This document shows, piece by piece, positions 1-51,592 of a stretch of DNA of 51,592 nt (within the stretch, counting starts at the first letter, position 1; the number at the start of each line of letters is the position of its first letter). Origin of the DNA: Globomyces pollinis-pini (lineage: Eukaryota > Chytridiomycota > Chytridiomycetes > Rhizophydiales > Globomycetaceae); contig MU621207.1 of assembly GCA_025399215.1 (NCBI GenBank), positions 504 to 52,095 on the forward strand. Reading direction: 5' to 3'. The notes beneath the pieces are model-generated. The model saw only the letters and a program-made list of their open reading frames with translations, had not been told where the DNA came from and ran no database searches. The position numbers and the translations under genes were made by a program.

Positions 1-168
1 AATTTAGATAGGAATTAAATGTTTATATTAATTGATTTACGGATATGGTACAATGATTCACGGGGTAGTTTGGCTACACTCTTGAAACTTGTGTCACTTT
101 TGAGCCACTCGGTTTATAACTTTTGAAGAACTGTTACCAATTAATTATTTGTGTTGGATATAAAGCTA

Positions 169-1623
169 ATGCAGCAATTCAACGACTTGTCTTCAAAATT
201 ATCAAATGTTGGCTTGCTTCATCAAAAGAGAATTCAACGCTCAAAAGAGTCTAAACATCAATCACATTCTAGAAACTCTTCAGTATCAAACCCTATAATA
301 TTCGATTTAACGGAAACTCCTTCTTCCTCTTTGTCTACAGATACCGCCCTATTTTTGGCTACCTTATTCAAACCTGTTGCTTCTTCCTCTTCTTCTTCTA
401 TCCTAAAACCTACTCCAACTCTCTCAAACTTACACTTGGACTTGGCTAATGTTGCTCAAAAAGTATCAAAATTGCCTAAAAAAGTATCATTTAGTGATAC
501 TGTTCTTGTTTACCCTCACCCTCAAAACACAACTTCTGCTTCTGATGACGATGTCTCTCAAGTATCGGATATCTCTCTAGATTCTAATAACGAAACATGG
601 ACCTCTTCTCCTACCATCTCTTCCCAACCTGCCTCTCCTTCTCCTCCGTCGCCTAGAGTTACGTCTCAATCAGCTTCGCCTCTGCCCCTATTTTACTCTT
701 CTTCAATTGCCAAAAAACACAACTCTTGGAATGGCTCCGATTTCTCACTGGATGCTATAAATCAATCTTCATCAACCAATCAGAAACCATTTACAAATCA
801 TTCTGAATCACACCTTCAAACCCCCAAGCAACCAGATAATCGTAGTCCTTTAAATTCTACAAATCATTCAGTGCAATCTGCAAAACAGTCATTAGGAGAC
901 AATCAGAGGCTATCATTAACAAACAATCGATTTGCTCAACGCACTTCTTCCTTGCTTAAATCATATCAACAGACTGGTAAATTCCCCCAAGAAAAACCGA
1001 GACCTAAATCAGAATTCTTTATTCATTCTGATTTACCTCTTTACTTCTCTTCCTTTTCTGATCTTAGCACTGTGGATACAGCTACCCCTATAACATCAAC
1101 CATGAATACTAGTGATACTGCTATTCATTCAAGCTCTAACAGTGACAGACCCCTCAAAAGTCTCACCAATACAACTACTAATAGCCCAATCAATGCAAAT
1201 ATGAATAGTTCTCTGAATACTCTTACAAACAGCTCATACAATAATATTAGCAAGACCAATAACCACAATAATTTAACCAATACCGATAGTTCTCTCAATA
1301 ATTTTATGAATTCAAACAACTCCGTTAATACTCTTACCATCAGTCCCCTAAATAATATCATCCCTACCAATAATTCGCACAGTCTATCTAACACTCACAA
1401 TCTCATAAATACACACCGCAAACACATTCCACAACCCATAACACCCATCACTGACCATACACATTTTTCACCACCCACCCCGCCCTTGAGAAACCCTACA
1501 CCCTTTCGCGCGGACTCTGATCCGACGCCGGTAGTTGTATCAGAACCTCCACAATGCGAAACGGTATTGACTAGTGTAACACAACTACAACCTATTTCTA
1601 TCCAATATTCGTCTTTCTATTAG
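169..1623 (+). CDS. Ser/Thr/Asn-rich low-complexity protein with PP1-docking-like motif
   Basis: This is a single open frame of about 484 codons. I chose the first in-frame ATG (169); the frame stays open 18 bases upstream but has no ATG there. The protein is almost entirely disordered. It has poly-Ser tracts, Pro/Ser blocks, and from about residue 330 an Asn/Ser/Thr/Leu-rich stretch of loose repeats (NSSLN, NTLTNSS-like). The one ordered-looking segment is KKVSFSDTVLVYPHP near residue 110. It contains a K-V-S-F match to the RVxF-type docking motif for protein phosphatase 1, in a context seen in many fungal regulatory proteins. I do not recognise an orthologue. A regulatory or scaffold role with a phosphatase is inference only. 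No intron is needed, which is uncommon in this window. Confidence 0.6.
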   Translation: MQQFNDLSSKLSNVGLLHQKRIQRSKESKHQSHSRNSSVSNPIIFDLTETPSSSLSTDTALFLATLFKPVASSSSSSILKPTPTLSNLHLDLANVAQKVSKLPKKVSFSDTVLVYPHPQNTTSASDDDVSQVSDISLDSNNETWTSSPTISSQPASPSPPSPRVTSQSASPLPLFYSSSIAKKHNSWNGSDFSLDAINQSSSTNQKPFTNHSESHLQTPKQPDNRSPLNSTNHSVQSAKQSLGDNQRLSLTNNRFAQRTSSLLKSYQQTGKFPQEKPRPKSEFFIHSDLPLYFSSFSDLSTVDTATPITSTMNTSDTAIHSSSNSDRPLKSLTNTTTNSPINANMNSSLNTLTNSSYNNISKTNNHNNLTNTDSSLNNFMNSNNSVNTLTISPLNNIIPTNNSHSLSNTHNLINTHRKHIPQPITPITDHTHFSPPTPPLRNPTPFRADSDPTPVVVSEPPQCETVLTSVTQLQPISIQYSSFY

Positions 1624-1736
1624 TCTCGTAGTTTTCTATTCTGTCTATAAATATAATTCTTTTTTAAAAAATACCTTTTCCAAATGTAAATAAAACCATA
1701 AAGGATAAACTATCATATATTAAAAGTCGACTCCAA

Positions 1737-3567
1737 TCAACCAGTCTTGATTTTTTTAACAGACACGGGAGTTTCAATGGATTTGCGTTTCCCACTCTCA
1801 TCATCACCATCCGCCGTCCTTCGTTTGGTTTTCGTAAAAGTATCAACCCGAATCAGTCCAAAACGGGATTCCTCTGGATACTGGAATCCATCCGCACTCA
1901 CCCCCTTCTGCCTTTTGTTTTTGAACGTCGAATATTGTTGTGATAACACTGCTGTGTCAATCGTCCCTGCTGGCCACAGCGATACCATCTACAATCAATA
2001 AAAATAGTTTTACCTTCATGTAAACGGCTTTACGTACATTCAGTTCATTATAGATTGGTGTTTCTTTGTTTAACCGTCTATTGTTAATGTTAAGATAATC
2101 AAACTTCATTTCATTGTCCATTTCCGCCATTTCCCATTCAAGACAAAGAATATTCCAAATCAGGATACGAGTGTGTTCATCGAACCGGTACTTTTTACCT
2201 GGCGTGTCCTAATGTTAATAATGGTGTATACAGGTTCAGTGGTGGGATTTAATGGGGTCACAATTTCGGTAATGTTTTGGTCAGCACATGTTTGTGAAAC
2301 ACGTTCGCCAAGAGATTCATATAGAGTTGGTAATAGATGTTTGAATTGTGAGAGGCGGTTGGGATAGACGCTACGACTGGCCAATTTCTAGTTATGAGTG
2401 ACGAAAAGAGTTACCCTCATGGTAAATGTATTATAGGGTAAGATGGATGTGACATGTGCAAAAAATGTATCGTTTAGGACTCCATAATCCATGGCAGTGA
2501 CGACGCAAGATTGGAAGAGTGGTTTAAGTTGTGATGGGAAATGGCTTTTGACTGTGAAATCGGCCATGAATCTCGCATTTCGGAGAAGCTGAAGTTGATC
2601 AAGTAGTGGGATGGGTAACGGACCCTATGGTCAGTGAGGTTATTTACAAGTGAAGGGTCCGCGACGGGTACGGCTGGAGTAGATAGATCAATGGTGCTAG
2701 GTTTCTTGTCAAGTTTAGGAGTACTCGCTTTAGTTGGTTTTTTCTTTGTAGATTTTGTGGTGGATGATGGTTCAAGTTTCTTTTTCTTGCTGCCTGGTGT
2801 TTGTGATTTGCTAGGTTCATCATCGATTACAATCACATCTGTTCTATTACTTTTCGGTGTTTCCAAGTCCTTCTTTTTCAAATTCTTCCCTTCTTCTGCC
2901 TTCTTTTTACCCGATTTCTTCACTTTATCCTTTTTAGGTGATTCCTTTTCCTTCTCCTTTTCCTTATCTTTCTCTACTTCCCCATCTTGTTCCAAAGCAT
3001 CAATCTTCACCGGCTTCACAATCGCATTTGCACTCGATTGTACATTCACCAACCCAGCATTCTTCAATTTAGCAGATTCACTACCATCAACAACAATAAT
3101 TTGTTACGTGTTTTCAAATAATGTATCAACACTACCCTTCCAAGCAAAAAATCCAAAATCCCATGTAGGTGGTTCATCACAATCTTCCAATTCATTTGCA
3201 AACATTTCGGAATCATCTATAAAATCATCTTCTGCATCATATTCATCTTCCGGGTTCAATTTCTTTCTCCTAGTCTTTACAACCTACAAAATCAATCATG
3301 ATGATATACGGGTAGGTTAGTATCACTGGTATTATTTTCAGGAGAATGATCTAGGATTTCGACCACTGATTGTACATTAAGTTCATTATCAATTTGAGGA
3401 TTTGATTTTTGAATTTGTAGGGTATGATGTCTGACTAAATCAGCATAATTGAATATATTCTGTCTTGGATTAGTTGGATCTAATTTTATTTGGAGACGGA
3501 TGGATTTGACTTGTAAATTGGGTTCTTCCACTTGTTCTGATCCTTCATGGTGTTCTTCACCCGTCAT
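1737..3567 (-). CDS. Hpc2/ubinuclein-like subunit of the HIR histone H3-H4 chaperone complex
   Basis: The gene reads right to left from an ATG at 3567. The second exon holds the ubinuclein/Hpc2 signature YDAEDDFIDDSEMF (about 3200-3250), the short domain that contacts the HIRA/Hir protein. It is followed by a Lys/Glu-rich basic linker (about 2700-2960) and a conserved helical middle domain (about 2390-2640, including MDYGVLNDTFFAHV), as in UBN1-type proteins. The family acts in replication-independent H3-H4 deposition in the nucleus. Inferred introns are about 26 nt (ending before VVKTRKKK), 27 nt (between 3050 and 3110), one near 2590-2625, 27 nt (about 2385-2411), 23 nt (2209-2231) and 25 nt (about 1990-2015). 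The C-terminal exon ends in a basic tail (KRKSIETPVSVKKIKTG). The domain call is firm; exact exon edges are by eye. Confidence 0.8.
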
Positions 3568-4528
3568 GTTTTTTTAAAAAAATAAAGAGGATCTCTAAAG
3601 ACTTTTTTTTGAATCATGGATGAAGTTGAAGGTTATTAGGCTTGTTAGTGAGATGGTTATTGATTGAGTATGTGATGGTGTACTCTTTATCCCAATCACC
3701 TTATCAATTTGTTTGTCTTTGTCTTCATCTCAGGTTGGTTCAAAACTTGTTTCCAATCTTTGGAAATCTTGAAATAAAAGCAAAACTTGATTCAAATTAA
3801 GTTTATCTAATAGCTCAATTTACACGCTAGTTGGGCGAATGCATATAGATCTACTGCTTATGGGTTACTCTGCTCTCTGTTCGTGTACCAACGCTCAATC
3901 AAGTTTTTCAATATGAAAATTTTCACACACCCACTAAATATCTCGTGAAATTAAATACCTATTTAGCTTTCAGACGTTAAATTGTAAATTGGTCTGCCAT
4001 GGAACTGGTATTGCTATTGAAATGATTTTTGCAGTCATTTACAAAAGTGAATTGCTAAAAGAACCGCATAGATACAATGGTGTGATGCTCTAGCATCAGT
4101 CAGAACAATTAAAAACTGAATTGCTTAATTCATCCTTTCCTTAATATTCTTTCCCTATCAACAGGACAATCTTTGGCTCATTTGCCAAAGACGATAGTCC
4201 ATTCTTTACAACACAAACAACTATTAAGACATTCGTGAATAAAATCCAAATCAACATGAGTCTATCGAATATGATGTGGTTTTGAATACCAGTAATTTCA
4301 AATCCATGTGACATTATAATGAAAAACACGTTAACTAAAAGGCATGCAAAAAGACCCTCATTTCTCCATCCACACAACAAGACCCCAGGCTTCCATAAAT
4401 GTCTCAACTCTTCCTTCATTGCCTCATGCTCCACAAACAGGCAACGTAGTTTCATTACATGGTGTTTCAAACAGTTTGTGGCTTTAGTGGTTTTGTACTT
4501 CAATGTGTGTTCTACTAATTTTTCACTA
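3568..4528. other. Non-coding or uncertain stretch between the Hpc2-like gene and the next gene
   Basis: No convincing gene lies in most of this stretch. It contains the divergent promoter area of the Hpc2-like gene (poly-T and AT-rich just upstream of 3567). Its right part (4141-4560) has an open frame on the minus strand with two hydrophobic segments that overlaps the upstream end of the next plus-strand frame. Neither is supported by recognisable homology, so I leave the assignment open. Confidence 0.4.
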
Positions 4529-5767
4529 ATGATGCTTGATGAGGAACAAGATACTGTCATATTAAAAATGATGGGAATTGATGAAAATAATGATACTCCT
4601 GTATGCTACTATGTGGTGTCCTTGGCAATTCTACGCTTATTCCCTCTCTCTTACTTGAATGATATATTTCCATTTGGAATTGTCGCTGGAACTTTCTTGA
4701 CTGGTCATGAAATAAAGGATATTATGGCTTCAGTCTTACCAACATCCTCGTCTTCCAATGAAGTCTTCATGTCACCCACTCCACTCTCTGGGATTAGAAA
4801 CAGACTTAGTATGCATTCAATGGCCGAAAGTGATACTGGAATGGATATTGATGGACCTGATGATTCTCATATGGATGATATTGATGATCATTCTGATTTT
4901 GATTCATTGGATTTTAATACTACTTTTAAAGTTTTATTTGAACGATTTGAAACCTTTGACCAACATATTCTGGATGGCATCGTCAACAAAAAGAGTCTGC
5001 TCATGCGTAATGAACTGGACTTGTTCCAATACCTTGGAAAGTACTTTCAATCCTATGTGTTTCATGATATTGCCAAAACTGAAAATATCCCTTTACCCCC
5101 TATTGGTCTACAAGCAGGAATTCCTGGTAGATTTGATTTTGATTGCCGAGAATTCATGTTTTTAAAGGAACAAATGGATATGTTTCTTGTCCCTCAAGAA
5201 CCAAAACCACATACTGGTAGTTTGGCCATAAATTTGAATCCATTGGATGCAGCCAAAAAAACCATTGCTGAAGCATGTCAAGAATCGTTACATATCGCTG
5301 CAACCACTGTCCAATGGGGGATTGTAGAGACGAATGCGAAAGCAGTGGCGATTCTGGAAAGTCTTGAAAGAAATGGATTTATATCAAAAGATTATCAGTG
5401 GGATCATCGACAAGTATTACAAAATAAGAAAACGGTAAATAGTTTTTGTATCATTCCAATTTCATCCATTGCGAATCCAAGAATGCCATCCAGTGATACG
5501 TTAACAGAAACTCCAGAAGGAGATGTTAACCCTCTGATTACCCAAGTAACCAATAACGGCAAGACTGGCAAATCCATAGAAAGTTGTATAAATGAAAGAG
5601 AACCGTTCAAACAATGTTGGTGGCAACAAGTACCTATAATTCAAACACAGATTACAGTTGATGAAGGTGGATTACTAAGAAGAAGTCGGACAAACGAGTT
5701 TGTGATGACCATTGGTACTCTATGGATTCGTCGAACTTGGACAGTAGAATTTAGTATTTTGAATTAG
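4529..5767 (+). CDS. Protein of unknown function, acidic central region
   Basis: This is an open frame without needed introns. The frame stays open upstream to an ATG at 4319, but those ~70 codons are Cys/His-rich and atypical, so I prefer the MMLDEEQDTV start at 4529. The first ~60 residues include a hydrophobic patch (YYVVSLAILRLF, FGIVAGTF) that looks like a folded core rather than a clear membrane helix. An acidic Asp/Met stretch follows (DIDGPDDSHMDDIDDHSD, around residue 115), then a predicted helical region (about residues 130-300). The C-terminal ~80 residues contain CWWQQVPI and a basic RRSRT segment. I do not recognise a family. Length is about 412 aa from the preferred start. No neighbour relationship suggests a role. 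Confidence 0.6.
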   Translation: MMLDEEQDTVILKMMGIDENNDTPVCYYVVSLAILRLFPLSYLNDIFPFGIVAGTFLTGHEIKDIMASVLPTSSSSNEVFMSPTPLSGIRNRLSMHSMAESDTGMDIDGPDDSHMDDIDDHSDFDSLDFNTTFKVLFERFETFDQHILDGIVNKKSLLMRNELDLFQYLGKYFQSYVFHDIAKTENIPLPPIGLQAGIPGRFDFDCREFMFLKEQMDMFLVPQEPKPHTGSLAINLNPLDAAKKTIAEACQESLHIAATTVQWGIVETNAKAVAILESLERNGFISKDYQWDHRQVLQNKKTVNSFCIIPISSIANPRMPSSDTLTETPEGDVNPLITQVTNNGKTGKSIESCINEREPFKQCWWQQVPIIQTQITVDEGGLLRRSRTNEFVMTIGTLWIRRTWTVEFSILN

Positions 5768-6032
5768 ATTGGTCGCACCTCTCAATAGAATAAACAACTA
5801 TCTATTTTCAATTATTTCAACTTCTTGGTACTTCTACCGATATCTATAATAACTTTTTTAATGCAGATATAAGTAATAACGTTTTAAAGCATACTTTAAT
5901 CCACTCCATCAAATGGCTGATTCAATGTAACAAAGTCTCCGTTACTAGAATCTTCGTTCCGTTTCCTCGCCTTCACGTGTACGGGAATCACCATTTTTCC
6001 GTTTTTGACCAACTTTTCTTTTCATCTTGAAA

Positions 6033-6800
6033 ATGTCCCTCGTTAAAATCCAACAAAAAGCTCCTCATTTCTCTGCACCAGCTGTAGTCGATGGTGAATT
6101 CAAGACAGTCTCTCTTGATCAATACAAGGGAAAGTATTTGGTCTTGTTCTTCTATCCTTTAGGTAATCTCTTGTGTTGACTCATCTTGTAGATTGGACTT
6201 TTGTCGTATGTCCTTTGATTCTTATTCACCTATAGTGTCCTACTGAAATCATTGCCTTCAGTGATCGTGTTGCCGAATTCAAAAAATTAAACTGTGAAGT
6301 AAGTTCAAATCTTTATTGATTGGAATTGAATGCACTTTTACCTTAAACGATATGCAGTATTAATTGTTTATATAGGTTGTCGGTTGTTCCATCGATTCCA
6401 AATTCTCCCACTTTTCTTGGATCACTACCTCCCGTAAAGATGGTGGTCTTGGAAACATGCAAATCCCTCTTCTTGCTGATGTCACCAAGCAAATTGCCCG
6501 TGATTACGGTGTCTTGATTGAAGAAGGTGAAGATGCTGGTTTGGCTGCTCGTGGTACCTTCATCATCGATGATAAGGGTAACGTTCGTGTTGCACAAGTC
6601 AATGATCTACCAATCGGTCGTTCCGTCGATGAAGTCCTTCGTCTTCTCGAAGCCATTCAATACCATGCCAAACATGGTGAAGTATGTCCTGCTGGTAATT
6701 ATCTTTTTGATATTGATTCTATTTAGGTTGGAAGAAAGGTGATTTGACCATGAAGGCCGACCCAAAAGGTTCCAAAGAATATTTCTCCAAGGTAACCTAG
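6033..6800 (+). CDS. Typical 2-Cys peroxiredoxin (thioredoxin-dependent peroxidase)
   Basis: The gene encodes a 199-aa peroxiredoxin in five exons: 6033-6162, 6192-6205, 6236-6298, 6376-6694 and 6727-6800. The second exon is only 14 nt. The spliced protein has the peroxidatic motif FVCPTE with Cys49, the [13 protein letters not shown] segment, and the resolving-Cys motif EVCPAGW with Cys173. The C-terminal tail ends [10 protein letters not shown], the helix typical of eukaryotic Tsa1/PRDX1-type enzymes that are prone to overoxidation. It should reduce hydrogen peroxide and alkyl peroxides in the cytosol using thioredoxin. No targeting peptide is seen. Introns are 29, 30, 77 and 32 nt; the 77-nt one is the longest without an internal AG|GT junction in this window. 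The gene converges on trpE, with 141 bp between stops. Confidence 0.95.
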
Positions 6801-6941
6801 CAACACCATAATGTTTAGGCTAATTAGCGTAAATGGCCTGATGCATTGAATCATTCAAACAGCAATAAAAAATTGAAAAAATAGTGATTTGTTGTAGATA
6901 AATTCAATTAGAGTTAAGTAATGTTGAGGATGTATATGAAT

Positions 6942-8535
6942 TTATTGATAAAAGGCCTCTGCCATCTCAATGGCGACGACGTTTGATTTCAACTTGTTTA
7001 TGGTTTCTTCATACTCAGCTTGAGGATCTGAATCATGTACAATTCCCCCACCAGCTTGCAAATACACATGGCCATCCTTGAAAAGCATTGTACGAATTGC
7101 AATGCAGGTATCAATACCACCTGAATAACCAAACGATCCAACGGCACCTGCATAAACTCCTCGTTTTTCTTTTTCCAATTCGTAAATAATCTGCATTGCA
7201 CGTACTTTTGGAGCTCCAGACACTGTCCCAGCAGGGAATATTGACCGAAATGCATCAAATGGTGTACAACCTTCGCGAAGTGTACCCGAAACATTACTGA
7301 CAATATGCATTACATGGGCATAACGTTCAATATGCATTAATGAATCTACAGTGACAGTTTTCGGATCACAAACTCGATTCACATCATTTCGACCTAAATC
7401 TACCAACATGACATGCTCTGATCGTTCTTTTAAATCCGAAATGAGATCTTTGGCTAATTCTATATCCTCTTCTTCATCCTTTCCACGTTTACGTGTACCT
7501 GCAATTGGATGCATATAAACTTCATTATTTTCTACTTTGACCAGCATTTCTGGTGATGCACCAACCTAGTGATTAACATGATTATTCCTTACCAATTGAA
7601 AGGTCCCGAAATCTACGTAAAACATGTATGGAGAGGGATTAACGGTGCGTAATTTTCTATATGCATTGAAAGGATGTAGATTTGTTCGTTTTTTGAGACG
7701 CTGTGATGGAACGGTTTGAATCACATCACCAGTTACAATAAAATCTTTAATTTGACTGACAAATTGTTTATAACCTTAATATACATCAATATGATAACTA
7801 TTTGAATACCTAAATCATTAAGAATTCATATTCTAAACCTTTCTCTCCCACGTTTGAAATTGGTTCTGAAGTAATCATTGGTCCTTGTTCTGGAACAGGA
7901 GTATTTGGATCATCCAATAAATTTTCAATTTCATTAATGGCATTTACTGCTTTCGTGTATGCAATTTCAATTTCTTTTGGTGATGCATTATCACTAAACA
8001 TAACGTTTGAGACCACTTTAATGACACTAAACAAATGGTCGAAAACAACAACGGTATCACACATCATTAATACAGCATCTGGTATTTTTAAAGTGTCTTT
8101 AGCATTGCATTTAGTAGTTGGTTCAAAATATTGTACACAATCATAGGAAATAAAACCAACAGCTCCACCTAACATTTAAGAATCTGATAAGATATACCAG
8201 TAAAAGAAGGTAGATTATCAACATTCACATATCTAACTTTGGACAATTCTTTTTCAATATCAATAATTGGATCCCCATCGAATCGATTTAAAACTTTCCT
8301 AGGTTCTACAATTGTTACTATACAACAAGATACTATTTCCAATAAACGAATATCTAGCAATTTTCTCACCACCCAATATTGATTCCAATAGAAATGAATT
8401 TACCATTGAATGTTTTGTTAATTTCAAATAAGCTGAAATTGGAGTGACTAAATCATTCTTTAATTGTTTAAATATTGGGATGGTGTTTCCTTTTGATTTC
8501 AATTCAAGTATTTGATTTAAAGACAGTGAAATCAT
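6942..8535 (-). CDS. trpE: Anthranilate synthase component I (chorismate-utilising)
   Basis: The exons 8535-8334, 8305-8198, 8168-7839, 7774-7593 and 7565-6942 splice into a 481-aa protein matching anthranilate synthase component I along its length. Seen are the N-terminal LLES..ARYSFIG segment, [68 protein letters not shown], and a C-terminal [12 protein letters not shown]. The enzyme converts chorismate to anthranilate, the first step of tryptophan synthesis, with a glutamine amidotransferase partner encoded elsewhere. The LLES motif belongs to the tryptophan feedback site, so feedback control is likely. The third intron (7775-7838) is a two-unit tandem intron. Reading its first unit as coding would introduce an in-frame stop. 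The organism is therefore probably a tryptophan prototroph. Confidence 0.95.
7775..7838 (-). other. Tandem two-unit intron in trpE (29 + 35 nt)
   Basis: On the minus strand this intron splits exactly into a GT...AG unit at 7838-7810 and a second at 7809-7775, joined at AG|GT with no exon base between. Only removal of both restores the frame ([15 protein letters not shown]), which is the expected anthranilate synthase sequence. Confidence 0.75.
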
Positions 8536-8883
8536 GGTAGTATGGAAAAAAGTTGAAATTGATCATCACCATCGATACCCAATTCACCAAGAATGGATAA
8601 TTGTTAATATAGTGATAACCTGTGATGGTTGAATTTATTATCAAAGTCTTTACCAATATCATGATTTGACATATGTAAACACGTTGATAATTCAACAATT
8701 TAACTACTTGTAAAATACTTGCTATTAATAATTCAAATATACTAAGCAAACAAATACGATAGAATGGTGTATCAAATCACGATATTTCAATGATGTCATT
8801 CATCATCCAGTTGCGTGTAAATCTTTACTTTTAGTCAATCAACGTTGTATAAATCAATTTATACGTCATGAATAAATCTAGTA
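8536..8883. other. Divergent promoter region trpE / carboxypeptidase
   Basis: This is AT-rich intergenic DNA between two divergent genes. No recognisable gene, repeat or named regulatory motif was seen. Confidence 0.5.
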
Positions 8884-11800
8884 ATGGAAAGAAATACATC
8901 AAATCAAAAAAATCAATGGATGTCAATCCTACAATTTTATATAATCCAAGACAAAACAAACTTAATTTACCTAAAATGTAATTCCGTTTCCCTAATTGAA
9001 AGCAAATCAAAAGAAGCTAATTTAACTGCTACAAATATACCAGGTCCAATTCAAAGAATTTTATCAAATATAAATCAAATATTAGATGAAGATATTAAAG
9101 ATGATATTCCAAGCACTCAATTTAAAGAATCTTTATTGGAAAGTGTACAATCATTATCTGAACGTATGAATTCATCAAATTCATTCTCGACTCGTGATGA
9201 AAACAATGTATTGATTTCTGAAATATCAAGATTATCTTTCACGTCAAATTCAGATGTAGTAGATACTGAAGAATCGGATAGTGTTACTGGTATGAATGAT
9301 TCTTAATTAGTAGGTGATATTGCTCCTAAAACACCCTTATCCAATGAACTGAAACGTAGAGTTATTAGAAATTGTCTGGATTTGAAGAGATTACTGGATA
9401 AAGAGAGTATACCCATTTTGACTGGTATCCGAGTACATTGATTAACTACTTTAGATTCTCCCATACAAAAAACCTTGTTTTCTAAATCATCTCCTAATAT
9501 TACGGTACTTTTCCGTTGTCTAAAGGTACCTTTTCACTTCATCTTACAAGATTAGGAGTTTTCTGATGTGGATACCACTGTGGTTATTACAAATTTAATA
9601 GTGCGTTTAGTAAACTTTTGTGAAGGATCAGCTGCCAATATTTCTTTAATGGCTAAAAAGAATCTATGTCCAATATTGCTACAAACGGTTTATTCCATAC
9701 ATCAAGAACATTACAATTTATCTCTAAGCACCTATTCAATTTCTTCAAATATGAACCAACGAATTGATGAGGTTTACTCAAACTCTTTTCAATTATTGGC
9801 CAAATTGGCAAAATATGGTAAATGAATTAATTGTCTGGTTTACATTTAGAACCTAAAATTTCACTTCTAGCAAGGTAACTGATTATTAACGTTAAACTCC
9901 AGAATCCACGGAACTGTAAATATCGCCATCAAAACGTTAAGACGATGTGTGGAGAAGAGGGATAATAATTTGATGATGTCGTGTTTTAACATGTTGAAAA
10001 TATTTGCATCAAAGAATGGTAAAGTGACTTATCTGTATTAAATCACAATAGATAATAACTTGATGACAATACAAAAAAGCAATTTAATTCCTCTCATAGA
10101 AACTATTTTGAAGAATAACAATCAACAGTTACATATCGGAAAGATGGAAAACGTACTAGAGCTTTTGGCATTAATGGCCAAATCAAGTAATCAATTATTC
10201 TTTAATTCGTTTTATTTAGAATCATCAGCACAAGATTTAATCAAAACTTTTGGAATGAAATTCTTTTTGGTCAATTGCACTTCACTATTTGAAGCCGTAC
10301 AAAAAGCCAGTTTGAAAGTGATACGAGCTTTGAATGAATTTGGTATATTTCACTACTTTCATATATCTAGATTTTGGAAAAAAGGCATTTGAACATTCTG
10401 ATGGATCCAAAGTCTTATCGGAATTATTAAATATGCTTCTGCAATGTAAGTTCAAATATTTCAATCTTACGATTAAGCAACGGATTCCTCGAATATGTCA
10501 CTAACATCTGTTAATTCATTATCGTCGTTACTAGTAGCAGCATTGAGATCTGCCGCTGGACAGACAGATTTACCATTTCTGGATCATTATAAATTAAGAA
10601 CATTTCCGTTACCAGAGACCAAAAATCTCGTTGAAAACGATAAACGAAGTAATGACGATTCTGTTATGGGAAAAGAATCTAAATTTTCCTCTACTGAAGC
10701 TTATGAAAAATATTTGGCAGAATCAAACAAGAATGATTGTCGTCCAAAAACATCCCCAAATGAAACTGGATTGGCAAAACAGTCATTAGATTTTGACTTT
10801 GATTGTGATAGTATTACTGATGATTGTGCAATGGCACTACTGGAAGGATTTTACCCTGCTATTAGAAATCCACCACAATCCATACAAGACCTAGTTCGAA
10901 TGAAACTACGGAGATTATGCACTGAATTATCTTACTTGGAAAATAAACCAATACCAAAATGTGAATCTCCAAATAGTAATATAAGCGTTCGTCATGTTCA
11001 ACCGATGGCCCCAGGAAAACATTTCGTATGCAAAAACTATGTAGGAAAAGATGCAGAACCTTTGTTACGACGAACTCCTGCTCTATTTAGGTATCGTTTA
11101 TAATAGAATCACTAATATACAGGAAAGTTATGTTTGATCAAACTGCACGAATGTTTAGCCAGAATCAAAAAGGAGTTTTAGTTTATGATGTGATGGACTA
11201 TAAAGTTGCACACGGATTGAAAGTGGACGATGGGTATTTTTGGGACCAGATATTAATCATATAGAACATTACTATTTGATTCTCGTTTTGAAAGCGGAAA
11301 TTTACAATTAGCTATAAAGGTATTTCAACGATGATTTTGACCAACCACTTAGGTTGCTCCGTATGAGTATGATTTATTGGTTCAAAGTGACATAAACTCT
11401 ATACCAGGAAAACACAATCAAGTAACTATCAAAGTGAATTAATCATAGTGGTTTTATTTTTCCGTTAAACGAATGGTTCCCAATGTGTCTTATAGATTCA
11501 ACATATTGAATTTGAGTAAACCAGCCAGTCAGTTCAACAATGGTATGCAACCGGTAATGTATTCCTTATGCGATCCATGCTGGAGACGAGTTGGAGATCC
11601 TGTCTTTTACATAAAGTAACCTAAACAGCTAATCCTGTAGAAATCACTATCGCAGAAAAGAATTAGAAAATGCCGAAACTCTGGATGGAACTGACCTTAA
11701 TACCTTCTCGACTCTAGTGTTTACGGTGTCATTCAAACACAAACATGATACATGTTACCTTGCTTATCATTACCCATATACCTATTCAGAATTACAAAGA

Positions 11801-13020
11801 TCGCTATATCAGTTAAATAACACCCCTATCTACAAGCAATGTTGTAAAAGATCATTGCTTTGTCGTACTTTAGGAGGGAACGATTGTATACTTCTGACAA
11901 TTACAGATTTTTCTGAAGGTAATTTATACCTACCATGTAACACTTTAGAATGCCTAGAATCCATTCCTATATCTGAGAGAAAATACATATTTTTAAGCGC
12001 AAGAGTGCATCCAGGGGAGAGTAACTCAAGTCACATCATGAATGGCCTGATACAATTTTTATTAAGTAGCGATGAAGCTGCAGATAATCTTCGAAAGAAA
12101 TGCGTTTTTAAAATCATTCCAATGTTGAATCCAGATGGTGTGATAAATGGAAGGTAAATCTAAATGTTTTTAAGGCCTATAGTCATCGATGTTCTCTAGC
12201 AGGTGTAGATTTAAATCGTCAATGGAAATCACCATCTAGAACTTTATCACCCACTATTTTCTGGGCTAAACTTTTGTTTCGATTTTTAGTAAAACTGAAC
12301 AAACAACCATTGGTAATTCTAGCCAATGCTTTAATCCATTAGCTATCCTGTGATTTTCATGGTCATTCAAGGAAAAAAAATGCATTTATATTTGGATGTG
12401 AAAATACAGGAACTGAAATAGATGGAATCGAAAAGGTTTTTTCACAAATATTGGCACAACAATCTCCAATTTTTGATTCAACTTCATGTAGATTTAGTGT
12501 GGAGAGATCAAAAGAAACAACGGCACGGGTAGTTCTGAGACGTGAATTTGGAATTATCAACAGTTTCACCTTGGAATCTACTTATAATGGAGTTGATTTT
12601 GGTACTCAAAAGGGTTATCAAGTGCAGATACCTGATTTAGAGATTTTAGGTGCAGACTTTGGTAGATCCATCAATGTTTTGTTAACACAGCATGACTTGA
12701 CTACCATTTGTTCAAACGTTAGTCTGGATACATGTAAACCACTAACAGATATCACCAAGCCTGTCGAAACTGCCAAATCAAAATCTTCTACCTCATCATC
12801 AGCTTCATCTACAGCAACAACTCCAAAAAGAAGTAGGAAAATCGTTTCAAAAGGGAAAAAACCTTCACTTGCAAAACAAATGATTAAAAAGAAATCAGAT
12901 AGCTCAAAGGGTTCAAAGAAAGGGTCTAAAAACGTATTAAATGTGAAAGATCCAGTTGATCAGGATGAACCAGGTAGTGAATCTGCTTGTTCATCAGACG
13001 ATGACGATGATGGTGAATAG
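8884..13020 (+). CDS. Cytosolic carboxypeptidase, CCP1/Nna1-like (tubulin deglutamylase family, M14B)
   Basis: This is a long gene split by about 14 introns, mostly 24-36 nt (for example 24 nt at 9290-9313). The N-terminal ~550 residues are helical and armadillo-like, as in CCP1. The CCP N-domain follows, with NQWFYFSVKRM, YRFNILNLSKP and QFNNGMQPVMYS. The metallopeptidase domain has zinc ligands in HPGES (12008-12022), NPDG and GVDLNRQW, and the third ligand in CDFHGHSRKKN (about 12350-12380). The C-terminus is a Ser/Lys-rich tail ending in an acidic run. Family enzymes remove glutamates from tubulin tails on axonemal and cytoplasmic microtubules, so a flagellum-related role is likely but inferred. 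The intron just before CDFHGHS removes an in-frame TAG. The stop lies 37 bp from the stop of the convergent PIF1 gene. Confidence 0.9.
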
Positions 13021-13057
13021 TTTTGTTTATTAATCGGATTGTAACATAATAAATAAA

Positions 13058-15388
13058 TCAATAGATATTTAGTTGCTTATGAAACTCAATAACTTTTGGA
13101 TGCGCTTGCACCTTTGAAGGATTGAAGTTTAACACTAGATCTTAATGTAGTAATCCGTTACCTTGTAAGCCAGCCATAGATGTACATCTAGAAATTGCTA
13201 CATAAGCTTGTCCTTTTTCAAACACATTAGCCAAATCAACGGTAACATAATGCAAATTTTGACCTTGGCTTTTGTGAATACTCCTATTCATAAACAAAGA
13301 CATGAAAACTCACAAAGAATATGCCAAAATAAATGGGAATTGTTTTCTGGTGGCCATAACCTTCTTATCTGGTCCTTCCACTTCCCAACATTCTCTAGCA
13401 AATGTAACAACTGTATCAGTAGAGCAATTTTCAAATTCAACGGTGAGGGTATCAATAGTAAAACTTACAATTTTTCCAACACTGCCTAATTTTTATCAGT
13501 AAAATGGGTATTACCATTATATAATCCCATATATCGCATATTTTTGATTAACAAAACCTGTGCACCAATTCTTAACTCCAATTCTTTAGGAGCAAGAGTA
13601 ATATCATCCAAATTTTTTCTGAATCGTTCTTCCACAACCTCATCAATAGCAGGAAATTTAGTTGAAGGTCCATCTAAATTTAAAAGTTCTTTCTTATTTT
13701 CTTGATCCACTTCCTTTCTCAACGAAAACCTTGAATTTAACATACAATCACATACAGTTTTGTTGGTTTGACGTTAATCCTGGTTGCAACCGGTCTTGAT
13801 AATTCTCGTAAAAGTTGACATGATTCTGAAGTCAAGTCACCCGTTCTCATTTGATTTAAAATTTGAATAAATTTAGAATCATTTTGTCGAAATATTCTAA
13901 AAGGTTACTATAATTTTTTATACTTTGTGAGTTGAAAGATTTCTAAATCAAGTTCTTTCCAAGCATCAGATTCAAAAACAAATTTCGTTTCACCTTTACA
14001 TGCTATGATAATTAAATGTATGATTATATCAACATACGTGGTGGTAATTGCATAAAATCACCAGTTAATACAATTTGTATTCCTCCAAAGGGTTTTTGAT
14101 TTCCTTTCAATGATTTAGCTACCTTATTTAATTTGTCAAAATATTCTGGATCAATCATTGATACTAATCATTTAGAATAATTCATAATACTTTCATCCTA
14201 AATGGTCAGTACAATGATTGAATTTTACCACAATAAGAAGTTTCACTGATTGCCATGCATTTCTTGTCCGTGGATTCTTCCAAACAAATGCAATTAGTTT
14301 AGAAATAGAATCTAACAATGAAAAAATTAGTTGTTTATACGATTTGCTATTCCTATTCCCGCGAAGGAATGTAAAGTTGATCCACCAATATTATATCCGG
14401 CCAACCCAGTTGTTGCTATGGAATAAATTAAACGAGAAATAATACCTGTAACTGCTATCTCGTCCTCTTTAAATAGACTCTTTGCTTTATGGATAATTGA
14501 TCTTAGTAAGAAACTCTTTCCTGTTCCTGCTTTACCAGTAAAGAAAATTGATTTCTTTTCAACAAGTATTTTGTTTAGTATGTGTTGTTGTTCAACAGAT
14601 AATGGATGTTCAATTACACGTTTAAGTTTTTGAGTTTTAGATTTCGATACAATACCAATTTTAGGGATTTCAGTATCTGATATTGTAAAGGTAGCTGTAT
14701 TTGATACATTCTCTGATGGATTTGAATGATTTGGAATGAAACCACTGTCAGATTCCTTCTTTAAACTGACAGATCTCTGGAACGATTCCTTCTTTATAGT
14801 GACAGGTTTCTGGGAAGTTTTCTTGATTGAATTGTTTCCATACAGTTTGACAGTTGCAAGATTTGACACAATATTAGCATTCGTCTTGTTTGATCTTTGA
14901 GGTTTAATACTTGCATATAATTTCATTGGTTCTGTTATTGGCAACACCGTATTGTTGTTACGTTCCATAGCAGGTTTAGTGGGTATTTTTGTGTTTGGTA
15001 TGATGGTTGTCTTTATATTCGTTTGACGGCTTTGTCCATGGAATTCATCCTTTACCGAATTTGATTTCCTTAGAGAATGATCATTGATGTCTGTAGTATG
15101 TAGTCTGGTTATTTGTTGTGGAATCTTTACAACTTTGATTCCAACGTTACTCTTTGAAGCTGTTAGATATTGAGCATATTTATTAAGAGATTGGTTTCCT
15201 TTTGTATCAGGAATTGAATCATTCCCTTTTGTATCCGTTGAATTTTGTTGATGTTCAATTGAATTGAGTTGAGGTACTGCATGATGTTGATCCCATGAAA
15301 GAGTCTTTGGTCGCTTATTCAGATGCTGGTCTCTTTGATGATCCTCATGAGAATAAGGTGTATCATCCCATGATTGTGATTTGGTCAT
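13058..15388 (-). CDS. PIF1-family DNA helicase
   Basis: This is a superfamily 1B 5'-to-3' DNA helicase. The start is the first in-frame ATG (15388, MTKSQSWDD); the frame is open upstream but without ATG. The first ~270 residues are a disordered Ser/Lys/Asn-rich extension containing a duplicated element ([17 protein letters not shown]). Conserved motifs then follow once introns are removed: [10 protein letters not shown], Walker [12 protein letters not shown] (about 14516-14545), [18 protein letters not shown], Walker [32 protein letters not shown], the [12 protein letters not shown] segment and [18 protein letters not shown] near the C-terminus. About nine short introns (26-35 nt) interrupt the helicase core; the N-terminal extension has none. 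Expected roles are telomere, G-quadruplex, replication or mitochondrial DNA maintenance. No clear mitochondrial presequence is visible. Confidence 0.92.
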
Positions 15389-15510
15389 CTTTTGTCCTAA
15401 AATACAGAATTCGGACTTTGTCTTAAAAACACTCAATTGGACTATAAAACACTTTGAATAATAAATTGACTAATAGGAATGATAGATGCTTTAATACTTT
15501 CCTACTGGTT

Positions 15511-17261
15511 TTACTCATTGTCATCGACTGTTCTGTCTTCTTTGATACTCAATGCTTTTAGCTCTAAATAGTCAATTCAAGCTCAACTTTTTACCGTTTA
15601 AAAGTACTGGCTTTTCGGGTTTCAAATTCTCTGCAATTTGACTGATTGTTATCGAGGAATTAAATTATTTACTTGTACTCAATGACCAGAAATTGATATT
15701 GCTGTTCCTTAAGTTTCAATTGAGATTCCATCTGTCTGATGCTTTCTTTTTTCAATACAAAATCACTCTCCATGATTCGATTTTTTTCAAGGTAATTTTG
15801 ATATTTATCCTAAAGAAAATAAGAAAAGTGATGGAACTGACATTCAAATGTTTTATCGTTTCTTCTATCTTATCCTTTGTCACTTTGGGAACAAAGTCCG
15901 CGTCGCGATTGGACATTAAACTCTGTATTTCCTTGATTTTCTCTTTGATCAGTCGATCTTGCTCATCAATAATCTCATCCTTGGCCTTTAATGGATCACC
16001 TTCTAATGAAAAAAATGGACTCGTATCTAGTCGTCAGTTTCTTTGATAAAAAGACCAATATTTGCCAAAACTAAAAATTTCAATTAACCTCTAATTACAA
16101 TCATCATGGATTTTGTGTTGATTTAGTATTGCTTCTGGTATATATGATGCATAAGTTGACAATTTATATCTCATTTCAGATTTTAGTCTACATTTAGGAA
16201 CATTGAAGAATACTTTTCATTTTCCGCTACCCGTGTGAAGTGAGTGTTAGATACCTATTATGATGTAAGCTGTTAATAAAAGTACCTATACAAATAAGTC
16301 TATAGGATACAGTACCTTCGTGTAAAAGTTAAATGACTAAATACCTTTTAATTGATCAATCTGTTTGTTCAGATCTTGGCTTTTTTGTGTTTCAAATTTC
16401 AAAAGCATCCGATTTTCATTCTGTGCAAGCAGTTTTTGGACCTAAGAGTCAATGGGATTTTTTCTTGCCTTAGTTCTTAGAAATATAAATTCTTGTTCAT
16501 TCGATTCGTAACTGGATATAATTCTATCATATTCTTTCTAAAGAGTTATTAGGTACTATATATACTTTGATATCTGCCAAAATTGGAGCAAAACTGGTGA
16601 ATTCTTGAATAAGTTGTTCGAAGCAATTTGAATAAATACTCAATCTCTTCAAGTCAGGTCCACGTTCTGGACATTGATTCGCTTCCAATTCTTCTGCTAT
16701 ATACCTGTAATACTTTTTCAGGTGGTCTTGTTTTCCTTTATGGCTATGTCTTAGTTTTCTTCCACTACGAATAAAATCTGTATCTATATTTGTCATATTG
16801 CGATAAAGATCCAACTTTGTTAGAAACATCTTTGATTTGGGTAAGAATTTTGGAGCATGTAATCTGGTGGTTCCCTGTGGAGTATAATCGACTGTTTTTT
16901 TAGCTGGTTTGATTGAATCTCCTGATCCTTTGACAGCATCAAATGATTCCAAAATATCAAAAATGTCTTTTGAATCGCCCTGATCTCCAAAATGGCTAGT
17001 TTTTGGTTGAATCAATTTGAGAGATTGATTCATATGATTCTGATTCAAGTAACCATTTCTACCAGCTCTTTGTATAATATCTTTTTTCTGTTCACTTTCC
17101 ATTTTACCCAAATAGATACCGATTTTTTCGTGTCTCAATTTTGGTTGGACTCGATATTCGACCTGTCCTTTTCGATTTGATTGTGGTTTCTTTTCTTTTT
17201 GAGCCAATTTGAAAACTGGTTTCTGTTCATTTGGGTTAATGAAATCATTTGTGGTTCCCAT
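15511..17261 (-). CDS. TSNAXIP1-like coiled-coil protein (flagellum/sperm-associated family)
   Basis: The first exon (17261 to about 16530) encodes a basic N-terminal region and then a segment matching the TSNAXIP1 N-terminal domain: YRYIAEELEANQCPERGPDL, RLSIYSNCFEQLIQEF, FAPILADIK. Downstream exons encode a long coiled coil (LLAQNENRMLLKFETQKSQD; IDQLKAENEKLKSEMRYKLS; IIDEQDRLIKEKIKEIQSL) ending VDDNE-stop at 15511. The human relative binds translin-associated factor X and is testis-enriched; in protists the family tracks with cilia. A ciliary role is inferred. Exons between 16345 and 16187 include a 13-nt microexon flanked by an array of four consecutive intron units. A further 29-nt intron with an unusual GTCTTT donor (about 16028-16056) is needed to restore the frame. 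Confidence 0.75.
16188..16344 (-). other. Four-unit tandem intron, 13-nt microexon and 26-nt intron
   Basis: Reading the minus strand, four GT...AG units follow one another with no exon bases between: 16344-16316 (29 nt), 16315-16286 (30 nt), 16285-16255 (31 nt) and 16254-16227 (28 nt). A 13-nt exon (16226-16214) and a 26-nt intron (16213-16188) come next. Splicing this way gives QIDQLKAENEKLKSEMRYKL, a perfect coiled-coil heptad pattern in frame with both flanking exons. Internal stops exclude translating through. Confidence 0.75.
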
Positions 17262-17675
17262 TGCTCTCCAACGCTAATTAAGTTAGGATTGTAGTACACT
17301 TTACATTAATACTTGACTCCATGATATAATTTTTTGAGTAGTGAAATTGGATTTGTTATTATTGGAGTTGTTTGTCAACAATAACATTATAATCTCAATA
17401 CAAGACCAAAAAGACTTTATTACTTGTTATATCCTATTTACTACTAGAATAGATGACATTAGTGAGTGATTTAATAAAGAGAGAATCCGAAGTTTTACTA
17501 ACGATCATTCATTCACATCCTTCCTTATCCTTCCTTCATCAATCCTTGATTCGGATTCTTTGAAATGTTTCATGAAATCTAGCATTTTGATTGGTCAACA
17601 ATTCCGGGGTTTCTTGTGTTTTTTCCGAATATGCTCCATATAAAACTTGACTGTTAAAAATCACATTCTACTGAT
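17262..17675. other. Divergent promoter region TSNAXIP1-like / phytochelatin synthase
   Basis: This is intergenic and AT-rich. No gene or clear regulatory motif was recognised. A TATA-like TATAAAA lies at about 17639-17645, some 30 bp before the phytochelatin synthase ATG. Confidence 0.45.
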
Positions 17676-19050
17676 ATGCTGTCCAGATTAACGACTATTA
17701 AAATACTGAAAAGAGTTGCTCATTCTCATGCTAGTTCAAATTCTACCACTTTTTATAGAAGAGAATTACCTACAGTACCTTATCATAAATCTAATTACAA
17801 TAGCATTTATCCTCTTTCACTTCAGAAAAAGGAAAATCTTTATTTAGAAATGCTCTGGCTCAAGGGAATGCTGAAATATTCTTCTCCTTGTCTGGTAACT
17901 TTACTATGCAAAGTGAACCTGCATTTTGCGGTCTTGGATCATTGGTATACATAATTATATATTTATATTCTAGGCTATGGTGTTAAATGCATTAAGTGTC
18001 GATCCAGGAAAGCGTTGGAAAGGGGTTTGGCGATGGTTTGCAGATGATATGTTGGAATGTTGCGCACCACTAGAGTCTATTAAACAACAAGGATTGACTT
18101 TCCAACAATTAACTTCTACCGCACGATGTAATGGATTGAATACTGTTGCCAAAAGAAGTGACCAAATTAGCTACCACGAATTCTTACACGACCTGAAGAC
18201 AGTAACAACATCAACCGATACCCACATGGTCGTTTCTTTCTCTAGAAAAGCTTTGAATCAAACTGGAGATGGCCATTTTAGTCCCGTTGGTGCATTTTGT
18301 GAAGAAACTGAGCAAGTGTTGATTTTAGACACTGCCAGATTTAAATATCCAAGTTATTTTGTTTCCGCTAGAACTTTGTATGAAGCTATGTCTCCAATTG
18401 ACTCAGTTACTGGCCTTCCAAGGGGATATTTAATACTTACAAAAGGTTCTGCAAAGGCTTTACCACTTTGTCGCATATCTGCAACCACAATTGAATGGGA
18501 CAGTCTGACAAACATTTTCTGGAATCAGATACCAAACTATTTGGCCAAACATCCAAACAAACACAGTCTAAAAAACCTTCTATCAATCGTCATATCTCAT
18601 ATGTCTAACCCACATGATTTTTATACCAGTTTCCATACCAAGGGTTATGATTTGGCAGGATCAACAGAAGGGAATGAACAGCTTGCGTTGGACTTAAAAT
18701 CAGAATTAAACCACTTGTTAGAGGAAGCAAGAGAACATCCCATCTATCCTGTAGTATCTCAAGTTCTGACACCATGCGAAACATCCTGTGAACATGAAAT
18801 CCATGTCAAGTTGAACACCTCATCTAAAAATGAATTGGCCACATTATTCTTCTTGTCACTACCACGTGAATTATTATCAAAACTTCCTCCTGATTTAGCC
18901 AGATCATTCCTACAGTTTCGTGAACATTCCACATTCGCTGGCCTAAGTCTACTAAGAGAAGAAGTTAGTCGTATGTCAATCCAATGGGACAGCATGTTGA
19001 ATACCTACTGTACCTGTGGCCTGAATACATGTGGAAAGAAAATTCCATAA
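17676..19050 (+). CDS. Phytochelatin synthase (glutathione gamma-glutamylcysteinyltransferase)
   Basis: The exons 17676-17774, 17804-17944 and 17974-19050 encode 438 aa; both introns are 29 nt and in phase 0. The papain-like catalytic domain is complete. Cys75 lies in SEPAFCGLGSL, His181 in GDGHFSPVG and Asp199 in ILDTARFKYPSYF. The spacings (106 and 18 residues) equal those of the plant enzyme triad C56/H162/D180. RKWKG-type sequence (GKRWKGVWRWF) and ECCAPLE are also conserved. The enzyme makes phytochelatins from glutathione to chelate cadmium and other heavy metals. The C-terminal half has Cys clusters (PCETSCEH; YCTCGLNTCG) that may bind metal. The first 33 residues are Arg/Lys/Ser-rich without acids until RREL, so a mitochondrial presequence is possible (inference). 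Confidence 0.95.
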
Positions 19051-19397
19051 TGCATTAATCAATTCAATTGTTTCTAAAGTTATACTTACTACGTTAATAA
19101 TAAATCACATTAATTTACCTTTACAACCTTTCATTTTCTAAATGATAATATCACGTTGGGAGAACATCAATAATTTGCGGAATGCTATCTTGGTGGAGTG
19201 TTAAAATCGTGCAAACCAGGGTTTATCTGACTACAAGTAGACGAGAATACAAAAGTGTACACCAACGACGTATCATGCAGTTGCTACTAACATGCAAAGA
19301 TGAATGAATCGATCACAATTGACGACTAGCAACTCTTTCGATCTCCGCCACAAAAAAGCCAGTCAAAAAGCTTGTGTATCGATTCTTTCCTTCCCAA
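19051..19397. other. Intergenic region before the first PH-domain gene
   Basis: I see no gene here. The frame of the following gene stays open upstream to 19374, but alignment with its paralogues places the start at the ATG of MFNKL (19398). Confidence 0.5.
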
Positions 19398-19982
19398 ATG
19401 TTCAACAAATTAACTGCTGATATCTCTGGTTCCGCTGATGTATGTAAATGTATCAATCCTCAGAACTTTGGATCCGAACCTGTGTTGTCTTTCCTAATTC
19501 CTGGTGAAGTTGCTTATATTCTTTTAAAATCTGGAAAGGAAGAACATATCTTTACTGATCAAGCGTATGTAATATCTCAAGGAGCTTCTGCAGCTACAGC
19601 TCGTCGTTTAGTTCAACGATACCATTATTCTAGTACAATCTTCACAAACGTTCGGTTTGAAACCGCTGGAATGGGAATGTCTGATCGTGACGTTGAACTT
19701 AAATTTGATATTAATGGTTCTCCAGTTTCGATTGATATCTGGAAAAGTGAAATTGAAACTGCAAAGTTTTATTATAAAGCTCTTGTTGGATTGTCTAAAG
19801 CTCAATCACATAATCATCGGATTATGGAATTAGCTAAATTTACTGTTGGTTCTTACCGTCTTCCTCAGGATAACCCAAATCCATTGGCTGCCATCGAGTT
19901 TGCCGAAGCATTGTACTCTCGTTATAATCCATCATCGTATCGCCAAGTCTTTGAACAATATTTGATGATTAACCAAAAATAA
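19398..19982 (+). CDS. Bacterial-type PH domain protein (bPH_1/YvbH-like), paralogue 1 of 4
   Basis: This is an intronless 194-aa protein. The start at MFNKL is fixed by its paralogues, which share it and the total length. The body matches the bPH_1 fold described mainly in bacteria (YvbH-like): MFNKL.ADISGSADV, then ILLKSGKEEHIFTDQAYV, a Ser/Ala turn, RRLVQRYHYSS, NVRFETAGMGMSDRDVELKF, SIDIWKSEIETAKFYYKAL. A C-terminal helical hairpin, FAEALYSRYNPSSYRQVFEQ, resembles the oligomerisation extension of YvbH. No signal peptide or membrane segment is seen. Cellular function is unknown. Three paralogues lie at 29809-30393, 30503-31114 and 44895-45479. Lack of introns in an intron-dense genome suggests late gain or retroposition. 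Confidence 0.8.
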   Translation: MFNKLTADISGSADVCKCINPQNFGSEPVLSFLIPGEVAYILLKSGKEEHIFTDQAYVISQGASAATARRLVQRYHYSSTIFTNVRFETAGMGMSDRDVELKFDINGSPVSIDIWKSEIETAKFYYKALVGLSKAQSHNHRIMELAKFTVGSYRLPQDNPNPLAAIEFAEALYSRYNPSSYRQVFEQYLMINQK

Positions 19983-20315
19983 ATACGCTGATTAACTGAA
20001 AGTAAAATTATACGTCTGACTTCATAACACTCTTTATCGATTGATCTCGATTGAAACCGAAGTGTAAAAGCTTATCCAAACGGAGAATTAAAGATTTATT
20101 GTTGATGAATCAGCACAAGATGGCAAGAACTCTCTTAAATGTATCAAAGCAAACTGTAACAAACTAATTCAAGCAAGTTTGCTCACGATAGGTGAATCAT
20201 CATTATTTTTTAATTTATGGTCTATTTTTGGGTTGTTTGTGTAAATGAGATTTGTTTCTTGTTCATCAATTACCGAAACCCTCCAAAATAATTCAGTTTC
20301 TTATCACTAAAGAAC
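19983..20315. other. Intergenic region between PH-domain gene 1 and the deaminase-fold gene
   Basis: No gene was recognised. The sequence is AT-rich and holds the 3' end of one gene and the promoter of the next on the same strand. Confidence 0.5.
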
Positions 20316-21611
20316 ATGTTTGTTCCTGAATATTTTTCACATTTTTCTCAGCAAAGAATGGAGCAAAGCATCAAGGATGCCATAGAAGATAAAGATGCAG
20401 CAAAGAAGGATTTCTACGAACTTGTATGTGACGTTCAAGATCCCTGGCTAACAGTCACTGATAATTTGACCAATATCAAAAGCAAAACTAAATATGCAGC
20501 GAAGTTTGAACAGTCGACCTTTATGGCGTTGGATTCTAATGACTGTTTGGATATACTGGCACACTTTTTGGCTTTTGAGAATATGAAGTGTTCTAACAAG
20601 AAGGGGAATGTATGTGTTGCTTTCGCTGTGATAGATACGACTCTTTATTTGGCTGCTAATCCAGAAACTGAGCAGCATTTGGACAATGAAATGAAAAAAT
20701 TAAAGAGCCCTTCTTATCAAAAATGGCTATCGCTTCTTGACCCATCTGAAGAAGGGCGAAAAATTCTATATCAGTCTATGGGAGAAGAGTTTAAAACAGT
20801 ATTTCCTCCGGTTAATTCGGAAGCTCAGGATAATTCGAAAGTTCTTAAATTCTTAACTGATCCAGAGTTAGGAAAATATGTAAAGAATACCTTGTTGCCA
20901 ATATCTGAAGTGGTAAGCAGTGATGCAGCGGTAAAAGAAGTGAAAGCTATTTTGGATTTTTTTCATAGATTATTTGATGACGGGGATTTTGATATTTGTC
21001 TCCTTGTAGAACTCCATTGTTTGCATCTATTACTTCCAAATTTATTGCTTGGTAAACATTTCTTCGAAGTTGAGGAATGGTACGATTGTATAAAGAACTA
21101 TGCTGCGTGGAAAGGACTCGAAACTTATACTAACCCTCCAACCCTTCCAAGTATATTCCACCAGCTACGTCCACATATCGAAAAGAGAAAGAATCATTGG
21201 AAAGTCCACCTGGATGGTAAAATGGCACATTTCAAGGAAACTGAAAATTTTAAGAAGTTTGAAAAACTTAAGAATGCTTTAGAGATGATTCGAAGTTATT
21301 GTATTGTAGAAGTTCCAGATTACCCCAGGGACGCAAGTAATGCTTCTGGCGCATCTGATTTACATTGTGAAATCAAGTTATTCAAGTACCTACAGCGCAA
21401 GGAGGTCGTCACATCTGGACTAAAGTTTTACATTTCTCGGCCGTGCTGTGGTGTATGTACCTGCTATTTCTTTGGGTGTGTTGGAGATGATGATCGACCT
21501 GATTTGATTGCCGCAAGTTTGCATTATTGTCCTCAGGCTCTTACAGAATCTCTAGAAGAAAAGACGAAAGCAATATTAAGTGCTGTAAAAGATACACTAC
21601 CGAACCTCTGA
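20316..21611 (+). CDS. Deaminase-fold protein (OTT_1508-like), zinc-site motif HCE...CxxC
   Basis: This is an intronless 431-aa protein. Near the C-terminus it has the zinc-deaminase signature: His350-Cys-Glu352 (DLHCEIKLFKYLQ) and Cys378-x-x-Cys381 in ISRPCCGVCTCYFF. The spacing and the S-K/R-x-x-C-x-x-C layout resemble the OTT_1508-like deaminase family, which is found in fungi and some intracellular bacteria. The upstream segment NVCVAFAVIDTTLYLAANPE fits the N-terminal part of fungal members, and the middle is helical. Catalytic Glu and the zinc ligands are all present, so activity is possible. The substrate is unknown. Related folds act on nucleotides or nucleic acids, and several family members are thought to be conflict effectors; that is family-level knowledge, not evidence here. 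No secretion signal is seen. Confidence 0.65.
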   Translation: MFVPEYFSHFSQQRMEQSIKDAIEDKDAAKKDFYELVCDVQDPWLTVTDNLTNIKSKTKYAAKFEQSTFMALDSNDCLDILAHFLAFENMKCSNKKGNVCVAFAVIDTTLYLAANPETEQHLDNEMKKLKSPSYQKWLSLLDPSEEGRKILYQSMGEEFKTVFPPVNSEAQDNSKVLKFLTDPELGKYVKNTLLPISEVVSSDAAVKEVKAILDFFHRLFDDGDFDICLLVELHCLHLLLPNLLLGKHFFEVEEWYDCIKNYAAWKGLETYTNPPTLPSIFHQLRPHIEKRKNHWKVHLDGKMAHFKETENFKKFEKLKNALEMIRSYCIVEVPDYPRDASNASGASDLHCEIKLFKYLQRKEVVTSGLKFYISRPCCGVCTCYFFGCVGDDDRPDLIAASLHYCPQALTESLEEKTKAILSAVKDTLPNL

Positions 21612-22001
21612 TTGAACGTATTAAGGCAGATTCAAATAAAACTTGAGATTCATATGATGTATTAATAAATTGTCGATGAGGAATAATGAAAGTTCACATT
21701 ATAATGCGCAGATATACCAGATAAGAGCAAACTTAATACACAGCTAGTTCCGAGATTGAATCCAAATGGGAAGCAGAGTCATTATCAAAGCGGTTAAGCT
21801 GTAAATTGCTATTTTGGGACGTTTTGAGACAAGAATTAATGGCATACCATTACAGAAATGACTTGCAAAGGGAATCTAGTTTTGTTTGTCCATCCCATTC
21901 ATGATGGATATCTCTTCATTGGCAAGCCAATAGCGATACTCTGTAATAGATCAAATACAGCACAATAGGAAATATTAAAGAATTATTTTTTATAAATATA
22001 A
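21612..22001. other. Convergent intergenic region
   Basis: This stretch holds the 3' ends of the deaminase-fold gene and CEP120. No gene or repeat was recognised. Confidence 0.5.
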
Positions 22002-25000
22002 TTAAACTAATAGCTGTTCCAATTTCCTATCAATCTCAAGAATTAATGGATCCTTTTGATGATACATTCCAGTCTCCAACAACAAATCCCGTTCTTTAGT
22101 CAAACGATCGATTGTAATTTGATTTCCCACCGGTGGTTGAGCATTAGACTTGACATGAACTTGTTTTTGATGTGGTTCAAACAAATCCACCTTTAAATTC
22201 TTCAATTCTGTTCCTATCCTACTAATTTCACTCTGTTCTGTTGTCAGTTGTTTCATTTCAGTTTGATGTTGATATTTAGTTTCTAGATCTTGTATTTGTT
22301 TGTCTTGGACTGACTTTTGTTGTTCATTCAATGCTTCATACCGATCTTTCAACTGTGTGTACAAATGAAACAATGTCTTGTACTTTTTCTTCATATCATG
22401 TCTTGATTCAGTCAATCGTTGATTTTGTTTTAATAATTTTTGATTCTCTTTAACAATATCCATCTGATTTTCTTTTTCATTAAATTTGTTTTGATGTAAA
22501 TTAATCTCTAAATTTTTTAATTGTTGACGATAATCATCTCTTTCATTGGAAACGAGTAATAATTGCTTTTCAGATTCTTCATATCGTTGTTGAAAAAGTT
22601 TGTTGGAATGATGTAATGATTCATATAATCGTTTCGATGCATCACGTTGAGCTTGTAATTCACGTTTTAAATCAATTTCAATCTCACTTGATTTTTTATA
22701 TAAATCACTTTCAGCTTTTTCAATCACTTCTTCTCGTTGACGTAACTTTAATGTTAATTCTTGTGTTTCATTGATCAAAGTTTGATATTCTTGAAACTTT
22801 TGTTGAAGTTGATTTTCTCGTTCAGTTTCTCGTTTGGTAAATTCATTTGCATAATGATTTTCTAAATCTAATTCTTTTTCTGCAAATTTCTTTAAAAATT
22901 CTTCTTGTTGATTTTGTTTCCAAATTTCCATTTCTAAAGCTACTTCATATTCAGGATTATCATGTATTGGGGTTTCATATTTGGTTGGTGTTTCCAATTC
23001 TGTAGCATTTTCTTGTGATATGGATTTTTGTAAAAGTTCATTTGATACTTTACCAAAATCTTCCAATGAACATAAAACTCTTAAATCCCCAATTTCGACA
23101 TATTTTTCTGATGCTGGTCCCAAAGCTAATAAACCGCTATAGACATCCAAAGTTTGTATTGTAGTATTACTATGACTATTGGACTTCAATCTTCTCGCCT
23201 GTAATATTTCCGACAAATCAATACTACAATTCCCTAAAATTTGATTCTTTTTGTTTGTATCTTTATGCCAAATTTCTACTACTAGAGGAACAGAATCCAA
23301 AATACTTTCCAGTTTACTTGTTTCCATCATGAATTCAAAGGCACAGAATGAATGAGGTAATAAAAAGTCAGACTCATTTTGAACTATCTGAACGATTGGA
23401 TGAGTGATTATAGGACTGGAGGTTCCAAATGCTGGATAGACATATTTGAAAAATATTTGTGCAGATTTAATACGAAAATTTCGTACTGATCGTAACTCAA
23501 TCGAAAATCTGTATTGATTCCAATATGATTCTGAAATATGTGAGAGATCTCTATCTCTGGTAGGAACATCTTCTACTGTCTCATCCCAAGATTTTGTGAC
23601 CTTGTTTGGCTTTATATTTGATTGAAGCTGTGTCTTGGGGGCTTGTATTGGCATTTCATTGACGTTTTTGTTAGAGTCCATTAGAATCGAAGCAGATGGG
23701 GCTGACGAAGATACTGGTTTGGTTTGATCAGAAGTTTCTATCTCTTGAATGATATTCTTTAAATTTTGGCTTGGTACTGTCTGATTCGTTCCAATTGCAC
23801 CAAATGGAGGTGGTGTCATAAGATTCCTATCAACTTGTACTTCAGCTGCCCTTTCAGAAGAATTTGACTTCAACGTACTATTTGGAAAGTTTTCTTTGTT
23901 AACATCAACTCGTTCGTTGTCCTTTACAACGGCACTTCTATTGAACCCAGAAGTGATTTGAGGGTCAGAATTGTTAAATCCTAAAGATAGTGCCATAGAA
24001 ACCCCTATTGCTGGAACATGTGCATCATGATCCAATTTTAATTCTAAATGTGTACTATATAGTGGATATACATTTTCTTCAATCAACATATCATTTGATT
24101 TCACTTTCAAAGATAATGTCGTTAATGATATATCACTGAAACCCAAAACTGTTTCTTCATTACAGAGATAAACAACCAATTTGGACAAGTTATTGAGTAA
24201 TTCAATTAAATCTTTTGGCCAAGCTTGGAATTTGATGGATACTCTTTCAGCAGGGAAATTTGGTGATTTTAAATTAAAAAATTGTTTGGTCATTATATCA
24301 TTACCCAAAAAAGTGTAGTAGAAATAGTATGGAGTTGTAATGGATGTATCTTTTACAAGCAAGTCAAGATGTTCTGCAAAAGAAATGGTAATCCATAATG
24401 TAAATTGAGGTTGCTGATTTTCAAACGTTCCAATTTGATAGTAACCTTCTGGAGTCAACACAACTGGTAATTGTTGTTTAGAAATATGATCTGGAGATTT
24501 AATTGATTCCACTGTATTTGATAAAGGTTTCGGGACGGATTTAGGGGAACTAAATATAAGAAATCATTATAAAGAACCTCGTATTGACATAATTGGTTTT
24601 CGGACTAGATACAATAAATGTTAATTTAATCTCAGGTCGAAAAGGACTTGAATTACGAGAGTTTATGAGCGGATACCATTTATCAGGATGTGGTGGAGAA
24701 CCAGCAGTAGCTGCACGTAAATCCAAGATAACATAACCCAATGGCTCTCGTTGACTGGTACCATTGATCGAATAAACAACGAGTTTCAAAGTTGCTCGTT
24801 GTGATCGAAGATATGAGAGTAATTTATGGTCGATATCCCAAGCTAATTCAGTGTCCCAGATGGGGGAAGAAGATTGAAGAACGGGATCAGTTGTTAAGAT
24901 CTCATTGTTGAAGCGACATTGGATATATACTTGGTCTGGTTTCTTTACAAAGTTTCTTCCTTCAAGATTAACTTTTTTCCTTACCTTCAAATACTGTCAC

Positions 25001-25027
25001 TAGGATTGTGTGTGTTGTGTTTGCCAT
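22002..25027 (-). CDS. CEP120: CEP120-like centriole protein (C2 domains plus coiled coil)
   Basis: Three exons are inferred: ATG at 25027 (MANTTHTILVTVFE), a 25-nt intron, the exon to about 24575, a 28-nt intron, then one long exon to 22002. The N-terminus is a C2 domain very like CEP120: VFEGRNFVKKPDQVYIQCRF, TDPVLQSSSPIWDTELAWDI, LGYVILDLRAA, KWYPLINS. A second C2-like region (about 24480-24080) and a third (about 23530-23070, including FKYVYPAFG and VVEIWHKD) follow. The rest (about 22960-22040) is a continuous coiled coil rich in Gln/Glu/Lys. CEP120 is needed for centriole elongation and is restricted to lineages with centrioles, so its presence implies a flagellated stage. The gene lies 163 bp downstream of LSG1 on the same strand. 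Confidence 0.88.
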
Positions 25028-25190
25028 GAAAACAAAAACAACGTGGAAGCGTGAAAAACATGAATTCCAAAGTAAATGGAAAGCAATTGAAAGAAAGCTT
25101 TGGTTTTCTGAGTATATTTTCGAGTATTCTTTAACAATATAGAATTTATTAAAACAATTACTTTTCAAGATCTGTGAATTACAAACTCAA

Positions 25191-27363
25191 TTATTCAGGT
25201 GCAGTCCAATGTGCGTGAACTTTCTTTCTTCTTTCTTTCTTGTGGGATTTCTTGTTAGGTCGTTCTTGAACATTGCTGCCTTCTTGAAATGGAAAGAAAT
25301 TCACTCTTGTGAAGTCACTGGTACCAGTTCTAGCATTTCCATTTGTCCGAGCTTTCACAGTCTTAGCTTGGAAAAAGTCTTTATCTAATGGAGTCACATC
25401 ATTAACTGGCTCATTCTAAAAGATGTGAGTACAAAATATCTCACTTTTGCTGTTGCGGCAATCTTATCTTGAATAGCTTGAATATCCAATTTCTTGATTT
25501 GCTTCATTAATAAATGTTCATCTTCATAAATTTGCTTATTGAAATCTGTTCGATCATAACCAGGAGGAGGATGGATGTATAGCAATTTTCCATTAACATA
25601 GTCTTTCAAAATGTAACGTGCTGCACGTGCTTCATCAGGATTACCTTGACTACTCTTTGTGTACCCTCTTGCAACTACATATTAAACAAAAATTGTGATG
25701 AATACTGGCGTAGGCGCTCAAGAATTCTTCTGCGGTGGGTGCTCGGTAAATTATTTGGCCTTCAGAATTTCTAGTCTTGATATTTATTCCATAAATTGCC
25801 TCAAGATAATACTTTGGAATACGTTGGCAAAGTAACCCAATGGGTCCGATATGTTCACGAAGTTGATCGATAGGTAATACACCATTAACAACCATATCTG
25901 CTTTTGTTGTAGCAAAAGAAGGGAAAACCAAACCAGGGCAATCACAAAGAACAATAGAGTCCGATAAGTGAATAGTTTGGAAATGCTTTGTTTTTCCTAT
26001 CTATAAGATCTTAAAGATTTCTTACCAGGGGTAGAACTAACAGTAACTTTTGTTGCTCCCACCAAAGCATTTAAAGTTGAAGATTTACCGACCTAAAATA
26101 AGATTGATAATAGTTACATTTGGATATCCGACAAATCCAATTGTCCTCTTTCCGGTTTTCAAAGAATGATCAGATTCGGGGCAAAGTTTTGACAACAACT
26201 CAATTAACTCTGAAGCATTAATGATTCGAGCGGATTCGGGCACTTCCAAGAGCTCTTCCTAACTATAAGAAAATAAGAAAATACCTCAGTCTCTTCATTT
26301 TTGGTATCTGCACCACTTTCAACGTCAACGTTATCAGATTTTTCTTCTGATGATTTTGGAACTTCATCATCTTGTATTTCTTCTTCTGCGGCATCATCTT
26401 GTGCTTCTGTAGAATCCTCATTTTCACCATTCTGTTCTTGCTCTTCTTGTAACTTTTCTTGATCAATGACTTCTTTAGCCAAGTAAGCCGAGAAGAAAGA
26501 ATATTGGATATTATTTTCTTCAAAGTATTTTCCCCAAGCAATTCTAGAAAATTAATGATATTTACAAATTACCTTTGAGCGACAGTCATCATATCAGCTT
26601 TGTTGATCAATAATAAATTAACCTAACATAAGTCGAGTCAAACTATACTTTGTTCTTATTCACTTCCTTGACATATTTTTGTAAATCTTCTGACACAAAG
26701 AAGAGACAATGTCTTCCATCTACAATTTGAACCACTAATTCGGATCGCTCAATAACTCTCCAAAGCTGTCTCCAAACCTATTTTATATCAGAGAGTCATT
26801 CCATACTTCAATATTTCTTTCATAAGGAGTTAAAATCAATCCTTTCTCTTCTTCTAAAAACACTAAACTTCTTCTCCATTCTACAAACGAATCTTTTTCT
26901 CTTTTTTGCAATTCCTTTGCAGTAGTGGTTGAATCCCACTGAGGACGTCTAGGAATTGTCAAATCCTCCGTATGAAGCGCCTGTAACTTCAATGCAGCTT
27001 GTTCTTGTTTATTTGTCAATAAGAAAGGATTAATGGTATTTCCAATTGCTCCTGACTTGACCACAGTAATATTTAATTTTTCTAATGTTAACCAGATAAT
27101 TATCCAAACCAGCAGTAAAGTCAGTTCCAGCCAATTCGGCGGAAGACAAGAAAGCTGACAAGTCATTTTCTTCTGTAACTGACTGCATATTAACATGGCT
27201 TTCAAGAGCACTATCAGTTTGGTGTGAATTCTAGACATTGGTATACTATACAATGAATTACCTTTACAAGTCCATCATCATTGATAAAAGAGTTTGGATT
27301 TGTTTTAAATCGTTGTTTAATGAGACTTCTCCCCAATCCGGTTTTTTTATTTGGTCCTGGCAT
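25191..27363 (-). CDS. LSG1: LSG1-like circularly permuted GTPase, 60S subunit export/maturation
   Basis: The start is the ATG at 27363 (MPGPNKKTGLGRSLIKRF). About nine introns of 25-31 nt must be removed. The spliced protein shows LSG1 features in order: LKLQALHTEDLTIPRRPQWD, FVEWRRSLVFLEEE, LTPYERNIEVWRQLWRVIER, VQIVDGRHCLFF, G4 LLINKADMM, an acidic insert rich in Glu/Asp (about 26280-26440), G1 GYPNVGKSSTLNALVG, G2/G3 STPGKTKHFQT and LCDCPGLVFPSF, and a C-terminal basic tail (HKKERRKKVHAHW). The G4-before-G1 order is the circular permutation of this family. LSG1 releases the export adaptor Nmd3 from cytoplasmic 60S subunits. The acidic insert between G4 and G1 is as in other eukaryotes. 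Confidence 0.93.
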
Positions 27364-27858
27364 TTGATTTCTACAGAAGAGTTTAAACTAAAAAAAAAAA
27401 AAAATATGAAAGACTATCTAAAACCTCAATACAGTTCTTTCTATGAACAATTAGGGATTTGAAATGATGATAGATGGCTTCAGGTCCTTGTCCTTTTCAT
27501 GAACATTTGATAACTTTCGGTTTGTTTATGGTCCATGATGGCTGTTCGGGTCCTCGCCCAAGAAGAATTCCAATCTGATTTTATTTTTAAATATAAACGT
27601 CAATGGTGCTATTGAAGTATTCACTGCATTCTTAAGTTTATTCTATTTCAAATGATGGATACAACAGATAGGATGAAATTAAAACTGCCAGCCCGTTGCC
27701 AACCAGCCAAAATAAAGACCCTTATCTAGATGAAGAGATTGGACAAAATGTACGAATCCAAGAGTGTTGTATTCACATCAGTTTCATACACTCTTTTTGG
27801 GGTATATCGACCGCACTGACAAAGTATTTTAAGAGTGTAAATCTTGGACTTTTCAACC
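27364..27858. other. Divergent promoter region LSG1 / symporter
   Basis: This intergenic stretch has a 15-nt A run at 27390-27404, the kind of poly(dA:dT) tract that excludes nucleosomes in fungal promoters. Otherwise no gene was recognised. Confidence 0.55.
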
Positions 27859-29673
27859 ATGATTCAATTACAGGCAGTAGATATTGCTATTATTCTTGGA
27901 GCACTGTTGTTGGTCGCTGGAGTTGCTGCATACAACACATATCTGGCCAATTCCCATTCAAATGAAGAAACAACGGTCTCTGAATACTTTCTGGCGCATA
28001 GAAATGTTCCTTGGTAACTATATAGTTTTAACGATAGGTGGGCAGTTGCTGGGTCTTTATTTGCTTCTAATATTGGAAATGAGCATTTTGTTGGACAGGC
28101 TGGTACTGCTGCTCATTCAGGATTAGCTGTCGCCTTATACGAATGGTTAGCTTCATACTTATTATTTTTGCTGGGTTATGTGTTTGCTCCTGTGTACATG
28201 AAAAACAAAGTCACAACCATTCCAGAGTGGTTTGAAGTTCGGTTTTCAAAGGAAGCTAGAGGTGTATTAGCTGTTATGTGTCTTTTTGGTGCTGTTGTCA
28301 CCAAGATATCTGCATCTTTATTCAGTGGTGCACTACTGTGTGAAGTAGTGCTTGGGATTGATTTTTGGACTTCCATTCCCTTCATCTTGGTGTTTTGCGG
28401 GGGCTATACTATGATTGGTGGACTTACAACCGTGGTCTATACTGATGTTGTTCAAGCATTGATCTTCACCACTGGTGGGATTGTTGGAGCAATCGTATCT
28501 TTGAATGCGGTGGGTGGTTGGTCCAGTATGAAGGAAACTTTTGCATTGAAAGAGTATACGAGCGATTTTCCACATGTTATCAGAGGAACCTCTTCTGAAT
28601 TTGCTTGGACGGGAATGTTTTTTGGACAAATGTTGGGTTCTATTTGGTACTGGTGTATTGATCAAGAAATGGCACAACGTGTCATTGCAGCACGTACAGT
28701 AAGACATGCTAAAGGCGGAACTACATTTGCTGGATTCCTGAAAATTCTACCCCCATTTATTATTGCATTTCCAGGGATGGCGGCCAGAGTCATGTATGAG
28801 CGATGTTCAAACTCCAATGGTGCAGAATTTTCTAGCTGGTGTAGCTCAACCAATCCAGAGATTAATCTAGACGGCCCTGCTGCTGATAAAGCTTATCTAT
28901 TCCTCATTACTAGGTTATTTCCTACTGGAGTTGTCGGTTTGATTCTCGTATCAATGATAGTTTCAATGATGAGTGCCTTGGCCAGTGTTTTCAACTCTGC
29001 TTCTACTGTCTTCACTGTTGACATCTACCAACGATTTTACAAACCTAAAGCATCCAACAAAGAATTACTTTTTGTTGGTCGATCTTTTACGTTAGTTATG
29101 GTAGGGTTCTCATTTTTATGGTTATTAGCCATAAAGTCGCAAACCAATGGGATCTATCTGATAACTCAAAATATTCAAACTCATATAGCCCCTCCGTTAG
29201 CAGTTGTAGCCATCATGGGAATCTTTTGGCCAAGAATTAATTCACAAGGAGCCATATGGGGAATTGTATCTGGTGTAGTAGTGGGATTAGGACAGTATAT
29301 TCCAAGTTTAATTTACGAAGATCAATGTAAAAACCAGAATAACTTTGGATTAGTTTTTGCATGTATGCATTTCAATCATTATGCATCCCTAGTTGGAATC
29401 TTTGTATTTATTGTAACTGCTGGAGTATCATATGCTTATCCAGAACCGGAGAATTGGAAACTGACGGGAATCGTTCAAGACGATATGAATACATGTGAAA
29501 TGGATGCATTAAATGACTCTCAAAACGATGTGAAAGCTCATGAAGAACCAAAGACAGAAATGGATATGGTGGTAGGGGATCAAAAGTCTAGCAATACAAA
29601 AGATTTATTGTTGAATCTCACAACGGCTGTCATGTTGCTATCAGTCACAGTTGTTATTGTTTTATTCCGATAA
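27859..29673 (+). CDS. SLC5/SGLT-type sodium:solute symporter
   Basis: Two exons, 27859-28013 and 28038-29673, are joined over a 24-nt intron and give 596 aa. The protein is a sodium:solute symporter with about 13-14 membrane segments. Conserved parts are WWAVAGSLFASNIGNEHFVG (helix with the sodium site region), YEWLASYLLFLLGYVFAPVY, IPEWFEVRFS, GGLTTVVYTDVVQALI and SIWYWCIDQEMAQRVIAART. These are closer to animal/bacterial SGLT-like sugar or inositol transporters than to fungal DUR3 urea transporters. Substrate is not decidable by eye; a sugar, polyol or similar solute with Na+ is the family expectation. A hydrophilic loop (about 29460-29590) precedes the last helix. Plasma-membrane location is inferred. 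Fungal sugar uptake is mainly by MFS carriers, so this is a less usual gene for a fungus. Confidence 0.88.
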
Positions 29674-29808
29674 TAAAAAATAGAATAAACACATTCTTTT
29701 TTATTTGTATTAATTGTTGCAATTGTATTGGAAATTCTGGTACAAATCAACGGACTCTTAACAGACAAACGCGAAAATTGTTTTCTTGTTTATACAGGGG
29801 TTCATCCA

Positions 29809-30393
29809 ATGTTCAATAAACTTGCAAAAGATATAACTGGCTCGGCAGATGTATGTAAATGTATCGAACCACAACAATTCGGTTCCGAACCAGTGTTATC
29901 ATACCTAATTCCTGGAGAAATACCTTACATTCTCTTGAAATCTGGCAAAGAAGAACATATCTTTACTGACCAAGCTTACATCCTCTCCCAAGGAGAATCA
30001 TCCGTTTCAGCACGTCGGTTAGTTCAACGATTCCACTATTCAAGTAATCTAATCACCAACGTTCGATTTGAAACCGCTGGAATGTCCATGTCGGATCGTG
30101 ACGTTGAACTTAAATTTGAAATCAATGGTAATGGAACCTCAATTGATATATGGAAAAATGAAATTGAAAAAGCAAAGTTTTATTATAAAGCCATTGTTGG
30201 TTTATCAAAAGCTCAAGCTCAAAATTCTAGAATTATGGAATTGGCTCGGTATACGGTTGGTGCTTACAGAGTTCCACAAGAAAATCAAAATCCATTGGTT
30301 GCTATTGAATTTGCTGAAGCATTATATTCACGTTATAATCCTTCATCTTATCAATCAGTATTTGAAAAGTACTTATTAAACAATCCAAAATAG
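29809..30393 (+). CDS. Bacterial-type PH domain protein (bPH_1/YvbH-like), paralogue 2 of 4
   Basis: This intronless 194-aa protein starts at MFNKLAKDITGSADV. It has the same architecture as the copy at 19398-19982, with ILLKSGKEEHIFTDQAYI, RRLVQRFHYSS, NVRFETAGMSMSDRDVELKF, and the C-terminal RYNPSSYQSVFEKYL hairpin. It is followed 109 bp later on the same strand by a more diverged copy, forming a tandem pair. The frame is open upstream to 29728 without support from paralogues. Confidence 0.8.
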   Translation: MFNKLAKDITGSADVCKCIEPQQFGSEPVLSYLIPGEIPYILLKSGKEEHIFTDQAYILSQGESSVSARRLVQRFHYSSNLITNVRFETAGMSMSDRDVELKFEINGNGTSIDIWKNEIEKAKFYYKAIVGLSKAQAQNSRIMELARYTVGAYRVPQENQNPLVAIEFAEALYSRYNPSSYQSVFEKYLLNNPK

Positions 30394-30502
30394 TAATAAA
30401 AGATTCGATGTTTGATTTATTTTTATGTTAAATTCGAATCTGAGGAAATCAATCAATTAGTATTGTAAACAAATGGTTTGAACGCGCTTTCTTCATTATT
30501 TC

Positions 30503-31114
30503 ATGTTTAGTAAAATCACTGCTGAAGTAACTGGATCAGCAGATGTATGTAAATGCATAAGCCCCCAACAATTCAGTAACGAACCTTCATTATCATACCT
30601 ACTTCCAGATGAAATCGCGTATATTTTTTTGAAATCCAGTAAAGAAGAACATATCTTTACAAACCAAGCATACATTACTTGTAAAGGATCTTCTGCAACA
30701 ACAACTCGACGATTGATTGAACGATATGAATATTCAACCACTCAAATCATCAATGTTAATTTTGAAACTGCGGGAATGTCTATGAGTGATCGTGATGTCG
30801 AATTGAAATTCACTCTTTTAGAACCTAACCCATCCAAATTCAAATTCAATAGTGGATCTCATAATATTTCCATTGATATTTGGAAAAATGAAATTGAAAT
30901 TGCAAAGACGTTTTACAAAACCATCGTTGAATTATCCAAAGTTCAAAAAAAGAATATTGATTTATTGGCATTATCTAAATATGCTGTTGGATCCTTTAAG
31001 GTCCCACAAAGTTCTAAATGCATTTATCCTGCGTTAGAGTTTGCTGAAGCTTGTGTACAACGATATTGTCCACATTCATATCAACAAGTATTCGAACAGT
31101 GTTTATCCGTTTAG
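30503..31114 (+). CDS. Bacterial-type PH domain protein (bPH_1/YvbH-like), diverged paralogue 3 of 4
   Basis: This is an intronless 203-aa protein starting MFSKITAEVTGSADVCKCIS. It keeps the core (FLKSSKEEHIFTNQAYI, RRLIERYEYSTTQI, FETAGMSMSDRDVELKF, SIDIWKNEIEIAKTFY). It is the most diverged of the four and carries an insertion of about 11 residues (LEPNPSKFKFNSGS) in the loop before the SIDIW strand. The C-terminal hairpin is altered (RYCPHSYQQVFEQCL). It lies in tandem with the copy at 29809-30393. Function is unknown. Confidence 0.78.
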   Translation: MFSKITAEVTGSADVCKCISPQQFSNEPSLSYLLPDEIAYIFLKSSKEEHIFTNQAYITCKGSSATTTRRLIERYEYSTTQIINVNFETAGMSMSDRDVELKFTLLEPNPSKFKFNSGSHNISIDIWKNEIEIAKTFYKTIVELSKVQKKNIDLLALSKYAVGSFKVPQSSKCIYPALEFAEACVQRYCPHSYQQVFEQCLSV

Positions 31115-31183
31115 TTTCAAACCTAATACAAAGAGATAAAATGGAGATTTTGTTATGATTGAACGTATTTTTATTTAACGTTA

Positions 31184-31669
31184 TTAAATGATTGGTCTGG
31201 ATAAATCTTCACCGTCTAATCGACAGATAATCCAATCTGATTGTTCTTTAGCATAGATATTCTTGTAAAACTTTCTAGCCTTTTCATTCCAATCCAACAC
31301 TACCCATTCCATTCGTTTACATTCTTTAGCCAAAGCGATTTTCTTCAATTCCGTAAAGAATTGTTTTCCAGCTCCATGACCTCTGTATTGTTCTCTTATA
31401 TAGAGATCTTCAAGATACAAACCTGGTGCACCAGTAAAGGTACTGAAGTTGAAGAAATAGAGTGCCATACCAATTGGGATATCATCAATCATTCCAATTA
31501 TAACATTTGCATATGGATTTCCATTCTTTGGGAATAGATTTTTGGATAATCCTTCAATGTTTGCTGTACAAGCGTCTGATAATTTCTCAAATTCGGCTAG
31601 TTCTTGGATAAAAGTTAAGATCAATGGTAGATCTTCAATGGTTGCTTCTCGGACTTTCATTGCTGTCAT
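31184..31669 (-). CDS. GNAT acetyltransferase, spermidine/diamine N-acetyltransferase (SSAT)-like
   Basis: This intronless 161-aa protein has two candidate starts, MTAMKVREA or the second Met. GNAT features are clear: an N-terminal ATIEDLPLILTFIQELAEFE strand-helix, the SSAT hallmark MALYFFNFSTFTGAPGLYLE, LEDLYIREQYRGHGAGKQFF containing the acetyl-CoA-binding R/Q-x-x-G-x-G/A loop, and WVVLDWNEKARKFYKNIYA. SSAT-like enzymes acetylate spermidine, spermine, thialysine or related amines with acetyl-CoA in the cytosol. Which amine is used cannot be told from sequence. Length matches the family (~160-170 aa). Its stop is about 70 bp from the stop of the convergent PH gene 3. Confidence 0.92.
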   Translation of the reverse strand: MTAMKVREATIEDLPLILTFIQELAEFEKLSDACTANIEGLSKNLFPKNGNPYANVIIGMIDDIPIGMALYFFNFSTFTGAPGLYLEDLYIREQYRGHGAGKQFFTELKKIALAKECKRMEWVVLDWNEKARKFYKNIYAKEQSDWIICRLDGEDLSRPII

Positions 31670-31832
31670 TGGATCAAAATATTAAAGGTAAAAAAGAGAT
31701 GTCCATCAAATTAGGTAATTTAAAATTGGGCTTAAACCCATTTTCTTAATAGGGCTTGTGAGTCATATCAGGAGTACCTTGAAAGGCATGTGGAAGCGTG
31801 TCAAATCGATTATGATATTTTATTAAGGTTCG

Positions 31833-33037
31833 TTAATTATCTTCCAACAACCGACGAAGTTTCTCAGAAACATCATCAATTTCATTGAATACAAATGAGT
31901 CAGTGACAGATTCAGTACGGATCGTTTCTTTGGGAATTACTGGTGCAGAGTTGGTTACGCGACTAGAATAGTCGTTAGCAGTACGTTCACTCCTAAAATT
32001 TTGTGAATAGTTATCAACAACTTCAGGGGTACGTTCTCGTCTTTGATTAGGATTAAATTCCTCCACAACTTCAGGAGTACGTTCACGTCTTGAAGAACGT
32101 TCAGAACGAATTGGCGTTACGCTTTCTGATTGTTGATAATCTTGATTCACCGGCTCAGGTTTACGTTGTATATTCTGTGGTGATTCTGGTTCTTTGGCAA
32201 TTGGCTGTTTTGGCAGTGGTTGATTAGGGACTGGTTGATTAATAGATTGTGGTTCAGCAGCAATAGCATTTCCATCTGCTGGCATATCCGGATAGATTCC
32301 ACCAATTTCTCTAGTTCCACCAAACCGCATTCCTTTTTGTGATGCCCCTAGAAATATAAATTTCGATATTTATAGATACCTGAATAGTTAAATTATGATA
32401 GCGAAATACCTTGAGTGTATCCTTGCAACAAAGGAACCGCAAATTTAGCTTGTGCAATCTGCTCTTCAGTAAATGTACGAACATTCTTTTCAGCCAACTT
32501 TGGACCTAAAATTGGACCGTTATATCCTTTTTTGTTTGCCATTCTTGATACTGCAAAAATACAATCAATCACCTGAATATAAATAGAAAGTAACCATTAC
32601 CTGATTCATATTTTTTTCCTCATACAAATCGATAGTTTGGAAAGACTCGAATGAAGGAACACCTAATTCTTCGATAGCAGCTAAAAAACTGGCAATATTT
32701 TCCTAAACAATTGATTAGAAGAGAAAGCATACCATTTGCCTAAAAGCTAACCTGGAAGTAGTTGGTTTGATTGGGTTTCTGTTTGGCATTAAGATGTTTA
32801 TGGCAGTGCAGAGAACGATACCATCATGGAGGGCTAAAAGGGTCAAAGCAAGTAGAAATGAATACCTTTATGATTAATACTTTTATTATATTTACCTTCA
32901 GCAAAAGTACCCATGAGTTGAATACCAGTGATTGATTGCAACCAATCTCTCGCTTCCGCTTCTCTTTCAGGAGAGTATTTTGCTTTTGCTTTTAGTTTTA
33001 AATCCTCATCGAGAGTAGTGTGAGTTTTTAGTTGCAT
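31833..33037 (-). CDS. Calponin-homology/transgelin-like actin-binding protein
   Basis: Starting at the ATG at 33037, exons spliced over five or so introns give a single type-3 calponin homology domain: AEARDWLQSITGIQL, ALHDGIVLCTAINIL, SRLAFRQMENIASFLAA, LGVPSFESFQTIDLYE, and a final VIDCIFAVSRMANKKG. A calponin-like repeat follows (LLQGYTQGASQKGMRFGGTR), then a disordered Pro/Gln/Arg-rich tail with repeated RRERTPEVV elements, ending RRLLEDN. The layout is that of yeast Scp1/Stg1 and transgelin, which bundle F-actin in cortical patches. The tail (~150 residues) is longer than in yeast Scp1. Two of the introns (32834-32895 and 32348-32409) are each made of two consecutive intron units. Confidence 0.88.
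32348..32409 (-). other. Tandem two-unit intron (30 + 32 nt) in the calponin-like gene
   Basis: On the minus strand the units are 32409-32380 and 32379-32348, meeting at AG|GT with no exon base between. Removing both restores QGYTQGASQKGMRFGG, the calponin-like repeat. Confidence 0.72.
32834..32895 (-). other. Tandem two-unit intron (30 + 32 nt) in the calponin-like gene
   Basis: On the minus strand the units are 32895-32866 and 32865-32834, meeting at AG|GT. Removing both restores FAEALHDGIVLC of the calponin homology domain. The unit lengths (30 + 32) are identical to the second tandem intron of this gene. Confidence 0.72.
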
Positions 33038-33393
33038 TTGAATTTGTGAACTTGAAAGCGCGCCTTAAAGAAGCCAAAGGTAACATCACACAAACACCAT
33101 ACAAAAAGCCTTAACTTAGGTTAGTATGATAGTACTAATAACTATATGAATAACTAGTGATAACTAGTAGTAATAAACTAAATGTGATGAGTGATAATAT
33201 ACTTATTGCTTTTATTGTCAAATAAAAAGACTCTTTACTTTTGGATTCCTTCAAATCATTTCTTATACGTACAATAATTCCTATTGTTTCTCTATTGAGT
33301 TTGTTTTTCGGTGACTCAAATGACTGTTTTAACGAGTTAAAACGCCATAACAAGATCCGTTTTTCCCATTTTAACAATCAAGTTAATAAAAGA
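33038..33393. other. Divergent promoter region calponin-like / R3H gene
   Basis: No gene was recognised. The stretch contains an AT-rich run with repeated TAACTA-like words at about 33130-33180. Confidence 0.5.
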
Positions 33394-34426
33394 ATGGCTA
33401 TTGGACCTCATGTACCAGAAGATCAAGAAATCTCACTGGTTTTCACAAGGTAAACCTTATCATAATCTTATCCTTTTAGGTTAGTACCAATTTACTAATT
33501 TCATTCAATTAGGTTTCTTCATGTCCTTTAGTTTATTTATGTTTAATTAGTTTAAAGAATGATTTTGTAGAAAAAAGGTTGGAATTTAGAGGGGATTCAG
33601 TAAGAGTCTTACGTATCGGTGCCAAAAGAAGAAATAGGAGACTAAATGGTATTTTAAAACTCATTTGAATCAATTTGATTTACTATCAATATCATTATTC
33701 ATTGTTTCTTTCTATAGAATCACTAATGATTAGACATGTTTGATGATCATCCGATGCAACCAAACAAAGATCCAAATTTTGTAGAAGCAAGAGATCTATT
33801 GCCAGGTAATCCACAATGAATACCAATGAAATACTAGGATATCCAAATCTAAAACAACCTAGCCCATTTGCTCTTATGGAATCAGATCCAAAAGAATTTC
33901 CTATTGAATTAAGTCAACCAACCACTCAATCTGTAATCAAAACAGGTAAATTATCATTCAATCATACTCAAAATGTTTAGGTCCATCAAATTTAACAAAG
34001 AATGATCTATCACTAAGGAAGCATGTTCGTAGACATCAATGTGACGAACCAATGCTTCGAGATTTTGAATTTGAAATCACCGCTTTCTTAAAACGTTTAA
34101 TTAACAAAGAAGAAGATTATGAAATGGATATGACTGTTTCAGATATCGATTCAGTATCAGATGATGAAGGTTGGATTTCGTTAATGTCAACCGATCCTGA
34201 TCGTAAACACCAATTGTTGATTAAAATCAATAACTCATTTTTGAGATTATTGGTTCATTCTATGTGTCGTTATTATTGTCTTACCTCTACCAGTATTTGT
34301 ATCTTATTAACATCAGGTGTAAATGAAGGTGGTGAACGCATCACTATTATTGAAGCCCCTCTTTCTATCGTTACCAAATCTTATACTTTTCCTCCTTGTT
34401 CTTTTTCAGACTTTTTTTTCGAGTAA
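33394..34426 (+). CDS. R3H-domain protein, R3HDM4-like (R3H-associated N-terminal domain)
   Basis: After removal of introns the protein begins MAIGPHVPEDQEISLVFT and continues SLKNDFVEKRLEFRGDSV, RVLRIGAKRRNRRLN. This is the R3H-associated N-terminal region, with its invariant KR.E.RG and GA.RRNR. The middle has LRKHVRRHQCDEPMLRDFEF. The C-terminus is an R3H-like domain: FLRLLVHSMCRYYCLTSTS, then after an intron VNEGGERITIIEAP. The classical R-x3-H is here R-x3-H in RLLVH. R3H domains bind single-stranded nucleic acid; the cellular role of this subfamily is not established. The first intron (33450-33550) consists of three consecutive intron units. At least five further short introns are inferred. 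Confidence 0.75.
33450..33550 (+). other. Three-unit tandem intron (30 + 33 + 38 nt) in the R3H gene
   Basis: Units 33450-33479, 33480-33512 and 33513-33550 each start GT and end AG, with no exon base between. Joining 33449 to 33551 restores VFTSLKNDFVEKRLEFRGD in frame. Internal stops exclude read-through of the whole stretch. Confidence 0.7.
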
Positions 34427-34584
34427 TCAGATTAATAAAAATGTATGAATTTAATGCTATCTAATCCAATGAATGGTTTTTGTTATCAATCCACTATACA
34501 ATTGCTTTTCATGTGAAAACGTGTGAAGTGATAGACACGTCATTGCTGAATCCCTAAATTAGTTTTTTAAATAACAGATCTGAG

Positions 34585-36137
34585 ATGCTAATTTGGGAAC
34601 TGTCATTTCTATTACTAATTACTATTATCAGTGAATTAATTATCATTCACGTTAAAAAGAATGTACACCCTGAAACATCCAAATTGTCTAATGCAATGTT
34701 TCTAACAATATTCGTATTTGGAATCAAACAAATTTTACAAGCGAATGGTAAAATTTTCATGACTGAATATTATAGAATTTATCATCTATCATGTACTTTA
34801 CTGGATACAACTCATTTTATTCTTCTTTCGTTGTCATGGAATTGTAATACAAAAGTTACGCGATTACCATCAAGATCAACTTGTACATTTCTAGTATATT
34901 CACCTATAGATGGAAATGTCCAATTCTCATCAACATACACATTCTAGTTTGGAAACACAACTGAAAAGAATGAAGGAACTTTTATTACAACAACAAACCC
35001 AATTGAATGAAAAGGATAACTTGATTACAGATTATATAAAACAAATTGGGTGGTATAGTGGACAATTGAATTTATACAATGGTTTACCAAATTCCACCAA
35101 TCAATCAATATTATTTGTAAACCCCATCCAATTGAAAATGAATCAACAGATGATGGTAACATTACTTTTTTGGTTTAATTTTATAGGGATATCGTAATCA
35201 AATTGATACGTTACAGTCAAAGATACGCTTATTGGAAAATGAAAATAAGAAATATCAACAATCTTTTGAGATCATAGGTAAAAACACTATTGTCATTTGA
35301 CGTTCAAAACTAGATGAATTGAAAAAGTCATCAAATAGATTAAAAGATCAATTGAAGGAAAAAAATATGCTATTGAATGATTTGGATACTGAACGGATTC
35401 AATCAAATCGATACATTGAAGAGTTACGATTTTTAATCTCTTTAGGAATCAAATCAACGGATCGATTGAAACAAATTGTCAAAGAACAAAGATTGAAATT
35501 AGATAAACAAACTGTACAATTAGAGGAATATTATTCCTTACTTGAGAAACCATTTATTCCAATCCTACCAAAAACGAATCAACATGATTTAAATACATAT
35601 AATAACAAAATCAATGAAAACATTGGAAATATACAACAAATTCAATTGTACAATCAAAATTATGATCATCATATACCAACTCAAGATAAAATCGTCAAAA
35701 CGTTGACTAAAGCTGTACAATTAAAATCATTAGAATTAAAACTAACAGAAACGTTATTTGAAAATGATCGGATACAAAGGTATCGTAAACAAGATCAAAT
35801 GAAATTAAAACATATGGAACGATTACTATTGAAACATTTGAATTCTTTGAATTCGTTTACAATTAAAACTCACCATCAAATCCAAAAATTGAATATATAT
35901 ACTGATCTTTCTTGTATTATACCAAAAAGTATCAATCAATGTGGTATTTCCAATCAATTATCTTTACATCTTCATCGAATAGAACTTTACTTTCAAGTTT
36001 TACTTGGTGTAGTGTCTACTCATTCTCTAGATTCATCTCGAAATAGTACAATTGTAACTGATTATCAATTATTGCAAAAGAAATATGATGCTTTGATCGA
36101 TTCAAACAAAATTTTATGTACATTAGCTTTCAAGTGA
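34585..36137 (+). CDS. Coiled-coil protein of unknown function with hydrophobic N-terminal part
   Basis: I do not recognise a family. The start is the ATG at 34585. Plausible short introns follow (one ending at about 34632; about 34746-34774; about 34881-34910; about 35157-35187; about 35279-35314). The N-terminal ~90 residues are then hydrophobic/helical (MFLTIFVFGIKQILQ; VLYWIQLILFFFRCHG). They are followed by a long coiled coil: LETQLKRMKELLLQQQTQLN, IDTLQSKIRLLENENKKYQQ, LKKSSNRLKDQLKEKNMLLN. The last third (from about 35560) is Asn/His/Gln-rich with further helices. The gene converges on another unknown coiled-coil gene (36256-37300). A cytoskeletal or basal-body role would suit the genome but is speculation. 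Confidence 0.55.
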
Positions 36138-36255
36138 GAATAAAGATTAGGTGAATGGTAAAAGTTATTGGTTTTGGTTTCTGAGAGATCTCATTGTATT
36201 GACCAATAGAAAGTAAATTACTAGTAAAACAGGTTTATTGCGTATTCATCAGTAG

Positions 36256-37300
36256 TTATACTTGCAGATCAACATCTACATGACAATCTACCCAGTCTTC
36301 TAAATCCAAGTCTAATGGTAAAAGATCTTTTGATGGATATGTTTCCAATACTTCAGAGCTTATATCTTGTTCAATTAACGTATCAACTGAATGTCCAAAT
36401 CCAATCGTCGATTGATTCATAAATGCAAAAGCATTTCCTTCAACTTTAATGTGATGACTATCTAAAATCTTCAATAACAAATCTATTTGACGAGTTTGAT
36501 GGAGTGAAGTATTCTTTAACCCTTCAATACACTTATCTTGTGATCGTTTGATTTTCAACAATGATTCACTAGAATTCTGAGATTCAAGTAATTGAGTTTG
36601 CAAGGATTCAATTTTCTTTATCATCCAATTCAAATGTTGTGGTATTCCATCACGTTTCAGTACTGTAGTGTCATGTCCCACAGATGAATTATTTACTTGA
36701 AGTTTATGTTCAATTGCCATTACTTTTGTTTCTTCCAATAACAATTGATATTGTGTTTGAATAGTTTGATTTGATATTTTCAAATGATGGATTGATTTTT
36801 TAAATTCTTTAATTTCATTCTCTTTGGTATTCAATTTCAATTGCATTTGATTGATTTTTGATTTCAAGTAATCCACTTTTTCTTTTGTTTCCTTTTGTAA
36901 ATCTAAAATTCTAATTTGACATGTTTCATCTTCAATCACTTGGTTTTTAAATTGGGATCCAATGACAATTGAGTATGGTTTATTTAAATCCGTAGTCGTG
37001 GTATGATTTACCTTAACCATGTCCGTACTTTGAAGTAACTCTATCTGGTTGTCTTCTTGGTGATCATCTTTTGGTCGGTTGTTCTACAAAAATGATCAGA
37101 AGTCATTAACTTACCAATTGATTATTAGATTCTAAATCCTTGATGTATTCAAAAGAAATGTACAAAGCTGTTATTAAAAGAGTTTGGAAGATTTCTAATA
37201 TAAATTAAAAATCCGAGTTACCTGGATGGGTTAACAGAACAGTCCAAATCATGTCCAGAGACCAGGTAGATAAGATACTATTGCGCAGTATCAACGACAT
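36256..37300 (-). CDS. Coiled-coil protein of unknown function, acidic C-terminus
   Basis: The start is the ATG at 37300 (MSLILRNSILSTW). Two introns of 27 and 31 nt (about 37212-37238 and 37086-37116) join a hydrophobic N-terminus (MIWTVLLTHPEIFQTLLITA; LYISFEYIKDLESNNQ) to the main exon. The body is coiled coil (VDYLKSKINQMQLKLNTKEN; IHHLKISNQTIQTQYQLLLE; IESLQTQLLESQNSSESLL). The end is acidic (LPLDLDLEDWVDCHVDVDLQV region). Like the convergent gene at 34585-36137 it combines a short hydrophobic N-terminus with a coiled coil. No family was recognised. Confidence 0.55.
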
Positions 37301-37646
37301 TTTGAGTAACGTTAAGTTGTTTGGTGTACATATTATGCATTGTTTTGTGTAGATTACGTGTCTCATCCATGGAAATCAGATGATAATCACAATACATCCA
37401 TTTCCTCCTATGGTATATAATATGGTACTATATAAAAGGTACCAAGTCTTTAATAAATAAGCTTTTGGGTGTATTTTAAGATATTTAGTTGACTGTTCAC
37501 AGATGATACAATTGAATTTATCAAGTGCACCAGATACTACTATAATTATCCTGTGCAATCTTTAATACTCTCCTTAAAATCCAATTTCCACTGATTTGGT
37601 TCTAGTTTTTAATGAGATTTTGGATAAAAAAATTCGTTCAATTTTC
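37301..37646. other. Divergent promoter region, coiled-coil gene / CDK gene
   Basis: No gene was recognised. AT-rich words such as TATATAA and TATAAAA occur at about 37413-37436. Confidence 0.45.
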
Positions 37647-38933
37647 ATGGAAAAGTATCAGGTAATTCAAGCATCTTTATGAATTGAAAGAAAATCGAAA
37701 AACTGGGAGAAGGTAAAGAGAACGATGGATTTTAATCAATTAGGTATCGATTGGGAAATCATTCAACGAATAGGAACTTATGGAATTGTTTATAAAGCTC
37801 AAAACAAAGAAACTGGTTCAATTGTAGCTTTGAAAAGAATAAGATTAGATAATGAAGAAGAGGTATACTAGCATTAATATAATTATTGTAGGGTGTTCCT
37901 TGCACAGCAATCAGAGAAATATCATTATTGAAAGAATTGAAGCATCCAAATATTGTTCGGTATTCTAATCATTTTAATTTCATTCTAGCTTACATGATGT
38001 TATTCATACAGAAAAAAAGTTAACTCTGGTGTTTGAATTCATGGATTCTGATCTAAAAGTATCACATTTTCAGCATGTTTTTAAACCTTTAGAAATTTTT
38101 GGATTCATACAGTGGAGATATTTCATTATCAATCTTGAAAGTATTTAAATATCGTGTTTATGTTATTCTTAGTCTTTGATGCAACAACTACTCTTGGGAA
38201 TTGAATTCTGTCATGATCATCGTGTTCTTCATCGTGATCTAAAACCACAGTTAATTATTTATTTTGGATTTATATTTCAGGAATTTACTAATCAATAAAA
38301 AAATGGAATTGAAACTGGGAGATTTTGGATTAGCTCGAGCAGTTGGAATACCTGTTCGTGGTTATTCACATGGTAATTATTTTTTGGATGTTTACCACTT
38401 ATGTAGAGGTATGGTAGATTATTAATTGAACTCAAAGGTTGTAACCTTATGGTATAGATCACCGGATGTTCTGATGGGATCTAGAAATTATACAAATACT
38501 ATTGATATTTGGTAAACAATTTAAATTAAAAGTTAGGTCAATTGGATGTATTATGGCGGAAATGTCGTCAGGTAGAATTTACGATTTAATGATAGGTCGA
38601 CCACTTTTCCCTGGTAGTTCAATACGTGACCAATTGATGAAAATCTTTCAGACACTTGGGACACCAAATGAAACTTGTTGGCCTAAAATTCATGAGATAC
38701 CAGATTATAAGGCAGATTTTCCTGTAAATGAAACTTTTTTTAACAATTAGGTATATCCTGCCATAGACTTAGAAACACTATTACCCAAGTTGAAAGGTGA
38801 TGGAATTGACTTGCTGAAAATGCTTCTCGAATATGCTCCAGAGAGGAGAGTATCTGCCACTTTGGCATTACAACGTAAATATTTTCTCGATTTTATATTA
38901 GATCCATTCATAACTACAAAGGTTGATTCCTAA
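37647..38933 (+). CDS. Cyclin-dependent kinase, CDK5/Pho85 type with PCTAIRE-like helix
   Basis: The start MEKYQ lies at 37647. Splicing about ten introns gives [27 protein letters not shown], the cyclin-binding helix [73 protein letters not shown] (catalytic HRD), [17 protein letters not shown] (DFG), [40 protein letters not shown] and a terminal LQHPF. Overall it is closest to CDK5/Pho85 ([18 protein letters not shown]), although the helix reads PCTAIRE rather than Pho85's PSTAIRE. The T-loop residue after GYS is His rather than the phosphorylatable Thr, as expected for activation without T-loop phosphorylation. It contains a two-unit intron (37713-37773) and a 2-nt microexon (38407-38408). 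Confidence 0.9.
37713..37773 (+). other. Tandem two-unit intron (31 + 30 nt) in the CDK gene
   Basis: Units 37713-37743 and 37744-37773 meet at AG|GT. Removing both restores the glycine loop [11 protein letters not shown]. The second unit is 30 nt and has no stop in frame, so removal of the first alone would insert ten residues into the loop. An in-frame ATG at 37725 also opens an alternative N-terminus lacking the GEG loop. Confidence 0.7.
38373..38437 (+). other. Two introns flanking a 2-nt microexon in the CDK gene
   Basis: Intron 38373-38406 (34 nt), exon AG at 38407-38408, and intron 38409-38437 (29 nt). Only inclusion of the two bases gives GYSHEVVTLWYR, the invariant CDK sequence; skipping them breaks the frame. 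Confidence 0.65.
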
Positions 38934-39031
38934 ACACTTGTACAATAATATTTGCAAGTTATAACAAAAAAATGATTTCTCTTTCAAAATAAATTAAAAT
39001 TCTGTTCAACACTAGAGCTTATAACATTATT

Positions 39032-40075
39032 TTATTGAGAAGAAACCAATTTGTTTGACTTGAATTTCCAATATTTAGCACGAATAGGATCAATTTGCTC
39101 CAATCGTGTACATGTCTGTTTTTTAAATGAAGTTTTAAGTATACCTCTGAATATTCTTGTTGCAATGCTTTTGATTCATAAAGGGCCAACAAGGCAGATA
39201 AAGCAAAACGATTTGATAGGTTCGAATACTTCAAACAAAGTTCGTTTAATTCAGGAAATTGATCTAGAGTGGAAGAGTTCAACAATAATAGACTAAATAT
39301 TAAAAAAAAAGGACCACTAGCGTACCCATTGATAAAATTCCAGGGGCTTTCATTATTAGGGGCCATTTCAATCATTCCCATTGTGAAAGTAATCTGTTGT
39401 TGTATTGTATCTGTATTAATAGGATTTGGACCTTGAGATAGTATAAAGAATCGATGATTCCATGCTGAATTATTTCTAACATCATTCTGAATCCAATAAT
39501 CAGATTCTTTCATTTCAGCTTCCCAAATGTTATTAGTACGAACTAACCATTGTCTACCAATCAATATTACTCCATTGATAGTTAATTACCTATATGACCA
39601 GGCATGATAATTTTTTGAATCCATTTCAATCATTCGATTAACGTATTCTATTTCGACTTTTGGAGTGCTAGCTCGTTCAGATAATGCTTGTCGTTGATGC
39701 CTGACTTGGTTAATATAGTTTGAATACCAAATTTGATAAGATTTTGGATTATGAGCACCCAAATCATTCAAAAAAATCCATTCTTGATCCAAGTCCGATT
39801 GTAAGCTGTTTATAATATCCAACCGATACTTCCTACATCGATGATCAAAAACAAACTATCTACCATACGGAATAATGTGAAGCATTTTCAGTTAATATTT
39901 CAGTGGTCAAGTCCAAAGCTCTTTGAGAATATTCAGGAATGATGGATAGAGCTCTGTAGTAATCCATACAAGTTTTATAGTACTCTTCATAAGCGATCGG
40001 TACTAACGGATTCTCTCCATCATCTTGTCGTTTTGGAGTCACATCTTTCCAATCATCTGAATCAAACTCGATCAT
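39032..40075 (-). CDS. Protein farnesyltransferase/geranylgeranyltransferase I alpha subunit
   Basis: The start is the first in-frame ATG (40075, MIEFDSDDW). Four introns of about 29-36 nt are inferred. The protein shows the tandem prenyltransferase-alpha repeats: RALDLTTEILTENASHYSVW-KYR, EWIFLNDLGAHNPKSYQIW, EYVNRMIEMDSKNYHAWSYR-QW, ESDYWIQNDVRNNSAWNHRF and GMIEMAPNNESPWNFING. The C-terminal exon restored over a ~30-nt intron reads RLEQIDPIRAKYWKFKSNKL, as in FNTA/Ram2. The subunit pairs with a beta subunit to prenylate CaaX proteins such as Ras and Rho in the cytosol. The start may be preceded by a further exon, but the WKDVTP context is the usual family N-terminus. Confidence 0.92.
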
Positions 40076-40384
40076 TTCCAAAACGAAAAAACCAAATTCA
40101 AATTCTTACGTTTAAGCAACACCAAAAACCTTTCCAACATTCTTTCGGATTTAGTTTCTAACAGGAAGGAATTTAATCCTAAAACCATGGAAATGATCGA
40201 AATTGGTTTTATACTGAAGACTTACATTTGGTACCTGATTAATGGAATGGCAGTGCTCAGACTAAACATTTATACGAATACTGTCTTATACACACACATT
40301 CTTTTAGGATACATCATCAAGTTACATGACATTGAAAAAACGCGACCAAATATCTAGTCTTTCTTTCCACTCAATTGCAAAGAA
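40076..40384. other. Divergent promoter region, prenyltransferase / 7TM gene 1
   Basis: No gene was recognised. The last ~100 bp are nearly repeated upstream of 7TM gene 2 (about 41510-41611). Confidence 0.55.
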
Positions 40385-41419
40385 ATGCAAAGCACTTTAG
40401 AATATTTCAATACGTTTTGTATCTGCTTTTTAGTACTGTCAAACGTGGTAGGATTCTGCAGCTTTATTCATCAATTACGACAGCATTCTGGTGGCCATTC
40501 AAAGAATTACAATACATATCTGATTCTCCTGAAATATCTGGCGTTCCAACTTTCACTAGTAAATACTTATCACAGTGTAAAAANNNNNNNNNNNNNNNNN
40601 NNNNNNNNNNNNNNNNNNNNNNNNNNNNNNNNNNNNNNNNNNNNNNNNNNNNNNNNNNNNNNNNNNNNNNNNNNNNNNNNNNNNNNNNNNNNNNNNNNNN
40701 NNNNNNNNNNNNNNNNNNNNNNNNNNNNNNNNNNNNNNNNNNNNNNNNNNNNNNNNNNNNNNNNNNNNNNNNNNNNNNNNNNNNNNNNNNNNNNNNNNNN
40801 NNNNNNNNNNNNNNNNNNNNNNNNNNNNNNNNNNNNNNNNNNNNNNNNNNNNNNNNNNNNNNNNNNNNTTCTTTACACCAAAGCGTATCACAATTATTCA
40901 AATCACTGAATGTATCATTTGTTCAATCATGGGATTTGGTAAGTTATTCCATTCAATTTACCGAAAGGACTGCTATACTATCCATTTAGTAATTATGATA
41001 TACTTGCAGTACTTGTAATTTAATTCTTGATTTACAACTAGCTTTATCGCGTCGGATCTGGAATACATCTTCTACTCTTTATCATGATTGTTACTCAATG
41101 CGTTTATGTAACATATAAAATGCATGAGTTTGCTCAGCGAAAGAAGGGACAAGACTCTACACATTCCAACATTGAACTACGAAAAGCAATCGCATATATC
41201 TTGACTTTTATGTTTATCAATATTGCAGCATTTATTCTAATTTTAATGGCAGTTTTTGACCCTTGGACTGAAACTTTTCCAGAACTATCCACTCGATTGT
41301 TAGATATTGCATTTTCTTCGATGACATACCAACTTATAGTCTATTCTATGATTTTTGACGCGATTAAAGGGATTAAATTTCAAAATAGATCCAGTGGTCA
41401 AACTGCAAAACCCCACTGA
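40385..41419 (+). CDS. Seven-transmembrane-like protein, tandem copy 1 (interrupted by assembly gap)
   Basis: The start MQSTLEYFNTFCICF and the visible sequence are almost identical to copy 2 at 41612-42504. The N-terminal two membrane segments are seen before undetermined bases at 40584-40868. After the gap the frame continues through segment 4 (IIQITECIICSIMGFG) and, across a ~55-nt intron, LHLLLFIMIVTQCVYVTYKM, a cytosolic loop AQRKKGQDSTHSNIELRKA, segment 6 YILTFMFINIAAFILILMA, segment 7 and the ending FDAIKGIKFQNRS. GPCR-like topology suggests a receptor, but no family signature was recognised. By comparison with copy 2 the gap should cover about 146 bp, not 285. Confidence 0.65.
40584..40868. 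other. Assembly gap (285 undetermined bases)
   Basis: A run of N lies inside 7TM gene 1. Flanking sequence aligns to copy 2 at positions 41810 and 41957, so the missing segment is probably 146 bp (41811-41956 equivalent). The gap falls in the duplicated region and probably reflects collapse of near-identical copies. Confidence 0.97.
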
Positions 41420-41611
41420 TCATCATTATGTAGTTAATTTAATAAAGCAAGCCTTAATGATTTAATCGTTCATTTCAAGTTAATATTACTGAAAAAACTA
41501 AAGGAATAGTGCCTTATACGCACCCTTTCTTTTAGGATACATCTTCAAGTTACATGACATGAAAAAACGCGCACCAACATATAGTGTTTCTTTCCACTGA
41601 ATTGCAAAGAA

Positions 41612-42504
41612 ATGCAAAGCACTTTAGAATACTTCAATACGTTTTGTATCTGCTTTTCAGTACTGTCAAACGTGGTAGGATTCTGTAGCTTTATTCATCA
41701 ACTACGCCAACGTTCTGGTGGTCGTTCAAAAAACTACAATACCTATTTGACTATCCTGATATATCTGGCATTCCAACTTTCACTAGTAATTACTTATCAC
41801 ATTGTAAAAAGCGGTTCGTCAAGTTTTTTCGTTGATGGGGTAACGTTATCTGTACGAGTTTACTATTTCTTTCAAAACTGGACAGCGTTCTTTTTATACC
41901 TGGGCTTAATGCTTTGCGATATGGAAATGCTTAAACTTTTGTACGTTATTACACCATTCTTCACACCAAAGCTTATCACAATTATTCAAATCACTGAATG
42001 TATCATTTGTTCAATCGTGGGATTTGGTAAGTTATTCCATTCAATTTACCGTAAGGACTGCTATATTATCCATTTAGTAATTTTGATCTACTTACAGTAC
42101 TTGTAATTTATCCCTTTATTCACAACTAGCTGTATCGCGTCGGGTCGGGCCTACATCTTCTGCTCTTCATCATGATTGTTACCCAATGCGTGTATGTAAC
42201 ATATAAAATGCATCAGTTTGCACAAAGAAAGAAGGGACAAGACTCTACGCATTCCAACATTGAACAGCGAAAAGCAATCGCATACATCCTGACTTTTATG
42301 TTTATCAATATTGCAGCATTTATTCTAATTTTAATGGCCATTTTTGATCCTTGGATCGAATCTTTTCCAGAACTATCCAGTCGATTATTGGATATTGCAT
42401 TGTCAACGATGACATACCAACTTATAGTCTATTCTAAGATTTTTGACGCGATTAAAGCGATTAAATTTCAAAATAGATCCAGTGTGGTCAAACCGCAAAA
42501 GTGA
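41612..42504 (+). CDS. Seven-transmembrane-like protein, tandem copy 2
   Basis: Exon 1 (41612 to about 42072) and exon 2 (about 42126-42504) are separated by an intron of about 53 nt. Seven hydrophobic segments are seen: FCICFSVLSNVVGFCSFI, YLTILIYLAFQLSLVITYHI, VYYFFQNWTAFFLYLGLML, LITIIQITECIICSIVGFG, LHLLLFIMIVTQCVYVTY, YILTFMFINIAAFILILMA and MTYQLIVYSKIF. A basic loop lies between 5 and 6, and the short tail is FDAIKAIKFQNRSSVV. The topology is GPCR-like with no recognised signature. A diverged relative lies at 43790-44647 on the other strand (shared FDxIKGIKF ending and matching segment order). A role in sensing is inferred from topology only. Confidence 0.7.
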
Positions 42505-42622
42505 ACTGAACATCATCATGCATTTAGTTTAATAAAGCAAGCCTTAACGACAATCGTTCCTGTCAAGTCGAAAAAAGCTAATTTCTTTTTTTTCTTTTTT
42601 TCCTGTTCTTCAAATTGTCATA

Positions 42623-43386
42623 ATGCCAACCAAAACATTCATGATTGGATTAAGGAATTATTCCATCACAACGTATGCAGAATGTAAATGTTTGATTGTA
42701 GGTCCGGTCAATGGCGTTACAGACAATCAATGGATCCATATGTCAGAATGAAATCAAAATTCAATTACAGAGCTCGATCTGCATTCAAACTATTTGAAAT
42801 CAACGAAAAATTTAAAATTATTAAACCTGGACATACCGTACTTGGTATAACATTGGTGATATTCATTGTATAGATTTAGGTGCTGCTCCTGGAGGTTGGA
42901 CACAAGTTGCTTTGCAAACAGTGATGAAAAAGAAATCAGGGAAAGTCATAGCAGTGGATTTGCTCGAGATTGATCCAATCGAGAATGCACATATTATCAA
43001 GGGTGACATCCATGACCCAGATGTGATCCAGCAGATTCAGTCAGTAACTGGAATGCAGAATGAAAGATCAATTGATGTATTGCTGAGTGATATGGCGCAT
43101 TCATTTACTGGATTTCGAACTGCTGATGTACCTAAAGTAACTGCGCTAGTAGAAATGGCTGTTGCTGTGGCAGGACTACCAACTATGCTTAAACCTGGTG
43201 GAACATTTGTGGCCAAGTTTTTAATGGGAGAGGGAAATAATGAATTATTTGATTTGATGAGATCTCAATTCAAATCTGTTGTTTCTTTCAAACCAAGGTA
43301 ATCTCAACTTATTAAATTTAAGAGCTTGTCGTGATTCTTCAACTGAATTATATTTGATCTGTACAAATTTCAAGCCAATTTTGTAG
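42623..43386 (+). CDS. MRM2: FtsJ/RrmJ-family 2'-O-ribose rRNA methyltransferase, MRM2-like
   Basis: Four exons are inferred, with introns of about 29, 29 and 25 nt. The protein starts MPTKTFMIGLRNYSITT, a basic stretch compatible with a mitochondrial presequence. It continues GQWRYRQSMDPYVRMKSKFN, YRARSAFKLFEI (catalytic Lys), VLDLGAAPGGWTQVALQ (SAM-binding), DVLLSDMAHSFTG (catalytic Asp), GGTFVAKFLMGEG (catalytic Lys) and, in the last exon, CRDSSTELYLICTNFK (catalytic Glu). All four K-D-K-E residues are therefore present. The short form of about 218 aa, without the Spb1 C-terminal domain, matches MRM2/RrmJ, which methylates a U in the peptidyl-transferase A loop of the large mitochondrial rRNA. 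The alternative is a cytosolic tRNA FtsJ (Trm7), which is less like this sequence. Confidence 0.88.
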
Positions 43387-43789
43387 CTGTGATGAAATTG
43401 CAGTTCGATAACAAGCATGCTTCACTATATTTATTTATTACATTCACCCTCAATAGTCTATAAAATCAAATCAAAACACGATTCTAATACAAAACAATTA
43501 CACTAGTCAAACTTATTCCTCGTTAAGTGTCTATCTGAATAATTTTGAGGAATACAATACGTTAAATCTATTATGTGGAAATCTTAACACTGTTATCTGA
43601 ACAAAACCAAACAGTAAGATATTCGATTCAATCGGATGAATCGGACCGATTGCAAACTTTGAGCCTGTCTGCGACAAATGAGGTCCGAATAACGTTTATT
43701 CCTCACAAAAAATACTATTGTTACAAACCTAACAGAACCTGTCTCAATTTCAAAATATAAATTGATACAGCATTATATAACGGAATGCT
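43387..43789. other. Convergent intergenic region MRM2 / 7TM gene 3
   Basis: I see no convincing gene. A 61-codon open frame on the plus strand at 43575-43760 has no recognisable features and is treated as chance. Confidence 0.5.
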
Positions 43790-44647
43790 TTACACCATTC
43801 TGATGGAATTCTGCTTGGTGAATTTGATACCCTTGATTTGATCGAACAATTTTGAATAAATACATATCATTGGTGAGTGCAAGTATGCTGAAATACCAAA
43901 AAAAAGGTCACGAAAGTGAATTGGATCATCTAGTTGGCTGATTGTTGAACCATATATAACCACAGCAAAACATACACTATCTAGTATTGTGTAACACATC
44001 ATTAATACTAATACGTGATGAAATTGTTGTTTGCATCGTTCATCAGTTGCTTTCGACTCTGCATAATTCTTCATTTTAACAGAAATGTAAATGCCTTGGA
44101 CAATAAACGATATCAATGAAAAGCATTTCATTATGTTGGCAAGAACCAACCACTATGGTTATGCATACATAAAAATACCTTTCTAATGAAATGATTATGA
44201 TCTGAGAAAGGACAGAACAAAAATCCTACAAATCTGTCAACGAATTTTAATAGTACCTCCTCCAAATGCAATTGACATAATGGACACGAGTATTTGTAGT
44301 TTGGTGATTATAGTGGAAGTCAAAGAGGGAGTTAATGGAAGTACTAAGCGGTTCATTTCCAAATTCCCAATAATGGTCAGATAGAATGTAAAGAATACAG
44401 GCCAATCTGCCAAAAAACCATACAATTTGAGCATCGTATCATTCGAGTAAAAGAAATCTGGTTCATAGACAACAATTGTATGGACAATAGCAGACTGTAA
44501 AGCAAAATAGCTAAGTACGAGAAGAATAAACAAAAGAACACTCCGGTTGGAACGATAATACTTCCACATCTTGTGAGATTGGCATATAAACGTATACACC
44601 GATAAGGCTAAGATTGGAACTGAAATCACCTTGCATATTGCTGCCAA
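43790..44647 (-). CDS. Seven-transmembrane-like protein, diverged relative of the tandem pair
   Basis: The frame is open at least from 44647, but no ATG is present there, so a small 5' exon is probably missed. Exon 1 encodes three to four hydrophobic segments (VISVPILALSVYTFIC; LLFILLVLSYFALQSAIVHT; WPVFFTFYLTIIGNLEMN; LQILVSIMSIAFGG). After a ~35-nt intron (about 44217-44251), a short exon (FLFCPFSDHNHFIRK) and a ~26-nt intron (about 44151-44176), the last exon gives MKCFSLISFIVQGIYISVKM, a charged loop, VLVLMMCYTILDSVCFAVVI and ICIYSKLFDQIKGIKFTKQN. The order of segments and the FDQIKGIKF tail match the tandem 7TM pair upstream. Function is unknown; receptor-like topology is inferred. Confidence 0.6.
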
Positions 44648-44894
44648 AGTGCGTATTTCCTTTGTATGACTAATATAAAACTGTAAGGTATTAAAAACGC
44701 GAAATTGACAACAGCAGGAAATTAGGTATTAGAAACTTTTCAATACATGACAGATTTTGGAGGCAAGGTTCGCCTCGTGTTTAATATCAGATATGAAGAG
44801 TTAGTTGCTTTCATTACTGTAAATAGAAAAAATTATTGAACAACAATGAAGTGATACGCCCGATATAACAAAAATGCGAAAAAAGTATATTTAT

Positions 44895-45479
44895 TTATTT
44901 CTGATTAATCATCAAGTATTGCTCAAAGACTTCTCTATAAGACGAGGGATTGTAACGTGAATCTAACGCTTCAGCAAATTCAATAGCAGCCAATGGATTT
45001 GGATTCTCTTGAGGGAGACGGAAAGAACTCATCGTTTGCTTGGCTAATTCCATAATATGATGGTTATGGCCTTGGACTTTGGCCAACCCAACAAGAGCCT
45101 TGTAGTAAAACTTTGCAGTTTCTATCTCTTTTTTCCAGATATCAATAGATACATTGGATCCATTAAGATTGAATTTCAGCTCCACATCCCTATCAGTCAT
45201 TCCCATACCAGCAGTTTCAAAGCGCACATTGGAGATAATGTAGCTTGAATAATTATACCGTTGTATTAACCTTCGAGTTGTAGTGGCAGAAACACCCGAC
45301 ATTACTATATAAGCAAGGTCGGTAAATATATGTTCTTCCTTCCCTGACTTCAAGAGAATGTAAGCAATTTCACCAGGAATCAAATATGTCAAGACGGGTT
45401 CGTTTCCGAATTGTTGTGGATTGATACATTTACATACATCAGCAGAACCAGAGAAATCCGCAGTTAATTTGTTGAACAT
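44895..45479 (-). CDS. Bacterial-type PH domain protein (bPH_1/YvbH-like), paralogue 4 of 4
   Basis: This intronless 194-aa protein starts at MFNKLTADFSGSADVCKCIN (45479). The frame is open upstream to 45575 but without an ATG supported by paralogues. It shares ILLKSGKEEHIFTDLAYI, RRLIQRYNYSS, NVRFETAGMGMTDRDVELKF, SIDIWKKEIETAKFYYKAL and DSRYNPSSYREVFEQYLM with the copy at 19398-19982, to which it looks closest although it lies 25 kb away on the other strand. This argues for dispersed as well as tandem copying. Confidence 0.8.
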   Translation of the reverse strand: MFNKLTADFSGSADVCKCINPQQFGNEPVLTYLIPGEIAYILLKSGKEEHIFTDLAYIVMSGVSATTTRRLIQRYNYSSYIISNVRFETAGMGMTDRDVELKFNLNGSNVSIDIWKKEIETAKFYYKALVGLAKVQGHNHHIMELAKQTMSSFRLPQENPNPLAAIEFAEALDSRYNPSSYREVFEQYLMINQK

Positions 45480-46261
45480 TGTACGGAAGAATCCACAAAA
45501 AACGTCAAGTTTAAATACTTTATTTGGTGCCACAACTTTGCCAGATTTGGTATTTTTTGTTCCAAGTAACCACACAGCATCAATAGTAAGTTGGTTCGAA
45601 TTAAATATCTTTCATGCAATTTATTTGTAATAGTTTTTGCGCTCTTTCAATAACTAATCCTCCATCTTGATCGCTGTCCTGGTGAAGAATTGGAATAACC
45701 AGAGCATCAAAAGGGTTTTAGGCATTTCGCGTGATTATTTTGTAATTGTTGCCAAGTTTTAACATACACTTGGTCTTTAAGGTAGGGGTATAGACCCTCA
45801 TTTCACACATAAAGACATTAGTGGCAAAATGTAAAACTAGCAGTTTCATGCATACCAACAGATGACGTATTGATTGGTTTGCACAAAGCCAATAAACTGC
45901 AGTCAAGTATTTCAGTAAGTGTTAGAGGCACAAGTAGACTTATGATATTCAGTATAGCTGCGTTTTAACTAATCTAGATCAGCATGTTCAGAATACTGTC
46001 TATTTTGTGGGCTTGTGCGGCTCAAACAAATTCTGACATTCACGCGCGTTTGTAACTTCTTTACATTTTGGATCAGAACAACCTGCAACTTATTTTGCTC
46101 AAGTTCAACTTAATCTAATCCAACGTGAAAGTATTCTATTTGAGCACCAATTTTCTGACAACTGATTTATCCATGATCCCCTCGTTTCAACTGCCTGCTG
46201 AGGCGTTGGAGCCAATGTTCATATAAAGAGCCCCAAATTTTCTTGTAAATATTTTGTTGCA
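45480..46261. other. Long intergenic region between PH gene 4 and 7TM gene 4
   Basis: This is about 780 bp between divergent genes. A 62-codon frame at 45718-45906 (minus) has no homology cue. No repeat, tRNA-like or other structured element was recognised by eye. Confidence 0.45.
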
Positions 46262-47481
46262 ATGAAGTCAAACAGTTTTTCTTCAATTTATATCGATCAA
46301 TTTATTGGGAATGGTCCCAATTGGATACTAACGTTTGGATGTATATCTGTTATATGTAATAACGTGAATTTCTTAAACATTTAGACGCATATTCTATTTC
46401 AAATAAGGTGTTTTTGTGGAAGGTCTTACTGGTACATGGAATAAGTGGATTTTTGGGTCTTTTAATTCAGAACTTTTATATAGCCAAACAAGGCTGTTGT
46501 AAAGTCGAAAGTTGGCAAATTCTAATATTCCTAAACGAATTAAACTGGATAACCCACGAAACTTCAACAGTTGTGTACTCTCTTTCAAAACTCGAAGTTG
46601 TTATAACTGAAGGAGTTTATCGAAAGTACTTGAAATACTTCCTACTTGTATTGTGGAGTTTCTATGGATGTGCACGTGGATATATAGGATATTTGAGATT
46701 TGTAAATAACACTTTGAACAACCCAGCTATTGACGCTGCACATTCATATGCTTACTTGATTTGGGGGTTCACGGATATTGTCATTTTTGTTTTGCTCATA
46801 ATATCAACATATCGACATTTTACACGTTCAAAGCAAACCACATTCAATTTGATTTTGACACTACTTGAATCTTCGATATTCAGACTATCGATTATGATTT
46901 TAAATACACTGATGATTGCCATTTTATATCAAGTTCAAAATCCTCAATCTCTCACCTGGGTGTCTTTTTCGAATTTAGGTTGGGCTATTAAAGGAGCATA
47001 CCCAGTAAGAGTTTTTCATATCTAAACTTAGTTTATATTGCTGATTGATATGCATACAACCAAAGACAGGCTGATAATGGCAAAAGAATCGAATCAAAAT
47101 CTCTTACGTCGCTGGACGACAAAATCTGAACAATCCACATATAATGGTAATGGCGGTTACAAGAAATATGAGCAGAATATGGAGAACAATATCACTATTT
47201 CTGGGCCAATGATTAATGATATTCCAAATGCTTATTCACCCACGTCAGTTGGATCACCAAACACAAGATTTCAATCTACGTTTGATTCCTCTAGATTAGG
47301 TCAGACTCAGTTAGATTCCTACAGACAACCAACTGTAAATTCAATTAGACAATCCAATTTCTATTCCTCTGGTGTGGGAAATCCAGGATTAGAATCCCAG
47401 TATCCTTCCATAACGCCTATCAAATGGGATCAGTCAATGCCACGTATGACTACATCTGCCACTTCTGGGTCTACATTTTAG
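46262..47481 (+). CDS. Seven-transmembrane protein with long disordered C-terminal tail, receptor-like
   Basis: The start is the ATG at 46262 (MKSNSFSSIYIDQFIG). Introns of about 29 nt (46354-46382) and 28 nt (about 47006-47033) are inferred. The protein has seven hydrophobic segments: WILTFGCISVIYAYSI, LLVHGISGFLGLLIQNFY, IFLNELNWITHETSTVVYSL, YLKYFLLVLWSFYGCARGYI, YLIWGFTDIVIFVLLIIST, FRLSIMILNTLMIAILYQV and FSNLGWAIKGAYPFILLIDM. A hydrophilic Ser/Gln/Asn-rich tail of ~130 residues follows. The short extracellular N-terminus and long cytosolic tail are GPCR-like. It is not obviously related to the other three 7TM genes nearby. Similar uncharacterised 7TM proteins are common in early-diverging fungi (general knowledge). 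Ligand and coupling are unknown. Confidence 0.65.
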
Positions 47482-47908
47482 TTAATTTACCTCCAAATAG
47501 ATATTGTATATTGTTTTAAATGTGCCATTTATTATCTTTAAGTGCCATAAATTGACATATTCAACTTGAAAATGTTCTTATACTCAGCAATCATAGAGCA
47601 GATATTTAAACAAAATACTGTTTAAAACAGAATATCTCTTTAACGTGCTAAACGTAGTCACAAAGAAACGATTGTTAAGAGACAGCAATCAGAGACGAAT
47701 GCTAGAAACAAATTCATATAGATAGCAACCTTTAAATTTCCAACCCTTTACAAACATTTAACAGGGTTATGAAGCAGTAGTTAATAAAGATACTAAATAT
47801 GATAGAAAACTTTAAATTTTATCAATCAACACACTGGTTTGAATCCAATATCGATCTTGTTTGTTTGTTTGTTTGTTAAAAAGCGCGTTGTTTATACCTT
47901 TCAAGTTA
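47482..47908. other. Intergenic region before the GH76 gene, with GTTT simple repeat
   Basis: No gene was recognised. A short tetranucleotide repeat (TTTG x 4-5) lies at about 47857-47876, just upstream of the GH76 start. Confidence 0.55.
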
Positions 47909-49539
47909 ATGTATCTTCCAATTACGTCACTTTTGATCCTTTCTCCAGTCCTTTCGTTGACAATTAATTTGGATGATAGAGGTAGCATATATCTTTGTCA
48001 ATTTATTTTTAGATCAAGTTTTGTTGACTGCAAGGAGGATCGCGGACAATCTGATGAATTACTATGATGAATCAGCCTCGCAACAGGGTACTATCCCACC
48101 AAAAGTAGGCGACTCTGAAAAAGGCTGGCAATGGTAATGCTAGAATTTTTGTTTATACCAGGTATGAAGGTGGAATTATGTGGGGATTGGTATAAATCCA
48201 ATATTTTTTATCTTCTAGATGTTGGATTATATTAGATTATCAGGCAATCATACTTATGGAAATACAATCGTGAATGGACTTACGAAAGCATCCTTTGGAC
48301 CTATTGGATCATTTTTAGGAAGTATTCCAAAATTGTCAGAAACTCTAGAAGGAAAATGGTTTTCTATTCATTGAATCTAAACTTCATACAGGAATGATGA
48401 TATTTTATGGTGGGCTATGGCTGTTACCAATGCTGGGGAGTTGTATGGTATGAATACAATCATGCCAGGAGGAGTTTCTTACTTGCAACTAGCCAACCTT
48501 ACTTATGCACAGTCTTGGGCACAGTGGGATGATAAGTGTGGTGGAGGGGTTTGGTAAGATTGTACATCTTTCATACTCCAGGTGGTCTCGGGATCGAAAT
48601 AACCTTCAAAATGGTGGATATAAATCTACTATCACCAACGTTCAGCAAATATTACTTGGATCGCATATATCCTATTTGATTGCAGATCAATCATACAATG
48701 GAAAGAGTATCCAAATCTACAATTGGTTACAACAAACGGGTCTCTTAACGGCAAGAAATCTTGTGAATGATGGTATTCGAGCAGATAAAGGGTGTTCAAT
48801 TAACACAGCACAATATTCATACAAGAGTGGGATATTGGCAGGCGGACTTGCATGGTTATATAAATCAAGCAATAACTATCAATATATGCAAGCGGCTCAA
48901 AATGTTGCCTTACAATCATTAGAATCGTTCTCAAAAAATGATATTATTACTGATCCTTGCGAACCAGACTGCACTGAAAATGCAGTGACACCAAAAGGTG
49001 CTATGATTCATGGACTAGGATATGTCTATGAATTTTCTACTGACAATCAAGTGAAGTCGAACATCAAGAACAAGCTATCCAAATCGATGACAGCCATGTT
49101 AAACACTTGCGATTCCGACTACAATTGTGGGAACTATTGGTTTGATAATCAAAACAAGCATCAAAGTGTTCATTATCAGATTAATGCTTTGCATTTGATC
49201 ACCGCCTATTTGAAAACGTTCCCAGATTTATTGACACCATCGACAAATAGTCAACCTGCACCAACAAATCCACCAAGCTTTGGTAGCCCTAGTGGACCAG
49301 GATCTGTTGCTGATGTTCGACAAAGCCCTTCTGCAATCCTTATTGTTGTTTTTTGTGCATTGATTATCTTCTTTATTACGATCTTGGCGCTTTGCTTCTT
49401 TAGTATTCGCAATGCTTTCAAAAAGGGTGTGAAAATTGAATCATCTGACATGACAGTATGTTTAAATAAGAAAGTACCTAACGTTTTAGACGGATGCTAC
49501 CATTGTGGAAGTGATTTAGAATCTTTATTATTTAACTAG
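47909..49539 (+). CDS. GH76 alpha-1,6-mannanase-like protein (DFG5/DCW1 type), membrane-anchored
   Basis: The start is the ATG at 47909, with a signal peptide MYLPITSLLILSPVLSLTIN. Five introns of about 27-33 nt are inferred. The mature protein shows GH76 features: LTARRIADNLMNYYDE, WQWYEGGIMWGLMLDYIRL, GKWNDDILWWAMAV with the catalytic Asp pair, SWAQWDDKCGGGVWWSRD, NVQQILLGSHISYL, and further toroid repeats (GILAGGLAWLYK; KGAMIHGLGYVY). Fungal Dfg5/Dcw1 enzymes are thought to transfer GPI-protein glycans into the cell wall. Unlike those GPI-anchored proteins, this one ends with a Pro/Ser linker, a membrane helix (AILIVVFCALIIFFITILAL) and a ~45-residue cytosolic tail with several Cys (CLNKKVPNVLDGCYHCG). 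Wall or glycan remodelling at the surface is the likely role. Confidence 0.9.
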
Positions 49540-49610
49540 ATAAATGTGTTTTGAAAGTCTTAATTGTGGAATAAGGAAATAGAATACATTTTATTAGAAT
49601 GTAAGAAAAA

Positions 49611-51054
49611 CTAAGCAAACATCGAAGAAGGTAGAATTCCTTTTTTAAGGCGAGTCATTAACCATTTTCGACCATCTTTCCATCCATCTTCCACCATTGC
49701 GGCATACATGCTTTCATTAGAGCTAGGAACCATCTGTTGATATCTAGAGTACACACTCACTTGTGGTGAAACATTAGCTTTATCTTGTAATGGTGACACA
49801 GTGATAGTTAACAATGATGGCATTGGAATACCTTCACTTAAACAACCACTGGTATAAATACCACCAAAATTATTGGACTCGGTATAATTAGTCAATGAGC
49901 ATGATGCTAAAATTGTGTCGATCAGATCCTATGAGTTGTTTAGATAGTGATATTATACTTTCTTATTTGTAAATGAGGATTTTAGAACATGACACAAAGA
50001 AGGAATTTCAGTCAAAGATACCAATAATCGAGCTTGTGATAAAGAAATGTCACTTTTCACCCATTTCTCTAATAGAGGTTTCAAAACACTGGTCAATGCC
50101 AGAGTAGGACCCATCGAGCTAGAATCATCAATCAAAGATTATCAAACCGTTTAGAATAATCAAGAGCGATTTCTAACAGCCCTTCGCGAATCAAGTCCAA
50201 ATCCAACCCCAATGCTAGTGCCAGAGCAACCAGTACTCCAGTAGATGACCCAACAAATTTACATTGGCGAAGAATATCAGGTTGAATTGTATCTTTAAAG
50301 CTTTGTGCGACTCCTAATTGGTAGAAAACCAACCAATCAGCATTCGGGAATGAGATTGTAAGCTGTTCTGAGATCATACCACTTGAGTAGACATGAAATT
50401 CCGACAAATTCTTGTCCGACACACCCACACGAGGTCCTTTCATTAACCAATAGTAAGATACCTGGCGATGCATAGCGAGCCGATTTTAAAATTTTCTCAC
50501 TGTATGGTATAAAGTTTGCCATAGCATCCACAGCTGACACTACACGATCACGCACATCACTAATAAAGTGGACTTGATCATCTGAACTATCATTTTGTAG
50601 CCCGCAATGGTTTTCGCTCACGTAAATGTCTCTTTTGGGCAGATAATCAACTGGGTTGGGAATTGCATTTGTGAGTGGAACAGCAATTGGTTCAGCCAAG
50701 TTAGATAATGTATCAACAGCAACTAGCGTTGTTTTCACAATTTGTCCTATACTAAATTAATTCAGTTTTATTTACCAATATATTTGAAGGCAGTTGATAG
50801 TGATTTTCGTGTCCAATTCATAATCATACCATCATTTTCAGCTTCAAATCAATCAATAATTATTTACATGTAGATACGTTACTTTCCTGTTTCGGTTGGT
50901 AGTTTGATATTGGTTGAATAGTTTTGACTGAAGGGTTTCTTACATCTATCACTTCACTATTTCTCGCCAGTATTTTTGAAAAAGTAGATTCTTGTCCAAT
51001 AATTCTTAAATCCGAATCGGATCCTCGCTTTGCTTCTAGTAATTTTGGTAGCAT
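49611..51054 (-). CDS. Patatin-like phospholipase/acylhydrolase
   Basis: The start is tentatively the ATG at 51054 (MLPKLLEAKRGSDSDL); a further 5' exon is possible. Introns of about 25 nt (for example after ARYASPG, near 50465) are inferred. The patatin core reads FHVYSSGMISEQLTISFPNA, VFYQLGVAQSF, and KFVGSSTGVLVALALALGLD, where GSSTG fits the G-x-S-x-G nucleophile elbow. The family oxyanion element (Gly-rich loop before the first strand) is degenerate here (SFPNADW). The catalytic Asp (D-G/A) is not certain; FGGIYTSGC near the C-terminus lies where it is expected. The ~180-residue N-terminal region has no known domain. Lipid hydrolysis is probable from the fold, but the weak loop leaves room for an inactive relative. 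Confidence 0.65.
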
Positions 51055-51592
51055 TCTGTACAAAAAATATAGTAAAGTCAATTTCTAATTTCAAATATAT
51101 TATCACGTCAATTAAATTTCCGATAATGAAACAGAGAATTTATCAATTGATAGTGTATATTGTTAGGGTTAAATGTACCTTAACATTACATGCCAAGAGA
51201 ATAGAATTCCCTCCAGATATGGCCCAATCGCGCTCAGGTTCATTCGCAATGATAATCGCCCTCATTTTTATAAAAAGGTTAGATTTGATGTTGTGTGTCT
51301 ATTTCAGCACATACTAATCCAATAATCTCAAGAAAATCTCACTACATATATGTGAGATTTTCACACAATATCTTATATTGAACAAACACAATTAAGAACA
51401 TATGGATCATTCTCAAAATTCACATTGAAAAACATATCCGTTAAAGATGATGGATACAATATGGTAATATTATTTATTAATTGTTTTTTAAAAGTGAAAT
51501 TTGCCGTTGATTTATGGCACACGAAGATTGAACTTTTTCGCGTCTTGAACTCACCCAAACAATAGCATGAAATGAAGTTATTGGTATAGTCT
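51055..51592. other. Right-hand end, no supported gene
   Basis: The stretch is AT-rich. Open frames of 95 codons (plus, 51030-51317) and 61 codons (minus, 51373-51558) show no recognisable features; the latter could be an exon of a gene running off the window. Confidence 0.4.

Follow-up and report, generated by a model that had tools for sequence, protein, structure and literature searches.

Tandem arrays of predicted minimal introns without intervening exons in the chytrid Globomyces pollinis-pini

A stretch of 118 nt within a coding region of Globomyces pollinis-pini divides exactly into four predicted introns with no exon between them, and comparable arrays, ranging from two to twelve predicted introns with units of about 29 nt, occur elsewhere in the genome. 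We consider it probable, on the sequence evidence set out below, that this ladder comprises four complete minimal introns that are likely to be removed separately through intron definition and that such arrays grow by tandem duplication. The wider proposition, to which we attach rather less assurance while still judging it the better supported view, is that introns multiply in place in the manner of minisatellites, as tandem copies that would each be spliced in a reaction of their own and would diverge with their signals kept, giving hundreds of arrays, the longest with 12 or more introns in a row and no exon between them. Intron gain is a long-standing open question, and here one genome presents near-identical, partly diverged, and fully diverged arrays together.

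The ladder and its host gene

The window, by which we mean the whole 51,592-nt stretch of contig MU621207.1 that was analyzed, carries the ladder on the minus strand at 16344-16227, where the 118 nt resolve into exactly four GT...AG units of 29, 30, 31, and 28 nt; all three unit boundaries are AG|GT, with zero-length exons between the units. This exact tiling bears out the coordinates, lengths, and AG|GT fusion proposed in an earlier sequence-only reading, and the 13-nt microexon and 26-nt intron that the same reading placed after the ladder were also confirmed, at 16226-16214 and 16213-16188, with a frame backed by a paralogue and by a deposited protein (Table 1). The spliced protein of the ladder gene has 98% identity to a deposited Globomyces pollinis-pini hypothetical protein with Pfam PF15739, which we take to be the TSNAXIP1 N-terminal family. 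The architecture, in which units resembling minimal introns are joined through zero-length exons, would suit stepwise removal, as had been suggested. It had further been supposed that each AG|GT junction would regenerate a donor after excision of the upstream unit; the junctions are present, but regeneration is not needed, since each unit already possesses its own GT and AG, and the units could thus leave in any order.

Table 1. Coordinates of the ladder, neighboring features of its gene, and other arrays called in the window
Feature	Position in window	Strand	Details
Ladder unit 1	16316..16344	-	29 nt, GTATTT...CGAAG; exact GT..AG; best branch-like motif 3.39, 11 nt before end
Ladder unit 2	16286..16315	-	30 nt, GTACTG...TATAG; exact GT..AG; branch-like motif 1.77, lowest of four
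Ladder unit 3	16255..16285	-	31 nt, GTACTT...AATAG; exact GT..AG; branch-like motif 3.16, 16 nt before end
Ladder unit 4	16227..16254	-	28 nt, GTATCT...GGTAG; exact GT..AG; branch-like motif 3.18, 12 nt before end
Microexon CGGAAAATGAAAA, 13 nt	16214..16226	-	Part of QLKAENEKLKSEM in deposited protein P0001; matching codons in C140 paralogue without 118-nt insert
Intron, 26 nt	16188..16213	-	28-nt intron at same place and codon phase in C140 paralogue
Coding exon upstream of ladder, 97 nt	16345..16441	-	Spliced gene model
GC-AG intron, 27 nt	16442..16468	-	GT-AG intron at same place in C140 paralogue
Intron of ladder gene, 28 nt	16538..16565	-	Spliced gene model
First intron of ladder gene, 31 nt	17274..17304	-	Spliced gene model
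Intron of ladder gene, 28 nt	16071..16098	-	Spliced gene model
Intron of ladder gene, 29 nt	16027..16055	-	Spliced gene model
Array, 29+35 nt	7775..7838	-	Anthranilate synthase I-like gene; gene finder
Array, 30+32 nt	32834..32895	-	Inside calponin-homology domain; gene finder
Array, 30+32 nt	32348..32409	-	Same calponin-homology gene as 32834..32895; gene finder
Array called as 30+71 nt, readable as 30+33+38 nt	33450..33550	+	Gene finder

The join between the flanking exons was examined through two comparisons. Contig C140 carries a paralogue with 72% identity to the window gene over 346 bases; it encodes QLTEENNKIKSEM through the ladder position with no insert. Removal from the window gene of seven stretches, the 118 nt counting as one of them, gives a product identical to residues 1-398 of the 476 residues of deposited protein P0001, including QLKAENEKLKSEM; the comparison stops at residue 398, and further introns beyond that point were left in. 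The uninterrupted paralogue and the match to P0001 together indicate that the 118 nt have no counterpart in the paralogue and are left out of the predicted mRNA. Their presence in the window copy and absence from the paralogue would be compatible with either gain in the former or loss in the latter, and the frame evidence would fit removal in four steps and in one step alike.

Arrays across the genome

The assembly comprises 18.5 Mb in 459 contigs. A simple gene finder of our own, whose calls are predictions from sequence, was trained on the window together with C1:1-200000 and C140:9000-18000 (260,593 bases); it has an intron ceiling of 250 nt and includes a cost for each intron, models without that cost being absurd, and a gene score of at least 8 was required in the run on this 260-kb sample. 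It returned 629 introns in 91 genes, and 97% of these introns (609) were of 23-38 nt, with a mode at 28-29 nt. Among 610 intron sites in the 260 kb, 13 were arrays with zero-length exons, called as nine doubles, two triples, and two quadruples. The window accounts for 5 of the 13, one of them being the reason for its selection, and the remaining 209 kb hold 8; if the sample is representative, the whole genome would contain several hundred. With four more arrays called in the window (Table 1), the ladder at 16344-16227 is not unique.

The frequency with which such tilings would be expected was gauged in several ways. Only 127 of 200,000 dinucleotide shuffles of the 118-nt stretch could be tiled into GT..AG units of 23-38 nt. 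When chaining was forbidden, 20 of the 613 introns placed by the gene finder measured 45-150 nt; exact tiling into 23-38-nt units was found in 9 of these 20 long introns, compared with an expectation of 0.57 when each was dinucleotide-shuffled 2000 times, and 11 did not tile. A genome-wide count that requires no gene model gave 383 pairs of TAGGTA at spacings of 23-38 nt versus 55 at 39-54 nt, of which 19, judged by eye, span an inner TAGGTA, whereas the same pattern read backward, which is commoner, showed no spacing preference (294 at 23-38 nt and 279 at 39-54 nt). Triples of TAGGTA at intron spacing occupied 105 places versus 12 for the control, and the 100 places listed of these 105 resolved into 61 distinct arrays. 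The window array has just two TAGGTA junctions and cannot, therefore, be among the triples; arrays joined at junctions of another kind escape this count.

From among the longer arrays, ten were taken first and tiled by us, and the ends of the arrays of 12, 10, and 7 units were re-read against the frame. The tilings gave 12 units over 365 nt in a MARK/Snf1-like kinase gene (C102), 10 in a PhyH gene (C12), 8 in C194, 7 in C225, 6 each in C10, C152, C43, C94, and C68, and 5 in C4. The gene finder divided the 12-unit array into five blocks, one of 190 nt, the 10-unit array into seven, one of 117 nt, and the 7-unit array into four. The gene models at C194, C225, and C94 scored low (8, 9, and 4; with edge starts 12, 12, and 7). 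The arrays at C194:3382-3560 (8 units) and C225:6566-6725 (7 units) resemble diverged minisatellites, and their gene scores are low in the short stretches fetched.

The kinase array, C102:4043-3679, interrupts the codon that follows NVKIT, and the reading continues in frame with DFGLSN, which contains the DFG motif; a Boothiomyces relative reads NIKISDFGLSN at this site, and MARK3 (2qnj_A) aligns through the junction with the edited query. Among the best 7994 candidates scored, no same-species protein matched the 12-unit kinase gene at E <1e-150, a search in which a fragment could be missed. Paralogous kinases are present in the genome. In ten proteins from array-bearing genes that were tested at an early stage, a Pfam domain spans the junction in five (CH, Kinesin, SEN1_N, PhyH, and Pkinase); the Chorismate_bind, MCM, adh_short, and Myb matches start at or after the junction, and the Usp match falls under its cut-off.

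A second batch consisted of twelve arrays taken in listing order, with just those already fetched being skipped. Every one of them coincides at least partly with an intron in a predicted gene, and tiling is complete in all but L040 (11 of 12). Two gene models scored under the cut-off of 8 (L042, 2; L045, 5), and the model for L039 ends 18 nt past the array. A Pfam domain above its cut-off spans the junction in 6 of 10 proteins, namely, DCP1, DUF2340, ANAPC8, Ins_P5_2-kin, UQ_con, and RRM_1 (CSTF2-like), the DCP1 protein being one of the two low-scoring models; L041 gave no Pfam match, and those of L039 (WD40), L043 (RRM_1), and L046 (CS) do not usefully cross the junction. In the APC8/Cdc23-like gene at L047 (C38:54550-55850), three separate arrays of 4, 2, and 2 units were called in a short stretch.

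Removal and origin of the units

We suggest that each unit of the ladder is a complete minimal intron and that the spliceosome would take the units out separately, in any order, to yield the same mRNA. Removal unit by unit through intron definition would be expected because nearly all called introns are 23-38 nt long and the units come with a donor, a branch-like motif, and an acceptor of their own. Neighboring units would probably leave one after another rather than together, since splice complexes assembled on neighbors would overlap at AG|GT. Arrays may grow when a whole intron is copied locally in tandem; each copy would be tolerated because it would itself be spliceable, and would then diverge while selection acts on its splice signals.

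The same product would arise if the 118 nt were one intron, spliced out once between the outermost donor and the outermost acceptor, with the internal AG|GT sites being relics or unused; we regard this as unlikely. A single reaction would need the branch point of the last unit alone, and for this reason the all-but-last units were tested, using a YTRAY-like branch motif that was derived from 579 single introns and lies at a median of 6 nt from the end. The score was 2.83 for the 68 all-but-last units of 12 arrays, compared with 2.82 for single introns and 1.64 for shuffled sequences (z 7.6). As copies inherit motifs, the test was repeated on the seven arrays whose neighboring units show no clear overall homology, where the score was 2.79 versus 1.59 for shuffled sequences; in the second batch, where tiled, it was 2.87 versus 1.91, and in each case 0 of 1000 shuffles reached the observed value. 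Diverged arrays thus retain motifs of single-intron strength in the units that one-step excision would not employ. GT..AG spans scored 1.52 inside one-piece long introns (7 spans in 10 introns) and 1.17 in coding sequence (425 sampled). Most of the arrays tested were picked by TAGGTA, which biases the unit ends and not the branch region. The length of TAGGTA-bounded units, with a mean of 29.7 nt in the first 100 listed places, likewise matches that of single introns (28.5 nt), and tilings of arrays reach 285 and 365 nt, beyond the 250-nt ceiling up to which the gene finder can call one-piece introns.

In the window ladder itself, most motifs are further from the end than is usual: the best motif lies 3-10 nt from the end in one of the four units, versus 85% of single introns, and unit 2 is weak. 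The sample also contains ten calls of one-piece introns measuring 46-118 nt, together with eight unchecked calls of 193-244 nt; these calls, and the long introns that do not tile, make removal of the 118 nt in one step possible. Taken together, the branch motifs and unit lengths argue that the units have been kept as introns. The best reading is that the predicted units are probably removed sequentially.

With regard to origin, neighboring units are clearly homologous in 5 of 12 arrays (C12, C68, C194, C225, and C152); C12 has two identical 28-nt units, and C68 has similar units of 27 nt. There was no clear homology between neighbors in the window array, C1, C10, C43, C94, or C4, and C102 has one similar pair (z 4.2). 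The window units are mutually dissimilar (z 0.2, -0.3, and 0.7) and too diverged to reveal their origin, but the homology within other arrays points to local tandem duplication followed by divergence as the simplest account. The sequence-only reading had proposed repeated insertion of minimal introns into a donor site; on the evidence of the other arrays, we favor local duplication, as five of the 12 have homologous neighbors and the two units examined, one from C68 and one from C12, had no match in the genome outside their own array at up to 3 mismatches.

These observations also bear on the possibility that the units derive from repeated insertion of a mobile intron, or introner, at AG|GT targets, which we consider improbable. 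Introners resemble the arrays in that introns multiply within a genome (PMC9860276), but their copies are inserted in many genes, whereas the two Globomyces units tested match locally only, and a dispersed origin is accordingly disfavored. The dissimilarity of the window units is in keeping with separate insertions, as is the nature of the preceding exon, which ends in AG in 9 of 13 arrays in the sample versus 184 of 579 single introns (p 0.012). The proportion in the later two sets was 9 of 22 (p 0.36), giving, when counted by eye, 18 of 35 overall (p 0.025); because the excess is not significant in the later 22 arrays, we treat a possible involvement of AG microhomology as a weak lead.

It is very improbable that the ladder is a nested stwintron of the type known from other fungi, in which one intron sits within another and breaks up one of the splice elements of the outer intron. 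Stwintrons, which have been described in ascomycetes (PMC7138796) and include sensu lato forms in Lipomyces, share with the ladder the general logic of a complex fungal intervening sequence excised by consecutive standard reactions, predicted in our case; however, they are nested pairs with a split or neighboring donor, whereas the Globomyces units lie side by side, have no split element, and can number more than two. The defining interrupted donor, branch element, or acceptor is not found, and a complete AG and a complete GT abut at all three junctions. Finally, doubles are individually weak evidence (shuffle p of 0.033-0.22 for six doubles), but chance tiling at AG|GT is rejected on the gene-model-free spacing counts and the shuffles, and an artifact of gene prediction is scarcely credible for a window array with a paralogue and a deposited protein and for junctions crossed by conserved domains.

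The predicted removal of the units as separate introns invites comparison with recursive splicing in Drosophila and vertebrates, in which an acceptor abuts a donor, leaving a zero-nucleotide exon, and removal is segmental (PMC8605326 and PMC10156609). The same juxtaposition of acceptor and donor around a zero-length exon is found at the three AG|GT junctions. Subdivision of a long intron, the usual if not strictly defining context of recursive splicing, is not found in a 118-nt stretch with units of 28-31 nt; ratchet points of Drosophila are described in long introns (PMC8605326), and a human lariat study reports recursive splicing over a broader range of intron sizes (PMC10156609). The Globomyces arrays differ in that the segments are minimal introns of about 29 nt and number up to 12. 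The array of dual-specific splice sites in human UBC offers another parallel: tandem AGGT sites delimit repeat units (PMC10809524), as they do around each unit of the ladder at the level of sequence, and the repeats are linked to splicing. The UBC repeats are coding and variably kept, whereas the Globomyces units are noncoding and all are predicted to be removed. In intron gain by tandem duplication, splice sites are likewise supplied by local duplication (PMC4974935), but there an AGGT-containing exonic or boundary segment gives rise to one intron, whereas in Globomyces whole introns appear to have been copied in tandem.

The statement in the earlier reading that a four-unit ladder had not been described in fungi agrees with our search of the open-licence literature, a part of the whole, in which we found no description of a multi-unit fungal intron ladder; nor did that literature yield a description of an intron-gain route by array growth or of serial splicing on such a scale. 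The arrays provide natural tests of whether a spliceosome tuned to introns of about 29 nt removes as many as 12 singly and of acceptor and donor complexes that must share four bases.

Consequences for gene models

Gene models in genomes of this kind are at risk. The deposited models for Globomyces pollinis-pini, presumably the product of the JGI pipeline, include a PhyH protein (P0014) that carries VLIVTINFLGIQSIILIFK, the 19-residue translation of units 4 and 8 of the 10-unit array at C12:42111-42255 (L028), at a position where the PhyH homologues P0015, P0016, and P0018 read FKQP directly. We take the extra residues to be a modeling error, and they could represent an isoform; as P0014 keeps units 4 and 8, there is one annotation or isoform from which not all units are removed. 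No second genomic copy of PhyH with a different number of units was found in the genome.

Short exons are affected as well. In Globomyces sp. JEL0801, protein P0002 is a close match to the window gene and P0008 is a close match to the paralogue, and both are without these short exons, from which it follows that automated models can miss them; P0002 reads as the poorer gene model. The deposited paralogue protein P0003 (DSILNQPDNKK) implies, as judged by eye, a non-GT-AG junction at L002 ~1976-2045, where an alternative GT-AG reading ending at CCAG would give in-frame ILNELDNKK.
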